A stretch of DNA of 64,000 nt from Coprobacillaceae bacterium UN01-12pH3A (GTDB taxonomy: Bacteria > Bacillota_I > Bacilli_A > Erysipelotrichales > Coprobacillaceae). Under the pieces are notes generated by a model. The model saw only the letters and a list, made by a program, of their open reading frames with translations. It made no database searches and was not told the origin of the DNA. Where the stretch lies: contig JAQENU010000004.1 of assembly GCA_027676805.1 (NCBI GenBank), positions 186,001 through 250,000 of the forward strand, written 5' to 3'. Shown piece by piece: positions 1 through 64,000 of this stretch (position 1 is the first letter of the stretch; every line of letters starts with the position of its first letter). The position numbers and the translations under genes were made by a program.

Positions 1-20
1 AGTGACAGGAGGAGATGATT

Positions 21-1484
21 ATGTTTATTTGGCTGCTTTATGAATTTTTAAGTTCCTTAATAATAATGGGATTATTTATCGGATTATTCTCTCGTTTTAC
101 TACTACTTGGATTATGATTTTAGGCATGCTATTTTTTGCTTTCTTTTTCGTTTGGTTTAAACGGAAGAAAATTGAGCCTAAGCTTCAAAAATATTTCAGC
201 TATTATATAATGTATACCGTCATGGTTCTCATGCTTTGCTTATTTATTTCTAAGGGCTCGATAAGTCATTCAATATGGAGCTTTTATAATTATGCATTGC
301 TTCCGTCGTTGCCGACACGTCTATTTGCTGCTCTTTATAATGAAACAATGGTCTACTATCTAATCCCATTGGTTTGGCAGATTACGGTTTATTTGGGGAT
401 GGTTATCATCAATAGGGATTATCAGTGGAAACATCATATTAAGCTGGCTGTGAGTTTAGTTATTGGATTAGGTGTGAGTAGTGTGATCATCTATCAGCGT
501 CAGCAGGTCGTACTGCCAGGACATGGCTTTGATTACAGCGGCGGCTATTCGAGTGTCAATTTAGAAGAATATGATGTCATCAATAAGGATAACAAGCTAG
601 CCAAGCTTGATGAACCGGCTTCCTTTACTATCACGGATCCTGATAAGATGCCGATATTAGATGGAGCAGAAGCCGCCTATCCGGTATACAGTGCCTTAGC
701 AAATGCAGTATATGTGAATATTGATGAGATAGAACGTGATCGCTTAGGAATGAATCAGGAAATTAATGATAAAGATACAAAGAGTGAAGCAGAAAAAACA
801 GATCAGCGCATTGTTTCTTTCTATAATACAGCGGTAGGTTTTGAACGCCTAGTCAATGGAAAGGCGGATATGTTCTTTGGCGCCTATCCGTCTGCCTCAC
901 AGCTTCAATTAGCTAAAGACTTAGGGGTAGAACTGGAGTATACACCGATAGGAAAAGAAGCGTTTGTCTTTTTTGTTCCGGAAAATCAAGTGATTAAAGA
1001 ATTGAGCAGTGAGCAGATTCGTAAGATTTATTCTGGGGAATACACGAATTGGAAACAGCTAGGCGGACAAAATGAAAAGATCATGGCATTCCAAAGACCG
1101 GAACGTTCCGGCAGTCAGTCGATGATGGTAAAGTTTATGGGAGATACACCATTAAAAACACCTCTGAAAGAGGAATATCAGGCGGCTATGGCAGGCGTTG
1201 CGGAAAAGGTAGCCGATTATCGCAATCTTTCCGGTGCCATCGGTTATTCTTTCCGTTTCTTTCTAACGGGAATGACCGAACGTCCGGAAGTTGAAATGTT
1301 AAGTGTTGACGGCATTGCACCTGATAAAGAGACCATTCGAGATGGGACTTACCCCCTTACTGTGAATTTGTACTGTATCACGGTAAAAGGAAACAAAAAT
1401 GAAAATGTGAATAAAATGCTGGAATTTATGCTGTCAGAGCAGGGACAAACGTTGATTGAAGAGAGCGGTTATGTGGCTTTATAA
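21..1484 (+). CDS. Membrane-anchored PstS-like substrate-binding protein
   Basis: Residues about 1-160 hold several hydrophobic membrane segments. They are followed by a linker and a periplasmic-binding-protein-like domain (about residues 200-487) of the PstS/phosphate ABC type, with a phosphate-loop-like stretch RPERSGSQSMM and the C-terminal pattern LSEQGQTLIEESGYV typical of PstS proteins. A membrane-tethered binding domain suggests anion capture or sensing at the outer membrane face. No Pst permease or ATPase gene follows. I chose the ATG at 21, 8 nt after AGGAGG; the ATG at 15 is too close to it. The fused multi-pass N terminus is unusual, because PstS is normally a lipoprotein. The family call is by motif and layout; the ligand is inferred. 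Confidence 0.7.
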   Translation: MFIWLLYEFLSSLIIMGLFIGLFSRFTTTWIMILGMLFFAFFFVWFKRKKIEPKLQKYFSYYIMYTVMVLMLCLFISKGSISHSIWSFYNYALLPSLPTRLFAALYNETMVYYLIPLVWQITVYLGMVIINRDYQWKHHIKLAVSLVIGLGVSSVIIYQRQQVVLPGHGFDYSGGYSSVNLEEYDVINKDNKLAKLDEPASFTITDPDKMPILDGAEAAYPVYSALANAVYVNIDEIERDRLGMNQEINDKDTKSEAEKTDQRIVSFYNTAVGFERLVNGKADMFFGAYPSASQLQLAKDLGVELEYTPIGKEAFVFFVPENQVIKELSSEQIRKIYSGEYTNWKQLGGQNEKIMAFQRPERSGSQSMMVKFMGDTPLKTPLKEEYQAAMAGVAEKVADYRNLSGAIGYSFRFFLTGMTERPEVEMLSVDGIAPDKETIRDGTYPLTVNLYCITVKGNKNENVNKMLEFMLSEQGQTLIEESGYVAL

Positions 1485-1579
1485 GCAATGCAACCATTGG
1501 TTGACAGATTGATAAGTGGTGGTTTATTGCCTTTTATTGAGGTCATGCTATGATGGAAGGGCAATGAGGAGGAAGAAAC

Positions 1580-2314
1580 ATGGAACTTGCAGATAAGATC
1601 ATTGAATTAAGAAAAAAACAAGGCTATTCTCAAGAAGAACTGGCAAATCAACTTGGTGTTTCCAGACAATCCGTCAGTAAATGGGAAGCGGGGCAATCGA
1701 CACCAGAATTAGAAAGACTTATTGAAATGGCTGATTTATTCCATGTCAGTTTAGATGAGTTAATCAGAGGACAGACCACTGTTTCAACAAATGTGCTTGA
1801 TCCAATTGTTTTACGCCATACCATTCGTCAGGCGATGGGATATGAATATAAGAGTAAGCTGCATATTGGGAAAATCCCTTTGGTGCATATTAATTTTGGC
1901 TATGGCTACCGTGTAGCAAAAGGAATCTTTGCTTTTGGTAATATCGCGATTGGGGCTTTTGCGATTGGAGGATTAAGCTGCGGCGGGATTGCCTTAGGCG
2001 GACTTGGCCTGGGACTCTTTGTTTTAGCTGGATTAGCAGCTGGGTTTGCAGCTCTTGGCGGTGTTGCATTTGGAATCTTTGCCCTTGGCGGTTTTGCGTT
2101 GGGAGTGTACAGTTTCGGCGGTGTGGCTTTAGGGGCTCAGCTTGCAGTGGGCGGTTTTGCCAGAGGCTATGTTGCTGTCGGTGCCGAAGCGCAGGGAATC
2201 CATGTGCTCAAGGTGGTAGAGAGTACGACATCCTCTCAGATTTTTGAATTTATTCGTCAATGGAACAGTCAGCTTCCATCATGGCTGATTCATTTCTTTA
2301 GTATGTTTAAATAA
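1580..2314 (+). CDS. XRE-family HTH regulator with glycine/alanine-rich hydrophobic C-terminal half
   Basis: The N terminus (about residues 5-60) is a classic XRE helix-turn-helix with the common motif VSRQSVSKWEAGQSTPEL. From about residue 105 to 205 the protein is a run of short Gly/Ala/Phe-rich hydrophobic units, with repeated patterns such as ALGG and AIGG. This is a low-complexity segment likely to lie in or on the membrane. The combination is widespread in Firmicutes but its function is not established. A membrane-tethered regulator is the natural inference. The ATG follows GAGGAGGAAG. It stands alone, with a non-coding region downstream. Confidence 0.75.
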   Translation: MELADKIIELRKKQGYSQEELANQLGVSRQSVSKWEAGQSTPELERLIEMADLFHVSLDELIRGQTTVSTNVLDPIVLRHTIRQAMGYEYKSKLHIGKIPLVHINFGYGYRVAKGIFAFGNIAIGAFAIGGLSCGGIALGGLGLGLFVLAGLAAGFAALGGVAFGIFALGGFALGVYSFGGVALGAQLAVGGFARGYVAVGAEAQGIHVLKVVESTTSSQIFEFIRQWNSQLPSWLIHFFSMFK

Positions 2315-3046
2315 GTATCTTAGATTAGATTTACAGTGAAAATAACAGATGAATCTAGTTTGATATGATATCTCTAGGATAGACAGTGTAAATAGATAAA
2401 ACACTGAACATTAAGGAGGTATCCTTTCTTTTATTACGAGAAAAAAGTAAATATATGATAGTTGAAAAATTGAATGCAGTACATGATTGTAAGAATGGGA
2501 AAAGAACCTGCATACAGATTTGTAATGATTTATATAAACGGGTGAATATTTATGATACCCATAGTGAAAATTAGCTTTCTTTCAAAAGAATTTGAAAACA
2601 TAGTTGTCAATGCCGATCTTGTTAGTGAGAATCCTATAATGAGTTAGCCATCCAACATAATATACTTTTCCTATCCACTTTAAAAAATCTAATAGTTATA
2701 TAGAGTTAAAGGAGCTTAATTTACAAGAAGAGGTATATATGACTACATCAAGAAAAACAACAAGACGGGTACAGTGTACGAATAAAAAAAATTAAATTGC
2801 AGACCAATTTTAGCCTGAAATAAGATCTGTTTTCAGGCTTTTTTGTCTTAGATAATTACAAATGAAAAACAATTAAAATTATACTTGATTATTATTGTCT
2901 AATTTCTTTTATTCTATAGTAAGCGTTAAAAAAACTGTATAAGTTAAGCCGTACGCTTTCAACTCACACAGTTTATACTACACTTTTGCTGAACAAGACA
3001 CAGAAGCTCTTGATCATCTAGTTTTTAATTTGATTTTTTACCGATA
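2315..3046. other. Intergenic region with degenerate short ORFs and a terminator
   Basis: No convincing gene is visible in about 730 bp. A 39-codon ORF at 2455-2574 (plus) lacks a properly spaced ribosome site, although an unused AAGGAGG lies at 2413-2419. An 18-codon ORF at 2739-2795 follows GAGGTATAT. The region is very AT-rich and may be the remnant of decayed genes. A strong terminator at 2812-2844 shows that something upstream is, or was, transcribed rightward. Confidence 0.5.
2812..2844 (+). terminator. Intrinsic terminator
   Basis: A perfect 9-bp stem, AGCCTGAAA (2812-2820) with TTTCAGGCT (2831-2839), is followed by a T-run to 2844. It ends rightward transcripts from the decayed region after the XRE gene. 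Confidence 0.85.
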
Positions 3047-3388
3047 TTATTCTTGTGTGTATGTAAAGCCCCACTCACACATTGCCTCCATTATAGGAAA
3101 TAACGATTTTCCTTTCTCTGATAGGCTGTATTCCACTTTAGGCGGAATTTGAGGATATTCTTTTCTCATAATCAATCCATCGGCCTCCATTTCTTTTAAT
3201 TGTACACTAAGTGTTTTGTAGGTAATGCTTCCGATTTTTCTTTTAAGTTCATTAAATCGTATTGTTTCATATTCAATAAGTAAATATAAAATGACAAGTC
3301 TCCATTTTCCCCCGATCATCATTAATGTATAGCCAAAAGGAGTATCTGATAATATTTTAATTTTACCTTCATATTGCTTCATTCCCAT
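3047..3388 (-). CDS. HxlR-family transcriptional regulator
   Basis: This is a single winged-helix domain of about 113 residues. It matches the HxlR pattern: LMMIGGKWRLVILYLL near the start, RFNELKRKIGSITYKTLSVQLKEME for the recognition region, and the wing YPQIPPKVEYSLSEKGKSL. Such regulators often control a divergent oxidoreductase in response to reactive electrophiles or redox stress. Here the divergent neighbours are a flavodoxin-like reductase and a flavin-binding protein, which fits. I start it at the ATG at 3388, which follows GGAGG on the minus strand; more upstream starts would run through the ribosome site. Confidence 0.85.
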   Translation of the reverse strand: MGMKQYEGKIKILSDTPFGYTLMMIGGKWRLVILYLLIEYETIRFNELKRKIGSITYKTLSVQLKEMEADGLIMRKEYPQIPPKVEYSLSEKGKSLFPIMEAMCEWGFTYTQE

Positions 3389-3432
3389 AAAGTACTTTCC
3401 TCCATGATAGTATATGTCAAAAAAGTGCATAC

Positions 3433-3462
3433 TTGTTCAAAATATATCTATTATCATATAAT
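3433..3462 (+). promoter_or_regulatory. Predicted promoter of the flavin reductase pair
   Basis: A -35 box TTGTTC (3433-3438) and a -10 box TATAAT (3457-3462) are 18 bp apart. They lie in the divergent gap with the HxlR gene, where repeated ATAGTATATGT/GTGCATACTT-like half-sites could be the HxlR operator (inference). Confidence 0.5.
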
Positions 3463-3493
3463 ACAAATAAAGAAAAGTAAAGGAGATGACAGT

Positions 3494-4072
3494 ATGAAAA
3501 AAATATTAGTAATTGTTGGAAGTGGACTTAAAAATGGGAATACAGATAAATTAGCTAATGCATTTATTAAAGGAGCAATTGAGTCCAGACACGAAGTCAC
3601 TAAAGTATTTTTGGGAAACAAGATGATTAATGGGTGTAATGGATGCAATGCGTGTAGATGGAATAAACCCTGTGTTCAAAAAGATGACATGCAGGAAATA
3701 TATGAACTATATGAACAATGTGATATGGTGGTCTTAGCCTCACCATTATATTTTTGGACAATTTCCTCTCGTTTAAAAGCGTTTTTGGAACGTTTATATG
3801 CAGTTGCATGTAAAGATGATCATCCGCCTAAAGGAAGATATGAGCGTCATGCTAATAAAGACTGTGCACTTTTAATGACTGCAGCAGATGACTTTTTTTG
3901 GACATTTGAACATGCTGTGTCCTATTATCGCTTTAACTGTATTAATTATCTTGGATGGAACGATAAGGGCATGGTGCTGGCTGGGGGATGCGGCGGTTCA
4001 CCGACAAAACGACATATTGATGATACCCCTTATTTAAAGGAAGCATATACATTTTCTAAAACTTTGGAATAA
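3494..4072 (+). CDS. Flavodoxin-like NAD(P)H-dependent FMN reductase
   Basis: The protein has the flavodoxin/NADPH-dependent FMN reductase fold. The N-terminal strand is followed by the phosphate loop GSGLKNGNTDKLA, then CNGCNACRWNKPCVQKDDM (an iron-sulfur-flavoprotein-like cysteine region), then VLASPLYFWTISSRLKAFLERLY. The typical role is reducing flavins, quinones or small electrophiles in the cytoplasm. The ATG follows AAAGGAGATGAC. It is divergent from the HxlR regulator and 55 bp upstream of a second flavin protein, so the three likely form one stress-response unit. It is about 192 residues, normal for the family. Confidence 0.85.
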   Translation: MKKILVIVGSGLKNGNTDKLANAFIKGAIESRHEVTKVFLGNKMINGCNGCNACRWNKPCVQKDDMQEIYELYEQCDMVVLASPLYFWTISSRLKAFLERLYAVACKDDHPPKGRYERHANKDCALLMTAADDFFWTFEHAVSYYRFNCINYLGWNDKGMVLAGGCGGSPTKRHIDDTPYLKEAYTFSKTLE

Positions 4073-4127
4073 GTTCCTTATTTTCTGGTATTTTTAAAGA
4101 TAGGAATAATTATCTAGGAGGAGAAAA

Positions 4128-4625
4128 ATGGAAAGTAAATCATTTGATATATTCAATGCATTTCATAAGCAGTGGGCATTAGTAACTGCAGGATCTGCAA
4201 CACATTTTAACACAATGACAATTAGTTGGGGAACAATGGGAACTCTATGGAGCAGACCGGTGGCTATAATTTTTATTCAAACAAAACGTTATACTTATGA
4301 ATTTCTTGATAATGAGCCATATTTTACAATTTGCTTTTTTAAAAATAATTATAAAAAAGACTTAACAATATTGGGAAGTAATTCTGGAAGAAAAATTGAT
4401 AAATTGAATTTAACTAAACTTAAACCACAGCTTATAGATCAACATTTTATTTCTTATGAACAGGCAGAATTAACGCTGCTATGCAAAAAGATATATAAAA
4501 CAGCTATGCTGAAAGAAGATGCTCCGGAATTTGCCCCTAAGGAAGACCATGACATGTTTGTTGGAGAAGTAATTCAAATAATAGAGGGAAACAATCATCA
4601 TCACGATCTGAAAACAGATGATTAG
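4128..4625 (+). CDS. Flavin reductase-like FMN-binding split-barrel protein
   Basis: The sequence matches the flavin reductase (FMN-binding split barrel) family: an early WALVTAG strand, FNTMTISWGTMGTLWSRP around the flavin site, and TYEFLDNEPYFTICFF. It is about 165 residues, usual for this family. It probably uses FMN in a small-molecule reduction, perhaps with the preceding flavodoxin-like reductase. The ATG follows AGGAGGAG. The last residues are His/Asp-rich (HHHDLKTDD). Its natural substrate is unknown. Confidence 0.8.
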   Translation: MESKSFDIFNAFHKQWALVTAGSATHFNTMTISWGTMGTLWSRPVAIIFIQTKRYTYEFLDNEPYFTICFFKNNYKKDLTILGSNSGRKIDKLNLTKLKPQLIDQHFISYEQAELTLLCKKIYKTAMLKEDAPEFAPKEDHDMFVGEVIQIIEGNNHHHDLKTDD

Positions 4626-4727
4626 CCTCTATTATATGTAAAATAGCATCATTTCTTAGAAGTCTTTTTAGACAGACATACTCAATCTTAATGGAGTTTG
4701 CTATAATGATAAAAAGGGGTGACTGTT

Positions 4728-5471
4728 ATGGATGGATTATTTGTCAAACAAGTGCGTTTAGAAAAAGAGGCAGCTCCAATGGAAGCCTATCCCTTCAATA
4801 TAGCGCTCATTAGGAACTTTGATAAACTGGTGTTTGAAAGTCCGGTTTCATTTTTTATTGGCGAAAACGGTGTAGGAAAGAGCACATTTATTGAAGCCTT
4901 GGCAGTCGGCTTAGGGCTGAATGCCGAAGGTGGTACTCAAAACTTCTTATTTCAAACAGCAAACACGCATTCCGATTTATACCAATATCTAAAAATAATG
5001 AAAGGCTATCGTCGACCTCAAACTAAATTCTTTTTACGCGCAGAAAGTTTTTACAATGTGGCTACTGAATTAGAAGAGTTAGATAAAGTTCAGTCCGGAG
5101 CTTTCAATAGCTACGGCGGAAAAAGTCTTCATCAAAGCTCACATGGGGAATCGTTTATGCAGCTGATGACCCATCGCTTTTCTAAAAATGGATTATACTT
5201 ATTAGATGAACCGGAGGCAGCACTTTCGCCTTCAAGGCAGTTGGCTTTACTGGTCTTGATTCATGATCTTGCTAAAGGGGGATCGCAGTTTATTATCAGT
5301 ACCCATTCACCGATCCTGCTTTCTTATCGAGAGGGCATTATTTATGATCTCAACCATAATTTTCAGAAAGTCTGTCTCAAAGATACTGAGATTTACCAGA
5401 CCTATAAATTGGTTTTAGATGATCCTGAAAGCCTGCAGCACCATTTGTTTGATGATTTGGATGAAAGATAA
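4728..5471 (+). CDS. AAA-family ATPase (SMC-like single-domain)
   Basis: A compact P-loop ATPase: Walker A GENGVGKS (residues about 45-52), Walker B LLDEPEAALSP (about 157-167) and the switch-region motif ISTHSPILL. There is a short signature-like stretch (SSHGESFM), but no coiled coil or nuclease domain. It resembles the stand-alone YhaN/OLD-like predicted ATPases with unknown substrate. I start at the ATG at 4728, placed 8 nt after AAGGGG, not at the GTG that overlaps the ribosome site. No obvious partner gene is adjacent. Confidence 0.8.
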   Translation: MDGLFVKQVRLEKEAAPMEAYPFNIALIRNFDKLVFESPVSFFIGENGVGKSTFIEALAVGLGLNAEGGTQNFLFQTANTHSDLYQYLKIMKGYRRPQTKFFLRAESFYNVATELEELDKVQSGAFNSYGGKSLHQSSHGESFMQLMTHRFSKNGLYLLDEPEAALSPSRQLALLVLIHDLAKGGSQFIISTHSPILLSYREGIIYDLNHNFQKVCLKDTEIYQTYKLVLDDPESLQHHLFDDLDER

Positions 5472-5622
5472 TCTAAAAGCAGCGATGATTGCACTTTTTA
5501 TACTGAAATAATTTGTATTTATATCAGTATTTACAGGATAAAATGAATATGTTAACTTAATAATAGAGAGATCAATTAGATCAGCCTATTTAGTAAATAG
5601 ATATTATTTGGAAAGGAGAAAA

Positions 5623-5886
5623 ATGATGCCTGAAGCTGATAAGAGCCGTTTTAAAAATACACGACAATACTTAATAATATCTGGATTAATTTTATCCAAC
5701 GCTTTATTACTGTATGGTGTCTGTTGGACTTTAAAAGATGTTCATTATATGGATAGTACACAGATTATATTGTGGCTGACTTGGATTGCATTATTTTTTC
5801 TAATGCTGGCAGTAGGCACGTTAGTCATTGAATTATGTAAATTTATAATCACATTTATTCAAAAATTTAATGACCTGAGAAAATAA
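5623..5886 (+). CDS. Small two-helix membrane protein, unknown function
   Basis: About 87 residues with two predicted membrane helices: YLIISGLILSNALLLYGVCW and IILWLTWIALFFLMLAVGTL. The ends are polar and charged. GGAAAGGAG precedes the start, and either of two adjacent ATGs (5623 or 5626) would work. I do not recognise the family. It is followed directly by a bidirectional terminator. Confidence 0.6.
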   Translation: MMPEADKSRFKNTRQYLIISGLILSNALLLYGVCWTLKDVHYMDSTQIILWLTWIALFFLMLAVGTLVIELCKFIITFIQKFNDLRK

Positions 5887-5898
5887 CAGGTTACATTG

Positions 5899-5932
5899 AA
5901 AAAAGATGTGCATATCATATGCCATCTTTTTT
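5899..5932. terminator. Bidirectional terminator between convergent genes
   Basis: AAAAAAGATG and CATCTTTTTT flank a GCATAT/ATATGC stem. It serves the small membrane protein (plus) and possibly the GNAT gene (minus). Confidence 0.8.
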
Positions 5933-5958
5933 ATACTTGTGTTTATAAAAGGGCTGAT

Positions 5959-6816
5959 CTAAGCATGGGATAACAAGGGAAACATTTTCTGCTTATCAAA
6001 ATGAGTGAGCATATCTTTTGTGATAAATAAATGATTTTCTTCTAAAGGCATAATAGTATAGCCTTTTGTATCTTTTGGTGTAAATCCGAGTGTGACATGG
6101 GGAGAATTAAGGATGCTAAAGGAAGCTATTATTTCCTCTAATGATGCGTCTGTTCTGCCCAAAATATCATAGCACAGCAAGGTGTTTTCTTCTTCTTGGA
6201 CAATCATGATAAGATCAAGCTGTTTAGAATAGTAAACACAGTCTTTTAGATCATTAAGACAGTAAAACATCAGCAGTTCAAAGTTATCTTTCAAAGTAAA
6301 ATCAGACAATGGATTCCCAAGGCTATAATAATGTTGAAGCAAAGCATGATTTTTATGCTGAGTCATATCCAGCTTATAAAAATCACCAGTTTTTGGCTGA
6401 ACAGAAAAACTGTATTGATACTCCATTGTCTTTATAAAAGAGAATTTAGGGTAGAATTCCAATGCAGTTTCATTGGCAAATAAATAGATACCGTCACACT
6501 GGTCTTTCCAATCCTTAATGACTTCGTTCATTAATAGTTTGGCTAAACCAAGGCGGCGATAATCTTTATCGGTCATCACGGTGCCAAGCTGAATATATCT
6601 TCTACATTTGCCCTGATCCATTATATGAATCAGATTGACGGATACATTAGCGATCACCCTTGATTCTTTCACAAAAACATAGGGAATATAGCGATCTGTC
6701 CAAAACCCATGTTGATACCATTCTTCAAAGGTAATGCCGAAAGTCTTTTGAGCCAAGGAATTAAAGCTTTTTCGCAATGGTTCGTTGTCTTTTATCTGTT
6801 TGATTAATGTATACAC
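5959..6816 (-). CDS. GNAT-family N-acetyltransferase with C-terminal extension
   Basis: The N-terminal half (about residues 45-135) is a GNAT acyl-CoA-binding domain: VMTDKDYRRLGLAKLLMNEV carries the RxxGxA pyrophosphate loop, followed by IYLFANETALEFYPKFSF. The C-terminal 140 residues are an extension of unknown role. The start is a GTG at 6816, supported by AAAGGAG a few bases upstream on the minus strand. The substrate cannot be read from the sequence. The terminator of the upstream PTS gene ends right at this gene's ribosome site. Confidence 0.8.
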   Translation of the reverse strand: MYTLIKQIKDNEPLRKSFNSLAQKTFGITFEEWYQHGFWTDRYIPYVFVKESRVIANVSVNLIHIMDQGKCRRYIQLGTVMTDKDYRRLGLAKLLMNEVIKDWKDQCDGIYLFANETALEFYPKFSFIKTMEYQYSFSVQPKTGDFYKLDMTQHKNHALLQHYYSLGNPLSDFTLKDNFELLMFYCLNDLKDCVYYSKQLDLIMIVQEEENTLLCYDILGRTDASLEEIIASFSILNSPHVTLGFTPKDTKGYTIMPLEENHLFITKDMLTHFDKQKMFPLLSHA

Positions 6817-6832
6817 GATAAACTCCTTTTAT

Positions 6833-6860
6833 TAAAAAAGACAAAACGATGTTTTGTCTT
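6833..6860 (-). terminator. Terminator of the PTS IIB-like gene
   Basis: AAGACAAAAC (6838-6847) pairs with GTTTTGTCTT (6851-6860). On the minus strand it is followed by a T-run, right before the ribosome site of the GNAT gene. Confidence 0.75.
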
Positions 6861-6867
6861 GGCTGTT

Positions 6868-7293
6868 TTATCCTTTATCTTGATCTTGATTGCGGTAAGC
6901 AAATCTTCTTCTTATCTTTAATGGATTATCTTCACCAGGGAAATGCCATGGATTCATATGATCCTGTTTGAATCCTTCTACGATGTCCTTTGCGTCAGTG
7001 ATGACTTGATCTAAAAACATAGTACCGTACATTCTTGGAGGCAGAACATAGATAGGGGTTGTGACATTATGTTTTTTACATAAAGCATCTACAAAAAGAC
7101 GTAAATGAGGGCATACCATGCAAATATCATATTCCTTTAATTTAGTAACAGCTTCGTCTCCTGCCATATGAATAGGGTAAAAATCAAAACTGTATTCCTG
7201 ATCTAAACCTTTTTCAACGCAGGCATTCTGCAATTTTTGGGCTAAAAAGCTTGATGACATCCCGGCTCCGCAACTAATTAATATTTTGATCAT
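6868..7293 (-). CDS. Orphan PTS lactose/cellobiose-type IIB component
   Basis: The N terminus MIKILISCGAGMSSSFLAQKL is the classic IIB P-loop with the phospho-acceptor cysteine (residue 8) followed by small residues, as in the lactose/cellobiose family. At about 141 residues it is longer than usual (about 100) and ends in a charged tail. No IIA or IIC gene is next to it, so it may serve a remote transporter or act as a phosphorylation-dependent regulator. A consensus promoter is visible at 7326-7354. The mobile element inserted just upstream of that promoter. Confidence 0.75.
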   Translation of the reverse strand: MIKILISCGAGMSSSFLAQKLQNACVEKGLDQEYSFDFYPIHMAGDEAVTKLKEYDICMVCPHLRLFVDALCKKHNVTTPIYVLPPRMYGTMFLDQVITDAKDIVEGFKQDHMNPWHFPGEDNPLKIRRRFAYRNQDQDKG

Positions 7294-7325
7294 AATTTTT
7301 ATCTCCGTTTCTTTATGGTAATTTA

Positions 7326-7354
7326 ATTATAAGCAATCTGTGCTGAGATTACAA
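7326..7354 (-). promoter_or_regulatory. Promoter of the orphan PTS IIB gene
   Basis: On the minus strand TTGTAA (7349-7354) and TATAAT (7326-7331) are 17 bp apart. The promoter lies 45 bp from the left repeat of the mobile element, so insertion left it intact. Confidence 0.7.
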
Positions 7355-7398
7355 TGAGAGAAAGAGGGGTTTTTATTTTAGGTCGAGAAAATGGCTTA

Positions 7399-7414
7399 TA
7401 ACTTGCACCAGTTT
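7399..7414. repeat. Left attachment site repeat (attL core)
   Basis: A 16-bp copy of TAACTTGCACCAGTTT between the PTS IIB promoter and the 3' end of int. The other copy is at 15685-15700. Confidence 0.8.
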
Positions 7415-7481
7415 TTATTATAAGTAATTGACTTAATAAATATGTTGATTTAATCAATGCTTTTTAGATTTCATTATTCTA

Positions 7482-8618
7482 TTAATTTACTTTTGACACT
7501 TTTTCGACACTTTCTGTATTAAATATAGTGTCTATTACCTGTTTTTTATGTCCGTCATTGATATGAGTATAAATGCTCATAGTGGTATTAATATTACTAT
7601 GCCTCATTAGTTCTTGTGCAGTTTTTAAATCAACATCATTAGTGACTAGAATGGTAGCAAAGGTATGGCGTAGCTTATGAAAATAGAAATTTATCCCATA
7701 GCCGGCAGCTACCCTTTTCACGTACTGTGTAAAGATTGTAGGGTGTATGTAGTAGTTTTCTTCATCACACACAATTTCTTGATATGGATTGATTTTAAAC
7801 CATTCAATCAAAGATTTCTTTAATGGATCAGCTAACGGTATAACGGCCTCTGATTTGGCTGACTTCATTTGGTGCGTGGTATAGAGTTCATTTTTTGGTA
7901 AAGCATTGTACACCAGTTTCTTATTTACGTTAATTAAGTTATTATCAAAATCAATGTCATTCTTTTCTAGTGCGAATGCTTCACTAATCCTTAAACCTGT
8001 ATAGCAACCAATCTCTATAGCGATAGCATAGGCTTTATATCTGAATGATCCACTTGCTTTCAGATCATCAATGATAGTGTATATATCATCATAGGATATT
8101 ATTTTATCCTCTTTCCTTGATGTATCAATCCCTTTAACCGTTACTAAACTTATAGGATTATAGGTAATGTATCCCACTTTCAAAGCATAGTTCAAAATGC
8201 GGTTAATGGTCACTTTTATAATTCTGTTTGTTGCTATCCCGTTGCTGCTTAAACTGTTAAAGAATTTCTGCAGCATAGGATAATCAAACTTACTAATCAA
8301 GATATTACCGATTGAGTTCTTTAAGTATTTATTGTATTTAGATTTTGTTTGATTCATAGAGTTTTCTTGAAATTGATCGCTGCCTAGTTCAAGGAACTCT
8401 ATGTATACATCACTAAACGTTTTAACATTTATTTTTTTTATGATCCCGGTATCTAATAGCTGCTTTTTCATTTCTGTTTCGTGATCTTGGGCCATAGGTT
8501 TTGTCTCAAAGCCACTCTTTGAATATCTTCGGGTTATTCCATTTTGCTTGTAATTGAAATAGACTTCCCATGTATAGCCTTTTTTAGCTTTCTTACTGGG
8601 GCGTTTTCTTAAACTCAT
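7482..8618 (-). CDS. int: Tyrosine recombinase / phage integrase
   Basis: A 378-residue tyrosine integrase. The N-terminal arm-binding domain (about 1-60) is rich in Arg/Lys and aromatic residues, followed by a SAM-like core-binding domain (about 65-160) and the catalytic domain. The catalytic residues are visible: Arg210 in TGLRISEAF, His314 and Arg317 in HKLRHTF, His340 in LMRHSN and Tyr350 in SIYTHI. It lies at one end of the element next to the attL repeat, reading toward it. The minus-strand start follows AAGGAGG. Two GACAC-type candidate arm sites overlap its last codons. It should catalyse integration and, with the Xis-like protein, excision. Confidence 0.97.
   Translation of the reverse strand: MSLRKRPSKKAKKGYTWEVYFNYKQNGITRRYSKSGFETKPMAQDHETEMKKQLLDTGIIKKINVKTFSDVYIEFLELGSDQFQENSMNQTKSKYNKYLKNSIGNILISKFDYPMLQKFFNSLSSNGIATNRIIKVTINRILNYALKVGYITYNPISLVTVKGIDTSRKEDKIISYDDIYTIIDDLKASGSFRYKAYAIAIEIGCYTGLRISEAFALEKNDIDFDNNLINVNKKLVYNALPKNELYTTHQMKSAKSEAVIPLADPLKKSLIEWFKINPYQEIVCDEENYYIHPTIFTQYVKRVAAGYGINFYFHKLRHTFATILVTNDVDLKTAQELMRHSNINTTMSIYTHINDGHKKQVIDTIFNTESVEKVSKVN
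7495..7514. repeat. Candidate integrase arm-binding sites, left end
   Basis: GACACTTTTT followed by CGACACTTTC, a direct pair inside the 3' end of int. A near-identical pair sits at 15555-15575 near the other end, as expected for arm-type sites of a bivalent tyrosine integrase (inference). Confidence 0.5.
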
Positions 8619-8644
8619 AGTGTTTATCCTCCTTACATATAACC

Positions 8645-8673
8645 TTGTTACACGCTTAAAAATCTGTTATAAT
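8645..8673 (+). promoter_or_regulatory. Consensus promoter of the antisense RNA
   Basis: TTGTTA (8645-8650), a 17-bp spacer and a perfect TATAAT (8668-8673) on the plus strand, pointing away from int toward the 3' end of the repressor gene. No plus-strand gene follows before 9623, only the two-hairpin unit. Confidence 0.8.
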
Positions 8674-8677
8674 AGGA

Positions 8678-8751
8678 GCGAAAATAAAACGTACTCTCAA
8701 TATGTTTATTTTTCGCTTAACGCTCCCTATTGCCAGTAGGGGCGTTTTTTT
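8678..8751 (+). ncRNA. Predicted trans-acting kissing-loop antisense RNA
   Basis: A transcript of about 70-75 nt is predicted from the promoter at 8645-8673. Hairpin 1 pairs AGCGAAAA (8677-8684) with TTTTCGCT (8710-8717), extended by a bulged 4-bp helix, leaving the loop 8689-8704. Hairpin 2 is a terminator: AACGC and CCCTA (8719-8729) pair with TAGGG and GCGTT (8737-8746), then seven Ts. The strand TAAAACGTACTCTCAATAT (8685-8703) is perfectly complementary to ATATTGAGAGTACGTTTTA (10518-10536), the loop and part of the stem of the hairpin before the initiator gene. The design resembles phage P4 CI RNA and P1 c4 RNA. The structure and match are read directly; the function is inferred. Confidence 0.75.
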
Positions 8752-8778
8752 GTTATTTTGCTTTTTCAAATAAATTGA

Positions 8779-9480
8779 CTATTTATTTTGAATGTCATCA
8801 ATTAGAAAATTATATATAACTTCGATTTCATCATTTGTCATGTTGTTAAAATCTTTATTTGGATATTTTTGCTGTAATATTTTTAATTTGTAGTCTACTC
8901 CTATGTCGATGTTATTTTGTGTAATACTATCTAAGTCTGAAATGAGATCATCTGCTGTGTATTCATCATATTTTAAACTAGATAATATCTCTTCAAACGA
9001 ATTAATATATTCTAATTTATTGAAATCTATATATCTAGTATCCAGGGATCTTAATAGCTGAATAGACTCATTGCATTTTTCTATAACCATATTAATGGTA
9101 TGTCTATAAGTTTTATTCCAACTATGAAAAATATCTGGATAAGTATGATAAGCTTCATATACTCCGCTATCTATCAGCAATTTAAGTTTAGTATCTTGTT
9201 TTTCTTTCATTTCTTTTGTATAAACAATTTCTCCATTTTTGATTGGGGGAAGTGATATGGAGATACTATGGGAGTATTCATCATCGTTTAGTCCTAAGAT
9301 ATCCTCCACTGGAACATCTAAAGCACTTGCAATCTTTTTTAGTGTCTCTAATTTTGGTATCCTTGCACCATTTTCATATTGAGCGACTGTTTGCTGTGTT
9401 ACTCCTAATTTATTACCTAACTCTTTTTGGGTTAGGTTTTTCTTTTTTCTTACAAAAGCAATTTTCTCACATGTGTTCAT
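8779..9480 (-). CDS. CI/Stl-like XRE repressor without protease domain
   Basis: The N terminus (about residues 5-65) is an XRE helix-turn-helix (LTQKELGNKLGVTQQTVAQYENGARIP region). The remaining 165 residues are acidic and helical and show no S24/LexA-type Ser-Lys autoprotease motifs. It is divergent from a small Cro-like gene across three operators, so it is the likely master repressor. Lack of an autocleavage domain resembles Stl repressors of SaPI-type satellites, which are released by a helper-phage protein rather than by RecA; that link is inference. I start at the ATG at 9480, 7 nt after AGGAGG. Confidence 0.8.
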   Translation of the reverse strand: MNTCEKIAFVRKKKNLTQKELGNKLGVTQQTVAQYENGARIPKLETLKKIASALDVPVEDILGLNDDEYSHSISISLPPIKNGEIVYTKEMKEKQDTKLKLLIDSGVYEAYHTYPDIFHSWNKTYRHTINMVIEKCNESIQLLRSLDTRYIDFNKLEYINSFEEILSSLKYDEYTADDLISDLDSITQNNIDIGVDYKLKILQQKYPNKDFNNMTNDEIEVIYNFLIDDIQNK

Positions 9481-9503
9481 CAAAATGCCTCCTTGTCAAA
9501 TTA

Positions 9504-9606
9504 ATTTTAACATTAGATAATCAATAAAACAATCAAATAGTTGTATTTTTGTATTGACACAATAAAAAGACTGTAATATCATGTGGATATACAATCAAAA
9601 GATTGT
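9504..9606. promoter_or_regulatory. Divergent promoter region with three repressor operators
   Basis: Three similar dyads of form ACAATCAAAAGATTGT are present: 9529-9544 (ACAATCAAATAGTTGT), 9559-9574 (ACAATAAAAAGACTGT) and 9591-9606 (perfect arms), spaced 30 and 32 bp. The rightward promoter is TTGACA (9554-9559) with TATCAT (9577-9582), 17-bp spacer. The leftward repressor promoter is TTGTTT (9527-9532, minus) with TAAAAT (9504-9509, minus), also 17 bp. The first operator overlaps the leftward -35, the second overlaps the rightward -35 and spacer, and the third lies just after the rightward start. This is a lambda-like switch. Confidence 0.75.
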
Positions 9607-9622
9607 TAAAGGAGGTGAAGTT

Positions 9623-9811
9623 ATGAGAATTGATAAAGTGAAGTTTGTTTCTGAACTTGTTAGGCAAGATATGACCTTAATGGAATTATCTGAAAAGTCA
9701 GGAGTGACACGAGGAACGCTAAGCAATATCAAATGTGGTAAGTCATGTCGTGAAGATATCGGGTTAAAGATTGCTAAAGCACTAAATGTTAAAGTTGATG
9801 ATTTAATGTAG
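9623..9811 (+). CDS. Cro-like XRE HTH protein
   Basis: A 62-residue protein that is essentially one helix-turn-helix: MTLMELSEKSGVTRGTLSNI followed by a basic recognition helix and IGLKIAKALNVKVDDLM. It is the first gene of the rightward operon and opposes the repressor, so it fits a Cro/Str role. The ATG at 9623 follows AAAGGAGGTGAAG; an upstream in-frame ATG would lie inside the operator region. Confidence 0.8.
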   Translation: MRIDKVKFVSELVRQDMTLMELSEKSGVTRGTLSNIKCGKSCREDIGLKIAKALNVKVDDLM

Positions 9812-9857
9812 TAGATTAATTAGAGAGACAAAATATAACAAAACGGAGGAATAGAAA

Positions 9858-10223
9858 ATGATTTATATAAAGAAAAAATATGATAATGGTATAGAAGTTA
9901 ATTCAGAAGTTTATGAAGATGAATTTTATAGTGCATGTCCAATCTGTGGAAAAGAAGTAAATTTAGATCGTGAAATGTTGATACACGTACTACAAGAGGG
10001 AGATATGACGGGGACATCATTCTATTGTGAGGAGTGTAGCAGAAAAAAACTCAATGAAAATATAAACGGTGATGTAGAAAGTAATTTTTCAAATTCGTTT
10101 CGTGAAAATAGCAAAGCGATTTGTAAGTTAATTGAACAGGTAAAAAATAAAGAATTACAAGATAGCTTATTTATTGCACTTGATACATTATCCGATTTGA
10201 TTGGTGATGAACTGCACAAATAG
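9858..10223 (+). CDS. Small zinc-ribbon-like protein of the element
   Basis: 121 residues. Two CxxC knuckles (ACPICGK near residue 27 and YCEECSRKK near residue 57) suggest one bound zinc. The rest is acidic and helical. I recognise no family. It sits in the early rightward operon between the Cro-like and Xis-like genes. The ATG follows CGGAGGAATAGAAA. A DNA- or protein-binding accessory role is only a guess. Confidence 0.65.
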   Translation: MIYIKKKYDNGIEVNSEVYEDEFYSACPICGKEVNLDREMLIHVLQEGDMTGTSFYCEECSRKKLNENINGDVESNFSNSFRENSKAICKLIEQVKNKELQDSLFIALDTLSDLIGDELHK

Positions 10224-10259
10224 GATTAAATACAGTGTGTAAGAAAGGAGTAGAAAGTC

Positions 10260-10493
10260 ATGAGTGATTTACAAATGCTGACACAAGATGAGGTGGCTGA
10301 TCTCTTAAATAGTCATAGAGACACCATCACCATGCTTAGAGAAGTCGGCATACTAAGAGCCACTAAAATAGGTAAATGCTATATGTTCTCACAGGCAGAA
10401 ATAAAGCATTTTCAAGAGACTTACAAAGGGTTAGATGTAAGTAATAGAGTAAAGGCTATTGAAAGTTATAACATTGTTAACGGCTTGAATTAG
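10260..10493 (+). CDS. Excisionase/AlpA-like HTH_17 DNA-binding protein
   Basis: 77 residues with the excisionase-family HTH: MLTQDEVADLLNSHRDTITMLREVGILRATKIGKCYMFSQAEIKHF. The last part is the typical wing and second helix of HTH_17/MerR-like Xis proteins. It could direct excision with the integrase or regulate the operon, as AlpA-like proteins do in satellites. The stop codon lies 10 bp before the hairpin that is the predicted antisense RNA target. The ATG follows AAAGGAG. Confidence 0.8.
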   Translation: MSDLQMLTQDEVADLLNSHRDTITMLREVGILRATKIGKCYMFSQAEIKHFQETYKGLDVSNRVKAIESYNIVNGLN

Positions 10494-10500
10494 CTATACA

Positions 10501-10550
10501 TTAGGACATTAATGAAAATATTGAGAGTACGTTTTAATAATGTCCTTTTT
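10501..10550 (+). promoter_or_regulatory. Attenuator-like hairpin, target of the antisense RNA
   Basis: AGGACATTA (10503-10511) pairs perfectly with TAATGTCCT (10538-10546), extended by an inner helix 10513-10517 with 10532-10536. The loop 10518-10531 reads ATATTGAGAGTACG. A five-T run (10546-10550) and then the initiator ribosome site AGGAGG (10551-10556) follow directly. The loop plus five stem bases is the perfect complement of the predicted RNA at 8685-8703. It can act as a terminator or as a translation switch for the initiator and helicase genes. Confidence 0.75.
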
Positions 10551-10555
10551 AGGAG

Positions 10556-11347
10556 GTGGGTTATATAAATAAAGATAATGGAGTCTATATTCGTGATAGC
10601 ATATTACAAGAAACTATATCAGGAAATGAAAAAATTTTGCTTAGCGAAATGATCTATTTAAGTAAAAACAGTGATTATAAAGTAGCCTATCCCTCTTTAA
10701 AACATTTAGAAAATAAATTAAGATTACCTAAAAGAACAATACAAAGATGTATTAATAACTTAGTCGATCAAGGTTATATAACCAAAGATCGAGAGTTAAA
10801 AAACGGTACTGGTTATATAGCTAAAACTAATTACTTTTTAAGTGATAAAACAAGAGTGATAATAGGGTGTCAAAATGTCACTATACTAGGTGATGAAACG
10901 TCACTATATAAGGTGTCAGAATGTCACCAACTAGGTGACAACATGTCATCAAATAGGTGTCAAAGTGTCACCTGTAAAAAAGAAGAAAAAAGAATTAAAA
11001 AAGATTTATTAAAAAATATATGTGCAAATGCAACTCCATTTGATCCTAAAATGCACTTTGAAGAATTTTGGAATCTATATCCTAAGAAAGTAAACAAGAA
11101 AAAAGCAAAAGATAAATTTTGTAAAGTTTGTAAGAATGAAGAAATATTCAAACAACTTATGAATGGTTTAAATATTCAAATTAAATCGAAAAATTGGTTA
11201 AAAGAGAATGGTCAATATATCCCACATCCTACTACATGGCTAAATGGTGAAAGATGGATGGATGAAATATCTGGTAAAGAAGTTATACAAACAGTTACTT
11301 ATGAAGAAATGAGAGAGAATGATCCCTTCTTTGAAGATACCCTTTAA
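10556..11347 (+). CDS. Replication initiator (wHTH / DnaD-like) with internal iterons
   Basis: The N-terminal part (about residues 10-100) is a winged helix-turn-helix of the HTH_36 type (SLKHLENKLRLPKRTIQRCINNL, DQGYITKDRELKNGTGY). A linker encoded by five iterons follows, and the C-terminal region (about 170-250) resembles phage replisome-organiser/DnaD-type proteins (FWNLYPKKVNKKKAKDKF, PHPTTWLNGERW). The only standard start codon is the GTG at 10556, but it overlaps the ribosome site. The best-spaced codon after AGGAGG is ATA at 10565, which would give an N terminus reading NKDNGVYIRDS. Hence the ATA may be used, or an ATG was lost by mutation. It overlaps the helicase gene by 29 bp. Confidence 0.8.
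   Translation: MGYINKDNGVYIRDSILQETISGNEKILLSEMIYLSKNSDYKVAYPSLKHLENKLRLPKRTIQRCINNLVDQGYITKDRELKNGTGYIAKTNYFLSDKTRVIIGCQNVTILGDETSLYKVSECHQLGDNMSSNRCQSVTCKKEEKRIKKDLLKNICANATPFDPKMHFEEFWNLYPKKVNKKKAKDKFCKVCKNEEIFKQLMNGLNIQIKSKNWLKENGQYIPHPTTWLNGERWMDEISGKEVIQTVTYEEMRENDPFFEDTL
10866..10971. repeat. Five iterons: predicted replication origin
   Basis: Units begin at 10866 (GGTGTCAAAATGTCAC), 10889 (GGTGATGAAACGTCAC), 10912 (GGTGTCAGAATGTCAC), 10934 (GGTGACAACATGTCAT) and 10956 (GGTGTCAAAGTGTCAC). The steps are 23, 23, 22 and 22 bp, about two helical turns. Each is an imperfect dyad of GGTGACA and TGTCACC. The step is not a multiple of three, so selection is on DNA and not on the protein linker. 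An origin inside the initiator gene is as in lambda O and many Gram-positive phages. Confidence 0.8.
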
Positions 11348-12641
11348 CGAAGAAATGGAAAGAGCCTTGTTAGGTAGTGTATTAATCGATTATAAGAATA
11401 CAATGAATGAATTGGTAGATATAGATGAATCTATTTTCTATATTGATACTCATAAAGAAATTTATAAATCAATGATTGAGCTATCTAACAATGGCAGTCC
11501 TATAGACATTACCACCGTCTATGGTAAATTAATAAAAAACACGAATAACAAAGTAACTGTAGATTATTTACTTCATTTAGCCGAAGAAACACCCACCGCA
11601 GCACATGCAAAATACTATTGCGAGCAATTAACTAAATTAAGTACACTTAGAAAAATGGCAGAATTATGTCAGACAACTTATAAACAAATCCTTACCGGTG
11701 ATGTTCAAGATATCAACGATCTGTTAATGAGGAATATGAAGGCACTTTCCGAATTATCAGAAAACGGTCAAGAGAGCGAATTTAAGAGCTTTTACGACTT
11801 AGCTAAGGAAAATATCAAGGAACAGGAAAACATCGCTAGAACAGGGAAAACGAATAGGATTAAGACCTTATTTCCTTCATTGGATAAACTAACCGGAGGA
11901 TTTAAGGGCGGAGACCTGATTATTATCGGTGCAAGACCAAGTGTAGGGAAAACAGCTTTTGCGCTTAACTTAGCTTTAAAGATGGGGAAAGGCAGTCATA
12001 AAGCTGTTCCAGTGTTCTCGGTTGAAATGCGAAGCGATTCGATTTGCTACCGCATGATGGCAGGAATCAGTGGAATTGACAACAATTCTTTTAAATCAGG
12101 AGCAGCTTTTGAAAATGAATCCAAAAAGGTTTATGCGATTGCAGAATTATCAAAAAAATATAATGTATATGTGAATGATAAAAGTGCAATCAAGGTTTAT
12201 CAGATGAAAGCAGCTTTAATTAAATTTATGAAAGACCACCCAATTCAAGCGATCGTTATTGATTACCTCCAATTACTGAAGGGAAGTAGAAAATTCGTTA
12301 ATAAAAACGAAGAAGTAAGCGAAATATCAAGGGACTTAAAATTGCTTGCTAGAGAGTTAGATGTGCCGGTTATAGTCTTATCCCAGTTATCAAGAAACAT
12401 TGAACAGAGGGAAGATAAACGACCAAGAATGTCCGATTTAAGAGATAGCGGAAGCGTGGAACAAGACGCAGATGTAATTATGATGCTTTGGCGAGAGGAT
12501 TATCAGAATTTTCAAAGTAGCGATATCAGCAATATCAATATTGATGTAGTGAAGTGTCGTGATGGAAGTATTGGATCACTTAAATTAGCTTTCGATAAAC
12601 CGCATAGCTGGTTTAGTGAGATTACAAAGAAAGATATTTAA
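11319..12641 (+). CDS. DnaB-family replicative helicase of the element
   Basis: 440 residues. A DnaB N-terminal helical domain (EEMERALLGSVLIDYKN, residues about 10-110) is followed by the RecA-like motor: Walker A GARPSVGKTAFA (204-215), the FSVEMR motif, Walker B IQAIVIDYLQLL, and VIVLSQLSRNIEQR with DLRDSGSVEQDADVIMML. It is close to full length for DnaB. It overlaps the initiator gene by 29 bp, so the two are probably translationally coupled. With the iteron origin it gives the element its own replication module. A weak terminator follows at 12646-12680. Confidence 0.93.
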   Translation: MIPSLKIPFNEEMERALLGSVLIDYKNTMNELVDIDESIFYIDTHKEIYKSMIELSNNGSPIDITTVYGKLIKNTNNKVTVDYLLHLAEETPTAAHAKYYCEQLTKLSTLRKMAELCQTTYKQILTGDVQDINDLLMRNMKALSELSENGQESEFKSFYDLAKENIKEQENIARTGKTNRIKTLFPSLDKLTGGFKGGDLIIIGARPSVGKTAFALNLALKMGKGSHKAVPVFSVEMRSDSICYRMMAGISGIDNNSFKSGAAFENESKKVYAIAELSKKYNVYVNDKSAIKVYQMKAALIKFMKDHPIQAIVIDYLQLLKGSRKFVNKNEEVSEISRDLKLLARELDVPVIVLSQLSRNIEQREDKRPRMSDLRDSGSVEQDADVIMMLWREDYQNFQSSDISNINIDVVKCRDGSIGSLKLAFDKPHSWFSEITKKDI

Positions 12642-12645
12642 ATTT

Positions 12646-12680
12646 AAAGGGTGTTAGTCTAATTGACGATACCCTTTTAT
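12646..12680 (+). terminator. Probable terminator after the helicase gene
   Basis: AAAGGGT (12646-12652) and ACCCTTTT (12671-12678) form a stem with a large 18-nt loop. The U-run is short, so strength is uncertain. Confidence 0.5.
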
Positions 12681-12954
12681 GTTGCAGTAAATGAAAAAAG
12701 TCAATTTGGCGTTTCGTAAATTTTACGATTTGCAACTATTCATCAATTTGATGAACAGATAGAGAAAAATGCCGTTTTCCTAAAACGCTTCATATTTAGC
12801 GTTTAATCGTTGTTTGTTCTAACTGGTATAAGTTTATGAGTTAGGCATGGAACGTACTGTAGCAATGAGAAAAGACGTTATTTTAGACCGAATGGTGCAA
12901 ATTATAAAGTAATTGCAGTCAAAAAGAAAAGAATAACGATATATTCGCTATTCC
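12681..12954. other. AT-rich non-coding stretch with small dyads
   Basis: No gene is supported. Small dyads are present: CGTAAATTTTACG near 12715, ATCAATTTGAT near 12750 and AAACGCTTCATATTTAGCGTTT near 12785. A 21-codon ORF from the ATG at 12847 has no good ribosome site. The stretch separates the replication module from the reversed XRE/membrane pair. Confidence 0.5.
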
Positions 12955-13335
12955 TTATGACTTCTTTTTAAATAGATAAGCTGCCACCGCAATGCCAACA
13001 GTACCAAAAAGTGAAGTGATTTGTACGAAGATGCCTAAAAAGTCTTTGTATTCAATCAATCCGGGAGTATATAAATTATTCATAACATTATACATAATTG
13101 TAGAAAGCCACATAATGAACAATACTAAAGCAGATAGATTAAAGAGCATACCTAAAAGTATGATCAATAAGATTACTACTAACAAATAAAAATACAATAT
13201 CATGGATAAAGTTTTTTTATTCTTTATGCCCTCTTTTTTTAATTGAACTATAAGTTTTTTTTCTCGTGATATAAAAAAGAAAGCTACGAACCAAAAATTC
13301 ATACCTCCTATAAAAAAATATAATATATTATCCAT
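12955..13335 (-). CDS. Small multi-helix membrane protein of the element
   Basis: 126 residues with about four hydrophobic helices: ILYFFIGGMNFWFVAFFFI, MILYFYLLVVILLIILLGML, ALVLFIMWLSTIMYNVM and FVQITSLFGTVGIAVAAYLF. The charged loops are Lys-rich. No family recognised. It follows the XRE gene in the same minus-strand unit, 13 bp apart, and opposes the element's main operon. It may be an accessory (moron-like) gene such as an immunity or exclusion factor, but that is only position-based. Confidence 0.65.
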   Translation of the reverse strand: MDNILYFFIGGMNFWFVAFFFISREKKLIVQLKKEGIKNKKTLSMILYFYLLVVILLIILLGMLFNLSALVLFIMWLSTIMYNVMNNLYTPGLIEYKDFLGIFVQITSLFGTVGIAVAAYLFKKKS

Positions 13336-13348
13336 TGCTGATCACTTC

Positions 13349-13597
13349 CTATTCTTTGCTAGATAAATCATTTTTATCAAATTCAATTAGTGTTTTACCA
13401 GTTTCTTTATCATTGAATGCTAATGTTGTGTTAGTTAGTTCTGCTAATTTAATTAAATCTGCAGTATTAAAAGCAGTCTCGCTATTTGAAATTTTTCTAT
13501 TTATTGATTGCTTTGATACTTTGAAATATTCAGATAGTTCAATTTGACTTTTACCTTTTAAATTTAATAATGCTTTAATTTTTTCTTTAATCATCAT
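13349..13597 (-). CDS. XRE HTH regulator paired with the membrane protein
   Basis: About 82 residues. A helix-turn-helix (KSQIELSEYFKVSKQSINRKISNSETAFNTADLIKLAELTNTTLAF) with a short acidic tail. It reads minus, with a GAGGTG ribosome site just before two adjacent ATGs (13597 or 13594). It may control its own unit and, through the AAACCTT/AAGGTTT dyad about 110 bp away at 13710-13724, the divergent plus-strand operon (inference). Confidence 0.75.
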   Translation of the reverse strand: MMIKEKIKALLNLKGKSQIELSEYFKVSKQSINRKISNSETAFNTADLIKLAELTNTTLAFNDKETGKTLIEFDKNDLSSKE

Positions 13598-13700
13598 ATT
13601 CACCTCATAGATATTATATCATGAAATAAAGGTAAACGCTACGAGTTAATAATATTACTTTTAAGGATTAAAAATAATTGCTAAATATTTACTTTTAGAG

Positions 13701-13729
13701 TTGACAAGTAAACCTTAAAGGTTTATACT
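13701..13729 (+). promoter_or_regulatory. Promoter with palindromic operator in its spacer
   Basis: TTGACA (13701-13706), a 17-bp spacer and TATACT (13724-13729). The spacer holds the dyad TAAACCTTAAAGGTTTA (13709-13725), so a bound repressor would block the promoter. The divergent XRE protein is the likely candidate. Confidence 0.75.
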
Positions 13730-13736
13730 GTAGTTG

Positions 13737-13809
13737 TAAGGTAAATAGAGCAAACAAAAAAGGGTATCAACGCCACCCAGCATTAATAACCCATAACTAT
13801 TTTACCTTA
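13737..13809 (+). promoter_or_regulatory. Structured 5' leader of the late small-gene operon
   Basis: TAAGGTAAATAG (13737-13748) and CTATTTTACCTTA (13797-13809) are near-perfect inverted repeats enclosing about 48 nt that includes GGGTATC, GCCACCC and ATAACCC. The transcript from 13701-13729 would start at the foot of this long hairpin. The ribosome site AAAGAGG lies further downstream. Confidence 0.55.
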
Positions 13810-13840
13810 AATAAATATAAAAAGAAAGAGGTAAATTATC

Positions 13841-14116
13841 ATGACAAACAAAGAATTAGAAATGAAAATCAAAGAGATCAAGGAAATGCAGAGAATTAAA
13901 GAGGAAGCCGAAGCGGCTATTAAGGCAATGCAAGATGAAATCAAAGCAGACATGGAAGCAAAGCAAGTAAGCGAAATTATCACAGATCAGTACAAAGTTA
14001 AGTATACAAAGGTGGAAACAAATAGATTTGATACCAAGACCTTTAAAGATAAATACTTAGATTTATATAATCAATTCATTCGAGTAAGTAATTCAATGAG
14101 GTTCTCTATTAACTAG
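13841..14116 (+). CDS. Phage/ICE-type small coiled-coil protein
   Basis: 91 residues. The N-terminal half is a heptad-rich helix (KELEMKIKEIKEMQRIKEEAEAAIKAMQDEIKADME). The C-terminal half has the pattern YKVKYTKVETNRFDTKTFKDKYLDLYNQF...SMRFSIN. I remember this arrangement from many Firmicutes phages and integrative elements, where it stays without a known function. The ATG follows AAAGAGGTAAATTATC. It is the first gene after the structured leader. Confidence 0.7.
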   Translation: MTNKELEMKIKEIKEMQRIKEEAEAAIKAMQDEIKADMEAKQVSEIITDQYKVKYTKVETNRFDTKTFKDKYLDLYNQFIRVSNSMRFSIN

Positions 14117-14132
14117 GGACCTCATAGGTCCT
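14114..14132 (+). other. Intercistronic hairpin
   Basis: AGGGACCT and AGGTCCTT form a short stem with a CAT loop directly after the stop of the coiled-coil gene. There is no T-run, so it is more likely a stability or processing element than a terminator. Confidence 0.4.
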
Positions 14133-14166
14133 TATACAGCACTTAAAAGGAAAGAGGTATAATATA

Positions 14167-14274
14167 ATGAGCGATGAAGTATTAAATGAAATTGAAGAAG
14201 AAATAAAGAGTTTCACAAAAGAAGAACTAAACGCAGTTTTAGAATTCTTGTTCTTTGTGGAGGTATGTGAATAA
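14167..14274 (+). CDS. 35-residue acidic peptide of the element
   Basis: A short ORF, MSDEVLNEIEEEIKSF..., strongly acidic and helical, with a hydrophobic C-terminal third (LNAVLEFLFFVEV). It has a ribosome site (GGAAAGAGG upstream of ATAATATAATG), and its stop TAA overlaps the ATG of the next gene by one base (TAATG), which implies translational coupling. No family recognised. Confidence 0.55.
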   Translation: MSDEVLNEIEEEIKSFTKEELNAVLEFLFFVEVCE

Positions 14275-14555
14275 TGGCTAAGAAAAAAGAAGAAATCACT
14301 TCTACAGATTATAAAGCACAAATAATTGATATGATCCTGAATACTGAAAATATAGTTAAGCTGCAGGTATTAGAAACATTTATTGAAAACTGCCTAGAGA
14401 CTAAGCCGAAAATAAAAGTAAATGAAGATGATCGGCAAAGAGTATGGATAATGATTTTACTAAGCAAAATAAAAAACAGGAAATCATTAGATAAAATAAA
14501 TAGTTGTGTACAACGTTACTGGCTTGATTATGAGGACTTTAGTGATGAAAGATAA
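14274..14555 (+). CDS. Hypothetical 93-residue element protein
   Basis: A charged, helical protein (MAKKKEEITSTDYKAQIIDMI..., later QRVWIMILLSKIKNRKSLDKINSCVQRYWLDYEDF). The GTGGAGG ribosome site lies inside the preceding 35-residue ORF, with a TAATG overlap. No known motif. Its place in the run of small genes after the structured leader suggests a satellite-specific accessory role, which I cannot specify. Confidence 0.6.
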   Translation: MAKKKEEITSTDYKAQIIDMILNTENIVKLQVLETFIENCLETKPKIKVNEDDRQRVWIMILLSKIKNRKSLDKINSCVQRYWLDYEDFSDER

Positions 14556-14670
14556 TAAAACATTGATTAAAGAGTATCAAGATCAAATCATATGGCTTAT
14601 TCCTAAGTTGACATCAATCAAAGCACTAGAAACTATTCCGATCATCATTAGACGTCATGTCAAAGTTTAG
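14545..14670 (+). CDS. 41-residue peptide ORF
   Basis: Overlaps the end of the preceding gene by 11 bp. It reads MKDNKTLIKEYQDQIIWLIP..., basic at the C terminus (IIIRRHVKV). The tight overlap with its neighbours on both sides supports translation. No family recognised. Confidence 0.45.
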   Translation: MKDNKTLIKEYQDQIIWLIPKLTSIKALETIPIIIRRHVKV

Positions 14671-14678
14671 GTAAAGCT

Positions 14679-14831
14679 ATGATAAAGATTAAGGTATCAT
14701 ATCAAAACAAGGCAGAATTAGACCAGCTAGTGAGTTTAATAGGAGTATCGAATATAAAACACTTGAAGTTATCAAACAACCGAGAGGGCGCTTATAAAAA
14801 GGCGTATATCACAATGAAAGAGGTTAAGTAA
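14679..14831 (+). CDS. DUF3970-like small phage protein
   Basis: 50 residues: MIKIKVSYQNKAELDQLVSL near the start and KLSNNREGAYKKAYITMKEVK at the end. This matches my memory of the small DUF3970 phage/satellite family, with a beta strand, a helix and a GxYKKAYI strand. Function unknown. It lies 8 bp after the previous ORF and its stop codon is inside a terminator stem, so it is the last gene of this operon. Confidence 0.6.
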   Translation: MIKIKVSYQNKAELDQLVSLIGVSNIKHLKLSNNREGAYKKAYITMKEVK

Positions 14832-14843
14832 AACCTCTTTTTT
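14817..14843 (+). terminator. Terminator of the small-gene operon
   Basis: AAAGAGGTT (14817-14825) pairs with AACCTCTTT (14832-14840), followed by more Ts. The stem includes the stop codon region of the last ORF. Confidence 0.85.
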
Positions 14844-15357
14844 GTATGCGAACGTTTTAAGATTTACAAAACGACGAATCAACGATATTAAGGGAGTACC
14901 AAATCGGTCACCCCTGCCCTTTGAACAAAACAACATAAAGGTGCACCCTTTGTGTGCGTACAAAACGACAATAAAGCGTGATTTAAGCGTGATTATCGCT
15001 ATTAGGTAGCATTAAATATAGGGGTTTCCTTACATTGGAGGGTGCACCCCTTTTAGCCTTTACAAAACGAACGAAATGCGCGTCTTTTGTTAGATTTTGT
15101 TATGATTGAAACCCATTAGATTGCTTAGAAATGCTGAGGTTAAAACGTATATAGGAAAATATGATGATATCGTTATAATGCTTAACTATTCCATATATAA
15201 CCTAACAAAACCTAGCTTTATATGGTATATAACCTATATCGGATTAGATAACCTGACATCGTTACACGTGCGTGTGAATTGTTAAGAATTCTATACAGAG
15301 ACATTAACAAAAAAACTTAAAAAACTTAAAATTCAAACTACTATCAAAAGTGCATAA
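14844..15357. other. Non-coding right arm with repeated motifs
   Basis: No gene is supported in about 510 bp. TACAAAACGA occurs exactly three times (14865-14874, 14959-14968, 15061-15070). The palindrome GGTGCACC occurs twice (14940-14947, 15041-15048, the latter as GGGTGCACCC). AAGCGTGATT is tandem at 14974-14983 and 14985-14994. ATATAACCTA-type repeats lie near 15195, 15228 and 15248. It could hold packaging, transfer or second-origin signals. Confidence 0.5.
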
Positions 15358-15386
15358 TTGATTTTATTCTGTAATGGAGTTATTAT
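15358..15386 (+). promoter_or_regulatory. Promoter of a short structured transcript
   Basis: TTGATT (15358-15363), a 17-bp spacer and TATTAT (15381-15386). The predicted start at about 15391-15394 is exactly at the outer stem of the structured transcript. Confidence 0.6.
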
Positions 15387-15410
15387 AAAAATAGGCAGGA
15401 GGTAGAGATT

Positions 15411-15512
15411 GTGTCGCTACACACCCAAGTGGTTAAAAAAAGAGATGCTGGAACAGACACACCAGCCCTGCCTTATATTAATAATAAAAACAAAAGCGAT
15501 CATAAACCATAG
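15411..15512 (+). CDS. 33-residue basic peptide ORF (GTG start)
   Basis: The GTG at 15411 follows AGGAGG with 9 nt spacing. The product begins MSLHTQVVKKRDAGTDTPA and is basic and polar with no membrane helix. The coding sequence is also highly self-complementary, so coding and RNA roles may overlap. No family identified; its own promoter and terminator support expression of the region. Confidence 0.4.
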   Translation: MSLHTQVVKKRDAGTDTPALPYINNKNKSDHKP

Positions 15513-15526
15513 ATCACTTTTTATTT
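15492..15526 (+). terminator. Terminator of the short structured transcript
   Basis: AAAAG-GATC and GATC-CTTTT arms (15492-15501 and 15512-15521), each with one unpaired base, followed by Ts. Confidence 0.65.
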
Positions 15527-15554
15527 TAGCTTGATATAACACTCTTTGAAACTC

Positions 15555-15575
15555 GACACTTTTTTTGACACATTC
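15555..15575. repeat. Candidate integrase arm-binding sites, right end
   Basis: GACACTTTTTTT followed by GACACATTC, nearly the same as the pair at 7495-7514. A further GACAC follows at 15579-15583. Confidence 0.5.
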
Positions 15576-15591
15576 TCAGACACAATTAAAA

Positions 15592-15626
15592 AAGCATATA
15601 TCGGTACATAACCCGGATATATGCTT
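15592..15626. terminator. Strong dyad near the right end of the element
   Basis: AAGCATATATC (15592-15602) and GATATATGCTT (15616-15626), 11 bp perfect. The T-run is weak, so it may insulate murF from the element rather than be a classical terminator. Confidence 0.5.
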
Positions 15627-15684
15627 GATTTTCCTATTAAACAATACAAATCAGCGTGTAACAATATGACATTTGTGGTGCCGT

Positions 15685-15716
15685 TAACTTGCACCAGTTT
15701 ATTTTTATAGTATAAT
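15685..15716 (+). promoter_or_regulatory. attR core overlapping the murF promoter
   Basis: The 16-bp repeat TAACTTGCACCAGTTT (15685-15700) contains TTGCAC (15689-15694), which lies 16 bp before TATAAT (15711-15716). The start of murF is 27 bp further on. Thus the att core brings the -35 box of murF, and insertion rebuilds the promoter. Confidence 0.7.
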
Positions 15717-15742
15717 AAAATTACAACGAAAGTGGGGATAAC

Positions 15743-17089
15743 ATGAAAGTAAAAGATATCTTAGCGGCTACAAATGGGAAATTGCTTCAAGGAGATATAA
15801 ATGCAGACATTCGATCATTTAATCAGGATACACGTAAAATACAGCCCGGAGATATGTATATTCCATTAGTGGGAGAAGTGTTTGATGGTCATGCTTTTAT
15901 TGAGAAAGCTTTTGAAAACGGAGCAGGATCGATTATCACGGCAAAAGAAGGTGATTATCCTTCGGATAAAATTGTCATTTTAGTAGCAGATACCTTAAAA
16001 GCATTGCAGGACATGGCACATTATCATCGTATGCATCAAAACGTAAAAGTAGTGGCGATTACCGGAAGCGTTGGCAAGACCAGTACGAAAGATATGATAG
16101 CCAGTGTCATTGAAACGAAATATAAAACCTTAAAAACATTAGGAAACTATAATAATCAGATCGGGTTACCTCTCACTATTTTAAGATTGCAGGATGAAGA
16201 AGTCATGGTGCTGGAAATGGGAATGAATAACTTAGGTGAAATTCATGAATTAAGCCTGATTGCTGAACCGGATATTGCAGTTATTACGAATGTTGGAACG
16301 GCACATATCGGCAATTTGGGATCACGTGACAATATCTTAAAAGCAAAGCTAGAAATTATTGACGGTTTGAAAGAAGATGGCAAATTAATTATTAATAATG
16401 ATAATGATAAGCTGCATGAATATGCTTTGAATCACGAGGTGATTACATTTGGAATGGAACAGCCTTCTCTTTATCAGGCGTCTGATATCGTATCTATTCC
16501 ACATTTAAGTACATTTAAATGGAAAAATCGCTTAGTAACGGTAAATGTTCCGGGCAGTCATTTTGTATCCAATGCTTTGGCGGCGATTGCGGTCGGAGAT
16601 CAGTTAAAGATAGAACCGGAATTGATGATTAAAGGGATTGAGTCTTTTGAGCTGACAAAGAAAAGAATGGATTTTTATACATTATCACAAAACATGACTT
16701 TGATTGATGGTACTTATAATGCGAATTTAGATTCCATGATGTCAAGCATTGATGTGTTATCTAAATATAAAGAAAGAAAAGTAGCGATTCTGGCGGATAT
16801 GCTGGAGCTGGGTGAATTTAGTGAAGATCTGCATCGTCAGGTGGGAAGCACTCTAGCTAAAAAGAAGATTGATCTTGTGATCTGTATTGGGAAGGAATCT
16901 AAGTTTATTGAAGATAGTGCAAAACGAAATGGGATTAAGGAAACTTACCATTTTAAAGATAATGAGGCGGCTATCCGTCAGTTAGATACCTTATTAAAAC
17001 CGGAAGATATTTTGTTGGTGAAAGGATCACAGGGCATGAATTTAGTTGAGATTACACGTTATTTGATGGAACGTTATAAAGCAAATTAG
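15743..17089 (+). CDS. murF: UDP-MurNAc-tripeptide-D-Ala-D-Ala ligase MurF
   Basis: Joins D-Ala-D-Ala to the UDP-MurNAc-tripeptide, the last cytoplasmic peptide step of peptidoglycan precursor synthesis. The three Mur ligase domains are visible: N-terminal uridine-binding (FNQDTRKIQPGDMYIPL), central ATPase with P-loop GSVGKTS (108-114) and LEMGMNNLGEI, and C-terminal VAILADMLELGEF. 448 residues is normal. The ATG follows AGTGGGGATAAC. It is the gene beside which the mobile element inserted. A terminator follows at 17088-17114. ddl, which makes its substrate, is about 3.7 kb downstream. Confidence 0.96.
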   Translation: MKVKDILAATNGKLLQGDINADIRSFNQDTRKIQPGDMYIPLVGEVFDGHAFIEKAFENGAGSIITAKEGDYPSDKIVILVADTLKALQDMAHYHRMHQNVKVVAITGSVGKTSTKDMIASVIETKYKTLKTLGNYNNQIGLPLTILRLQDEEVMVLEMGMNNLGEIHELSLIAEPDIAVITNVGTAHIGNLGSRDNILKAKLEIIDGLKEDGKLIINNDNDKLHEYALNHEVITFGMEQPSLYQASDIVSIPHLSTFKWKNRLVTVNVPGSHFVSNALAAIAVGDQLKIEPELMIKGIESFELTKKRMDFYTLSQNMTLIDGTYNANLDSMMSSIDVLSKYKERKVAILADMLELGEFSEDLHRQVGSTLAKKKIDLVICIGKESKFIEDSAKRNGIKETYHFKDNEAAIRQLDTLLKPEDILLVKGSQGMNLVEITRYLMERYKAN

Positions 17090-17114
17090 AGACTGTCAAA
17101 TGACAGTCTCTTTT
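17088..17114 (+). terminator. Terminator of murF
   Basis: AGAGACTGTCA pairs with TGACAGTCTCT, then a T-run, overlapping the murF stop. Confidence 0.85.
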
Positions 17115-17130
17115 AATCGGAGGTGAGATC

Positions 17131-17889
17131 ATGAAGATTATTATTGCCCCAGCTAAAAAGATGCGAGCGGCAGTCGATTATATGGAAGCCAAAACAACAC
17201 CTATATTTATTCAAGAAAGCGAGCAGCTTGGACACTATATGAAAACACTGGATATTCCAGCCTTAAAAAAGATATTAGGATGCAGTGAGGCGATTGCCAT
17301 GCAGGCATATCAGATGTATCAAAAGATGAATCTTCAAGAATCTTTTACTCCGGCTTTATTAGCGTTTGATGGGATTCAATATACCTATATGGCACCCCAT
17401 ATCTTTGAAACAGAGTGGTTTGATTATGCAGATGAACATCTCTATATCCTATCTGGATTTTATGGCTTGCTGCGTGCATTTGATGGAGTGGTTCCCTATC
17501 GTTTGGAAATCAATAATCCGTTTCATACCTCTTTTTGTAATAGCCTGTATGATTTTTGGAAAGATAAAATTTACCAAGCTCTTATTAAGGAAGATAAAGA
17601 AATCTTAGATTTAGCGAGTGCCCAGCATAGCCGCATTATACAAAAATTTGTGACTCCGGATGTGAAGTATGTGAAATGCTATTTCATGGAAGATGATGGA
17701 ATTGAGTTAAAAGAAAAAGGGGTTTATGTGAAGATGGCGCGAGGGGCAATGGTACGCTATTTAAGTGAGCATAACATTTTAGACTTTGAAGGAGTAAAAG
17801 CATTTTGTGAGTTAGGCTATCATTTTGATGAAGGGTTGTCAGATGAATCACGTTATATTTTTGTAAGAAAGCAAAAACCAAAAAGTTAG
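17131..17889 (+). CDS. yaaA: YaaA-family peroxide stress protein
   Basis: The protein matches the YaaA/DUF328 (UPF0246) family: MKIIIAPAKKM at the start, ALLAFDGIQYTYM, and the conserved YILSGFYGLLRAFDGVVPYRLEI block, then VKMARGAMVRYL. Members lower free iron during hydrogen peroxide stress in E. coli and bind DNA. About 252 residues is standard. The ATG follows CGGAGGTGAGATC, right after the murF terminator. It is probably transcribed apart from murF. Confidence 0.9.
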   Translation: MKIIIAPAKKMRAAVDYMEAKTTPIFIQESEQLGHYMKTLDIPALKKILGCSEAIAMQAYQMYQKMNLQESFTPALLAFDGIQYTYMAPHIFETEWFDYADEHLYILSGFYGLLRAFDGVVPYRLEINNPFHTSFCNSLYDFWKDKIYQALIKEDKEILDLASAQHSRIIQKFVTPDVKYVKCYFMEDDGIELKEKGVYVKMARGAMVRYLSEHNILDFEGVKAFCELGYHFDEGLSDESRYIFVRKQKPKS

Positions 17890-17954
17890 GGTCTATCTTT
17901 TTGGTATTTTTATATAAATAGGGGTATAATGAAACCAATGAGGAGGACGAAAGT

Positions 17955-18812
17955 ATGGAAATAAAAGAATATCGATTTGATGGAGATAAGGAATGTGATA
18001 TTCAAAAGATGCCAACCAACAGTAAATTGGATAAATCAAGGCGGGAAGAAATCGTTCGTAAAACAAATGAAAATCAAATGAAGATCGATGCTTTGCAGGA
18101 TCGATTATATGCAGATTCCAAAGAATCATTAATCATTATTATTCAAGCATTAGATGCAGCCGGTAAGGACAGTACAATCAAGCATGTGATGAGCGGCATT
18201 AATCCCCAAGGGATTGATGTCTACAGCTTTAAACAGCCCACCAGTGAAGAATTAGCACATGACTTTTTATGGCGTGCCAACAAGGCGATGCCAAGACGGG
18301 GAAAGATGGCGATCTTTAATCGTTCTTATTATGAAGATGTTTTGGTTGTAAAGGTTCATGAGCTGCAAAAGACTTACCAGATGGCAGAGCGCTGCCTGAA
18401 AAAAGATTTCTTTGAAAAACGCTATAAACATATTCGGCATTATGAGGAATACCTTTATGACAACAGCTACCGTATTGTTAAGATATTTTTAAATGTCTCA
18501 GCGGAGGAACAAAAAAAGCGCTTCTTAGAACGCATCGAGATTCCCGAAAAGAACTGGAAATTCTCTGAAAGTGATCTGAAAGAAAGAGCGCTTTGGGATG
18601 ATTATATGGAAGCCTTCAATACGGCAATTACCAAAACGGCGACAAAGGAAGCACCATGGTATGTCATTCCTGCCGATCAAAAATGGTATACCCGTTATTT
18701 AGTATCGGAAATTATGCTGGATGCTCTTGAGAAAATCAATCCTCAGTATCCTGAGGTATCTGAGGAAATGCGTGAAGCCATGCGTGAAGCAAAAAAACAG
18801 CTGAAACAATAA
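17955..18812 (+). CDS. Polyphosphate kinase 2 family protein
   Basis: PPK2-family nucleotide/polyphosphate phosphotransferase. The Walker A-like IIQALDAAGKDSTIKHVMSG, then RANKAMPRRGKMAIFNRSYYEDVL (lid and Walker B region) and KWYTRYLVSEIML near the C terminus are typical. Such enzymes transfer phosphate between polyphosphate and nucleoside mono- or diphosphates. 285 residues fits a single-domain PPK2. The subclass (AMP or ADP) cannot be fixed by eye. The ATG follows GAGGAGGACGAAAGT. A terminator is at 18812-18838. Confidence 0.9.
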   Translation: MEIKEYRFDGDKECDIQKMPTNSKLDKSRREEIVRKTNENQMKIDALQDRLYADSKESLIIIIQALDAAGKDSTIKHVMSGINPQGIDVYSFKQPTSEELAHDFLWRANKAMPRRGKMAIFNRSYYEDVLVVKVHELQKTYQMAERCLKKDFFEKRYKHIRHYEEYLYDNSYRIVKIFLNVSAEEQKKRFLERIEIPEKNWKFSESDLKERALWDDYMEAFNTAITKTATKEAPWYVIPADQKWYTRYLVSEIMLDALEKINPQYPEVSEEMREAMREAKKQLKQ

Positions 18813-18838
18813 AAACGTGTCGCAAAACACGTTTTTTT
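18812..18838 (+). terminator. Terminator of the PPK2 gene
   Basis: AACGTGT and ACACGTT arms around a CGCAAA loop, followed by a run of Ts. Confidence 0.85.
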
Positions 18839-18944
18839 CTTTTTCTCTACGTTTATATTACCACAAAATCACTGTTTTTTCAAGAATTGATATGTAAGCA
18901 GGGATATGGTATTAAGTATGTAGTCTTTAGAAAGGAGACAACAT

Positions 18945-19358
18945 ATGCTCATAAAAAATCAAGTAGAAAAAGATAATGAATGGCTGAAATTAAAGCAGGA
19001 TTTCTTAGCGATCAAAGTCACCTTATCTTTGGAAGATTATCAAAATCTGCTTACCTATCAAAGACAGGTCTGCAAACAATTGGAATGGGTTGAACTCGAT
19101 CCTTCTAAACTAAGAAAAATTATCATCCCCATTATTGAAAGCGGCTATCTGCATGCTCAAAACTATATAGATACCCTAAGAATGATTATTCGTTCTTATT
19201 ATATGGTTCGTTCACAAAATGACTGGCGATTGTCCGATACTCGTTTGAGTGAACTTGTTGCTATTGCTTTTAAACAAACAAAGGGTCAGTATACTTCCAT
19301 CATGGATGAACTTCTTATTTTATTAGACCAGGAGGTAAGCATGGATGGGGATCAATGA
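18945..19358 (+). CDS. DUF6323-like protein
   Basis: 137 residues, all-helical, with the pattern LSLEDYQNLLTYQRQVCKQLEWVELDPSKLRKIIIPIIESGYLHAQNYIDTL that I associate with DUF6323 (memory, not searched). Function unknown. It overlaps the next gene by 14 bp, the usual pairing for this family. The ATG follows AAAGGAGACAAC. Confidence 0.65.
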   Translation: MLIKNQVEKDNEWLKLKQDFLAIKVTLSLEDYQNLLTYQRQVCKQLEWVELDPSKLRKIIIPIIESGYLHAQNYIDTLRMIIRSYYMVRSQNDWRLSDTRLSELVAIAFKQTKGQYTSIMDELLILLDQEVSMDGDQ

Positions 19359-20688
19359 GATCGCTTTACCTCATTATTCTCTTTTTCAGACAATTCGGAT
19401 GGCATTAGACCGGCATTTTATCAGCGATGAAAAAGCCGATGGTCTGTATCAGGAAATAGAGGAGCTTGCGTTGCATTTAGCGCTGCATTACCAGCATCAA
19501 AACAGCAGCTCGGTCAGTCAAAGTCAGTTTTTAAGAATTATTGATACCATTAATTATATGTTTAAGCATAGCTGCAAGGATCCTAAAGCATTAAACAATC
19601 ATTCGATTATGTTCTTTTTTGAGGAAGGACTTCATATTCTAAAAAGAGACACTCAAAAAATACAAGACATTTACGAAGCTTTAAAAACACAGATACTCCC
19701 TGTTCAAAATGATCGCTACCTTAGCATTATCCATGAACAGATTCCTAATTTTCTAAAGACTTTACAAGAATATCGTGCTGTTTTTAATTACTGCTATATA
19801 GAAGGAGATTTAGATTATCCACTCATTGATGGATTGCCGTTGGATCATGATATGTATGGCTTATCGGGAACAGACTTAGTTATGTACTATATCCGACATT
19901 TTGCTTTAGAAAATCATTTCTGCTGGTATTTTCGTCATGATTTGCCTGAGCTTATTCATCAGTATGAAATCCTCAAAGGCATTTCAATCGACTATTTAAG
20001 TATTAATCTTTTTGAATTAGTGGTGAATCAGATGACAGCGTACAGCTTACTGCATCCTTCCATCGGATTATTTTTGGAAAAAACAGACCTCGATGAATTG
20101 AAAAACAGCTTATCGGACAAAGATATAACCCATGAAATAACATCAGCTTTATCCCATATCACCGATCAGGAGGTTAGAAACTATCTTCTTTGTTATAAAG
20201 AAAATATCCTTCGTACATTTAAATATTTTATCCATGAAAACTACGAAGCTTTCATATATCAGCCTGTCGCTAGTGAAAAAACGATGGTCTATTTAGAACC
20301 TATGACAGTATCTGTCTTTGATAAGGCGTTTGTTGATTTAAAAGCGATGACCAAAACAGAGCAAAAGATTCAGTATCTCTCTGATGTATCGCTTTATGAT
20401 GTGCTGGATTTATTAGAAAATGATATTTTTTATGGAAATGAATATCAGCAGTTCTTTTCTACTATGGATTTAAAAGAGGCTGCGGTTATCATTAAACTGC
20501 TTGATCCTAATGGCGATGCTTTTCATCAAACGCAATGTTTAAGCCATTCCTTATTTGAGGAGTTAGAGAGCTCAATGGAATGGCAGCGGCAGTTTATTCA
20601 GTTTTTAAAAGGGCTGTCCTTTGCCGATCAAGTGGAAATTGAAAAGTGGCTTAATGGTCTGAAGATAGTTCATTCGTTTGTGAGATGA
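19345..20688 (+). CDS. DUF6179-like protein
   Basis: A 447-residue, mostly helical cytoplasmic protein without a signal peptide or catalytic motif I know. It is partnered with the DUF6323-like gene, and this two-gene cassette is common in Firmicutes, where the larger partner is annotated DUF6179. The assignment rests on length and context more than on motifs. GGAGG in the upstream gene provides the ribosome site. Function unknown. Confidence 0.6.
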   Translation: MGINEIALPHYSLFQTIRMALDRHFISDEKADGLYQEIEELALHLALHYQHQNSSSVSQSQFLRIIDTINYMFKHSCKDPKALNNHSIMFFFEEGLHILKRDTQKIQDIYEALKTQILPVQNDRYLSIIHEQIPNFLKTLQEYRAVFNYCYIEGDLDYPLIDGLPLDHDMYGLSGTDLVMYYIRHFALENHFCWYFRHDLPELIHQYEILKGISIDYLSINLFELVVNQMTAYSLLHPSIGLFLEKTDLDELKNSLSDKDITHEITSALSHITDQEVRNYLLCYKENILRTFKYFIHENYEAFIYQPVASEKTMVYLEPMTVSVFDKAFVDLKAMTKTEQKIQYLSDVSLYDVLDLLENDIFYGNEYQQFFSTMDLKEAAVIIKLLDPNGDAFHQTQCLSHSLFEELESSMEWQRQFIQFLKGLSFADQVEIEKWLNGLKIVHSFVR

Positions 20689-20767
20689 ATTTCTTTTATT
20701 TTTTAGTGATTTTTTTTAGTTCAATGATATAATAGGGAAGGATTAAAAAAAGAAGAGGACGAGAGAG

Positions 20768-21811
20768 ATGAATAAACGAAAATTACTTGTCATTTGCGGA
20801 GGACAGTCAACTGAACATTCCGTATCAAGAATGTCATGTACATCCGTATATAGAGAATTAGATAAAAATAAATATGAGCTTACACTAGCGGGAATCGATC
20901 AAATGGGACAATGGCATATTTTATCACCTGAGCAAACCGATTTAACCTTGCCTTCCTGGCTGGAAGGAAGCCAAAAGGTGGAAGATCTTTATGGACTCAT
21001 TAAATCTTTTGATGTTGTGTTTCCGGTTCTTCATGGAATGTATGGAGAAGATGGAACGATTCAAGGGCTGCTGGAATTGGCTAAAGTGCCTTATGTAGGC
21101 TGCCGAGTACTGGGATCTAGCGTGTCGATGGATAAAATTTATACAAAGATGATCCTTGAACAGGCAGGCGTGAAGCAAGTGAAATCAGTCTATGTGAAAA
21201 AACGCTACGACGGAACACTAGTCATCGTCGATCAGGATTTTAGTGAACATACGAACATTGAAGACCTTATCACAACAAAGCTGGGTTACCCATGTTTTGT
21301 TAAAGCATCTAACAGTGGGTCTTCGGTGGGCTGCTATAAGGTGAATGATCGTCATGAATTAATGGCAAAACTAGAGGAAGCCGCTCAGTATGATCGTAAA
21401 ATAGTTGTAGAAGAAGGTATTAACGCTACAGAATTAGAATGTGCGGTCTTGGGGAATGATGATCCTCAGGCAACAATCGTAGGAGAGATTCTGCCAGCCG
21501 GAGACTTCTATACTTTTGAATCTAAATATGAAGATGAAAATTCAAAAACAAGGGCACCGGCATTGGTTAGTGATGAGGTGACACAATATATTCGGGAAAC
21601 AGCAGTCAAAGTATTTAAAGCTGTTGATGGGCATGGATTAGCACGTGTGGATTTCTTTTTAGATAAGGATACCGGAGAGGTGTATTTAAATGAAATCAAT
21701 ACAATGCCCGGTTTTACAAGTATCAGTATGTATCCCAAATTATGGGAAGCAAGTGGGCTGAACTATCAAAAATTATTAGATCGCTTAATTGAATTGGCAT
21801 TTGAAAGATAA
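20768..21811 (+). CDS. ddl: D-alanine--D-alanine ligase
   Basis: Forms the D-Ala-D-Ala dipeptide with ATP, the substrate of MurF. Ddl hallmarks are visible: ICGGQSTEHSVSRMSC at the start, FPVLHGMYGEDGTIQGLLE, the ATP-grasp segments CFVKASNSGSSVGCYKV and VVEEGINATELECAVLGN, and EVYLNEINTMPGFTSISMYP with the metal-binding Glu/Asn. 347 residues is typical. The ATG follows AGAAGAGGACGAGAG. A terminator is at 21810-21830. Confidence 0.96.
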   Translation: MNKRKLLVICGGQSTEHSVSRMSCTSVYRELDKNKYELTLAGIDQMGQWHILSPEQTDLTLPSWLEGSQKVEDLYGLIKSFDVVFPVLHGMYGEDGTIQGLLELAKVPYVGCRVLGSSVSMDKIYTKMILEQAGVKQVKSVYVKKRYDGTLVIVDQDFSEHTNIEDLITTKLGYPCFVKASNSGSSVGCYKVNDRHELMAKLEEAAQYDRKIVVEEGINATELECAVLGNDDPQATIVGEILPAGDFYTFESKYEDENSKTRAPALVSDEVTQYIRETAVKVFKAVDGHGLARVDFFLDKDTGEVYLNEINTMPGFTSISMYPKLWEASGLNYQKLLDRLIELAFER

Positions 21812-21830
21812 GATGGGGAACCATCTTTTT
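21810..21830 (+). terminator. Terminator of ddl
   Basis: AAGATGG and CCATCTT arms with a GGAA loop, then Ts. Confidence 0.8.
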
Positions 21831-21887
21831 CTTTTGTTGGCTTGTAGAGATATTCGAATTATTATAGAATAGGAAAGAGGTGGGAAT

Positions 21888-22598
21888 ATGAGCAAATACT
21901 ATGCAATCTATCTAAAATTAAAAGAAGCCATTGAACAAGGAGAATTCCAAAAAGGGGAACTGCTTCCCAGTGAAAATGAATTGATGAAAACCTATGAGGC
22001 AAGTCGGGATACGATTCGCAAAGCTCTGACTCTATTGGCTCAAAATGGATTTATTCAAAAAAATAAAGGAAAAGGATCGATTGTTCTGCAAACAGATCGT
22101 ATCAGCTTTCCGGTATCCGGTGTTATCAGTTTTAAAGAACTGGCAAAGGAACGCCCTGATAGCATTAAAACGCATGTGAAAAAGGTATGCAGCATCAAAG
22201 CCGATCAAACGTTAAGTAAAGAAATGTCGATACCTCCAGATACAGAGCTGTATAAAATAGAACGAGTTCGTCAGTATGATGATGAGAAAATTATCTATGA
22301 TATTGATTACTTGATTAAAGATATTGTCCCTTTCATGGATGAACGCATTGCCGGTGATTCATTGTACGAATATATTGAAAATACATTGCATTTACCCATC
22401 AGCTATGCTCAAAAGGAAATAACGGTGCAGTCATGCACAGCGACGGATCAGGAGTATTTGGATATGCTGAATTATAATTTAGTTGTCGTTGTAAAATCAT
22501 TGGTTTATTTGGAAGATACCCGCCTGTTTCAGTTTACTGAATCACGTCATCGTCCCGATAAATTCCGCTTTGTAGACTTTGCCAGACGTCTTGGATAA
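21888..22598 (+). CDS. treR: Trehalose operon repressor TreR (GntR/HutC type)
   Basis: N-terminal GntR winged helix (GEFQKGELLPSENELMKTYEASRDTIRKAL, residues about 18-70) and a C-terminal UTRA effector domain (PVSGVISFKEL, YKIERVRQYDDEKIIYDIDYLIKDIV, ending in FTESRHRPDKFRFVDFARR). The ending and the adjacency to the trehalose PTS and hydrolase genes identify TreR, whose usual inducer is trehalose-6-phosphate. A palindrome TGTACGTACA in the following promoter is its likely operator. The ATG follows AAAGAGGTGGGAAT. Confidence 0.9.
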   Translation: MSKYYAIYLKLKEAIEQGEFQKGELLPSENELMKTYEASRDTIRKALTLLAQNGFIQKNKGKGSIVLQTDRISFPVSGVISFKELAKERPDSIKTHVKKVCSIKADQTLSKEMSIPPDTELYKIERVRQYDDEKIIYDIDYLIKDIVPFMDERIAGDSLYEYIENTLHLPISYAQKEITVQSCTATDQEYLDMLNYNLVVVVKSLVYLEDTRLFQFTESRHRPDKFRFVDFARRLG

Positions 22599-22617
22599 CT
22601 ATCTTCGGATAGTTTTT
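22597..22617 (+). terminator. Small terminator after treR
   Basis: AACTATC, TTCG tetraloop, GATAGTT, then Ts, overlapping the treR stop. Confidence 0.75.
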
Positions 22618-22627
22618 ATTTTGACTA

Positions 22628-22656
22628 TTGACATACATGTACGTACAAGTTATAAT
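22628..22656 (+). promoter_or_regulatory. treP promoter with TreR-type operator
   Basis: Perfect TTGACA (22628-22633), 17-bp spacer and perfect TATAAT (22651-22656). The spacer contains the palindrome TGTACGTACA (22638-22647), so a bound TreR would block RNA polymerase. Confidence 0.85.
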
Positions 22657-22684
22657 GCAACTGACAAAAGAGGGGAGAAGCAAG

Positions 22685-24505
22685 ATGGGAAAATATAAAA
22701 AAGAAGCGGAGCTGCTGTTTGCGGCAGTGGGAGCAAGCGAAAATATTGAAGCATTAAGTCATTGTGTGACCCGTTTACGTTTTGAATTAAGGGATTCATC
22801 TAAGGTGAATCAAGAAACGATTGAAGCGATAGACGTGGTAAAAGGGGTTGTTTGGCAGTCGGGACAGTTTCAGATTATTATCGGAAACGATGTCTCTTTG
22901 CTTTACCAAGATTTAATGGAGCTTTATCAGCCTGTCACCTCCCCTCAGCTAAGGTCAGAAGAAAAGGTGCCTCCTTTTAAAAAAATGATGGCTAATTTGG
23001 GAGCGATTTTTTCACCTATCATTCCGGCGATTATTTGCGGCGGTTTGGTGATTGGTTTAGAAAATATCATCGACAGTATTTATTTCTTTGATCAAGGAAC
23101 GCATACCTTGGCTCAGATTTCTCCATTCTTTCTTTCATTGGCAGAACTATTGAAAATGATAGGCAATGCGGTTTTTTATTTCATGCCGATTGCGATCGTC
23201 TGGTCTATTATGAAGAAAATGAAAGGTAGCGAGATATTAGGCATTGTTTTAGGGATTACTTTGGTCTCCCCGGCTTTGCTTACATCTTATCAGTTTGGAA
23301 GCATGAAGGGGTATCCCTCTGAAGTTATTCCGGCTATTTTAGCGGGGTTTGCCCTTGTTTATTTAGAACGTTTATTTAGAAAGCTATCGCCGGAATCGAT
23401 CAGTATGCTGGTGGTTCCTTTTGGATCGCTGATCGGTGCAGTTGTACTTAGTCAGTTTATTTTAGCGCCTTTAGGCAGTCTGATTGGTGGCGGTCTGGCT
23501 GATCTACTTTATTTCCTTTTTACTTCACCACTCTCTTATCTGACAGCTGTTCTATTTGGCGGAGGCTATATGTTTTTAGTGATGACAGGCATGCATCATA
23601 TCACGACATTGCTGGATTTACAGTTTATCAGCAGCTTTGGCGGAACAATGCTTTGGCCATTGATCGCTTTAGCGAATGTTGCCCAAGGTTCTGCTGTATT
23701 AGGCATGATCTGGCTGCAAAGAAATGAAAAGAAGCATCAGGCTGTGAATGTACCTGCCTGTATTTCCTGTATGCTTGGTGTGACTGAGCCGGCTTTGTTT
23801 GGAGTGAATAAAAAATATGGCTTTCCATTTATTTGTGCAGTGATTGGGAGCAGCTGTGCGGCTTTGTTTGCTGTACATCGACAGATCATGGCAGCCTCTA
23901 TTGGGGTAGGCGGATTACCGGGGATTTTTTCTATTCTGCCTCGTTTTATTCCTTCTTACCTGATTGCACTGTTCATCGCTATGGGGATTTCGTTTATGCT
24001 CACCTTAATTACAGGAAAAGTCTGTTTAAAATCAGTTGCTTCCGCTTTCTTTGTTTCGCCGATGGAGGGGAAGCTAATACCTTTAGAGAAGGTAGAAGAT
24101 CAAGTCTTTTCTCAGCGTTTAATGGGAGATGGCTTTGCGATTGAATTAGATGGAAACGCAGTGTATGCGCCCTTTGATGGTGAAGTAGTGATGACTTACC
24201 CGACCGGTCATGCTTACGGTATTAAAAGTCAGGATGGACAAGAAGTTTTAATTCATATTGGCATGGATACGGTCGCCTTACAGGGGAAAGGATTTACTCC
24301 TTTAGTAAAAGCAGGAGATAGGATTAAACAAGGGGACAAGCTGGTAGAAGTTGATCGGGCTTATATTCTGCACCAGGGAAAATCATTGGTTTCACCGATA
24401 ATCTTTACCAATGGACAGGAAATTGCATTGAAACAAAGCGGAAAAATAAAGGCATTGCAAGAAGCGATTATTGAATTGAAAGGAGAAGAGAATGAAGAAC
24501 TTTAA
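22685..24505 (+). CDS. treP: Trehalose PTS transporter, EIIBCA fusion
   Basis: Imports and phosphorylates trehalose to trehalose-6-phosphate. The domain order is IIB at the N terminus (ALSHCVTRLRFELRD with the phospho-Cys), IIC with about ten membrane helices, and a C-terminal IIA of the glucose type (VYAPFDGEVVMTYP, EVLIHIGMDTVALQGKGF with the phospho-His). The glucose/trehalose family with IIA fused is consistent, and treC follows with a 14-bp overlap. About 606 residues. I start at the ATG at 22685 after AGGGGAGAAGCAAG; starts upstream lie inside the promoter. Confidence 0.93.
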   Translation: MGKYKKEAELLFAAVGASENIEALSHCVTRLRFELRDSSKVNQETIEAIDVVKGVVWQSGQFQIIIGNDVSLLYQDLMELYQPVTSPQLRSEEKVPPFKKMMANLGAIFSPIIPAIICGGLVIGLENIIDSIYFFDQGTHTLAQISPFFLSLAELLKMIGNAVFYFMPIAIVWSIMKKMKGSEILGIVLGITLVSPALLTSYQFGSMKGYPSEVIPAILAGFALVYLERLFRKLSPESISMLVVPFGSLIGAVVLSQFILAPLGSLIGGGLADLLYFLFTSPLSYLTAVLFGGGYMFLVMTGMHHITTLLDLQFISSFGGTMLWPLIALANVAQGSAVLGMIWLQRNEKKHQAVNVPACISCMLGVTEPALFGVNKKYGFPFICAVIGSSCAALFAVHRQIMAASIGVGGLPGIFSILPRFIPSYLIALFIAMGISFMLTLITGKVCLKSVASAFFVSPMEGKLIPLEKVEDQVFSQRLMGDGFAIELDGNAVYAPFDGEVVMTYPTGHAYGIKSQDGQEVLIHIGMDTVALQGKGFTPLVKAGDRIKQGDKLVEVDRAYILHQGKSLVSPIIFTNGQEIALKQSGKIKALQEAIIELKGEENEEL

Positions 24506-26132
24506 AGATAAAGTGATCTATCAGATTTATCCTAAATCATTTAATGATACGAATCATGATGGTATCGGGGATCTAAATGGGGTGACTGAAAAATTAGACT
24601 ATTTAAAGAAGCTGGGAGTAGATATGCTGTGGCTGACGCCTTTCTTTGTCTCACCACAGAATGATAACGGTTATGACGTCGCTAATTATTATGAGATTGA
24701 TCCGATTTACGGTACCCTCGATGATTTAAAACGATTGATTAAAGAAGCTGAAAAAAGAGAGATCGGACTTATGTTGGATATGGTCTTTAATCATACATCT
24801 ACCCATCATGAGTGGTTTAGAAAAGCGATGGAGGGAGATCCTTACTATAAAGATTTTTATTTTTTCAAAAAAGGACGAAATCATCAGCCACCCACAAATT
24901 GGGAGTCAAAATTTGGCGGAAATGCTTGGGAATATGTAGAAGCATTCGATGAATATTATTTGCATTTGTATGATGTCACACAGGCGGATCTTAACTGGGA
25001 AAATCCGAATGTGGTAAAAGAAATGGCAAAGATTGTGAATTACTGGCTGGATATGGGGATTACCGGATTCCGCTTTGACGTTATTAATCTCATCAGCAAG
25101 GAAAGCTTTGAAGATGATTTTGAAGGCGTAGGAAAACGTTTTTATACCGATTGTAAGAAAGTTAACGATTATTTAAGGGAATTGAATGAACGCTCATTTG
25201 GCCGCTGTGAGGATACGATTACCGTCGGGGAAATGTCAGCAACTACAATCGAAAACTGCATACGCTACAGTAAACCTGAAAATCATGAGTTAGATATGAC
25301 CTTTAACTTTCATCATTTAAAAGTGGATTATTTAAATAAAGAGAAATGGACGTTAATGCCATTTGATTTCATGGAATTAAAGCAGCTGTTTAATAAATGG
25401 CAGACTGGCATGCAGGATGGAGGCGGATGGAACGCTTTGTTTTGGTGCTGTCATGATCAGCCGCGCATTGTCTCTCGTTTTGGCAACGATCAGGAGTATC
25501 ATCGTGAATCTGCAAAGATGTTGGCAACAGCTATGCATATGATGCGTGGAACACCTTATATCTATCAGGGAGAAGAGCTTGGCATGACAAATGCTTATTT
25601 CACAGATTTAACACAATACCGCGATATTGAAAGCATTAATCATTTTCATATCCTTAAAAATCAAGGATTAAAAGAGGAAGAGATTTATGCTATACTGCAA
25701 TCAAAATCCCGCGATAATGCAAGAACCCCCATGCAATGGGATAATACGTTGAACGCAGGATTTAGTGATCAGACACCATGGATTCAAGTAAATCCCAATT
25801 ATCTGCATATTAATGCAGAAGCAGCTTTGCAGGATCAAGATTCCATCTTTTACCATTACGCTAAATTAATTCAGCTAAGAAAACACTATCCTGTGATTCA
25901 AGACGGATTGTATGAGCCAATGTTAGAAGAATCTGAGCAGGTCTTTGCTTACCAACGCCGCCTTGGAACGGAATCTATGCTGGTAATGAATAATTTTTAT
26001 GACAAGGAAGCGAGGATACATTTAGAGGATATCGACGGCTATCAGCTATTGTTAAGCAATTATCCTGTGCAGCAGCTAAATAAAGAATTTACGCTTCGTC
26101 CTTATGAATCTTGTGTTTATTATCGAAAATAG
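24492..26132 (+). CDS. treC: Trehalose-6-phosphate hydrolase (GH13)
   Basis: Cuts trehalose-6-phosphate into glucose and glucose-6-phosphate. A glycoside hydrolase 13 alpha-amylase-type enzyme: VIYQIYPKSFNDTNHDGIGDLNG, MLDMVFNHTS, GFRFDVINLISK with the nucleophile Asp, VGEMSATT with the acid Glu, and WCCHDQPRIVSRFGND. 546 residues is normal. The overlap with treP and the AAAGGAGAAGAGA ribosome site in its end suggest coupled translation. A small terminator-like stem follows at 26133-26157. Confidence 0.94.
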   Translation: MKNFKDKVIYQIYPKSFNDTNHDGIGDLNGVTEKLDYLKKLGVDMLWLTPFFVSPQNDNGYDVANYYEIDPIYGTLDDLKRLIKEAEKREIGLMLDMVFNHTSTHHEWFRKAMEGDPYYKDFYFFKKGRNHQPPTNWESKFGGNAWEYVEAFDEYYLHLYDVTQADLNWENPNVVKEMAKIVNYWLDMGITGFRFDVINLISKESFEDDFEGVGKRFYTDCKKVNDYLRELNERSFGRCEDTITVGEMSATTIENCIRYSKPENHELDMTFNFHHLKVDYLNKEKWTLMPFDFMELKQLFNKWQTGMQDGGGWNALFWCCHDQPRIVSRFGNDQEYHRESAKMLATAMHMMRGTPYIYQGEELGMTNAYFTDLTQYRDIESINHFHILKNQGLKEEEIYAILQSKSRDNARTPMQWDNTLNAGFSDQTPWIQVNPNYLHINAEAALQDQDSIFYHYAKLIQLRKHYPVIQDGLYEPMLEESEQVFAYQRRLGTESMLVMNNFYDKEARIHLEDIDGYQLLLSNYPVQQLNKEFTLRPYESCVYYRK

Positions 26133-26157
26133 GTGATCTTTGATCATCTTCTTTTTA
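26133..26157 (+). terminator. Probable terminator of the trehalose operon
   Basis: GTGATC/GATCAT arms around TTT and a T-rich tail, directly after the treC stop. Confidence 0.6.
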
Positions 26158-26192
26158 TTTTATCGTGTATACTTAAGAAAGGAGGGATGCCT

Positions 26193-26663
26193 ATGAAAAT
26201 AAGAAACTATCAGCCATCAGATACTTTTACGACCCTGCAGTTATTTTATGATACGGTTCATACAGTCAACTGCCGTGATTATACAAAGGAACAGCTCGAT
26301 GTATGGGCACCTAAAGAAAGAGATTCGATTCAATGGAACGCATCTTTTCTTGAACACTACAGTTTAATTGTTGAAGAAGAGGGGCAGGTGATCGGATTTG
26401 GCGATATTGATGCTTCGGGTTATCTCGATCGATTTTATATACATGCGTCCTTTCAGGGGAAAGGTGCCGGCAGACTTCTATTAGAAGCATTGGAGGCTTA
26501 TGTAGCAGAAGATCAGGATATTGTGACGCATGCATCGATTACGGCTAAACCGTTTTTTATAAGAATGGGATATGTGGCCGATCATGCACAAATTGTAGAA
26601 AAAGCTGGAGTTCAGATGAAAAATTATGTGATGGTAAAAAGACGACAATCTCATGAAAGATAA
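26193..26663 (+). CDS. GNAT-family N-acetyltransferase
   Basis: A single GNAT domain of about 156 residues. VEEEGQVIGFGDIDASGYLDRFYIHASFQGKGAGRLLLEALE contains the acetyl-CoA binding loop QGKGAG, and ASITAKPFFIRMGY is the C-terminal strand and helix. It resembles YafP-like acetyltransferases. Substrate unknown. I start at the ATG at 26193, 7 nt after AAGGAGG. It stands between the trehalose operon and the T-box leader. Confidence 0.85.
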   Translation: MKIRNYQPSDTFTTLQLFYDTVHTVNCRDYTKEQLDVWAPKERDSIQWNASFLEHYSLIVEEEGQVIGFGDIDASGYLDRFYIHASFQGKGAGRLLLEALEAYVAEDQDIVTHASITAKPFFIRMGYVADHAQIVEKAGVQMKNYVMVKRRQSHER

Positions 26664-26746
26664 TCCCCTTTATTAAACAAATTTATGCAATTTTATATTA
26701 TTACTAAATTAATAAAAAATTTTTTTAAATAATATAATGAAAGGGG

Positions 26747-26775
26747 TTGACTTTTCAACGAAAAACAGGTAATAT
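26747..26775 (+). promoter_or_regulatory. Promoter of the ilv-leu operon
   Basis: TTGACT (26747-26752), 17-bp spacer, TAATAT (26770-26775), just upstream of the T-box leader. Confidence 0.7.
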
Positions 26776-26784
26776 CATGTCAAC

Positions 26785-27078
26785 AAAACAAATGCGATGA
26801 ATGGAAATAGTAGATGATGAACATAGCATAGAGAGATTCTGGTTGGTGTAAAGAATCCTATGTGATTAATCGAACTCGTCCACGAGTAGAGCACTAAACG
26901 CCATAGGCAAGTAAGCTGCTACGGTCCCTGCACCCGTTATCGTGCTAGAGTATATCCTGATTTATTCAGCGTACTTGATAAGGTTAATATGGTGACATAT
27001 TAATAAATTGAGGTGGAACCACGGAAGCATACAACTCTCGTCCTCTAATCTTTAAGATTAGTGCGAGAGTTTTTATTT
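26785..27078 (+). promoter_or_regulatory. T-box riboswitch leader of the ilv-leu operon
   Basis: tRNA-sensing leader. Stem I signatures are visible: AGTAGATGATGAAC, AGAGAGATTC, GGTTGGTG, then the 3' side of the specifier loop with ATC (26869-26871) directly before GAAC. The T-box sequence AGGTGGAACCACGG is at 27011-27024. The terminator pairs AACTCTCG (27033-27040) with CGAGAGTT (27064-27071), followed by Ts. The codon before GAAC is ATC, so uncharged tRNA-Ile is the likely signal, though a Leu reading (CTC just after) cannot be excluded by eye. It should allow readthrough when the branched-chain amino acid is scarce. Confidence 0.93.
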
Positions 27079-27100
27079 TATATGGAGGAAGGGCGAAACA

Positions 27101-28780
27101 ATGATGAACTATAAAAAATACAAAAAATTTGAAACCGTGAAATTGACAGACCGTACATGGCCGGATAATGAAATCACCAAAGCACCGATCTGGTGCAGTG
27201 TCGATCTAAGAGATGGCAATCAGGCATTAATTACCCCAATGAACATTGAAGAAAAAATTGAGATGTTTCAAATGTTGGTGGATATGGGATTTAAAGAAAT
27301 TGAAGTGGGATTTCCTTCTTCATCACAGATTGAATATGACTTCTTGAGAGCTTTGATCGATCGCCAGCTGATCCCGGATGACGTGATTGTTCAAGTCTTG
27401 ACACAGGCAAGAGAACATTTGATCAGACGTACCTTTGAATCCTTGAAGGGATTGAAAAAAGCAATCGTGCATATCTACAATTCGACTTCAGTATTGCAGC
27501 GTGACGTTGTGTTTGGAATGGATAAGGAGCAGATCAAGCAGATTGCAGTAGAAGGAACTCGCTTAGTTAAAAGCTTAACGTCAGAGTTTGACGGTGAAGT
27601 CATCTTGGAATATTCGCCGGAAAGCTTTACAGGAACAGAAATGGATTATGCAGTCGAAATCTGTGATGCGGTTATGGATGAATGGGAAGCAACAGACAAT
27701 AAAAAGGTGATCATCAATCTTCCTTCAACAGTAGAAATGAATACACCAAATGTCTATGCCGATCAAATTGAATATTGCTGCAGAAACTTCAAAAATCGTA
27801 ATCGTGTGATCGTCAGTGTTCATCCGCACAATGACCGCGGATGCGGCGTTGCTTCTGCCGAATTGGCACTCTTAGCCGGAGCCGATCGTGTGGAAGGGAC
27901 TTTGTTTGGAAACGGAGAAAGAACCGGTAATGTGGATATTATCAATGTCGCAATGAATATGTTTACTCATGGCATTGATCCTAAATTAAATATGTCAGAC
28001 ATGAATGCGATTAAAGGTGTTTACGAACGTGTAACTAAAATGGAAGTCGAACCAAGACATCCCTATGCCGGACAGCTTGTCTTTACCGCTTTCTCAGGCA
28101 GCCATCAAGACGCCATTAATAAGGGAATGCGGGCTTACCATGAAAGAAATACCGGTACTTGGGAAGTGCCTTATCTGCCGATTGATCCGGCGGATCTGAA
28201 TCGTCAGTATGAACCGATCGTGCGTATTAACTCTCAATCCGGAAAAGGCGGAGTTGCCTTTGTGATGGATACGACCTACGGCTTTAGACTGCCAAAGGCA
28301 ATGCAGCAGGATTTCTCTAAATGCATTCAAAAGATTACCGAAGCAGAGGGGGAAATCACACCGGAAAGAATCTATCAGGCATTCGATGACGAATATTTAA
28401 AGAAAGAGACACCGTATGCTTTTGTAAGATACCGCATTGAAGATCATCATGATACAACAAATGAAAATCCTATTAAAGTAGAAATCACCTTGATGGATCA
28501 TGGACATGAAAAAACAATTGTCGGGCATGGAAACGGACCCATCGATTCGGTTAAAAATGCCTTAGATCAAAATGGTTATATTGAAACAGAATTGATCGAT
28601 TATCAAGAACATGCTTTAGCTTCCGGTTCAAGTGCCAAAGCGGCAGCGTACGTTCAGTTAAAAGAATCCGCAAGCGGCATCTGTGAATTTGGTGCAGGGG
28701 TTGATCCGAATATTAATATCGCTTCGATCAAAGCCATCTTCTCAGCAATGAATCGTATAGATGAAAAAATGAAAAAGTAG
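27101..28780 (+). CDS. leuA: 2-isopropylmalate synthase
   Basis: Condenses acetyl-CoA with 2-oxoisovalerate, the first leucine-specific step. The HMGL-like TIM barrel is visible (WCSVDLRDGNQALITPM, GFKEIEVGFPSSSQ, VSVHPHNDRGCGVASAELALLAGADRVEGTLFGNGERTGN) and is followed by the C-terminal LeuA regulatory (allosteric) domain from about residue 430, ending ASIKAIFSAMNRI. At 559 residues and with this N terminus it is the longer, actinobacterial-type form rather than the E. coli type. First gene of the operon, 23 bp after the T-box terminator. Confidence 0.95.
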   Translation: MMNYKKYKKFETVKLTDRTWPDNEITKAPIWCSVDLRDGNQALITPMNIEEKIEMFQMLVDMGFKEIEVGFPSSSQIEYDFLRALIDRQLIPDDVIVQVLTQAREHLIRRTFESLKGLKKAIVHIYNSTSVLQRDVVFGMDKEQIKQIAVEGTRLVKSLTSEFDGEVILEYSPESFTGTEMDYAVEICDAVMDEWEATDNKKVIINLPSTVEMNTPNVYADQIEYCCRNFKNRNRVIVSVHPHNDRGCGVASAELALLAGADRVEGTLFGNGERTGNVDIINVAMNMFTHGIDPKLNMSDMNAIKGVYERVTKMEVEPRHPYAGQLVFTAFSGSHQDAINKGMRAYHERNTGTWEVPYLPIDPADLNRQYEPIVRINSQSGKGGVAFVMDTTYGFRLPKAMQQDFSKCIQKITEAEGEITPERIYQAFDDEYLKKETPYAFVRYRIEDHHDTTNENPIKVEITLMDHGHEKTIVGHGNGPIDSVKNALDQNGYIETELIDYQEHALASGSSAKAAAYVQLKESASGICEFGAGVDPNINIASIKAIFSAMNRIDEKMKK

Positions 28781-28788
28781 GTGAAACA

Positions 28789-30320
<1,532 letters not shown>

Positions 30321-30384
30321 ACGAAATACATCGCATTTAATGCGATGCTAGTAATGAGTAGCCGTTACTCATTAGTAGCTTCGT
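30321..30384 (+). other. Three-way-junction RNA structure between ilvC and leuC
   Basis: ACGAA (30321-30325) can pair with TTCGT (30380-30384), closing two perfect hairpins: ATCGCA...TGCGAT (30330-30346) and TAATGAGTA with TACTCATTA (30352-30374). It has no T-run, so it is not a simple terminator. It may set mRNA processing or stability between operon halves. Confidence 0.55.
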
Positions 30385-30411
30385 CATTTAAACAATAGGG
30401 AGGATACAACA

Positions 30412-31677
30412 ATGGCAATGACAATGACACAAAAGATCTTGGCAGCACATGCCGGATTAAAAGAAGTAACAGCCGGACAGCTGATTGAAGCAAAACTGGA
30501 TATCGTAATGGCAAATGATATTACCGGTCCAATGGCTAAACCGATCTTTGAAGAAATGGGATCAAAGGTTTTTGATAAGGATAAGGTGGTAATTGTACCG
30601 GACCATTTTACACCGGCTAAAGATATTAAATCTGCCGAAAATGCAAAAGTAATGAGAGAATTTGCCTGTGAACAGTGCTTAACCCATTACTATGAAATCG
30701 GACGCATGGGAATCGAACATGCCTTACTGCCGGAAAAAGGATTGGTTGTCGCTGGGGAATGCGTCATCGGCGCTGACAGTCATACATGTACTTATGGTGC
30801 TTTGGGAGCTTTTTCTACCGGGGTTGGCAGTACGGATATAGCGACAGGGATGGCGATCGGAGAATTATGGTTCAAGGTTCCATCTGCCATTAAATTTAAT
30901 TTAGTAGGCAAGCTTCCGCCTCATGTCAGTGGGAAAGATGTTATTTTGCATATTATCGGGATGATCGGAGTAGATGGAGCGTTATATAAATCAATGGAAT
31001 TTGTCGGAGAAGGGGTTTCTTCACTTACTATGGATGATCGTTTTACGATTTCCAACATGGCAATCGAAGCTGGGGGCAAAAACGGAATCTTTATCGTTGA
31101 TGATCAATCGAGAGACTACATGGCAGAACATTCCACAAAAACCTATACCGAATACGCACCGGATGAAGATGCTGTGTATGATGAAGAATATACCATCGAT
31201 CTATCAGAGATTCGTCCAACGATTGCATTCCCGCATTTACCAGGAAACGCTAAAACGATTGATGAAGTACATGCGATGGAACCCATCAAGATTGATCAGG
31301 TTGTCATTGGTTCTTGTACAAACGGACGTATGAACGATATGCGTGAAGCGGCCGCTATCTTAAAGGGGCATAAAGTTGCGGATCATGTCAGAGTAATGGT
31401 GATTCCGGCAACACAAAAAATTTATCTGCAATGTATCACCGAAGGCTTGGCAGAAATCTTTGTCGAAAGCGGATGTACATTTAATACACCAAGCTGCGGA
31501 CCTTGCATGGGCGGACATATGGGAGTATTAGCCGCCGGAGAAAAATGTGTCTCAACGACAAATCGTAACTTTGTAGGACGTATGGGACATGTGGATTCAA
31601 AAGTATACCTTGCTTCACCAGCAGTAGCCGCTGCCAGCGCTATTAAAGGTGTCATAGCATGCGTGGAAGACATTTAA
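30412..31677 (+). CDS. leuC: 3-isopropylmalate dehydratase large subunit
   Basis: The aconitase-fold subunit that isomerises 2- to 3-isopropylmalate with LeuD. [4Fe-4S] ligand motifs VIGSCTNGR and [14 protein letters not shown] are present, as are DHFTPAKD and [23 protein letters not shown]. 421 residues is the short, HacA-like/bacterial type-2 form. The ATG follows AGGGAGGATACAACA. Confidence 0.95.
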
Positions 31678-31689
31678 AGGAGGAACATT

Positions 31690-32190
31690 ATGAAAGCATT
31701 AGGAAAAGTATTCAAATATGGGGATAACGTAGATACAGATGTCATTATCCCGGCACGTTATTTAAATTCATTTGATCCTCGAGATCTGGCTGCCCACTGC
31801 ATGGAAGATATTGATAAAGAATTTGTGAATAAAGTGAAGCCCGGAGACATTATTGTCGGCGGAAAAAACTTTGGCTGCGGTTCTTCCCGTGAACATGCAC
31901 CACTGGCAATCAAAACGTGTGGCGTAAGCTGTGTTATCGCCAAATCATTTGCCCGTATTTTCTATCGTAATTCAATCAATATTGGATTTCCAATCTTAGA
32001 ATGCGAGGAAGCAGCTGATGATATTGATGAAGGAAATGAAGTTGAAATCGACTATGCAACAGGAATTATTTATAATAAAACAAAAGATAAACATTATCAG
32101 GCTCAGCCTTTCCCGCCTTTCTTACAAAAGATGATTGAACTGGACGGATTAGTAAATTATGTGAACTCAAAAAAGAAGGAGGCGCAATAA
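31690..32190 (+). CDS. leuD: 3-isopropylmalate dehydratase small subunit
   Basis: The swivelling aconitase domain that works with Leu[14 protein letters not shown] and [19 protein letters not shown] are diagnostic. 166 residues, matching the short LeuC type. 12 bp after leuC, and its stop overlaps the start of leuB by one base. Confidence 0.95.
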
Positions 32191-33272
32191 TGACTTATCA
32201 GATTACAGTGATTAAAGGGGACGGGATTGGTCCCGAAATCGTAGATGAAACAATCAAGGTTTTAGATGCAGTTGGTGAAAAGTACGGACATCAATTTAAT
32301 TATGAACGTGTCTTGATGGGGGGAGAATCCATTGATGCCTATGGTGTCCCTATCACCGATGAAGCGATTGCCATCGCTAAAAAAAGTGATGCTGTTCTTT
32401 TAGGGGCGATTGGCGGTGATACGACAACATCACCTTGGTATCAGTTAGCACCTAATCTTCGCCCGGAAGCCGGACTTTTAAAAATAAGAAAAGAGCTTGG
32501 TTTATTCGCAAACTTAAGACCGGCTTATCTTTATGAAGAGTTAAAAGGGGCATGCCCGTTAAAAGAAGACATCACAAAGGGTGGCTTCGATATGATGATT
32601 ATGCGTGAATTAACCGGTGGTATCTATTTTGGAGATCGTAAAACAGAAGAAGTGAACGGAGTTATGAAAGCTACCGACATCTTGACTTATGATGAAAATG
32701 AGATTCGCAGAATCGCAAAATGGGGATTTGATATCGCTATGAAGCGCAGAAAATCAGTTATCAGTGTAGATAAAGCGAACGTTTTGGATTCATCAAGATT
32801 ATGGCGTAAAGTAGTGGAAGAAGTGGCAAAGGATTATCCGGAAGTCAAATTAGAACATATGCTGGTAGACAACTGTGCTATGCAGCTGGTTCGTGATCCA
32901 AAGCAGTTTGATGTCATCTTAACAGAAAACATGTTTGGTGATATTTTGTCTGATGAAGCCAGCATGGTAACAGGATCCATCGGCATGCTGTCAAGTGCTT
33001 CGTTAGCGGAAGGAAAATTCGGTTTATATGAACCAAGCCATGGGTCTGCACCGGATATTGCCGGAACCGGAAAAGCCAATCCAATTGCGACCATCTTATC
33101 TGCAGCAATGATGCTTCGCTATTCTTTTGATTTAGATGAAGAAGCAGCAAAGATCGAAGCAGCTGTCGGACAAGTATTAAAAGAAGGTTATCGTACAAGC
33201 GATATTTACGAAGAAGGAACAAAGAAAGTAACAACAAGCCAAATGGGTACATTGATTGCCCAGAGAGTATAA
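32190..33272 (+). CDS. leuB: 3-isopropylmalate dehydrogenase
   Basis: NAD-dependent oxidative decarboxylation of 3-isopropylmalate to 2-oxoisocaproate. Motifs: [82 protein letters not shown] and [18 protein letters not shown]. 360 residues is normal. The ribosome site GGAGG lies in the end of leuD. Confidence 0.96.
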
Positions 33273-33286
33273 GAGGGGGAACAAGG

Positions 33287-34963
33287 ATGAAAAGTGATAA
33301 CGCAAAAAGCGGTGTAGAGCGTGCACCACACCGTTCATTATATAATGCTTTAGGGTATACCGAAGAAGAATTAGCACGTCCATTAATCGGTGTTGTCAAT
33401 TCTTATAATGAAATTGTACCCGGACATATGAATCTTGATAAAATTGCGGAAGCCGTTAAAAAAGGGATCTATTTAGCCGGAGGAACACCGGTAGAAATTC
33501 CCGCTATCGCAGTTTGTGATGGAATTTCAATGGGACATGTGGGAATGAAATATTCATTAGCGACTCGAGAATTAATTGCCGATTCCACAGAAGCGATGGC
33601 GATTGCCCATCAATTTGACGGATTGGTTATGATTCCTAACTGTGATAAGAATGTTCCGGGATTATTGATGGCGGCAGCTCGTGTCAATATTCCGACAATC
33701 TTTGTCAGCGGCGGACCAATGTTAGCGGGGAAAGCCTTGGACGGTAAACGTACTTGCTTATCATCCTTGTTTGAAGCAGTCGGACAGTTTAATGCCGGAA
33801 AAATGACAGCGGAAAAATTAAAAGAATTTGAAAACAAAGCCTGTCCTACCTGCGGTTCTTGTTCTGGGATGTACACCGCTAACTCAATGAACTGCCTGAC
33901 AGAAGTGTTAGGGATGGGATTAAAAGGAAACGGAACAATCCCGGCGGTTTACTCTGAAAGAATCCGTTTAGCTAAACATGCCGGAATGCAGATCATGGAG
34001 CTTGTGAAAAAAGATATCAAGCCAAAAGATATTATGAATGAAAAAGCCTTCATGAATGCATTAGCTGTGGATATGGCTTTAGGATGTTCAACGAACTCTA
34101 TGCTGCATCTTCCTGCCATCGCTTATGAGGCAGGGGTAGAACTGGATTTGGAAGTAGCGAATCAAGTTAGTTTAAGGGTACCTAATCTATGTCATTTAGC
34201 ACCGGCAGGAGACACTTTTATTGAAGATTTAAATGATGCCGGCGGAATCTACGCAGTCATGAATGAATTAAATAAGATCGGTGTTTTGAATACGGATATC
34301 ATCACCTGCACTACAAAAACAGTAGCGGAAAATATCGAGGGATGCATTAACCTGGATCCAACGATTATTCGTCCGGTAGATCAGCCTTATTCAAAAACTG
34401 GTGGTATCGCTGTTTTAAAAGGAAATCTGGCAAAAGACGGAGCAGTAGTGAAACAATCTGCTGTCGCTAAAGAAATGCTTGTGCATACAGGACCAGCCAG
34501 AGTGTTTAACTCTGAAGAAGAAGCGATCGAAGCCATTCGTTCAAATAAAATTGTCAAAGGTGATGTGGTGGTGATCCGCTATGAAGGACCTAAAGGCGGA
34601 CCGGGAATGCGTGAAATGCTTTCACCAACATCTGAGATCGCCGGAATGGGCTTAGATAAAGATGTTGCTTTAATTACAGACGGACGTTTCTCTGGGGCAA
34701 CCCGCGGAGCATCCATCGGACACATCTCACCAGAAGCTGCAGTTGGCGGAACAATTGCTTTTGTTGAAGAGGGGGATATGATTCATATCGATATTCCAAA
34801 TCATATTTTAGAAGTACAAATCAGTGATGAAGAACTAGAAGCACGTAAAGTGGGATGGAAACCAAAAACACCATCGATTACAACGGGTTACTTGAAACGT
34901 TATGCCGCTTTAGTCACTTCAGCTAATACAGGAGCTGTATTAAAAGTACCAGAAGAAAAGTAA
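33287..34963 (+). CDS. ilvD: Dihydroxy-acid dehydratase
   Basis: Fe-S enzyme that dehydrates dihydroxy acids to 2-oxo acids for Ile and Val. Cluster cysteines are in NCDKNVPG and [18 protein letters not shown]; other markers are [11 protein letters not shown] and GRFSGATRG. 558 residues, full length. The ATG follows AGAGGGGGAACAAGG, 14 bp after leuB. Confidence 0.96.
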
Positions 34964-34975
34964 GGGGGAATAAAT

Positions 34976-36652
34976 ATGTTGATGACAGGATCACAGATCG
35001 TCATTGAATGTCTTTTGGAACAAGGCGTAGACACTATTTTCGGATATCCGGGAGGAACTATTTTAAATGTCTATGACGCCTTATACCAATATCGAGATAA
35101 GCTGACGCATATTTTGACCTCACATGAACAAGGGGCTTCCCATGCAGCCGATGGGTATGCCCGTTCAACCGGGAAAGTAGGGGTATGCATGGCAACCTCC
35201 GGTCCGGGAGCTACCAATTTAGTCACCGGACTGGCAACCGCTTATATGGATTCTGTGCCCGTTGTTGCGATTACATGCAACCAGATCACCGATCTGATCG
35301 GTAAAGACAGTTTTCAAGAAGTGGATATTATGGGAATGACAATGCCCATTACTAAACATAATTATATGATCAAAGATATTCGTGATTTGGCACCGGCAAT
35401 CAGAAAAGCCTTTAAAATTGCCGCATCCGGAAGACCGGGACCGGTCCTTGTTGATATTACGAAGGATGTAACAGCCGCTAAATATGAATATGAGAAAATG
35501 CCAAAACAAGAAAAAGAAATAGCGAAGGATACATTTACTTTAGATCAAATCGATCAGGCTATCGAGATGATCAGAGCATCTAAGCAGCCGTTTGTTATGA
35601 GCGGAGGCGGTGTGATCATCAGCGAAGCAGCCGATGAACTGAAAACTTTTGTTGATCTAGTCGATGCCCCTGTCTGCGATACATTAATGGGGAAAGGAAG
35701 CTATCCGAATACCTGTACACGTTACACCGGCATGATTGGAATGCATGGAACAAAGCCGACTAACTTTGGGGTTAGTCAATCGGATTTACTGATCGTAATC
35801 GGTGCTAGATTCAGTGACCGTGTGACCGGAAATACAGAAACCTTTGCCAGTCAGGCGAAGATCATTCACATTGATATTGATGAAGCAGAAATCGATAAGA
35901 ATATTAAAGTGGATCATGCCATCGTCGGTGATGCCAAAGAAATTCTGAAAGTGTTGAACAGTCGTTTAGAAAAACAAGACCACTCATCATGGATGAATAC
36001 GATTCAGGAATTAAAAGAGAAATATCCGTTAACTTATGATGAATCTGTTTTGACCGGTCCCTATATTATCGAAACGATTGACCGCGTGACAAACGGAGAA
36101 GCCTTGATGGTAACCGAAGTCGGTCAGCATCAGATGTGGGCAGCACAGTATTTTAAATATAAACACCCTCGTCAGCTGATTACTTCAGGCGGTTTAGGAA
36201 CAATGGGCTTCGGTTTAGGTGCAGCCATTGGGACAAAGTTAGGAAACAAAGAAAAAACTGTGTTTAATATTGCCGGTGATGGATGCTTTAGAATGAATTT
36301 AAACGAGATGGCAACCGTATGCCGCAACCATATTCCTCTGATTCAGGTAGTTTTGAATAATCAAGTATTAGGAATGGTACGTCAGTGGCAGACGTTATTC
36401 TATGATCAGCGTTATTCACATACGATCTTAAATGACGGGGTGGACTTTGTAAAACTAGCAGAAGCCTTTGGGGCAAAAGCATACCGTGTGACAAAGAAAG
36501 ACGAACTGGAAGGTGTGATCAAAGAAGCGATGGCTTTAAACGCTCCTGTTTTAATTGAATGTATCATCGATCAAGATGATAAAGTATGGCCGATGGTAGC
36601 ACCGGGAGGCGCTATTGCGGAAACCTTTACAGATGAAGATTTAAATAAGTAA
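34976..36652 (+). CDS. ilvB: Acetolactate synthase large (catalytic) subunit
   Basis: TPP-dependent enzyme that starts Val/Ile synthesis. The N-terminal pyrimidine-binding domain (GVDTIFGYPGGTILNVYDAL, HEQGASHAADGYARSTGKVGV, GPGATNLVTGLATAYMDSVP) and the C-terminal TPP/Mg motif GDGCFRMNLNEMATVCRNHIPLIQVVLNN are complete. 558 residues. Last gene of the operon, ending at the terminator 36654-36679. The start is the ATG at 34976 or the nearby one at 34982. Confidence 0.95.
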   Translation: MLMTGSQIVIECLLEQGVDTIFGYPGGTILNVYDALYQYRDKLTHILTSHEQGASHAADGYARSTGKVGVCMATSGPGATNLVTGLATAYMDSVPVVAITCNQITDLIGKDSFQEVDIMGMTMPITKHNYMIKDIRDLAPAIRKAFKIAASGRPGPVLVDITKDVTAAKYEYEKMPKQEKEIAKDTFTLDQIDQAIEMIRASKQPFVMSGGGVIISEAADELKTFVDLVDAPVCDTLMGKGSYPNTCTRYTGMIGMHGTKPTNFGVSQSDLLIVIGARFSDRVTGNTETFASQAKIIHIDIDEAEIDKNIKVDHAIVGDAKEILKVLNSRLEKQDHSSWMNTIQELKEKYPLTYDESVLTGPYIIETIDRVTNGEALMVTEVGQHQMWAAQYFKYKHPRQLITSGGLGTMGFGLGAAIGTKLGNKEKTVFNIAGDGCFRMNLNEMATVCRNHIPLIQVVLNNQVLGMVRQWQTLFYDQRYSHTILNDGVDFVKLAEAFGAKAYRVTKKDELEGVIKEAMALNAPVLIECIIDQDDKVWPMVAPGGAIAETFTDEDLNK

Positions 36653-36653
36653 T

Positions 36654-36679
36654 AAATCTGCGATACAGCAGATTTTTTT
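36654..36679 (+). terminator. Terminator of the ilv-leu operon
   Basis: AAATCTGC and GCAGATTT arms around GATACA, then a T-run. Confidence 0.9.
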
Positions 36680-36757
36680 ACTTTAGGGATTAATTCAACC
36701 ACCGGTTTGTTTTCAATTTAACTTTATTATTCTAAAATAGTCTTGGAGGTGAAAGCT

Positions 36758-37270
36758 ATGGATCAGATTAAAATCGGAAAGTTCATTGCAGAACAGCGAC
36801 ATAAAGAAAAATTAACTCAAAAACAATTGGCTGAGAAGCTGAATGTTTCGGATCGTGCTGTCAGTAAATGGGAAAGAGGCGTTTGCTTAATGGATATCTC
36901 ACTTTTAAAACCTTTAAGTTCATTACTGAATGTTAGTGTTATCGATCTTTTATCAGGCGAGATCGTTCCTGAATCAAAAAGGAATGAACGGTATGAAGAA
37001 AGCATTGCAGATATTGCTTACATGAATGAGATGAAATCAAAAGCCTTTGGTGTAAATGGATTTTTATTTGCATATCTGTTTTTTATTATCTATAAAGTGG
37101 TTAAAGATATTTATTTTTACGATATTATTAGTATTTTAATGTTCTTTTTATCTTTTAAATTCTATTACTTGTATCAGTTAGATCATAATCGCACAAATAA
37201 AATCATGAGCTGGATCACCTTAGCCACAGGATTGTTCCTATTGCTGCTTTTCTTATGCAAAACTTGGTAA
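36758..37270 (+). CDS. XRE HTH regulator with C-terminal membrane helices
   Basis: N-terminal XRE domain (LTQKQLAEKLNVSDRAVSKWERGVCLMDISLLKPLSSLLNVSVIDLL, about residues 15-65), then a linker and three hydrophobic helices (FLFAYLFFIIYKVV, YDIISILMFFLSFKFYYL, WITLATGLFLLLLFLC). About 170 residues. A membrane-bound regulator is likely, with an unknown signal. I start at the ATG at 36758, 8 nt after GGAGGTG. Transcribed alone. Confidence 0.8.
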   Translation: MDQIKIGKFIAEQRHKEKLTQKQLAEKLNVSDRAVSKWERGVCLMDISLLKPLSSLLNVSVIDLLSGEIVPESKRNERYEESIADIAYMNEMKSKAFGVNGFLFAYLFFIIYKVVKDIYFYDIISILMFFLSFKFYYLYQLDHNRTNKIMSWITLATGLFLLLLFLCKTW

Positions 37271-37376
37271 TTGCTTAAAAAAATCCCTAGAATCTTTAGA
37301 AATGTTTTCATATAATTTGACTTTAATTTAAGGCTTTTATTGTATCCTGTATACAAGGCAGGAGGGAATAAAAACT

Positions 37377-38003
37377 ATGGAAAGCCAATTGAGTGTTTTT
37401 GATGCAATTATTGATATGCTGTGTTTAAAACCAATATTTATGATCGGATTTGTATTACTGATTGCAGTATTGTTTATATTGTTTAAGAAAGATAATAAGT
37501 TACCAAAAGGTCAAATCATTATCACTTCATTTTTATTGTATTATTATGTATGTATCGTTTTATATAATGTGGTGGGAATACCAACGATCAGTGAAATCAT
37601 GCGTGTCACTGGTTTAGGAGAATCTTTGTTTAACCCAAATATCAGTTTGATTCCTTTAGTGGGAGGTGTCAGTCTGGAATTTATTTTGAATATCTTTTGT
37701 TTTATTCCTTTGGGATTCCTTTGCCCATTAATCAGTCAGTCTTTTAATAAAATGAAGAATGTGGTTGCATTGGGATTTGGTTTATCCCTGGCAATCGAAT
37801 TAAGCCAGTTGTTTACCCTGTACAGGGCAACGGATATTAATGATCTGATTGCCAATACCTTTGGGGCTTTGCTTGGATTCTTTTGTTATCAGGTTATTTT
37901 AAAACTGAGAGTAAAAGAGACACCGCCATCAAGTAATAAAGCTGCTCAGCGTTTGCCAATCATCGTGATTATGACAGCTTTTGTGATCGTGTTTATGAGT
38001 TAA
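37377..38003 (+). CDS. VanZ-like membrane protein
   Basis: 208 residues, with about five membrane helices and the VanZ-family pattern NPNISLIPL, NIFCFIPLGFLCPLI, LSLAIELSQLF and ATDINDLIANTFGALLGFF. VanZ gives low-level teicoplanin resistance in Tn1546, but most homologues have no assigned role. A second VanZ-like gene lies at 51177. The ATG follows AGGAGGGAATAAAAACT. Confidence 0.8.
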   Translation: MESQLSVFDAIIDMLCLKPIFMIGFVLLIAVLFILFKKDNKLPKGQIIITSFLLYYYVCIVLYNVVGIPTISEIMRVTGLGESLFNPNISLIPLVGGVSLEFILNIFCFIPLGFLCPLISQSFNKMKNVVALGFGLSLAIELSQLFTLYRATDINDLIANTFGALLGFFCYQVILKLRVKETPPSSNKAAQRLPIIVIMTAFVIVFMS

Positions 38004-38047
38004 ATATGTAACATAACCACTGTTTTTATTAAAATATGTTTTGCCTA

Positions 38048-38078
38048 TTGCCTTGGAGTACACTCCAAACGCTATACT
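38048..38078 (+). promoter_or_regulatory. MerR-type promoter of the SDR gene
   Basis: TTGCCT (38048-38053) and TATACT (38073-38078) are 19 bp apart, with the dyad TTGGAGT-AC-ACTCCAA in the spacer (38053-38068). A long spacer with a central dyad is the signature of MerR-family activation. Confidence 0.75.
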
Positions 38079-38112
38079 ATTATTGAAAGAAATAGATAGA
38101 GGAGGAAAAAAT

Positions 38113-38937
38113 ATGAAAACATGGTTAATTACGGGCTGTTCAAGTGGAATTGGAGAAGGAATCGCTAAAGCGGTACTAAAAAAAGGAGATCAGGCAGTGG
38201 TTACAGCTCGAAACCCTGAAAAATTATCAGACTTGGTAAAAGAATATCCCAAGACAGCTTATGCAGTCGCTTTGGATGTGACGGATAAAGAAAGCATTAC
38301 AAACGCCGTTAAAGAAGCCCTGGCTAAGTTTGGAACGATTGATGTTTTAATCAATAATGCCGGGTATGGTTATCGTTCTTCCGTAGAAGAAGGAGAAATC
38401 GAAGGAGTCGATCAGTTATTCAATACAAACTTTTTTGGACCTATCGAATTAATTAAAGAAGTACTGCCAACTTTGAGAGCTAATAAAAGCGGAGCCATTG
38501 TCAATGTTTCTTCTATTGCTGCGGTTCGCTCAGGTGTTGGCTCAGGGTATTATGCCGCAAGTAAAGCAGCTCTGGAATTGATGACGGATGGATTGGCAAA
38601 AGAACTGAAACCATTGGGCATTAAAGTCATGATTGTTCAGCCGGGATCATTCAGAACCCATTTCTATGATACATCCTTGAAAGGAACAGAAAAGAAGATT
38701 GAGGATTACGCTGAAACAGCCGGAAAAACACGTAAAGAAAATGTCGTTAATCTAAAAAATCAGCCGGGAGATCCGATTAAAGGCGGAGAAGTTATCGTTG
38801 AAGCAATTGAACGTGAAGACTATCCCTTTAGGTTATTATTGGGGAGTGATGCAGTCAGAATCGTTTCAGAAGCATTACAGGAAAGAATCAAGGAAATCGA
38901 AAGCTATAAAGAGATCAGTTCAAAATCAGATTATTAA
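38113..38937 (+). CDS. Short-chain dehydrogenase/reductase
   Basis: Classical SDR of about 274 residues: TGCSSGIGEGIA (NAD(P)-binding), NNAGYGYRSSVEEGE, the catalytic Ser in VNVSSIAA and the YYAASKAALEL (YxxxK) motif. The C-terminal part suits a ketone or aldehyde reductase. Substrate unknown. A MerR-type promoter precedes it, so it may be induced by an electrophile or aldehyde. The ATG at 38113 follows GAGGAGGAAAAAAT. A terminator is at 38936-38961. Confidence 0.9.
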   Translation: MKTWLITGCSSGIGEGIAKAVLKKGDQAVVTARNPEKLSDLVKEYPKTAYAVALDVTDKESITNAVKEALAKFGTIDVLINNAGYGYRSSVEEGEIEGVDQLFNTNFFGPIELIKEVLPTLRANKSGAIVNVSSIAAVRSGVGSGYYAASKAALELMTDGLAKELKPLGIKVMIVQPGSFRTHFYDTSLKGTEKKIEDYAETAGKTRKENVVNLKNQPGDPIKGGEVIVEAIEREDYPFRLLLGSDAVRIVSEALQERIKEIESYKEISSKSDY

Positions 38938-38961
38938 AAGACCACTAAACCGGTCTTTTTT
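38936..38961 (+). terminator. Terminator of the SDR gene
   Basis: AAAAGACC and GGTCTTTT arms, then Ts. Confidence 0.85.
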
Positions 38962-39024
38962 TAGATTTGTAAGCGCTATGTAGTATATGCTATAATGGAA
39001 AGAGTTGAAAGAAAGAGGAATGAT

Positions 39025-39549
39025 ATGAAAACAGAAAGATTAATTTTAAGAAAGTTTACCCCAGAAGACTATCAGGATTTATATGAATATTTATCACAGG
39101 CAGAGGTTGTGAAATATGAACCTTATGATGTCTTTACTTTAGAAAAGGCAAAAAAAGAAGCGATTAAACGATCAGTTAACCCGGCTTTCTGGGCGGTTTG
39201 CCTGCAAGAAAGCGGAAAACTAATTGGTAATATATATTTTGAAAAGCAAGACTTTGATACATGGGAATTAGGCTATGTCTTTAATCAGAATTTTCAGGGC
39301 AAGGGATATGCGACAGAAGCTGCTCGAGCTTTGATTCATGATACGTTTATTAATCAGGGGGCCCACCGTGTAGTAGCGATGTGCAATCCGGAGAATACAG
39401 CTTCATGGAAGCTGATGGAACGATTAAACATGCGCAGAGAGGCACATCATATCAAAAATGTTTGGTTTTTTAAAGATGAAAATGGGAGTCCAATTTGGCA
39501 GGATACATTTAAGTATGCTCTCTTAAAAGAAGAATGGAAAAAAGAGTAG
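39025..39549 (+). CDS. RimJ/RimL-type GNAT acetyltransferase
   Basis: About 174 residues. TERLILRKFTPEDYQDLYEYLSQ is the RimJ/L start, WELGYVFNQNFQGKGYATEAARALI the acetyl-CoA loop, and CNPENTASWKLMERLNMRREAH the C-terminal helix with the conserved N-x-x-S-x-x-L pattern. It probably acetylates a protein N terminus or a small amine. I start at the ATG at 39025, after AAAGAGGAATGAT. It has its own extended -10 (TGCTATAAT) upstream. Confidence 0.88.
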   Translation: MKTERLILRKFTPEDYQDLYEYLSQAEVVKYEPYDVFTLEKAKKEAIKRSVNPAFWAVCLQESGKLIGNIYFEKQDFDTWELGYVFNQNFQGKGYATEAARALIHDTFINQGAHRVVAMCNPENTASWKLMERLNMRREAHHIKNVWFFKDENGSPIWQDTFKYALLKEEWKKE

Positions 39550-39592
39550 GAGCGCAAAGCTTTTACTTTTTTTATAAAAGTTCAAAAAAGCC

Positions 39593-39623
39593 TTGACTTA
39601 GAGTTAACTCCAAGTGTTAAGCT
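39593..39623 (+). promoter_or_regulatory. Second MerR-type promoter
   Basis: TTGACT (39593-39598) and TAAGCT (39618-39623) are 19 bp apart, with CTTAGAGTTAACTCCAAG (39597-39614) between or overlapping them, a dyad with one mismatched pair. It closely resembles the site at 38052-38069. Confidence 0.7.
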
Positions 39624-39664
39624 ATAGATGTTCATTCAATAGACATGCGATTGGAGGGATTTAT

Positions 39665-40108
39665 ATGACCATTGAAGAATTAAAAGAAATGCAAAGAAAA
39701 AATCACTACTCTTTTGTAGCGAGTTCACAAGATTATCTTTATACGGCGAATGACAGTGGAACGACGCCGATCTTATATAAAGCCGTTAAACATCGTTATT
39801 ATTTTAAAGATGCCGTTATTTTAGAATGCCGAGTTGGTAAAGCAACGGCAATCTTATTGGCTAGAAGCCACATTCAATATTTACATGCTCATGTGATCAG
39901 CCGTCCGGCTAAAGAAATTTTGGATCGTTATCACATCTGCTATACCTATGATCATGAAGTGGAATATATTGAAAATATTTGTAAAGACTGTATCTGTTCG
40001 ATGGAAGAAGACTTATTGGAAGTCCATGATTTAGATGAAGGATTTAAGATTATTGTTCAGCATTTGAGTAAGTCAATGAACTCGCTGATGTGGAAGCTGA
40101 CGGCTTAA
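39665..40108 (+). CDS. DUF1893-family protein
   Basis: About 147 residues. The region AVILECRVGKATAILLARSHIQYLHAHVISRPAKEILDRYHICYTYDHEVEYI matches DUF1893 (TM1506-like, deaminase fold). Molecular function is not established. Five cysteines cluster in YHICYTYD...NICKDCICSMEED. It lies behind the second MerR-type promoter and so may belong to the same regulon as the SDR. The ATG at 39665 follows GGAGGGATTTAT. Confidence 0.75.
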   Translation: MTIEELKEMQRKNHYSFVASSQDYLYTANDSGTTPILYKAVKHRYYFKDAVILECRVGKATAILLARSHIQYLHAHVISRPAKEILDRYHICYTYDHEVEYIENICKDCICSMEEDLLEVHDLDEGFKIIVQHLSKSMNSLMWKLTA

Positions 40109-40114
40109 TAATAC

Positions 40115-40143
40115 CAAAAAGGATAGGGAGACCTATCTTTTTT
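40115..40143 (+). terminator. Terminator of the DUF1893 gene
   Basis: GATAGG and CCTATC arms with a GAGA loop, flanked by A- and T-runs. Confidence 0.8.
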
Positions 40144-40148
40144 AGATA

Positions 40149-40172
40149 TAGAAAAAGATCCCGCAGGATCTT
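40149..40172 (-). terminator. Terminator of the XRE-zinc-ribbon gene
   Basis: On the minus strand AAGATCC and GGGATCTT arms with a short loop, followed by Ts. Confidence 0.75.
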
Positions 40173-40749
40173 AAATCATAAATAAACCGTCTTGAGTACA
40201 GTAATAATAAAGTTTGCTTCCTCTTTTTCTTGGCATGCGCAATGCCCCTGATTGTTCGGGATAGAGTTTGACAAGCATCACTCGGTCATACATCACCTGA
40301 GCGACAAAAGAGAGGTAATGATCTTTGTTCATCGGATGTTCAAACGTAATATAGTCCTCCCCATCGCTTTCAGTGATATTTAAATGGTGTAAGTCATCGG
40401 GCTTATTGATTTCTAGGGGTTCAAGCTTACGTCCGCAGCAGGCAATGTCAATGGTATTCATCGAATAGATAATATTGCCGCAGATGGGACATACATAAAA
40501 TTTAATTCGTTTCATATTTCCTCCGTCTAGGACGTTGCATGAAAGTTCTCCGGATAGAATATCCTCAACACTTACGCCAAACAGACTGGCTAATGAAGGA
40601 AGCAGACTAATATCGGGGCACCCGATTCCGCGTTCCCATTTAGAAACGGTGCGGTCACTGATTAACAGCTGATCTGCCAATTCTTTTTGGGTCATCTTCT
40701 TTTCCTTGCGTAAAGCTAAAATTAACTGTCCTACTTTTAAACTGTTCAT
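40171..40749 (-). CDS. XRE regulator fused to a desulfoferrodoxin-like domain
   Basis: Residues 1-70 form an XRE helix-turn-helix (TQKELADQLLISDRTVSKWERGIGCPDISLL). Residues about 80-192 resemble desulfoferrodoxin/superoxide reductase: a rubredoxin-like Cys set (CPIC at 87-90, CC at 104-105) and the iron-site pattern EHPMNKDHY (His138, His144) with a late Cys184. A metal- or redox-sensing regulator is the natural inference. Catalysis is doubtful, because not all superoxide reductase ligands are obvious. The minus-strand start follows GAGGTGTTGTT. Confidence 0.8.
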   Translation of the reverse strand: MNSLKVGQLILALRKEKKMTQKELADQLLISDRTVSKWERGIGCPDISLLPSLASLFGVSVEDILSGELSCNVLDGGNMKRIKFYVCPICGNIIYSMNTIDIACCGRKLEPLEINKPDDLHHLNITESDGEDYITFEHPMNKDHYLSFVAQVMYDRVMLVKLYPEQSGALRMPRKRGSKLYYYCTQDGLFMI

Positions 40750-40867
40750 AACAACACCTCCTCTATCATTGTAGCAAATTCCTTTCTTTATACAACCAAC
40801 GCTCCGGCGAGTTAAACAAAAATAACGAAATTACCTAATGACAGATAATTTCGTTATTTACGTTTTT

Positions 40868-41218
40868 TTACTTTTCTTGGAAAGACGACAAACAATCCAT
40901 ACGCTCTTTAATACGCACTTTATTTTCTTCATTAAGCGTTCTGAAGCCTTGAAGAATTTCATATTCATCTTCGCGAAGTTGAATCCATGTATCATTCTTT
41001 ATAATTGGTGCCGGATTATCCGTTTTACCAAGCAAATAGTCAGTTGAAGTATCTAAACGAGTAGCAATTTCTCCAAGCACATCAGCTTTTGGAACATTGA
41101 TATCATTTTCATATTTAGATAACATTGACTTTGTTATACCTACAGACTTCGCTAAAGAAATTTGCGTAATGTTTAATTCTTGTCGTAATCCAACGATTCT
41201 TGACCCTAATTTCTTCAT
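40868..41218 (-). CDS. XRE-family HTH regulator
   Basis: 116 residues. The HTH region GSRIVGLRQELNITQISLAKSVGITKSMLSKYENDINVPKADVLGEIATRLDTSTDYLLG is typical. The C-terminal half is short, charged and helical. It reads away from the Sel1 gene across a 320-bp AT-rich gap and may control it (inference only). Confidence 0.8.
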   Translation of the reverse strand: MKKLGSRIVGLRQELNITQISLAKSVGITKSMLSKYENDINVPKADVLGEIATRLDTSTDYLLGKTDNPAPIIKNDTWIQLREDEYEILQGFRTLNEENKVRIKERMDCLSSFQEK

Positions 41219-41539
41219 TTTATACCCTCATTTTTTTAAAAACTTTAATCATATTATATACGATTCATATAGAAAATACGATAAAATCTCTAAACTTGTA
41301 TGAAAATAAATTATTTGTTTCTCTTTTTCCTTTATTATCATATTTTCTGTTAGCTATTTGGAAACAATAGCATACACCAAACTAATATTAACACTAAATA
41401 GTTTATTGGTACAGTCTTATTATGGTTCAAAATTATAAAGTTACTTTTAAGAATTGAAATTTTTATAATTTTTTTGTTCAAATATAACGAATATGGTATG
41501 ATAAAGATATATATAAATTATAAATACGGGGAGAATAAT
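41219..41539. promoter_or_regulatory. AT-rich divergent gap with Sel1-gene promoter
   Basis: Very AT-rich. TTGTTC (41474-41479) and TATGAT (41497-41502), 17-bp spacer, form the likely promoter of the Sel1 gene. Near the XRE start, ATACGATTCATATAGAAAATACGATA contains repeated ATACGAT half-sites that may be the XRE operator. No gene seen. Confidence 0.5.
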
Positions 41540-44500
41540 ATGGATATATTAGAAAGGCTAAAATTTTATGAACCATTATTTAATCAATGGAACGTCGACG
41601 AGATTATAACATGTGAAGGTGACATTACTTGGTGTAAAGTGAAAATTGAAGGATTTAGTGAAACACAGACTAAATTATTAAAAGTAAAAACACTAATGGC
41701 AGCTAAGAGTGATGATAATGATCAGAAGATGAATGAGCTTGATAAAGCGTATAAACAGGTGCTAAGCAATTATGAAATAGAGGACTTGGATTTTACGAAT
41801 ACGCCCTATATCAATGAAGAGCATTATTATATAGAAGAAGATGACTGCATTTTAGGAATGGATATCTGCTTTTTAATGAAGGAGGATGAGATCATTGAAG
41901 AAGCAGAAGAAATGCCTTCTACGCCGGAAGGCATCTATGAATTAGGATTGAAATATTTTTATGGAAATGGAAAGCTGCATGATGAAATTAAAGCTGCTGA
42001 GCTGTTTAAGCAAGCGGCAATCTTAGGATTCCCTCCTGCCCAATGTATTTTAGGATACTGTTATGAAATGGGACAGGGAGTAGGTGAAGACCTGTCAGAA
42101 GCGATCCACTGGTATACCGTATCAGCTAATAATGGCGATGATGTCGGACAATGCAATTTAGCGTATTGCTATGAAATGGGACGTGGAGTAGAAAAAAACT
42201 TTGAGGAAGCTGTGAAGTGGTATCAGGCTTCGGCAGAACAGGGCTATGCACGAGCCTTATGCAATTTAGGGCATTGCTATGAATATGGGATCGGGATCGA
42301 AAAGGATCATCAAAAAGCGTTTGAATATTATACAAAAGCGGCGGAAAAGAATTTTACTCCGGCTAAATGGTGCATTGGTGCTTGCTATGAATTTGGAATT
42401 CATGTGAATCCGGATCCGGAAAAATCATTTGAATGGTATTTAAAAGCTGCTGAAGATGGCTATGAAAGAGCACAGTTCAATGTTGCGTACTGTTATGAAT
42501 TCGGGGATGGTATTGAACAGAACATGGATGCGGCTATCGAATGGTATGTGGCTGCCAGCAATCAGGATTATGCACCGGCATTATGTAATTTAGCGTATTG
42601 TTATGAAAATGGCAATGGCGTTGAAAAGGATATTAAAAAAGCAAATGAGCTTTATGAACGTGCTGCTTATCAAGGGTATCCAAGAGCGATGTATAATCTT
42701 GCTTACAACTATGAAAATGCCATTGGTTTAGAAGAAAATATTGAACGTGCAGTTGTCCTATACCGTCAGGCCGCGGAAGCAAATTATCCGCAGGCACAGT
42801 GTAAATACGGCTATTGCTTAGAAGTGGGCTTTGGGGTTGAAAAAGACGAAGCGTTGGCATGTGAATACTACCGTCGTGCGGCAGAGCAAGGAGATCCGAT
42901 CGGGGCATGCAATTTAGGATACTGCTATGAAAGCGGCATTGGTGTAGAAAGAAATGCAGATGAAGCATTTAAATATTATGAACAGTCTGCTAAAGAAGGC
43001 TATCCACGCGGTTTGGCAAATTTAGGTTATTTCTATGAAGTGGGATTGGGCTGTAAGGCAGATCCGCAGATTGCTGTTTCCTTATATCGTCAGGCGGCAG
43101 AACAGGGCTATGCTGTAGCTCAATGTAACTTAGGCTATTGTTATGAAGTGGGAATCGGGGTTGAAATCAATTATGATGAAGCCTTCAAATATTATGATAT
43201 GGCTGCTCAACAAGATTATCCGCGCGCAATTTCTTGTATTGGCTATTGTTATGAAGCGGGTCAGGGGTGCGAGCAAGACGAGAAAAAAGCAACCGATTAC
43301 TATCGAAAAGCATCTGACTTTGGATATCCGGTAGCGCAATGCAATTTAGGGTATTGCTATGAAGTCGGGATTGGGGTTGAACAAGATGCACAGCAGGCCG
43401 TTCACTTCTATCAATTGGCAGCAGAACAAGGCTATCCGCGTGCTCAATGTAATTTAGGACTTTGCTATGAAGTGGGGCGCGGTACTCAAAAGAATATGGA
43501 AGAAGCGGTAAAATGGTATATTGCCGCATCTCATCAGAATTATCCGCGTGCGATGTATAATTATGCCTGCTGTTTAGAAAACGGGGATGGTGTAGAAGCC
43601 AATATGGAAGAAGCGTTTGTTTGGTATAAAAAAGCTGCGGACGCAGGATTTGCCAGAGCTCAGTGTGTAGCAGGATACTGCTATGAAATGGGAGAAGGAA
43701 CGGCAAAAGACCTTGCTCAGGCACTCCATTACTATACTTTATCGGCTGAAAATGAGGATGCAGTGGGACAATGTAACTTAGGTTATATGTACGATTACGG
43801 AATCGGAACAGAAAAAGATATTGATTTGGCATTTAAATGGTATCAGGCTTCTGCTCAGCAAGGGTATCCACGTGCCCAATGCAATTTAGGCTATTGCTAT
43901 GAAGTGGGTGATGGTGTCGAGGCGGACATCAAAAAGGCTGCTGAATGGTATCAAAAAGCAGCGGATCAGGATGATATTAATGCCTGTTGTAATCTAGGAG
44001 TTTTCTTTGAATTTGGAAAAGGTGTAGAACAATCTTATGAAAAAGCAGTGGAATACTATCAGAAAGCGGCTGATATGAATTCGAGCAGAGGAATGACCAA
44101 CTTAGGCGTTATGTATGAAAACGGCTATGGGGTTGATAAAAATCCGGATAAAGCTGTAGAACTATATCGTCGAGCTTCCGAGCTTGGTTATGCCAGAGCC
44201 ACTTGCTTCTTAGGGTATTGTTATGAAACAGGGATCGGTGTCGAAGTCGATCTTAAAAAAGCTATCGAGCTTTATCAAAGCTCCGCAGAGGCAAAATTCC
44301 CACAAGGTATCTATAACTTAGCTTGCTGCTATGATTTTGGAACCGGTGTGCAAAAGGATGAAGCAAAAGCTGTTGAGCTTTATCAAGAAGCCGCTGATTT
44401 AGGGCATATTACAGCGATTAATAATTTAGGTGTCAACTATGAAAATGGTACCGGTGTTCAAAAAGATGAGGCAAAAGCAGTAGAGCTTTATGCCAAAGCA

Positions 44501-44719
44501 GCCCGTCAGGGAAATCGCATCGCTAAAAGTAATTTAGGTCACTGTTATGAAAAAGGCATTGGTGTTAAAAAGGATTTAGACGAAGCGATTCGCTGGTATC
44601 AGGAAGCTGTAGATGATGGTTACGAGGAAGCTGTCGAGAAATTGGAAAAAGTTAAAAAAGAAAAAGCAGAACAAGAAAAAAATAAGAAAAAGGGACTCTT
44701 TGGTTTCCTTAAAAAATAG
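41540..44719 (+). CDS. Giant Sel1-like repeat protein (25 repeats)
   Basis: About 1059 residues. After an N-terminal acidic region of about 125 residues, 25 consecutive 36-residue Sel1-like units follow without a gap, each like ARALCNLGHCYEYGIGIEKD plus a helix AFEYYTKAAEKN. They form an alpha solenoid for protein-protein binding. Most units keep a Cys in NLGYCYE, which is uncommon. The C terminus is a Lys/Glu helix ending GLFGFLKK. There is no signal peptide, so it acts in the cytoplasm. The ATG follows ACGGGGAGAATAAT. The partner protein is unknown. Confidence 0.93.
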   Translation: MDILERLKFYEPLFNQWNVDEIITCEGDITWCKVKIEGFSETQTKLLKVKTLMAAKSDDNDQKMNELDKAYKQVLSNYEIEDLDFTNTPYINEEHYYIEEDDCILGMDICFLMKEDEIIEEAEEMPSTPEGIYELGLKYFYGNGKLHDEIKAAELFKQAAILGFPPAQCILGYCYEMGQGVGEDLSEAIHWYTVSANNGDDVGQCNLAYCYEMGRGVEKNFEEAVKWYQASAEQGYARALCNLGHCYEYGIGIEKDHQKAFEYYTKAAEKNFTPAKWCIGACYEFGIHVNPDPEKSFEWYLKAAEDGYERAQFNVAYCYEFGDGIEQNMDAAIEWYVAASNQDYAPALCNLAYCYENGNGVEKDIKKANELYERAAYQGYPRAMYNLAYNYENAIGLEENIERAVVLYRQAAEANYPQAQCKYGYCLEVGFGVEKDEALACEYYRRAAEQGDPIGACNLGYCYESGIGVERNADEAFKYYEQSAKEGYPRGLANLGYFYEVGLGCKADPQIAVSLYRQAAEQGYAVAQCNLGYCYEVGIGVEINYDEAFKYYDMAAQQDYPRAISCIGYCYEAGQGCEQDEKKATDYYRKASDFGYPVAQCNLGYCYEVGIGVEQDAQQAVHFYQLAAEQGYPRAQCNLGLCYEVGRGTQKNMEEAVKWYIAASHQNYPRAMYNYACCLENGDGVEANMEEAFVWYKKAADAGFARAQCVAGYCYEMGEGTAKDLAQALHYYTLSAENEDAVGQCNLGYMYDYGIGTEKDIDLAFKWYQASAQQGYPRAQCNLGYCYEVGDGVEADIKKAAEWYQKAADQDDINACCNLGVFFEFGKGVEQSYEKAVEYYQKAADMNSSRGMTNLGVMYENGYGVDKNPDKAVELYRRASELGYARATCFLGYCYETGIGVEVDLKKAIELYQSSAEAKFPQGIYNLACCYDFGTGVQKDEAKAVELYQEAADLGHITAINNLGVNYENGTGVQKDEAKAVELYAKAARQGNRIAKSNLGHCYEKGIGVKKDLDEAIRWYQEAVDDGYEEAVEKLEKVKKEKAEQEKNKKKGLFGFLKK

Positions 44720-44723
44720 AATG

Positions 44724-44748
44724 ACTGCTGGTGAAGCCAGCGGTTTTT
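44724..44748 (+). terminator. Terminator of the Sel1 gene
   Basis: ACTGCTGG and CCAGCGGT (one G-U pair), then Ts. Confidence 0.8.
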
Positions 44749-44811
44749 CTTTAGGAATTCATAGTAATTCAGGAGAATTCTTGGTATGATAAACAAGGTA
44801 GGAGGTAGGTT

Positions 44812-45600
44812 ATGAGTAAAGCTTTCTTTTTTGATATCGATGGGACATTGTTAGATACTCCGCATGGACTCATTGATATTTCACCGGTGAATAAAGCCGC
44901 TATCTTAAAACTTCAGCAAGAGCATTTGGCATTCATTGCAACAGGGAGAACAAAATGTTTTATTGTAAAGCCGATTCGGGATTTCCCTTTTAGCGGTTTT
45001 GTGACATGCAATGGAGCTTATGTGGAATATAAAGGAAAATGTATTTTTAAACAAAAAATCCCTCAGTCAGCTATTCATTCGTTGATACAGGTATGTGATC
45101 AATATGGCTTTGATTACTACATTGAAGGATATGATCATATTTATGTAAATGATAAAAATAGAAAAAGCATCCAGGATTTTTGCAGACGCTGGGAAATGGA
45201 TGCGGAGACGATGGTGGATAGCTTCGATGAAGAGGATATTGAAGCGTATATCGCCATGGTGAAGGTTCAAGATCCCAAAGAATTTAAGTTAATCTATGAT
45301 TTGCTGGGAGATCATTTTGATATTGCTCAGCATCCTAATCAGCTTTCTTTTGATCTTAATATTAAAGGGATTAATAAAGGAGTGGGGATCATTGAACTGA
45401 CTAAAGCGTTAGCTATGGATATTCAAGATACCTATGCTTTTGGTGATGGAAATAATGACCTTGAAATGCTAAGTGTTGTTGGACACGGCATTGCGATGGG
45501 AAATGCTGTGGAAGCATTGAAAGAAATTGCCGAATACGTCAGCGATGATGTGGTATCCGACGGTGTAGCTAAAGCTTTGAAGCATTATCAGTTTATCTAA
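44812..45600 (+). CDS. Cof-type HAD-superfamily phosphatase
   Basis: FFDIDGTLLDT is the nucleophile motif I, IAFIATGRTKC motif II, and TYAFGDGNNDLEMLSVVGHGIAMGNA motif IV; the C2b cap lies between. 262 residues is typical of Cof/YbiV sugar-phosphatase-like enzymes. Substrate unknown. A related gene lies at 53554-54339. A bidirectional terminator is at 45599-45626. Confidence 0.92.
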   Translation: MSKAFFFDIDGTLLDTPHGLIDISPVNKAAILKLQQEHLAFIATGRTKCFIVKPIRDFPFSGFVTCNGAYVEYKGKCIFKQKIPQSAIHSLIQVCDQYGFDYYIEGYDHIYVNDKNRKSIQDFCRRWEMDAETMVDSFDEEDIEAYIAMVKVQDPKEFKLIYDLLGDHFDIAQHPNQLSFDLNIKGINKGVGIIELTKALAMDIQDTYAFGDGNNDLEMLSVVGHGIAMGNAVEALKEIAEYVSDDVVSDGVAKALKHYQFI

Positions 45601-45626
45601 AAAGGTTGAAAATTCCAACCTTTTTA
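45599..45626. terminator. Bidirectional terminator
   Basis: AAAAGGTTG and CCAACCTTTT arms between the convergent HAD and chromate transporter genes. Confidence 0.85.
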
Positions 45627-46172
45627 CATGTAGATAAATAAACCGATGACACCGCATAAACTCATCATGACAATCGGATTCACCTTATATTTTCTTAATA
45701 AAAATAAAGCGGCCCCAAACATCAGCATGGCTAGCAGATCGCCATGAACAGAGCTGTTTAAAGTGGAAGTACCAAAAAAAGTCAGCAGCAGAATCGTGAA
45801 GGCGGCAGAGACGATCAAGCCTAAAGAGGTGGCTTTCAATGATTTAAGGATTTCAAAAATATATTTGGAATGTTTATATTTCTTGAAGAACTCATAAAGT
45901 AAAGTGGAAATAAGTATACCACACAGGATACATCCCACAGTGGCAACGATAGCGCCGGGAATGCCTGCAATCTGAATGCCGACAAAAGTAGAGGTGTTCA
46001 CTGCTAAGGGACCCGGAGTCATTTGTGAAATAGTAATAATATCGGTAAATACTTTTTCACTGATCCATCCCTGTGTTAAAACAACCTGCTGTTGAATCAT
46101 TGGAATAATCGCATAACCGCCGCCGATGCTGCAAAGACCGATTTTTAAGAAAGTGATAAAAAGATTAAACAT
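45624..46172 (-). CDS. chrA: Chromate transporter family protein, half 2
   Basis: A single CHR (chromate ion transporter) domain of about 182 residues with five to six helices. ICSIGGGYAIIPMIQQQVVLTQGW near the N terminus and QMTPGPLAVNTSTFVGIQIAG are diagnostic. Its start overlaps the end of the other half by 8 bp, so both are needed as a heterodimer of the split CHR type. I start at 46172 because AGGAGGCAAGAGC precedes this ATG. Chromate may not be the real substrate. Confidence 0.85.
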   Translation of the reverse strand: MFNLFITFLKIGLCSIGGGYAIIPMIQQQVVLTQGWISEKVFTDIITISQMTPGPLAVNTSTFVGIQIAGIPGAIVATVGCILCGILISTLLYEFFKKYKHSKYIFEILKSLKATSLGLIVSAAFTILLLTFFGTSTLNSSVHGDLLAMLMFGAALFLLRKYKVNPIVMMSLCGVIGLFIYM

Positions 46173-46743
46173 GCTCTTGCCTCCTTTTGACAACCGACTG
46201 CATAAATAAGAAGAAAATACTGATTAAAGAGCTGATAACTAGGATCAGCATGACATTGACATTAAAAAAAGCATTGGCAATAAAAGCAGCGGGAACCAAT
46301 AGATTTAATAATACCGATTTTTCTTCTAAGATCATTTTATACATATCTATAATTAAATCGACGATCAGAGCGGCAACGCCAGCCTGCATCCCTTTTAAGA
46401 TTGCGGCAATATAGGAATTATTGGAAAATGCAGCATACCAATTAGATATAAAGCTGAGAATGATGATGGGAGGCAGAATCGAACAAAGACTGCTGATGAG
46501 GATACCAATCCAGCCGGCAGTACGTTTTCCTGCTAAGATACTTAAATTAATTGCGATGGCTCCCGGCGAAGATTGAGCAATGGCAGCCATCTCCATCAGT
46601 TCTTCCTCACTGAATAATTTTTTTTGCTCGACAAAGTATTTTCTGATCATCGGGATGACCACATAGCCACCGCCAAAAGTAAATGTGCTGATAAATAGAA
46701 AGACATAGCAAAGCCATAAATAAAAACGAATTTTCTCTTTCAT
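46165..46743 (-). CDS. chrA: Chromate transporter family protein, half 1
   Basis: The other single CHR half: FTFGGGYVVIPMIRKYFVEQKKLF and MAAIAQSSPGAIAINLSILAGKRTAG are the conserved blocks. About 192 residues. I start at 46743 after AAAGGAG on the minus strand; more upstream starts would run into the divergent LysR promoter region. Divergent from a LysR regulator, its likely controller. Confidence 0.85.
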   Translation of the reverse strand: MKEKIRFYLWLCYVFLFISTFTFGGGYVVIPMIRKYFVEQKKLFSEEELMEMAAIAQSSPGAIAINLSILAGKRTAGWIGILISSLCSILPPIIILSFISNWYAAFSNNSYIAAILKGMQAGVAALIVDLIIDMYKMILEEKSVLLNLLVPAAFIANAFFNVNVMLILVISSLISIFFLFMQSVVKRRQEHV

Positions 46744-46854
46744 AGAACTCCTTTCTCTGTATGCAAGGTTTATTATAAAAGTTGCTTTGCCATTTGTGAA
46801 ATGATAATATACAGGGAGAGGCATGAATGAAATTCATGACAAAAGGAGACTTAT

Positions 46855-47727
46855 ATGAACCTTAAACACTACATTATTTTTAGAGAAGTCGCTAAAACGG
46901 AAAACTTTACCCGTGCCGCAGAAAATCTCTTTTTAACACAGTCTGCCGTTTCTCACGCAATGAAAGAATTGGAAAGCAAAGTCAATACTCCTTTATTTGA
47001 AAGAATGCATAAAAGTGTGAAGCTGACAAAAAGCGGAGAATTACTATTAAAAGAAGTCCTCCCTCTGCTTGAAGAGATGGAACGCTTAGAGTCTCGTTTA
47101 GGGGAATTGAAGGAAGCGGCTCCGCTTTCTATTTCCAGTTGTATTACCTTTGCTCAAATCTGGCTGCCTCGCTATATTCAGCAGTTTCAAAGTGTTCATC
47201 CTGCCAAGGTACAGGTAGAGATTAACAGTGCTGCTTTAGCGTTAAAGGCATTATTAGAGGGAAGAGCGGATGTTGCCTTTATCGAAGGCGCTTTGCCGTC
47301 ACAGTCTTTTTTAATGACGCCGATTCTAAATTATGACATTGGGGCTTATGTGTCACCTAATACAACGATTCAAAGTAAATTATCACTAAAAGCATTGCTG
47401 GAGCAGCGTTTGCTGTTAAGAGAACGCGGAAGTGCAGTCCGGGAAACGTTTGAATCAGCTGTGACATTGGCAGGTTATCAGCTATTCGCTGAATGGGTCA
47501 GTGTTGATTCACAAACCTTGATTGAAGCAGCAAAAAGGGGATTGGGCATTGCAATCTTACCTAAAGTATTGGTTCAGCAGGAGCTAAAAGAAAATACATT
47601 GATCGAATTGGAGATTACCGATTTAAATCTGAGTAACCCAATCACGATGGTGATGAATAAGAATAAAAAGATGACACCGATGCTGGAAGCATTTTGTGCG
47701 AATATACCGCTCAATATCTTGTTATAA
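46855..47727 (+). CDS. LysR-family transcriptional regulator
   Basis: Complete LTTR of 290 residues. The N-terminal winged helix (NLKHYIIFREVAKTENFTRAAENLFLTQSAVSHAMKELE) and the type 2 periplasmic-binding-like effector domain are present, with late patterns such as VDSQTLIEAAKRGLGIAILPKVLV. It is divergent from the chromate transporter pair and likely controls it. The ATG follows AAAGGAGACTTAT. Ligand unknown. Confidence 0.9.
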   Translation: MNLKHYIIFREVAKTENFTRAAENLFLTQSAVSHAMKELESKVNTPLFERMHKSVKLTKSGELLLKEVLPLLEEMERLESRLGELKEAAPLSISSCITFAQIWLPRYIQQFQSVHPAKVQVEINSAALALKALLEGRADVAFIEGALPSQSFLMTPILNYDIGAYVSPNTTIQSKLSLKALLEQRLLLRERGSAVRETFESAVTLAGYQLFAEWVSVDSQTLIEAAKRGLGIAILPKVLVQQELKENTLIELEITDLNLSNPITMVMNKNKKMTPMLEAFCANIPLNILL

Positions 47728-47748
47728 TAGAGAAAAGGAGAAAATCGA

Positions 47749-48057
47749 ATGGAGTATAAAACAATTACACCGCAGACCGCAAAAGAAATGATCGATCACG
47801 AAAAAGTGACGATAGTGGATGTTCGTGAAGAGGAGGAGTATGCAGTAATGCATATCCCGGGTTCAATCCTGCTGCCATTAGGAATGATTACGCAAACTGC
47901 AACGGCATCATTGAAAGATCCCAATGAAAAGATTTTGGTCTATTGCCGCAGCGGAAAAAGAAGTGCGGCAGCATGTGAACAGCTCGAAAAGATGGGCTAT
48001 CAGAATGTGTATAACTTTGGCGGGATTTTAGATTGGCCCTATGACATCGACCGATAA
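47749..48057 (+). CDS. Rhodanese-like sulfurtransferase
   Basis: A single rhodanese domain of 102 residues: VTIVDVREEEEYAVMHIPGSILLPLG and the active-site loop LVYCRSGKRSAAACEQLEKMGY with the catalytic Cys. Cytoplasmic, and likely a persulfide carrier. 21 bp after the LysR gene and probably co-transcribed. The ATG follows AAAGGAGAAAATCGA. A terminator follows at 48060-48085. Confidence 0.92.
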   Translation: MEYKTITPQTAKEMIDHEKVTIVDVREEEEYAVMHIPGSILLPLGMITQTATASLKDPNEKILVYCRSGKRSAAACEQLEKMGYQNVYNFGGILDWPYDIDR

Positions 48058-48059
48058 GG

Positions 48060-48085
48060 ATTGCAGAAGGGCAATCTTTTTTTAT
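48060..48085 (+). terminator. Terminator of the rhodanese gene
   Basis: GATTGC and GCAATC arms, then a long T-run. Confidence 0.8.
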
Positions 48086-48406
48086 TTATAAGCGTTGGTT
48101 TTATGAAAGGGTTTTCGCTTGTGAAGGGATGAAAATCAAGCGGTTTTAATCATAAAAAAAGTGTAAAATTTTGAAAAAAATGTTCTTTTGGCGATTCGCT
48201 TTAAAAATAAGAAAAAGTATGATAAAATCAATATAAATAAGAGCTAGTTTGATTTGCATTTCACGGGGTTTAAAAAAATTTTTTAAGTGTAAGCGCTTAA
48301 TGTCAAAAAGGAGGTAAAAAAGCTATTGTATTTTTTTTCACAAGATGATAAACTACGTGTGTAAATCAAATTAAATATTTCACAAAAAACATACGGAGGT
48401 GTGATC
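48086..48406. promoter_or_regulatory. adhE upstream control region
   Basis: 320 bp without a supported gene. A cre-like site TGTAAGCGCTTAAT is at 48288-48301 (CcpA consensus TGTAANCGNTTNCA). Two repeated ATTTCAC blocks could be half-sites of a Rex-type redox repressor. TATGAT followed by AAAAT near 48219 is a possible -10. A good AAAGGAGGT at about 48309 has no proper gene after it, only a possible short leader ORF. Confidence 0.5.
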
Positions 48407-51067
48407 ATGGCAGAAAAAAAAGTTGCCAAAGTAGAAGAAATGACAAATGAACAAGTGGATGCTTATGTAGATGGTCTAGTAAGCAAAGCCTTAGTTTCAT
48501 TAGAAAAATTTAGACGTTTAGATCAAGATGCAGTAGATTATATCGTTGCAAAATGTTCAGTTGCTGGATTAGATCAGCATGGTGTTTTAGCAGAAGCTGC
48601 TATCAAAGAAACAGGCAGAGGGGTATTTGAAGACAAAGCCGTTAAAAACTTATTTGCCTGCGAATACGTAAACTCTAACTTACGTCACTTAAAAACAGTA
48701 GGAATCATCAATGAAGATCCACTAACTGGAATCACTGAAATCGCTGAACCAGTTGGGGTAGTATGTGGAATTATCCCTACAACAAACCCAACTTCTACAG
48801 TTATCTTTAAATCATTAATCGCTTTAAAAACAAGAAACCCAATCATCTTCTCATTCCATCCATCTGCTCAGCAATGTTCTAAGCTAGCAGCTATTTGTAT
48901 GAGAGATGCAGCGGTTGCAGCCGGAGCTCCGGAAGATTGTATTCAATGGTTGGACTTACCAACTCCATCAATGTATGCAACGACTTCATTAATGAATAAT
49001 GATGGTATCGCTACAATCTTGGCAACAGGTGGTAACGCAATGGTAAAAGCTGCATATTCTTGCGGTAAGCCAGCATTAGGTGTAGGAGCCGGAAACGTGC
49101 CTACATACTTAGAAAAAACTTGTAACATCAAACGTGCAGTGAATGACGTTATCTTATCAAAATCTTTCGATAACGGGATGATTTGTGCTTCTGAACAGGC
49201 AGCTATCATCGATCATGAAATCTATGATGAAGTGATCAATGAAATGAAACGCTTTAAAGTTTATTTTGTAAATGATAAAGAAAAAGAAGCTTTAGAAAAA
49301 TATATGTTCGGATTTGCTTCTAACTCTGAAGGTGTTGAAAACGCTAAATTAAATCCAAATATCGTTGGACATTCAGCTTATTCAATCGCTTTAGAAGCTG
49401 GAATCAAAGTACCGGAAGATACTCAAATCCTTTGTGCAGTATGTAGTGAAGTAGGACCAAAAGAACCTTTAACAAGAGAAAAATTATCTCCGGTATTAGC
49501 TATTTTAAAAGCTGATTCTACAGAAGATGGTATTGCTAAAGCGGCAGCAATGGTTGAATTCAACGGTTTAGGACACTCTGCAGCAATCCATACTCAAAAT
49601 CATGATGTAACAATCGAATTCGGTAAAGCTTGTAAAGCAATCCGTATCATCGAAAATGCTCCATCTACATTCGGAGGAATCGGTTCAGTTTATAATGCTT
49701 TCATTCCTTCATTAACATTAGGATGTGGATCTTATGGTAGAAACTCAGTTTCTAACAACGTAAGTGCCATCAACTTATTAAATATTAAGAGAGTAGGGAG
49801 ACGTAACAACAATATGCAATGGGTTAAACTTCCACCAAAAATCTATTTCGAAAAGAACTCAATCAAATACTTGATTGATATGAAAGAAATGGAAAAAGCT
49901 ATGATCGTCACTGACCGTGGTATGTATAATTTAGGTTATGTAGCTAAAATTGAAGATGCGATCAAGAGAAGAAGAAATAAAGTAGATATCGAATTATTCT
50001 TTGATGTTGAACCAGATCCAAGTGTAGATACAGTACAAAAAGGTGTTGAATTAATGAACAAATTCAATCCTGATGTTATTATCGCATTAGGTGGAGGTTC
50101 TTCAATGGATGCCGCTAAAGTTATGTGGTTATTACATGAACATCCAGAAGTAAACTTCGATGATATTAAACAAAAATTCATGGACATTAGAAAACGTGCA
50201 TTCAAATTCCCTGAATTAGGAAAGAAAACAAGATTAATCTGTATCCCAACAACTTCAGGTACAGGTTCAGAAGTAACACCATTTGCGGTTATTACTGATC
50301 GTAAAGAAAATAAAAAATATCCATTAACTGACTATGCATTGACACCAACAGTAGCTATCGTAGATCCGGAATTTGCAATGAGTATGCCTGCTTCTATCGC
50401 TGCTGATACAGGGGTTGACGTATTAACTCATGCCGTTGAAGCTTATGTTTCAATCTTAGCATCTGACTTTACAGACGGATGGGCTAAACAAGCGGTTAAA
50501 TTAGTATTCGACTACTTAGAAAGATCAGTTAAAAATGGTAAAAACGATCCGGAAGCAAGAGAAAAAATGCATAATGCTGCGACTATCGCCGGTATGGCAT
50601 TCGCCAATGCTTTCTTGGGTATGAACCACTCATTAGCACATAAGATCGGTGGAGAATTCCATGTACCTCATGGACGTACAAACGCTATTTTATTACCACA
50701 TGTTATCCGTTATAACGGAACAGTGCCTACTAAATTAAACATTTGGCCTAAGATCGAAAACTATAAAGCTGATGTTAAATACATGGAATTAGCTCAATTA
50801 ATCGGATTAAACCCTAAAACTCCAGCTGAAGGTGTAGAAATGTTTGCACAGGCTTGTGATGAATTATCAGGAAAAGTTGGAATTCCTTCTAACTTCGCAT
50901 CTCAGGGAATCAGCAAAGAAGATTGGGAAGAAGCCGTTCACAGAATCGCTATGAACGCTTATGAAGATCAATGTTCACCAGCTAACCCTAGAATGCCTAT
51001 GGTTAAGGATATGGAACAAATCTTAAGATTAACTTATAGCTATGAAAGAAAAACAACTAAAAAATAA
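48407..51067 (+). CDS. adhE: Bifunctional aldehyde/alcohol dehydrogenase
   Basis: Reduces acetyl-CoA to acetaldehyde and then ethanol, regenerating NAD+ in fermentation. Domain 1 (about 1-450) is a CoA-acylating aldehyde dehydrogenase with Cys260 in NGMICASEQ and IIPTTNPTSTVIFKSL. Domain 2 (about 460-880) is an iron-dependent alcohol dehydrogenase with ALGGGSSMDAAKVMW, TSGTGSEVTPFAVI and the metal region GMNHSLAHKIGGEFHVPHGRTNAILLPHVI. 886 residues, full length. I start at the ATG at 48407 after CGGAGGTGTGATC. A terminator follows. Confidence 0.97.
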   Translation: MAEKKVAKVEEMTNEQVDAYVDGLVSKALVSLEKFRRLDQDAVDYIVAKCSVAGLDQHGVLAEAAIKETGRGVFEDKAVKNLFACEYVNSNLRHLKTVGIINEDPLTGITEIAEPVGVVCGIIPTTNPTSTVIFKSLIALKTRNPIIFSFHPSAQQCSKLAAICMRDAAVAAGAPEDCIQWLDLPTPSMYATTSLMNNDGIATILATGGNAMVKAAYSCGKPALGVGAGNVPTYLEKTCNIKRAVNDVILSKSFDNGMICASEQAAIIDHEIYDEVINEMKRFKVYFVNDKEKEALEKYMFGFASNSEGVENAKLNPNIVGHSAYSIALEAGIKVPEDTQILCAVCSEVGPKEPLTREKLSPVLAILKADSTEDGIAKAAAMVEFNGLGHSAAIHTQNHDVTIEFGKACKAIRIIENAPSTFGGIGSVYNAFIPSLTLGCGSYGRNSVSNNVSAINLLNIKRVGRRNNNMQWVKLPPKIYFEKNSIKYLIDMKEMEKAMIVTDRGMYNLGYVAKIEDAIKRRRNKVDIELFFDVEPDPSVDTVQKGVELMNKFNPDVIIALGGGSSMDAAKVMWLLHEHPEVNFDDIKQKFMDIRKRAFKFPELGKKTRLICIPTTSGTGSEVTPFAVITDRKENKKYPLTDYALTPTVAIVDPEFAMSMPASIAADTGVDVLTHAVEAYVSILASDFTDGWAKQAVKLVFDYLERSVKNGKNDPEAREKMHNAATIAGMAFANAFLGMNHSLAHKIGGEFHVPHGRTNAILLPHVIRYNGTVPTKLNIWPKIENYKADVKYMELAQLIGLNPKTPAEGVEMFAQACDELSGKVGIPSNFASQGISKEDWEEAVHRIAMNAYEDQCSPANPRMPMVKDMEQILRLTYSYERKTTKK

Positions 51068-51080
51068 TGTCTGAAAATGA

Positions 51081-51117
51081 AATAATCTGGGGATCAAACC
51101 TCAGATTATTTTTTTGT
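51081..51117 (+). terminator. Terminator of adhE
   Basis: AATAATCTG and CAGATTATT arms, then Ts. Confidence 0.9.
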
Positions 51118-51176
51118 TTTTTATTTGGAATAGACACACATTATGATATACTATAAGGGCTAAGAAGGAGGCGCGT

Positions 51177-51860
51177 ATGAAAATAAATAAATCATTCATT
51201 ATATACTTTATTTTATTTTTATCTACCCTTCTTTACCAAGTCTTTGTAGCTGTGAGTCCCGTTATCACATTTGGGGTAAAAGAAAAAATCGGAATTGTGA
51301 CACTGGGGATTTTATGGCTGAGCCTCAGTGTATGGCAGCTATTAAAAGAATTAAAGGAACGCTCACAAAAACGTAAGCTGATGACCGCCTTTATTTTCCT
51401 TGTTTTTATTATTTATCTGGTTAATCTCGTTTATTTATTATTCTTTGATGGCGATTTTGGCAGAAATATCACAGTACAAAGTAATAAACTTTTATCGCAT
51501 ATGGTTGAAGGCATTAATTTGGAGCCGTTTAAAATGATGAAGGACTATATGCTGGCTTATCAAAATGGCAATATCTACCTGTCACATTTATTGCTTAATG
51601 TTGTTGGGAATTTAATCGTCTTTGCTCCAATGGGGATTTTGTTGCCGACCTTATCGGAAACGATGGATTCTTTCTTTCGCTTTCCGCTTTTTATGGCAAC
51701 AACTATCATTTTAAGTGAATGTGCACAAGTGTACTTTAGTGTAGGGGTCGGGGACATTGATGATTTTATTTTAAATTTTACCGGGGTCATGATTGTCTTT
51801 CTCATTTATAAGATTCCATTTGTGAAGAAAGCATGGAAACATTTGCTTTATCGGGATTAA
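51177..51860 (+). CDS. VanZ-family membrane protein
   Basis: 227 residues with about five to six helices. NLEPFKMMKDYM, LLLNVVGNLIVFAPMGILLPTL, ILSECAQVYFSVGVGDIDDFILNFTGVMIVFLIY are the VanZ blocks. Function unknown in most bacteria. The ATG follows AAGGAGGCGCGT. It is 36 bp upstream of the DUF308 gene, perhaps in one operon. Confidence 0.82.
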   Translation: MKINKSFIIYFILFLSTLLYQVFVAVSPVITFGVKEKIGIVTLGILWLSLSVWQLLKELKERSQKRKLMTAFIFLVFIIYLVNLVYLLFFDGDFGRNITVQSNKLLSHMVEGINLEPFKMMKDYMLAYQNGNIYLSHLLLNVVGNLIVFAPMGILLPTLSETMDSFFRFPLFMATTIILSECAQVYFSVGVGDIDDFILNFTGVMIVFLIYKIPFVKKAWKHLLYRD

Positions 51861-51895
51861 TTATTATTATATAATAAATGTAAGGGGGGAGAGCG

Positions 51896-53173
51896 ATGAA
51901 GGATAAACGTTGGGAATCCTCTTCAATGGTCATCGGGGGAACGTGTCTTGTTGTTTTAGGCATCAGTGTCATGATTATGCGGGCAACATTTGCGATTACG
52001 ATGATCGAACTGATTGCTTCCCTATTGATTATCGCCGGAGTTTTTCAATTAGTAGCATTAGTGATTGGTTCAAATGATATTAAGAAATCAATCTCTTTGA
52101 CGACAGCTTTAGTGAGTATTGTGGCAGGAGAACTGATACAGTTATTTCCCGAAGTGCCGGTTTCTTTGATTGTCATCTTATTTGGACTGTATGGCATTAT
52201 GACGGGAGTATTAAAGCTTATTACTTATTTTATTTATCGCAAAGACCATGTGAAAGGACGTTTAATCTTATTACTGGATGCGCTCTTGTTTATTGGTTTA
52301 GGGTTGTTTTTGGTATTAACCCCGTTTGCCAGAGTAGGACAGCTGTTTTTACTATTGGGACTGTATGCGGTATGTTTGGGATATACCTATGTACGTGATG
52401 GCTTTGAACTCATCATTCCAAAAGCAACGAAAACAAAGTATAAAAGAATGATCCGTATTAATTTACCGATCTTTTTAGTGGCATTGCTGCCGTACCGTGC
52501 CTTACAGGCAATCAATAAATATTTAGGGGAATACGATGATGACGGCGAAGTTACCGAATTTGTAGAAAAGAAAGAAGAAGTTGTTCCGGATATTGAAGTT
52601 TTTATTCATGTCACTCAAAATGGCTATGGGGCCTTAGGACATGTTGATTTATATTTTGACAATGAGATTATTTCTTATGGTAATTATGATCAGGATTCAT
52701 TTAAACTGATGGAATCAATCGGAGATGGTATTTTATTTATCACAACTAAAGAAAAATATATTCCTTTTTGCATAGAACACAGTAAAAAAACATTATTCAG
52801 CTATGGCTTGAAATTAGATGAAGAACAATATAAAAATGTCAAAGCAAAGATTGATGAATTAAAGTCACGATTAGTGCCTTGGGAACCACCGATTATGAAA
52901 GATCCGGAGCATCCGGAGAAATATCAGGATTATGGAAGTCTGTTAGTCAAAGATTGCGATGCGTTGCTTTACAAGTTTAAATACAGCCGCTTTAAGACCT
53001 ACTTTGTCATGAGTACAAACTGTGTCTTGCTGGCAGACAGCGTACTAGGAAAAGCAGGGACAGATTTATTGAATATCAACGGGATGATCACACCGGGGAC
53101 ATATTATGATTACTTTGAACGTGAGTTCAAGAAAGAGGGCAGTTTCGTGGTAACACGTACAGTTTATAAATAA
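51896..53173 (+). CDS. DUF308-like membrane protein with C-terminal papain-like domain
   Basis: 425 residues. The N-terminal about 180 residues have six helices resembling HdeD/DUF308 (ITMIELIASLLIIAGVFQLVALVIG). The C-terminal half is soluble: FIHVTQNGYGALGHVDLYFDNE gives a conserved His and FVMSTNCVLLADSVLG a Cys, as in NlpC/P60-like permuted papain-fold proteins, although the family call is uncertain. A membrane-anchored hydrolase or binding domain is a reasonable inference. The start follows AAGGGGGGAGAGCG. The next gene is a PII-like protein 13 bp away. Confidence 0.65.
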   Translation: MKDKRWESSSMVIGGTCLVVLGISVMIMRATFAITMIELIASLLIIAGVFQLVALVIGSNDIKKSISLTTALVSIVAGELIQLFPEVPVSLIVILFGLYGIMTGVLKLITYFIYRKDHVKGRLILLLDALLFIGLGLFLVLTPFARVGQLFLLLGLYAVCLGYTYVRDGFELIIPKATKTKYKRMIRINLPIFLVALLPYRALQAINKYLGEYDDDGEVTEFVEKKEEVVPDIEVFIHVTQNGYGALGHVDLYFDNEIISYGNYDQDSFKLMESIGDGILFITTKEKYIPFCIEHSKKTLFSYGLKLDEEQYKNVKAKIDELKSRLVPWEPPIMKDPEHPEKYQDYGSLLVKDCDALLYKFKYSRFKTYFVMSTNCVLLADSVLGKAGTDLLNINGMITPGTYYDYFEREFKKEGSFVVTRTVYK

Positions 53174-53186
53174 TGGGGTGAGAAAA

Positions 53187-53537
53187 ATGAAATTAGTCAT
53201 TTTTATTCTCAACAATCCGGATTTACAGGAAACGTTTTTAGGCAAGCTTTATAATGCCGGGATTCGCGGTGGTACAATTTTGGATAGTATGGGGATGGCA
53301 AAGAAGCAAACAGATTATCAAAATGAGGATTTAGTATCCGTATTAAAACAGTTATTTATTATTCCTCGGGATGCCAACAAAACAATGCTTTTTTGTATGG
53401 AAGAAGAAAAGGTGGCAAAGTTTAAACAGATCGTAAACGATGTGACCGGTGGTTTGGATCAGCCTAATTCGGGCGTATTGATGATCCTTCCCATCGATGA
53501 AGTTTATGGCAGCTTTATCACAAGAAAAGGGCGATGA
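53187..53537 (+). CDS. PII-like (ferredoxin-fold) protein
   Basis: About 116 residues with the order beta-alpha-beta (MKLVIFILNNPDLQETFLGKLYNAGIRGGTILDSMGM) and a second half with KTMLFCMEEEKVAKFKQIVNDV. This fits the GlnB/CutA-like ferredoxin-fold group often called PII-like. It may bind a nucleotide and signal to the membrane protein encoded 13 bp upstream (inference). I start at the ATG at 53187 after GGGGTGAG. Confidence 0.65.
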   Translation: MKLVIFILNNPDLQETFLGKLYNAGIRGGTILDSMGMAKKQTDYQNEDLVSVLKQLFIIPRDANKTMLFCMEEEKVAKFKQIVNDVTGGLDQPNSGVLMILPIDEVYGSFITRKGR

Positions 53538-53555
53538 TAATGTCATCGTCCTTTT
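53525..53555. terminator. Bidirectional terminator
   Basis: CGATGA and TCATCG arms between A- and T-runs, shared by convergent genes. Confidence 0.8.
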
Positions 53556-54339
53556 ATATTAGCTGATAATGCTTTAAAGCATTGGCAATGCCGTCATCAT
53601 CGACATCTGTCGTGATATATTCAACATGATTAAAAATTCGCGGATCACTGTTTTTCATAGCGACACTATGCTGACAATATTCAAGCATCGAAAGATCATT
53701 TGTGCTGTCACCAAAGCAGTAGGTATGCTCATGGTCTACTTGCAGATGATTCATCAGAAACTGAATGCTGGTTGCTTTGGTAAAGCCATGCGGTACAAAT
53801 TCACCGAAGTCATGGGCACGTTCGATATAATCGAAATATGGGTCCATCTCTTTTTTTAATGCGGGGAAATCACTGTGTTCGTCATGCCAAATAGTAAACT
53901 TATCAAAATGAATATCGACATCATCCCAAGTGTGCTGAGTATCCATCCCAATTGATGTATAATTGTTTTTAATTTGGGCTACATGGGGATGCTGGTTGTT
54001 TGGATCATAATAAACGGCCTTTTTTCCTTCTAATAAGGCAGCGACTTTATATTTTCTTAAAGAGGTTATAACGAGTTTGATTATTTCCGGGGAAATTTCC
54101 TGATGAAACAAAATCTGCTGATGATACTCGATGTAAGTGCCGCAGCCGCACAATATTCCGTCATAGTCCAAATCTTTAATTTCCAAAGAGATGGAAGCAT
54201 AGGGACGACCGGTATTAATAAAGATTAGATGTCCGTTCACCTGTGCCTGTTTTAATGCCTCTTTGGCACTTTGAGGCACTTGGTGTGTAGTATCGCTTAA
54301 TAAGGTTCCATCAATATCAAAGAATAGAAGCTTCTTCAT
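53554..54339 (-). CDS. Cof-type HAD-superfamily phosphatase
   Basis: FFDIDGTLLSDTTH (motif I), FINTGRPYAS (motif II) and TYCFGDSTNDLSMLEYCQHSVAMKNSD (motif IV), 261 residues. Substrate unknown. Paralogue of the gene at 44812. It starts 2 bp after the epimerase gene and is likely co-transcribed. Confidence 0.9.
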   Translation of the reverse strand: MKKLLFFDIDGTLLSDTTHQVPQSAKEALKQAQVNGHLIFINTGRPYASISLEIKDLDYDGILCGCGTYIEYHQQILFHQEISPEIIKLVITSLRKYKVAALLEGKKAVYYDPNNQHPHVAQIKNNYTSIGMDTQHTWDDVDIHFDKFTIWHDEHSDFPALKKEMDPYFDYIERAHDFGEFVPHGFTKATSIQFLMNHLQVDHEHTYCFGDSTNDLSMLEYCQHSVAMKNSDPRIFNHVEYITTDVDDDGIANALKHYQLI

Positions 54340-54341
54340 GA

Positions 54342-55361
54342 TTATAAAACCTCTTCTACTGCCTTCATTGCTGATTTATAAGCAGTGATAACTTGATCAC
54401 ACCAGTGATCGAATTCTTCATCTGTTTGTTTTGCTTTGGGGTGTTTTTCCAAATAATCAAGATACATCGCCAAGCCTTTTTCAATGGTAATGGCACATTC
54501 AAAGTCAGGAACAATCTGTTTGATCTTTGTTGTGTCAAATAAATGTGAAAACTGTTTATCTCCCTGAATGCTTTCGCTTAATGAGTAGGTTTTGCTTTTT
54601 GACAGCAAATCTGTGGTCATATAGATCGGTTGAAAAGGAACGTTCAATAATTTAGCCAAATAGCGATAAATCATGTTCCAGCTGACGTGTTCATCAGAAA
54701 CGATCTGATAGGCTTCATTGATTGCAGCGGGATTTCCCACTAAGGGCACAAAGCCTTTGGCAAAATCATCGGCATGTGTGCATGTCCATAAGCTGTTTCC
54801 GTCACCGTGAATGATTACTTCTTTTCCTTCCAGCATTCTTTTAATGACACTGTAGCAGTTTTTTCCCTTAATACTCAAAGGAATCCGATCATTGGAATAG
54901 GTTTGGGAAGGACGAACGATAGTGATGGGAAATCCTTCTTCCTGATAGGCTTTTCTGAAAATTTCTTCACAAGCCTGTTTCCCTTGCCCATAGCGAGAAT
55001 AACGGTTTCCCAGCGGATGATCTTCATTAAAACAGACAGCTCCGTCATGGTTATACGTTACAACTGTCGAAATGAAAATAAACTGCTTTGTTTTCCCTTT
55101 AAATAATGCAATATTATCATAGGCTTGTGCGGGTGTGAATAAAATGAAATTAATGACAGTGTCAAATGTCATTTCTTTGATTAAAGAAGCGATTGCTTCT
55201 TTATCATTGATGTCTCCAACTAACGAGATAATGTTGGAATGCAGGCGGTCATTATGATTGCCGCGGTTTAAAACATAGACTTCGTTTTGGGTGTTTTGAG
55301 CTAAGGCGGTTGTGATAGGCGTACTGATCGTACCGGTACCGCCGATAATTAATATTTTCAT
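54342..55361 (-). CDS. NAD-dependent epimerase/dehydratase-like protein
   Basis: 339 residues. N-terminal Rossmann motif IIGGTGTISTPITTAL, FIFISTVVTYN and YGQGKQACEEIFR, where the YxxxK Lys is visible, although the usual Tyr lies next to a Gly. It belongs to the extended SDR group; it may reduce or epimerise a nucleotide sugar or act as a binding regulator. The start ATG is at 55361, after CGGAGGTAACAGC on the minus strand. Confidence 0.85.
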   Translation of the reverse strand: MKILIIGGTGTISTPITTALAQNTQNEVYVLNRGNHNDRLHSNIISLVGDINDKEAIASLIKEMTFDTVINFILFTPAQAYDNIALFKGKTKQFIFISTVVTYNHDGAVCFNEDHPLGNRYSRYGQGKQACEEIFRKAYQEEGFPITIVRPSQTYSNDRIPLSIKGKNCYSVIKRMLEGKEVIIHGDGNSLWTCTHADDFAKGFVPLVGNPAAINEAYQIVSDEHVSWNMIYRYLAKLLNVPFQPIYMTTDLLSKSKTYSLSESIQGDKQFSHLFDTTKIKQIVPDFECAITIEKGLAMYLDYLEKHPKAKQTDEEFDHWCDQVITAYKSAMKAVEEVL

Positions 55362-55453
55362 GCTGTTACCTCCGTAACAATAGTAACAAAGATTGATTGA
55401 TTTTAAAATAAAATTTATATATAATAAGGAAAAAGTGGAAAGAGGGTTGAAAA

Positions 55454-56281
55454 ATGTATAAAATCATAAAAAAAGAGAAATTAAACGATGTCGTTGAATT
55501 GATGGAAATTAAAGCACCTCATGTATCACGTAAATGTCTTGCTGGGCAGTTTATTATATTAAGAGTAAATGAAGATGGCGAAAGGATCCCGTTAACGATT
55601 GCTGATTTTGATCGTGAAAAAGAAACCGTGACGATCATTTATCAGATCGTGGGATATTCTACTGCACAATTAGCAAAGCTGAATGAAGGAGATGAACTTC
55701 AGGATTTTGCCGGACCATTGGGCGTTCCAACCGTTTTATCTAAACATCAGCATGTGATTGGAGTTGCCGGAGGGGTTGGCGCTGCACCACTGTATCCGCA
55801 GTTAAAAGCACTGCATGACATGGGGGTGAAAGTCGATGTCATTATTGGGGGAAGAAGCAAAGAATATATTTTATGGAAAGAAAAGTTTGAACCGATCTGT
55901 GAACATGTCTACATTGCGACAGATGATGGAACATTGGGAACAAAGGGATTTGTCACAACAGTATTGCAGGATCTGTTAGATAAGAAAGAAACATTTGATG
56001 AAGTCATTGCGATTGGACCTGTACCAATGATGAAGGCTGTAGTCAATGTGACCCGTCCTTATCAGATCAAGACTTCGGTTTCTTTAAATCCGATTATGAT
56101 CGATGGAACCGGAATGTGCGGATGCTGTCGTGTCAGTGTGGATGGAAAGATCAAGTTTGCCTGTGTAGACGGACCTGATTTTGATGGAATGTTAGTGGAT
56201 TTTGATGAATTAATCAATCGTCAGCGTATGTTTAAATCTGAGGAACAGCATATCTGTCACCTCACTATGGAGGATAGATAA
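55454..56281 (+). CDS. nfnA: NfnA: ferredoxin-NADP+ reductase subunit alpha
   Basis: The small subunit of the electron-bifurcating NADH-dependent ferredoxin:NADP+ oxidoreductase (or of sulfide dehydrogenase SudB). FAD part: RVNEDGERIPLTIADFD; NAD part: GVAGGVGAAPLYPQLKAL; [2Fe-2S] ligands in DGTGMCGCCRVSV and KFACVDGPDFDG. 275 residues. It lies one base before nfnB, which confirms the pair. The ATG follows AGAGGGTTGAAAA. Confidence 0.92.
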   Translation: MYKIIKKEKLNDVVELMEIKAPHVSRKCLAGQFIILRVNEDGERIPLTIADFDREKETVTIIYQIVGYSTAQLAKLNEGDELQDFAGPLGVPTVLSKHQHVIGVAGGVGAAPLYPQLKALHDMGVKVDVIIGGRSKEYILWKEKFEPICEHVYIATDDGTLGTKGFVTTVLQDLLDKKETFDEVIAIGPVPMMKAVVNVTRPYQIKTSVSLNPIMIDGTGMCGCCRVSVDGKIKFACVDGPDFDGMLVDFDELINRQRMFKSEEQHICHLTMEDR

Positions 56282-56282
56282 A

Positions 56283-57671
56283 ATGCCAAACATGTCATTA
56301 GAAAAAGTCAAGATGCCTGAACAAGAGGCAGATGTACGTAATAAAAACTTTAAGGAAGTTGCTTTGGGATACACTTTAGAACAGGCACAAGAGGAAGCCA
56401 CTCGTTGTTTAAACTGTCGTCATAAGCCCTGCATGAATGGATGCCCGGTAGGGGTTCCGATCCCGGAATTTATCCAGCATGTGGCGAAGGGAGATATCGA
56501 AGCGGCATATCAAACCATCAAGCGTGAGAATGCACTGCCCGCTATTTGCGGACGTGTTTGTCCGCAGGAAAATCAATGTGAAGGAAAATGTGTGCGTGCA
56601 ATCAAGGGAGAAGCGGTTGGAATCGGTCGCTTGGAACGTTTCGTTGCCGATTACCACATGGCTTTAAATAAAGAAGAAAAAGTTGAAATCGAAAAGAATC
56701 ATCATAAAGTAGCAATCGTCGGTTCCGGTCCGGCAGGAATTACCTGTGCGGGAGAATTGGCCAAACGTGGCTATGATGTGACTGTATTTGAAGCATTGCA
56801 TGAGACAGGTGGGGTATTAGTTTATGGAATCCCTGAATTCCGTTTGCCTAAAGCACTTGTCGCAAAAGAAGTAGATAACGTTAAAAAATTAGGTGTTCAT
56901 GTTGAAACGAATGTGATTGTAGGACGTTCAATCACGATCGATGAATTAAAAGAAGAAGGCTATGAAGCAATCTTTGTCGGTTCCGGTGCCGGACTGCCTC
57001 GTTTTATGGGGATTCCTGGAGAAAATTTAAATGGAGTTTATGCTGCCAATGAATTCTTGACCCGTGTCAATTTAATGAAGGCTTATCAATTCCCTGAGCA
57101 TCCAACACCGGTTAAAATCAGTGAAAAAGTAGCCGTTATCGGGGGCGGAAACGTAGCGATGGATGCAGCCAGAACGGCGAAACGCCTTGGCGCAAAAGAA
57201 GTGTATATTGTTTATCGCCGTGGTGAAGAAGAACTGCCTGCCAGAAAAGAAGAGATCCATCACGCTAAAGAAGAAGGGATCATCTTTAAACTATTGAATA
57301 ACCCAATTGCGATTCATGGTGAAGACGGATGGGTAAAATCGATGGAATGTGTGGAAATGACATTAGGAGAGCCTGATGCTTCTGGAAGAAGACGTCCAGT
57401 TGAAAAAGAAGGCAGTGAATTCTTGCTGGAAGTAGGAACTGTTATTGAAGCGATCGGTCAAAGTCCGAATCCTTTGATTCGTCAGACAACCCCGGGATTG
57501 GAAACACAAAAATGGGGCGGAATCATTGTGGAAGAAGAAACCATGGCAACCAGTAAAGACGGTGTTTATGCCGGCGGGGATGTTGTGACCGGAGCGGCTA
57601 CCGTTATTTTAGCGATGGGGGCTGGAAAAAACGCAGCGAAAGCGATAGACGAAGCATTAAATAAACAATAA
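56283..57671 (+). CDS. nfnB: NfnB: glutamate-synthase-small-chain-like subunit beta
   Basis: 462 residues. N-terminal [4Fe-4S] motifs CLNCRHKPCMNGCPVGVPIPEF and CGRVCPQENQCEGKCVRAIKGEAVGIGRLERF, then an FAD Rossmann loop IVGSGPAGITCAGELAKRGYDVTVFEA and an NADP loop VIGGGNVAMDAARTAKRLGA. The same fold serves as the GltD chain, but here it sits beside NfnA and without GltB, so bifurcating NfnAB is favoured. It overlaps the next gene by one base. Confidence 0.92.
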   Translation: MPNMSLEKVKMPEQEADVRNKNFKEVALGYTLEQAQEEATRCLNCRHKPCMNGCPVGVPIPEFIQHVAKGDIEAAYQTIKRENALPAICGRVCPQENQCEGKCVRAIKGEAVGIGRLERFVADYHMALNKEEKVEIEKNHHKVAIVGSGPAGITCAGELAKRGYDVTVFEALHETGGVLVYGIPEFRLPKALVAKEVDNVKKLGVHVETNVIVGRSITIDELKEEGYEAIFVGSGAGLPRFMGIPGENLNGVYAANEFLTRVNLMKAYQFPEHPTPVKISEKVAVIGGGNVAMDAARTAKRLGAKEVYIVYRRGEEELPARKEEIHHAKEEGIIFKLLNNPIAIHGEDGWVKSMECVEMTLGEPDASGRRRPVEKEGSEFLLEVGTVIEAIGQSPNPLIRQTTPGLETQKWGGIIVEEETMATSKDGVYAGGDVVTGAATVILAMGAGKNAAKAIDEALNKQ

Positions 57672-58195
57672 TGGAAATACGACCAGTACGTCTTGAAGAT
57701 GCCAATGCGCTGCTACGCATTTATGCACCCTATGTATTAGAGACCACCGTTACTTTTGAATATGAGGTCCCCTCGTTGTCAGAATTTCAAGACCGCATAA
57801 AAAAGATTACTCAAGATTTTCCTTATTATGTTGCTGTCGAAGATCATAAAATTATCGGTTATGCCTACGCAGGACGCTATAAAGAACGACATGCCTATGA
57901 CTGGGGATGTGAGCTGTCCATTTATTTGGATACAGCATATCAGTCTAAAGGCGCAGGCAAAGCTCTTTATACACAACTGCTGAATCAGTTGAAAGCAATG
58001 CACTATCAGGTTGTTTATGCTTGTATTGCGTATCCTAATGAAAAAAGCGTTCGTTTTCATGAACGCTTTGGGTTTAAGCAGATTGCCTATTTTGAGGCGT
58101 GCGGCTATAAATTCAACCATTGGTGTGATATGATTTGGATGGAAAAAAGAATTGGTGATCCTCGTCATGTATTACCGATTATAAAGTTAGATTAA
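57671..58195 (+). CDS. Phosphinothricin-type GNAT acetyltransferase
   Basis: 174 residues. MEIRPVRLEDANALLRIYAPYVLETTVTFEYEVPS is the PAT/Bar-like start, CELSIYLDTAYQSKGAGKALYTQLLNQL the acetyl-CoA loop and NEKSVRFHERFGFKQIAYFEACGYKFNHWCDMIWMEK the diagnostic C-terminal block. Homologues acetylate phosphinothricin or methionine sulfoximine. The real substrate here is unknown. It overlaps nfnB by one base (TAATG) and may share its transcript. Confidence 0.87.
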   Translation: MEIRPVRLEDANALLRIYAPYVLETTVTFEYEVPSLSEFQDRIKKITQDFPYYVAVEDHKIIGYAYAGRYKERHAYDWGCELSIYLDTAYQSKGAGKALYTQLLNQLKAMHYQVVYACIAYPNEKSVRFHERFGFKQIAYFEACGYKFNHWCDMIWMEKRIGDPRHVLPIIKLD

Positions 58196-58210
58196 TTTCT
58201 AACTTTTTTT
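58184..58210 (+). terminator. Terminator after the GNAT gene
   Basis: AAGTTAG and CTAACTT arms, then a T-run. Confidence 0.85.
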
Positions 58211-58220
58211 GTTTATCTTG

Positions 58221-58265
58221 TTGACAAATAATATAGTGCGTGTTATTGTATTAGTGTATTAATAC
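58221..58265 (+). promoter_or_regulatory. ABC operon promoter with GntR-type operator
   Basis: TTGACA (58221-58226), 17-bp spacer, TATTGT (58244-58249). The palindrome GTATTAATAC (58256-58265) lies over the start region, with a partial copy upstream (TGTATTA). The likely binder is the GntR regulator encoded at the end of the operon. Confidence 0.7.
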
Positions 58266-58280
58266 AGCAGGAGGGAAACT

Positions 58281-58982
58281 ATGGAAAACGAATTAATTAA
58301 AATAGAGGATCTTTCAATGACTTATGGAAAGAAGATTGCTTTAACGAATATCTCTTTAAGTCTTAAATCTGGAAAGATCATCGGATTATTAGGACCAAAT
58401 GGTTCTGGGAAAACAACGTTGATTAAAATATTGAATGGTTTATTAAAAGCGTATCATGGGAATATATTGATTGATGGACAGCCAATCGGGGTGCATTCAA
58501 GAGAAATTATCTCTTATTTGCCGGATGAATCTTATTTCTTAGATTGGATGCACGCTAAAGATGCCTTAAATATGTTTAGGGAACTGTATTCAGATTTTCA
58601 ATATGCCCATTGCATCGAGCTGATGACACGTTTCAATTTAACACCGGAAATGAAGATTAAATCAATGTCAAAAGGGATGCGAGAAAAATTTCAATTATGC
58701 TTGGTGATGTCACGTAAGGCAAAGATTTACATTTTGGATGAACCGATTGCAGGGGTGGATCCGGCTGCCAGAGAAGTTATCTTAGATGTAATATTAAATA
58801 ACTATGCTGAAGATGCCTTAGTTATTATCTCTACCCATTTAATCAGTGATTTGGAAACGATCTTTGATGAAGTAGTCTTTATCAAAGAGGGGAAATTAAT
58901 TATGCACGAAAATACGGAGACATTGAGAAATGACCGTCATATGTCTATCGATGAATTATTTAGGGAGGTATTCAAATGCTAA
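58281..58982 (+). CDS. ABC transporter ATP-binding protein
   Basis: Complete ATPase of 233 residues: Walker A GLLGPNGSGKTTLIKIL, Q-loop region, signature MSKGMREKFQLCLVMS (atypical form of LSGGQ), Walker B IYILDEPIAGVDP and H-loop ISTHLI. It pairs with the permease that overlaps it by 7 bp. The group is the one found with GntR/YtrA regulators; the substrate is unknown. Confidence 0.93.
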   Translation: MENELIKIEDLSMTYGKKIALTNISLSLKSGKIIGLLGPNGSGKTTLIKILNGLLKAYHGNILIDGQPIGVHSREIISYLPDESYFLDWMHAKDALNMFRELYSDFQYAHCIELMTRFNLTPEMKIKSMSKGMREKFQLCLVMSRKAKIYILDEPIAGVDPAAREVILDVILNNYAEDALVIISTHLISDLETIFDEVVFIKEGKLIMHENTETLRNDRHMSIDELFREVFKC

Positions 58983-59704
58983 AATTATTAAAATATGAGT
59001 TGATTGGTTCTTATCGCCAGTACTTACTGACGTTTGCTGTTTATTTGTTGCTTTGCTGTGCGACGCCGTTCTTGCCGACAGTTATTAATCAATTTTTGAG
59101 CGGATTATTAATGGTTGCTTTATTTGGGATCGTCATCTCAATCTTTGTTAATATTGTTCAGCATTTTTCACGCTCAATGTTTAGTCGTCCGGGTTATCTG
59201 ACCTTAACCTTGCCTGTATCTTCTAAAGAACTTGTTTTTTCTAAAATGATTGGGGCAATGATTTGGACTTTTGTAGCTTTCTTCATTTTAGGATTAGGAC
59301 TGATGATCTTAATGATGCTGATCGCTGACTTTTCATTCGGGGATATCTTTAATTTTATTAATCAGCTATGTTATGGAATTTCACTTTATCCGGGAGAAGT
59401 ACTGCAGTCACTTCTTGCTGCCTTAACTTCTACTTTAGCGATGATTGCTTCATTCTATTTTACGATTACCTTTGTGCATACGAAGTATGTTACTAAAAAC
59501 AGAGTATTAATTGGAGTAGGCGGATATATTCTTGGACTTTTAGCTTTAGGATTTATTATGGATTCATCATTGTTCTATGGATTTATCGGTTCATTAAATG
59601 GAACATCACTTTATATCTTTAATATCTTTATCAATGTAGTGTTTATTGTCGGATTCTTTGTTGGAACAACATATTTAATTGATAAAAAATTACAAATTGA
59701 ATAG
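58976..59704 (+). CDS. ABC-2-like permease
   Basis: 242 residues with six hydrophobic helices (YLLTFAVYLLLCCATPFL, GLLMVALFGIVISIFVNIV, MIGAMIWTFVAFFILGLGLMIL and others) and FSRPGYLTLTLPVSSKELVFSKM, a common feature of this permease group. It starts within the end of the ATPase gene. Direction and substrate are not visible. Confidence 0.88.
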   Translation: MLKLLKYELIGSYRQYLLTFAVYLLLCCATPFLPTVINQFLSGLLMVALFGIVISIFVNIVQHFSRSMFSRPGYLTLTLPVSSKELVFSKMIGAMIWTFVAFFILGLGLMILMMLIADFSFGDIFNFINQLCYGISLYPGEVLQSLLAALTSTLAMIASFYFTITFVHTKYVTKNRVLIGVGGYILGLLALGFIMDSSLFYGFIGSLNGTSLYIFNIFINVVFIVGFFVGTTYLIDKKLQIE

Positions 59705-59716
59705 CGAGGTGGGAAT

Positions 59717-60082
59717 ATGAAGAACAGTTTCGATCCAAATTTACCAATCTATCTGCAAGTCATGGACGAAATCAAAAAAGATGTCTTCACTCATCACTAC
59801 TTGCCAGGGCATAAAATTGCCTCTGTACGTGAATTAGCTTTACAGTATAGTGTTAATCCTAATACGATTCAAAAAGCACTCAGTGAGCTTGAAAGAGCTG
59901 GTTTACTGCACAGCGAACGAACCGTCGGGCGTTTTGTGACAGAAGATCTTGAATTGATCGATCGTCTGCGTTATGAGATCAGTCATGAAAAAGTGCATAC
60001 ATTTGTCAGTGAAATGAATGGCTTAGGATATGATCGACAAGGAATTATTGATGCCGTTAATGAAGAAATCGAGGCACAATAA
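59717..60082 (+). CDS. GntR/YtrA-family regulator
   Basis: 121 residues. FDPNLPIYLQVMDEIKKDVFTHHYLPGHKIASVRELALQYSVNPNTIQKALSELERAGLLHSERTVGRFVTED is the GntR winged helix, followed by a short YtrA-like C-terminal part rather than a large effector domain. It most likely represses the ABC operon of which it is the last gene. The ATG follows CGAGGTGGGAAT. Unlike in the B. subtilis ytr operon, the regulator gene comes last here. Confidence 0.9.
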   Translation: MKNSFDPNLPIYLQVMDEIKKDVFTHHYLPGHKIASVRELALQYSVNPNTIQKALSELERAGLLHSERTVGRFVTEDLELIDRLRYEISHEKVHTFVSEMNGLGYDRQGIIDAVNEEIEAQ

Positions 60083-60114
60083 AAAAGTACGGATATAATT
60101 TCCGTACTTTTTTA
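60081..60114. terminator. Bidirectional terminator
   Basis: AAAAAAGTACGGA and TCCGTACTTTTTT arms between convergent genes. Confidence 0.9.
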
Positions 60115-60117
60115 CAA

Positions 60118-60435
60118 TTATTTTTGGTAAAATTCATTGTAAAGATTAGCCGCAGTTGTAAATACGGCACTTCCGTTCATCGTTCCGTAGTTACGCATGT
60201 CGATTACTTCAACAGGATATTTACCATTCAAGATTTTTTTGACCGACTCTAGTTTGTAGCGAATCTGCGGTCCCAGCAGCAAAACATCAAAGTCACCAAG
60301 ATAATTTTCGATGCCAGATTCCCCTATCGCCCAGATCTTGCAATCAATACCTTGTTTTTTAGCTTCTTCTTGCATTTTTGTTACAAGTAAGCTCGTTGAC
60401 ATTCCACCAGCACATGCTAACATTATCCTCATCAT
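60118..60435 (-). CDS. Orphan PTS lactose/cellobiose-type IIB component
   Basis: 105 residues: MRIMLACAGGMSTSLLVTKMQEEAKKQ with the phospho-Cys, then VLLGPQIRYKLESVKKIL, the usual IIB ending. No IIC or IIA is nearby. It is the second such orphan in the window (the other is at 6868) and closer to the standard length. Confidence 0.85.
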   Translation of the reverse strand: MMRIMLACAGGMSTSLLVTKMQEEAKKQGIDCKIWAIGESGIENYLGDFDVLLLGPQIRYKLESVKKILNGKYPVEVIDMRNYGTMNGSAVFTTAANLYNEFYQK

Positions 60436-60466
60436 TATCTTATACCTCCGTATTTATTCTAGCACA

Positions 60467-61348
60467 CTATAAATCAAATGTTAACTGAATCTGTTCATTC
60501 TCTAATTTATAGGCAGCAATAATATCTTCCATCCTATAAAGAAGTCCGTACTTTAAGCACTCTTGTGTAAAAACCTGCTTTAAATGGGAATAATTTTTGA
60601 TTCCACACATATAACTGTTTCCAAAAAACTGCTGATATTTTTCTTTTAATCCGGGGAATAACTGATCAAGCTGCTGATAGTAATAGTCCCTTTGGTTTTC
60701 CCTTAATGTTACACCAAACATAGAATAAATAAATTTAGCCCCATGCTCATAGGAAAGACGAATGACGTTTTTGATATTGTCCTCCTGATCGGTGATAAAG
60801 GGCAGGATCGGGGTAAATAGTACTCCTGTAAAGATTCCTTCGTCGCTTAATGCTTTCATCGCTTTGAAACGCTCAGAAGAAGCACAGACATGCGGCTCGA
60901 TTTTTCTGCAAAGCTCATCATCGGCAGTGGTAACCGTAAATTTAATAACAACATTCTTCATTTGCTTTAATATATCTATATCTCGAACAACGAGATCACT
61001 CTTTGTATCGATCGATACGCCAAAATGATAAAATTGCAGCAGCTTTAAAGCTTGACGGGTAATCTCCAGATTTTTTTCAAAGGGGTTATAGGTATCACTC
61101 ATGGCTCCGATTCCCACTACCCCTTTTTTCTTTTTTGACTGAAGTTCCTTGTTTAAAATAGCGATCTCATTTTCTTTGATGCGTACTTCATCAAAACGGT
61201 CAATCTGATAGCAGCTGCTGCGGCTGTCACAATAGATACACCCATGAGGACAGCCTTTATAAAGATTGATATTATAATCGATGCCAAACCACTGATTTGA
61301 ATTTCCTCCGGCTTTTTGAAGAATAGATTTCGCTTTAATCACCCGCAT
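60467..61348 (-). CDS. Radical SAM protein, spore photoproduct lyase-like
   Basis: 293 residues. The [4Fe-4S] site is CPHGCIYCDSR (CxxxCxxC type), with the SAM-binding barrel GIGAMSDTYNPFEKNLEITRQAL and IKFTVTTADDELCRKIEPH. It matches the radical SAM/SPL-like group of unknown function (Rv2578c/COG1533-like). Target unknown; SPL-like enzymes act on DNA or RNA. The ATG is at 61348 after GAGGTG on the minus strand. Confidence 0.85.
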   Translation of the reverse strand: MRVIKAKSILQKAGGNSNQWFGIDYNINLYKGCPHGCIYCDSRSSCYQIDRFDEVRIKENEIAILNKELQSKKKKGVVGIGAMSDTYNPFEKNLEITRQALKLLQFYHFGVSIDTKSDLVVRDIDILKQMKNVVIKFTVTTADDELCRKIEPHVCASSERFKAMKALSDEGIFTGVLFTPILPFITDQEDNIKNVIRLSYEHGAKFIYSMFGVTLRENQRDYYYQQLDQLFPGLKEKYQQFFGNSYMCGIKNYSHLKQVFTQECLKYGLLYRMEDIIAAYKLENEQIQLTFDL

Positions 61349-61389
61349 TTTATCACCTCATTTTCATTATCATACCATGATCCTTAAAG

Positions 61390-61426
61390 TCACGCCAAGA
61401 AAAAAGAGGCTTATTGTGCCTCTTCG
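61390..61426 (-). terminator. Terminator of the MATE gene
   Basis: On the minus strand GAGGC and GCCTC arms, then Ts, overlapping the 3' end of the gene. Confidence 0.75.
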
Positions 61427-62799
61427 ATGATTTCTTTGGTTACTGCCGGTTCTTCTGTCGGTTCTATGCGGATCTGCTTCATTTGATGATAGGTTAGTAA
61501 AGTAGTGATTAAGAATGAAGCGGCATCGGCAATTGGCACAGCAAAGAAAATTCCGTATAAACCAAATAGGTTGGATAAGATCAGGATCATTGGAATTAAA
61601 ATAATGATCTGTCTTAATAAGGTCAGAATACTGGCTTCACGCACTTTTCCAATCGCTTGAAAATAGTTGGCACAGCAAATTTGTGCTCCGATCAGCGGCA
61701 GGCATAAAAACCAAATTCGTAAAGCGTTGGTTCCCAGCTGAATAATATCGGCTTCTTTATTGAAAGCTGTAATAATAAATCCCGGTAAAAGCTGGATCAC
61801 CGCAAAACCGATCACTGCAATGGAAGTTGCTGCAATAATCGCATATTTCAATGTTTCTTTGACACGACTCATTTGCTTTGCCCCGAAGTTATAGCTGATT
61901 AAAGGCTGTTGTCCTTGTGTTAAACCGGTAATCGGCATGAATAAGATGGTTTGTACACTGGTAATAATTCCGACTGTTGAGATTGCGATATCGCCTCCAT
62001 AGCTGACTAATGTACCATTTAAGATAATATTTAAGATACTATTAGAAAACTGCATTAAGAAAGCAGGGATTCCTGTCGTAATAATCTTTTTAGTATGTTC
62101 AAATTTTAAAATCATAGAATTAAATTGAATTGGAATTAAACAACGTTTTGAGAATAAGAATGCCAGCTGCCAAACCATGCTTAGAAATTGTCCGCCAATA
62201 GTCGCTAAAGCAGCGCCTTCCATTCCCATATTGAATTTAAAGATAAGAATGTAATCAAAGACGATATTAAAGCCTGCTCCGATCAATTGAGATACCATGG
62301 CATTTTTAGGATTCCCCTGTGCTCTTGAAAAGTTGTTTCCGCACATTGTGATACATGAGAAAACAGCTCCGTATAAAATAATACTTAAATATGAGCGGGC
62401 ATAAGGCAATACATTGCTGCTGGCTCCCAATATTCCCAACACCTGATTAATAAATAAATTACCAAAAATCATGATGATGGCTCCGAAAATGATCGCTAAG
62501 GTTAAAGCGTTCCCTATGTATATACTGGCATCTTTATTTCGCTTTGCTCCTAAACTGATAGAGAAGCATGTAGCACCTCCGACAGCACACATTAAACTGA
62601 CTGCCATTAAGATCAACGTAACCGGATAGCTGACAGTAATGCCGGCAATTCCCAATGACCCCAAATGCGGTGCATTTCCGATAAACATACGATCGACGAT
62701 ATTATATATAGCGTTTACTAACATTCCGATAATAGCCGGAACAGAGAATTTAATTAATAACTGGGAAATTTTTCCCGTACCCATTTCATTTTTTTCCAT
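61411..62799 (-). CDS. MATE-family efflux transporter
   Basis: About 462 residues with twelve helices. KISQLLIKFSVPAIIGMLVNAIYNIVDRMFIG is the typical MATE start, with FSRAQGNPKNAMVSQLIGAGFNIVFDYILIF and the mirrored second half. It exports organic cations or drugs using Na+ or H+. I start at the ATG at 62799, which follows AGGAGGAATTAT on the minus strand. Closest to the MepA/DinF-like bacterial MATE group; the cargo is unknown. Confidence 0.92.
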   Translation of the reverse strand: MEKNEMGTGKISQLLIKFSVPAIIGMLVNAIYNIVDRMFIGNAPHLGSLGIAGITVSYPVTLILMAVSLMCAVGGATCFSISLGAKRNKDASIYIGNALTLAIIFGAIIMIFGNLFINQVLGILGASSNVLPYARSYLSIILYGAVFSCITMCGNNFSRAQGNPKNAMVSQLIGAGFNIVFDYILIFKFNMGMEGAALATIGGQFLSMVWQLAFLFSKRCLIPIQFNSMILKFEHTKKIITTGIPAFLMQFSNSILNIILNGTLVSYGGDIAISTVGIITSVQTILFMPITGLTQGQQPLISYNFGAKQMSRVKETLKYAIIAATSIAVIGFAVIQLLPGFIITAFNKEADIIQLGTNALRIWFLCLPLIGAQICCANYFQAIGKVREASILTLLRQIIILIPMILILSNLFGLYGIFFAVPIADAASFLITTLLTYHQMKQIRIEPTEEPAVTKEIIEEAQ

Positions 62800-62864
62800 A
62801 TAATTCCTCCTATATTGTTTTATTGTAAGGTACCGAAATAAAAAAGTCAACCCATAAATAAAGA

Positions 62865-62893
62865 GAAAAGAACCAATTATTCCATTGGCTCTT
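62865..62893 (-). terminator. Terminator of the YitT-family gene
   Basis: On the minus strand CCAAT and ATTGG arms with flanking AAAGA/TCTTT pairs, overlapping the stop codon of the gene. Confidence 0.65.
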
Positions 62894-63758
62894 TATAGAA
62901 ACGTCCATCTATTTTAATTGATTTAGTAATATTGACAAAGGCTTTTGGATCATAGGTTCTTACAAACTGTACGACGTCTTTTACTTCATGGGCTGAAACA
63001 ACCGTATAAAGCAACGTACGCGGTTCATCTTTATAGCAGCCTTTTCCTTCAAAGCGCGTAATTCCGTGATGCGTATAGGTAAGCAATGCTTTTTCTAAAC
63101 TATTGGGATCAGCGGTAATGATAAATAAGGTGGTACGCTGGTCACGCTGATAAAGCTGTCCGATAATCTGAGTTGATACGAACTGGAAGATAATTGAATA
63201 TAAAGCGGCTTCCCAGCCAAATAAAACACCGGAGATCATGAGTATAATTGTATTTAAGCCAAATACAAAATTCCATGAAGAAGTATTCCAGCGATCAGAT
63301 AAATATACGGCAATAAAATCTGTTCCCCCGCTTGAAGCTTTGCCATGTAAAGCGATAGAAATGGCTAAGCCGTTAAAGATTCCCCCGAACACTGAGACTA
63401 ACAATGGATCCGATGTAATCGGCATTGCCGGAATAAGATCAACTAAAAATGAGTTCAGAACAATCATTAAAATTGAATAACCGGTAAACTTCTTCCCAAT
63501 CGTTTTAAAGCCTATATATGCCGGTACAGCATTTAAAGCAATATTGATGATTGAATAAGGCAAAGAGATACCAAATAATTCCGAGGCAATTCTTTGAATC
63601 AGCAAGGATAATCCGGTAAATCCGCCGGGCAATAAGTTTCCTGCACGTACAAAGGACTTGATATTGCAAGACATAATGAATGATGCAATAACGACACAAA
63701 TAATCGAAATAAGATGTTTCTTCCAAAGCTTTTGTTCTTTGGATTTTGCATAAACCAT
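62877..63758 (-). CDS. YitT-family membrane protein
   Basis: 293 residues. Five to six helices of the DUF161/YitT repeat (NLLPGGFTGLSLLIQRI, HGKASSGGTDFIAVYLSDRW) are followed by a cytoplasmic C-terminal DUF2179 domain (TTLFIITADPNSLEKALLTYTHHGITRFEGKGCYKDEPRTLLYTVVSAHEV). Likely a small-molecule transporter with a regulatory domain; the substrate is unknown. The start ATG is at 63758. Confidence 0.9.
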   Translation of the reverse strand: MVYAKSKEQKLWKKHLISIICVVIASFIMSCNIKSFVRAGNLLPGGFTGLSLLIQRIASELFGISLPYSIINIALNAVPAYIGFKTIGKKFTGYSILMIVLNSFLVDLIPAMPITSDPLLVSVFGGIFNGLAISIALHGKASSGGTDFIAVYLSDRWNTSSWNFVFGLNTIILMISGVLFGWEAALYSIIFQFVSTQIIGQLYQRDQRTTLFIITADPNSLEKALLTYTHHGITRFEGKGCYKDEPRTLLYTVVSAHEVKDVVQFVRTYDPKAFVNITKSIKIDGRFYKEPME

Positions 63759-63936
63759 GTTTTTAAATTCTCCCTTATGTAAATTCCTTTATCATTATAG
63801 TATGTATCAAAAAAAATACAATGAAAAGTACAAGATGTTTGAAATTAATTTTATTAAAGCTGTTTTTGCTTTGGGGCTTTGCTATAATGGATAAAGAATG
63901 AACAAAGCAATACATATTAAAAATGGGGGAACAGAT

Positions 63937-64000
63937 ATGATAAAAAGCATTGCTAAGCTGTTTTTTTGTGTAATTGTTATTTTTTATTAACGGCATGTTT
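63937..64000 (+). pseudogene. Lipoprotein gene start, apparently frameshifted, at window edge
   Basis: ATG at 63937 after GGGGGAACAGAT. The product begins MIKSIAKLFFCVIVIF and stops at a TAA. One extra base in either of the T-runs at 63961-63967 or 63980-63985 would continue into LLTACF, a perfect lipobox. Hence a lipoprotein gene that is frame-shifted (real or a base-call error). The rest lies outside the window. Confidence 0.4.

Follow-up and report, generated by a model that had tools for sequence, protein, structure and literature searches.

The window, meaning the whole 64,000-nt stretch of DNA analysed, holds a tyrosine integrase gene (7482..8618, minus strand; Pfam Phage_integrase, 5.5e-29; PHROG integrase) and a CI-like repressor gene on the same strand (8779..9483; Pfam HTH_3, 7.9e-19; PHROG transcriptional repressor). 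Between them, on the plus strand, lies a predicted antisense RNA gene with two hairpins and a length of about 74 nt (8678..8751; fold, covariance models R1 and R2, covariation). A predicted early rightward promoter, TTGACA-17-TATCAT (9554..9582, plus strand; promoter scan), is surrounded by three operator-like palindromes ACAATCAAAAGATTGT with 0, 2 and 3 mismatches (9529..9606, plus strand; pattern scan). Because the whole window has five matches to this palindrome where 2.45 would be expected, it is the clustering alone that supports an operator-like character; the window scan placed none near the promoter of the antisense RNA. Further along the plus strand are a Cro-like gene (9614..9811; Pfam HTH_3, 5.7e-06), a xis-like gene of the HTH_17 type (10260..10493; domain and profile matches), which served as the anchor for relatives, a replication initiator gene (10565..11347; PHROG replication initiation protein, 4.1e-36; Pfam HTH_36, 5.2e-09; protein searched from 10556) and a DnaB-type helicase gene (11319..12641; Pfam DnaB_C, 2.1e-84). 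The ribosome site of the initiator gene, AGGAGG, was read from the sequence at 10551..10556 (plus strand). The mechanical start of this open reading frame is GTG 10556; spacing and comparison with the related locus L046 indicate that the start codon is probably ATA at 10565.

The predicted RNA and its complement

The initial annotation had described an RNA unit with the promoter TTGTTA-17-TATAAT and a terminator, and scans located both signals. The predicted promoter (8645..8673, plus strand) has TTGTTA from 8645, a 17-nt spacer and TATAAT to 8673, with TG before the -10 box (extended -10, TGn). Since the window holds 37 promoter-like sites against 43.0 expected, the match alone is little proof; TATAATAGGAG of the promoter region recurs in 11 of 17 aligned rows, the window among them. 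The predicted intrinsic terminator (8719..8752, plus strand; terminator scan, fold, covariation) consists of a stem at 8724-8742 and then a T run, and 11 terminator-like sites were found in the window against 2.9 expected. The 5' hairpin (8678..8716, plus strand; fold, covariation) carries a predicted apical loop of 7 nt, CUCUCAA, atop an inner stem AAACGUA/UAUGUUU. The hairpin that had been proposed is thus there, with a shorter loop than the one quoted, part of which belongs to the inner stem. The fold of 8678-8755 reaches -26.5 kcal/mol (z -5.6 against 200 shuffles).

A 19-nt stretch of this RNA (8685..8703, plus strand) is the perfect complement of a stretch in a hairpin loop 1.8 kb away (10518..10536, plus strand), as found by complement search. 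This match lies beyond chance: in 100 shuffled versions of the window, matches at ≤3 mismatches averaged 0.01 and never exceeded 1. The error-free match first noticed at these positions is exact. One copy sits inside the two-hairpin promoter-to-terminator unit flanked by the integrase and repressor genes, the other in a hairpin loop with xis on one side and the replication initiator on the other, and both units are read on the plus strand. The target hairpin (10503..10546, plus strand; fold, flanking-stem p 0.0007) has the arms AGGACATTA (10503-10511) and TAATGTCCT (10538-10546). The 19 nt had been taken for its whole loop and in fact account for most of the 26 nt that the arms enclose. Its stability is moderate (z -3.0 for 10500-10552); the longer segment 10495-10575 gives z -1.0 and a minimum-energy fold that differs from the target hairpin.

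Distribution of the RNA family

In the order, 12 of 315 genomes have a covariance-model match to the unit, and this short RNA gene is found on small mobile elements of gut Erysipelotrichia. The RNA structure is kept by compensatory changes across 14 sequences: double changes occur in 21 of 26 stem pairs, 94.7% of cells are paired, and the 62 double-change cells compare with a shuffled mean of 17.4 (0 of 500 shuffles as high). The outer stem of the 5' hairpin has double changes in six of its seven pairs, and the terminator helix (helix 3) in all 12, with 90.6% of cells paired. The alignment used for covariation (A6, 14 rows) includes L093 and omits the later-found L101, while the site scan described below, also of 14 sRNAs, includes L101 and omits L093. 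L067 (nearly the same as L093), L057 and L064 are absent from both, and the L067 record and the L093 contig end close behind the RNA. The RNA of G001 (L093) and a matching site on L003 are on separate contigs and were left uncounted as a pair.

The family, as defined here with models R1 and R2, consists of two-hairpin RNAs beside a divergent integrase gene. Such an integrase adjoins the RNA in 11 loci and also in L052, L101 and L093 (the L092 call is below the Pfam cut-off and L093 was judged by eye), and nine of these integrases share 31-60% identity with one another. A repressor-like gene follows the RNA in the window, L011, L046 (HTH below cut-off), L085, L086, L087, L088, L089 and L090. 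Searches of the class with R1 (395 genomes) and of the phylum with R2 (392 genomes), both as even samples with stricter filters, each retrieved the same three genomes already known from the order. Rfam gave three matches at E≤1 in window positions 7000-15500, none overlapping the RNA or its site, and eight gathering-score matches in 11 relative loci, all of them tRNAs or skipping-rope RNAs. The RNA gene was likewise unmatched in phage and plasmid records, and no description of such an RNA family was found in the open-access literature among the matches listed.

In virus contigs, the exact 19-mer had no match, and three looser patterns retrieved 7, 8 and 40 stretches that overlap between scans. 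Six of the seven stretches of the first pattern were read and only L067 holds the RNA; the seventh, L072, is the record of L011. Model R1 at E≤0.1 had no match in L066, L068, L069, L095, L096 or L097, and R2, run over the 40 stretches and L095-L097, matched only L067 and L072. The L067 record stops about 465 nt after its RNA, before any visible site. Twenty stretches around xis matches held the RNA in L046 and L052 only, with weak matches in L057 (E 0.014) and L064 (E 0.0038), which means that most xis genes of this type come without it; the xis alignment comprised 34 of 65 homologues among the matches listed. In duplex scans, L057 and L064 reached -25.3 and -18.8, and no site stood out.

Loops and sites in related elements

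Seven of the 14 scanned sRNAs have one outstanding complementary site each in their locus, as good as which were only 0 or 1 of 300 shuffled hairpins. Both strands were searched, and all seven sites lie on the early-operon strand. The placement before the initiator that had been seen in the window extends to a replication gene in five of the seven, all between xis and rep: the genes behind the site are the initiator in the window and in L046, a primase/helicase in L011, a DnaD-like/initiator gene in L085 and a replisome organizer/initiator gene in L086. It does not hold for L087 (between cro and xis) or L088 (end of dnaB). Six of the seven sites can lie in a hairpin loop, and the flanking arms are significant in four (window p 0.0007, L046 0.0047, L086 0.0007, L087b 0.0013; the others L085 0.07, L011 0.10, L088 0.94).

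The seven loops form five classes, each with its own matching site, and the true assignment of RNAs to sites was the best of 5040 permutations, in a test whose loci were included because they had a site. In related elements, loop and site differ together. This is the comparison that the initial annotation had suggested, and it supports the core idea of a distinct RNA whose loop pairs with a site ahead of the initiator gene. These seven pairs were recognised by their complementarity and therefore cannot show that no loop ever changed alone. Cognate pairs gained -10.9 to -27.9 kcal/mol on co-folding, against values between 0 and -2.6 for 31 of 42 non-cognate pairs; the remaining 11 gained more than 4 kcal/mol. 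The window RNA gained -11.6 with its own leader and more, -14.3, with the L086 leader, and the L046 RNA reached -12.6 and -9.7 with the leaders of L086 and L085 despite different loops. As modelled by co-folding, pairing specificity is not clean.

The other seven scanned sRNAs (L089, L092, L087a, L090, L091, L052 and L101) showed no convincing site in their loci. The loci of L089 and L092 stop roughly 1 kb after the sRNA, those of the other five do not. In L090, the RNAduplex scan ranks the xis-rep junction first (-30.5); by stacking score this junction is second and not significant, and the gene behind it has no PHROG match. The best sites of L091 (5.2 kb away) and L052 (on the strand opposite xis) were better than nearly all shuffles (4 and 1 of 300 as good), and neither was counted. 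Wider contigs of L087a, L091 (except its last 4 kb), L052 and L101 held nothing convincing. Searches of the own genomes of these four orphans (≤3 mismatches, matches besides the RNA gene itself) gave three matches for L087a (control 9), none for L101 (control 0), one for L091 (control 3) and, for L052, three at 3 mismatches (control 0), with no convincing partner among them.

Proposed mechanism and its alternatives

Pairing between the RNA and its site is strongly supported by these sequence comparisons. We consider it likely that a short trans-acting antisense RNA, through a kissing contact with the early mRNA, dampens initiator and helicase expression. The computed basis is the RNA structure, the co-differing loop and site, the early-operon position and the site hairpin in the window and three relatives. 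The RNA of about 74 nt would have a promoter to itself, distinct from the early promoter, which is probably under repressor control. Its loop CUCUCAA would form the kissing contact with UUGAGAG, which sits in a hairpin loop of the early mRNA downstream of xis and ahead of the initiator gene; from there a duplex of about 19 bp would grow and reduce expression of the initiator and helicase behind it. Leaky early transcription would then give Cro and Xis without a start of replication, and an incoming element with the same loop should be hit by the same RNA. We infer transcription, repression and mechanism alike, and an RNA switch of this kind probably holds the replication of the element in check.

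The repressing step is most likely post-transcriptional: the duplex would impede ribosome loading, create an RNase III target between xis and rep, or do both. From the end of the duplex to the start codon there are 23-33 nt in five of the seven loci; in L085 and L086 the distances are about 130 and 86 nt with a second hairpin in between, so direct occlusion cannot apply to all loci. A ribosome-site switch, in which the freed 3' target arm pairs with the ribosome site, is not supported: folding with the site occupied changed predicted accessibility little or slightly upward (0.46 to 0.55 in the window, 0.13 to 0.22 in L011; nearly no change in L046, L086 and L088). The small rise in the window and L011 would suit an activating RNA, whose pairing opens an inhibitory leader hairpin and aids initiator translation or read-through. 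The size of the change and its near absence in the other three loci speak against this reading, as does the fact that phage and plasmid antisense RNAs of such a layout mostly repress, and we judge it very unlikely.

The main alternative to a post-transcriptional step, in our view rather unlikely, retains the same RNA and site and lets pairing with the nascent leader cause premature transcription termination before the initiator, as in the satellite phage P4. Such pairing-dependent termination is ascribed to P4 CI RNA in the available text of PMC4825925, and the leaders of L085 and L086 are long and structured. The window target hairpin also resembles a weak terminator, being followed by the U run noted initially as five Ts, a count that stands if the last stem base is included. 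No U run follows the target hairpins in the sequences of relatives; the U tail is confined to the window, so that an intrinsic attenuator of the U-tailed kind that had been envisaged is not conserved. The two copies might also be DNA sites, such as Int/Xis arm-type or other protein-binding repeats, with the RNA reading accidental, since one adjoins the integrase gene and the other xis. This is highly improbable given that the RNA stems show compensatory changes, that promoter and terminator signals frame the first copy, that the arms flanking the site can pair though they differ in sequence, that the L087 and L088 sites take other positions, and that in all seven recognised cases the complement is on the strand from which the two transcripts could pair. 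Finally, the RNA could mainly guard against incoming relatives, its own match being a mark of shared immunity type. Elements with the same or similar loops do cross-pair (L011, L046, L089 and L090; also L085, L086 and the window RNA), and orphan RNAs have no convincing partner in their own genome. A same-element site in seven of 14 is equally explained by self-regulation, and we regard a mainly guarding role as unlikely.

Loop-based antisense control of prophages is already known from P4 and P1/P7. Judged by sequence, the RNA family here appears to work like P4 CI and P1 C4 RNA, yet is a separate family. According to PMC4825925, the CI RNA of P4 silences the replication genes of the prophage by binding complementary stretches of their leader; it arises by processing of a primary untranslated transcript, and the sites it pairs with flank it on either side. 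As far as that account goes, both are antisense RNAs of mobile elements with complementarity to replication-gene leaders (here predicted, at five of seven sites). The gene here differs in carrying separate promoter and terminator signals, in its place between an integrase and a repressor gene, and in that a protein repressor is encoded as well. With these signals 1.8 kb ahead of the site, on the far side of the repressor gene, the RNA does not fit P4-type processing from the leader of the same operon. The C4 RNA of P1/P7, in the accessible portion of PMC12197685, likely has its complementary sequences in loops, targets antirepressor mRNA and has a role in heteroimmunity; an excerpt of PMC2864571 lists it (RF01695) from Proteobacteria and phages. 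Loop-placed complementarity is shared with C4 RNA as thus described, but the site in the window precedes a replication initiator, not an antirepressor gene, and the RF01695 covariance model did not match the RNA here (window 7000-15500 and 11 relative loci).

Other antisense RNAs differ in layout. Those of plasmid replication are encoded opposite their target. Unlike such cis-antisense RNAs, for example RNAII of pMV158, the gene here lies 1.8 kb off on the same strand and has a short complement. RNAII is described in part of PMC4485353 as inhibiting synthesis of the replication initiator. Here, complementarity lies between separated loops, unlike that of sar and OOP RNAs. In sar and OOP it arises from overlap with the target gene. 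These two, from P22 and lambda respectively, are phage antisense RNAs in lysogeny control, OOP acting through RNase III (excerpt of PMC12197685). If gut Firmicutes have a separate family, with loops and sites that differ together although the integrases of the elements have diverged and their repressors are partly unrelated, RNA control of phage-type replication would seem to have arisen more than once.

Such control may set immunity types, and every locus predicts which RNA silences which leader. L011 and L046 have an identical loop and repressors without detectable similarity, as would fit a loop type independent of the protein repressor. We tentatively propose, at somewhat less than even chances, a modular RNA immunity of Erysipelotrichia phages and satellites, in which the loop is a repressor-independent immunity type that gates replication and determines cross-immunity. 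If so, the RNA would be a separate gate on replication and, in L087, perhaps on excision as well; it would silence replication in an incomer that displays this loop, elements with unrelated repressors would be cross-immune at the RNA level, and tandem copies with different loops would be possible. Inside the initiator gene of the window, iteron-like direct repeats GGTGTCAAAATGTCAC (10866..10971, plus strand; repeat search) form a possible origin, and the initiator gene of L046 holds similar repeats.

The predicted antisense RNA and its complement within the element

The integrase gene (7482-8618, minus strand) and the CI-like repressor gene (8779-9483, minus strand) flank a predicted antisense RNA gene of about 74 nt (8678-8751, plus strand), which folds as two hairpins (z -5.6). 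An exact 19-nt complementarity between its 5' hairpin (8685-8703) and a leader site at 10518-10536 had been claimed in the initial annotation; it was borne out, and chance does not explain the match. Promoter and terminator signals, as attributed to the unit, likewise surround this first copy. The second copy sits between the arms AGGACATTA and TAATGTCCT, just 5' of the initiator ribosome site.

A Cro-like gene and then a small gene without assigned function lie between the repressor gene and the xis-like gene (10260-10493), which is followed by the replication initiator gene (ending at 11347) and a DnaB-type helicase gene (11319-12641). No capsid protein was found among the ten proteins scanned. 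An imperfect 28-nt direct repeat (7399-7426 and 15685-15712; 82%), containing an exact 16-nt core, TAACTTGCACCAGTTT, provides candidate attachment sites that would delimit an element of ~8.3 kb. A skipping-rope RNA (RF02924, 48.7 bits) lies near its right end (15392-15474); such RNAs also occur in the relative loci L085 (two) and L086 (one). The host is a Beduini-like bacterium, sharing 96% MurF identity with Beduini massiliensis.

Three operator-like palindromes surround the early promoter (9529-9606), and none was found near the promoter of the RNA within three mismatches. Their number in the whole window is within chance (5 against a mean of 2.45, with 10 of 100 shuffles reaching 5), so that only the clustering speaks for operators. 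We infer that the RNA is produced independently of the repressor. Iteron-like repeats of ~15-16 nt inside the initiator genes of the window (10866-10971) and of the relative L046 (8077-8181) fit a role in starting replication and are a possible origin.

Distribution and conservation of the RNA

Relatives were anchored on the xis gene, for which 65 homologous proteins were available, 34 of them aligned with that of the window. This alignment led to eight genome loci and one virus contig, and xis matches were then retrieved in 20 of the 43 genomes of the family of G001, the genome that holds locus L093. The RNA gene was first recognised in loci L011 and L046, and in L067 by pattern; among 20 stretches fetched around xis matches, it was clear only in L046 and L052 and weak in L057 and L064. 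Out of 315 genomes in the order, 10 yielded the RNA with a first covariance model, built from four sequences, and 12 with a second, built from 14. The class and phylum samples yielded the same three genomes (3/395 and 3/392, respectively). L087 carries two tandem RNAs between integrase and repressor (7440-7519 and 7643-7708, minus strand).

The integrase beside the RNA was confirmed with Pfam in the window, L046, L052, L091 and L101, fell below the Pfam cut-off in L092, matched that of the window by BLAST in L011 and L085-L090, and was judged by eye in L093; nine integrases are mutually 31-60% identical. For the L011 and L046 repressors, no match among the other eight was obtained at E<=1e-3; the remaining ones resemble one another either over part of their length or at 20-46% identity. 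L011 and L046 have the loop in common, and not the repressor. Judged by sequence, the elements carrying the RNA are far apart.

In the 14 sequences, the RNA stems hold standard pairs in 94.7% of cells and both-sided changes in 21 of 26 pairs, values attained by none of 500 shuffles; fitting the alignment to the covariance model biases it towards the structure. Sliding partners by one to three columns left only 33-56% of cells paired and cut the covariation score from 0.54 to 0.05-0.13. Double changes affect six of the seven pairs in the first hairpin's outer stem. The block TATAATAGGAG (columns 1-11 of the 17-row RNA alignment that includes the window) is kept in 11 rows, beyond the needs of a -10 box, and the AGGAG within it could serve as a regulator site.

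The RNA gave no match to any Rfam family, either in the window or in 11 relative loci. P4 CI RNA (PMC4825925) and C4 RNA (PMC12197685, PMC2864571) are the closest functional parallels, and searches of the open-access literature turned up no account of this RNA family. It therefore appears to be a new version of a known kind of RNA, within that literature.

Complementary sites and pairing specificity

Each 5' hairpin was scanned against both strands of its own locus, reaching at most 4 kb upstream and 9 kb downstream of the RNA, with 300 shuffled hairpins as background. Seven of 14 RNAs have one outstanding site each (z -5.2 to -11.4), equalled by no shuffle in six cases and by 1/300 in L011. 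Best-site stacking is -32.6 (window), -32.0 (L011), -34.1 (L046), -33.5 (L085), -41.6 (L086), -43.9 (L087b, one of the tandem copies) and -31.0 (L088). All seven sites lie on the early-operon strand, five of them between xis and a replication gene: an initiator (window and L046), a primase/helicase (L011), a DnaD-like loader or initiator (L085) and a replisome organizer or initiator (L086). The L087b site lies in the cro-xis leader (21 nt, no error), and that of L088 overlaps the end of dnaB, 5' of the next gene. RNAduplex scanning of 11 RNAs on the same strand, which preceded the discovery of L087b, L052 and L101, ranked the same site first in the window, L011, L046, L085, L086 and L088, and the xis-rep junction first in L090.

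No convincing site was found for the other seven RNAs scanned, whose best sites were matched by 252 (L087a, the second tandem copy), 179 (L089), 68 (L090), 4 (L091), 1 (L052), 151 (L092) and 62 (L101) of 300 shuffles; the L089 and L092 sequences end ~1 kb behind the RNA. The best sites of L052, on the strand opposite xis, and of L091, 5.2 kb downstream, were not counted. With two to three mismatches and the RNA gene excluded, own-genome matches numbered 3 (L087a), 0 (L101), 3 (L052) and 1 (L091), against 9, 0, 0 and 3 for reversed patterns.

Loop and site differ together between the seven related elements, as expected of the pairing initially proposed: there are five classes of loop, each with a site that fits it. 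Loop CUCUCAA faces UUGAGAG in the window, CGCCAA faces UUGGCG in L011 and L046, and CUCGCAA faces UUGCGAG in L085 and L086, where pairing continues through a G-U pair. On co-folding, cognate pairs gain between -10.9 and -27.9 kcal/mol; 31 of the 42 non-cognate values lie between 0 and -2.6, and 11 are stronger. Four of these share a loop (L011/L046, L085/L086), four combine the window with L085 or L086, whose loops are similar, and the last three join the L046 RNA to the window, L085 and L086 leaders although the loops differ. With the L086 leader the window RNA gains -14.3, exceeding the -11.6 obtained with its own. Ranking all 5040 permutations still places the true assignment first. Because only loci with a site entered this test, the rank shows specificity without amounting to an unbiased probability.

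The target hairpin and possible modes of action

Arms able to close around the site core vary in sequence among loci. Compared with 1500 positions drawn at random from the respective locus, their pairing gave p 0.0007 in the window (AGGACAUUAAUGAAA/UUUUAAUAAUGUCCU), 0.0047 in L046 (AACAACAUAAA/UUUAUGUUGUU), 0.07 in L085 (AUCCAUUA/UAAUGGAU), 0.0007 in L086 (ACUGUUAAGC/GCUUAACAGU), 0.0013 in L087b (GGAGAGAAAGGAA/UUCUAUUCUCUCC) and 0.10 in L011 (AAAUGGUAU/GUGCUAUUU). The hairpin is therefore clear in four loci and plausible in two; it was not seen in L088 (p 0.94). Minimum-free-energy folds of longer stretches lacked it in the window and L011.

Between the end of the site and the start codon lie 23-33 nt in the window, L011, L046, L087b and L088 (with inferred starts in the window and L046), and about 130 nt (L085) or 86 nt (L086) where a second hairpin intervenes. 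An RNA-site duplex that would hinder ribosome loading or be cut by RNase III fits this layout better than a shared attenuator does, because the U run behind the target hairpin is present only in the window among the loci. A switch hiding the ribosome site was unsupported by folding with the site occupied. The second strong leader hairpins of L085 and L086, before the replication gene, differ in stem sequence with pairing kept.

From its spacing, the window initiator seems to start at ATA (10565), 8 nt behind AGGAGG (region 10551-10570), and the related L046 gene likewise appears to start at TTG; such weak start codons may hold initiator levels low.
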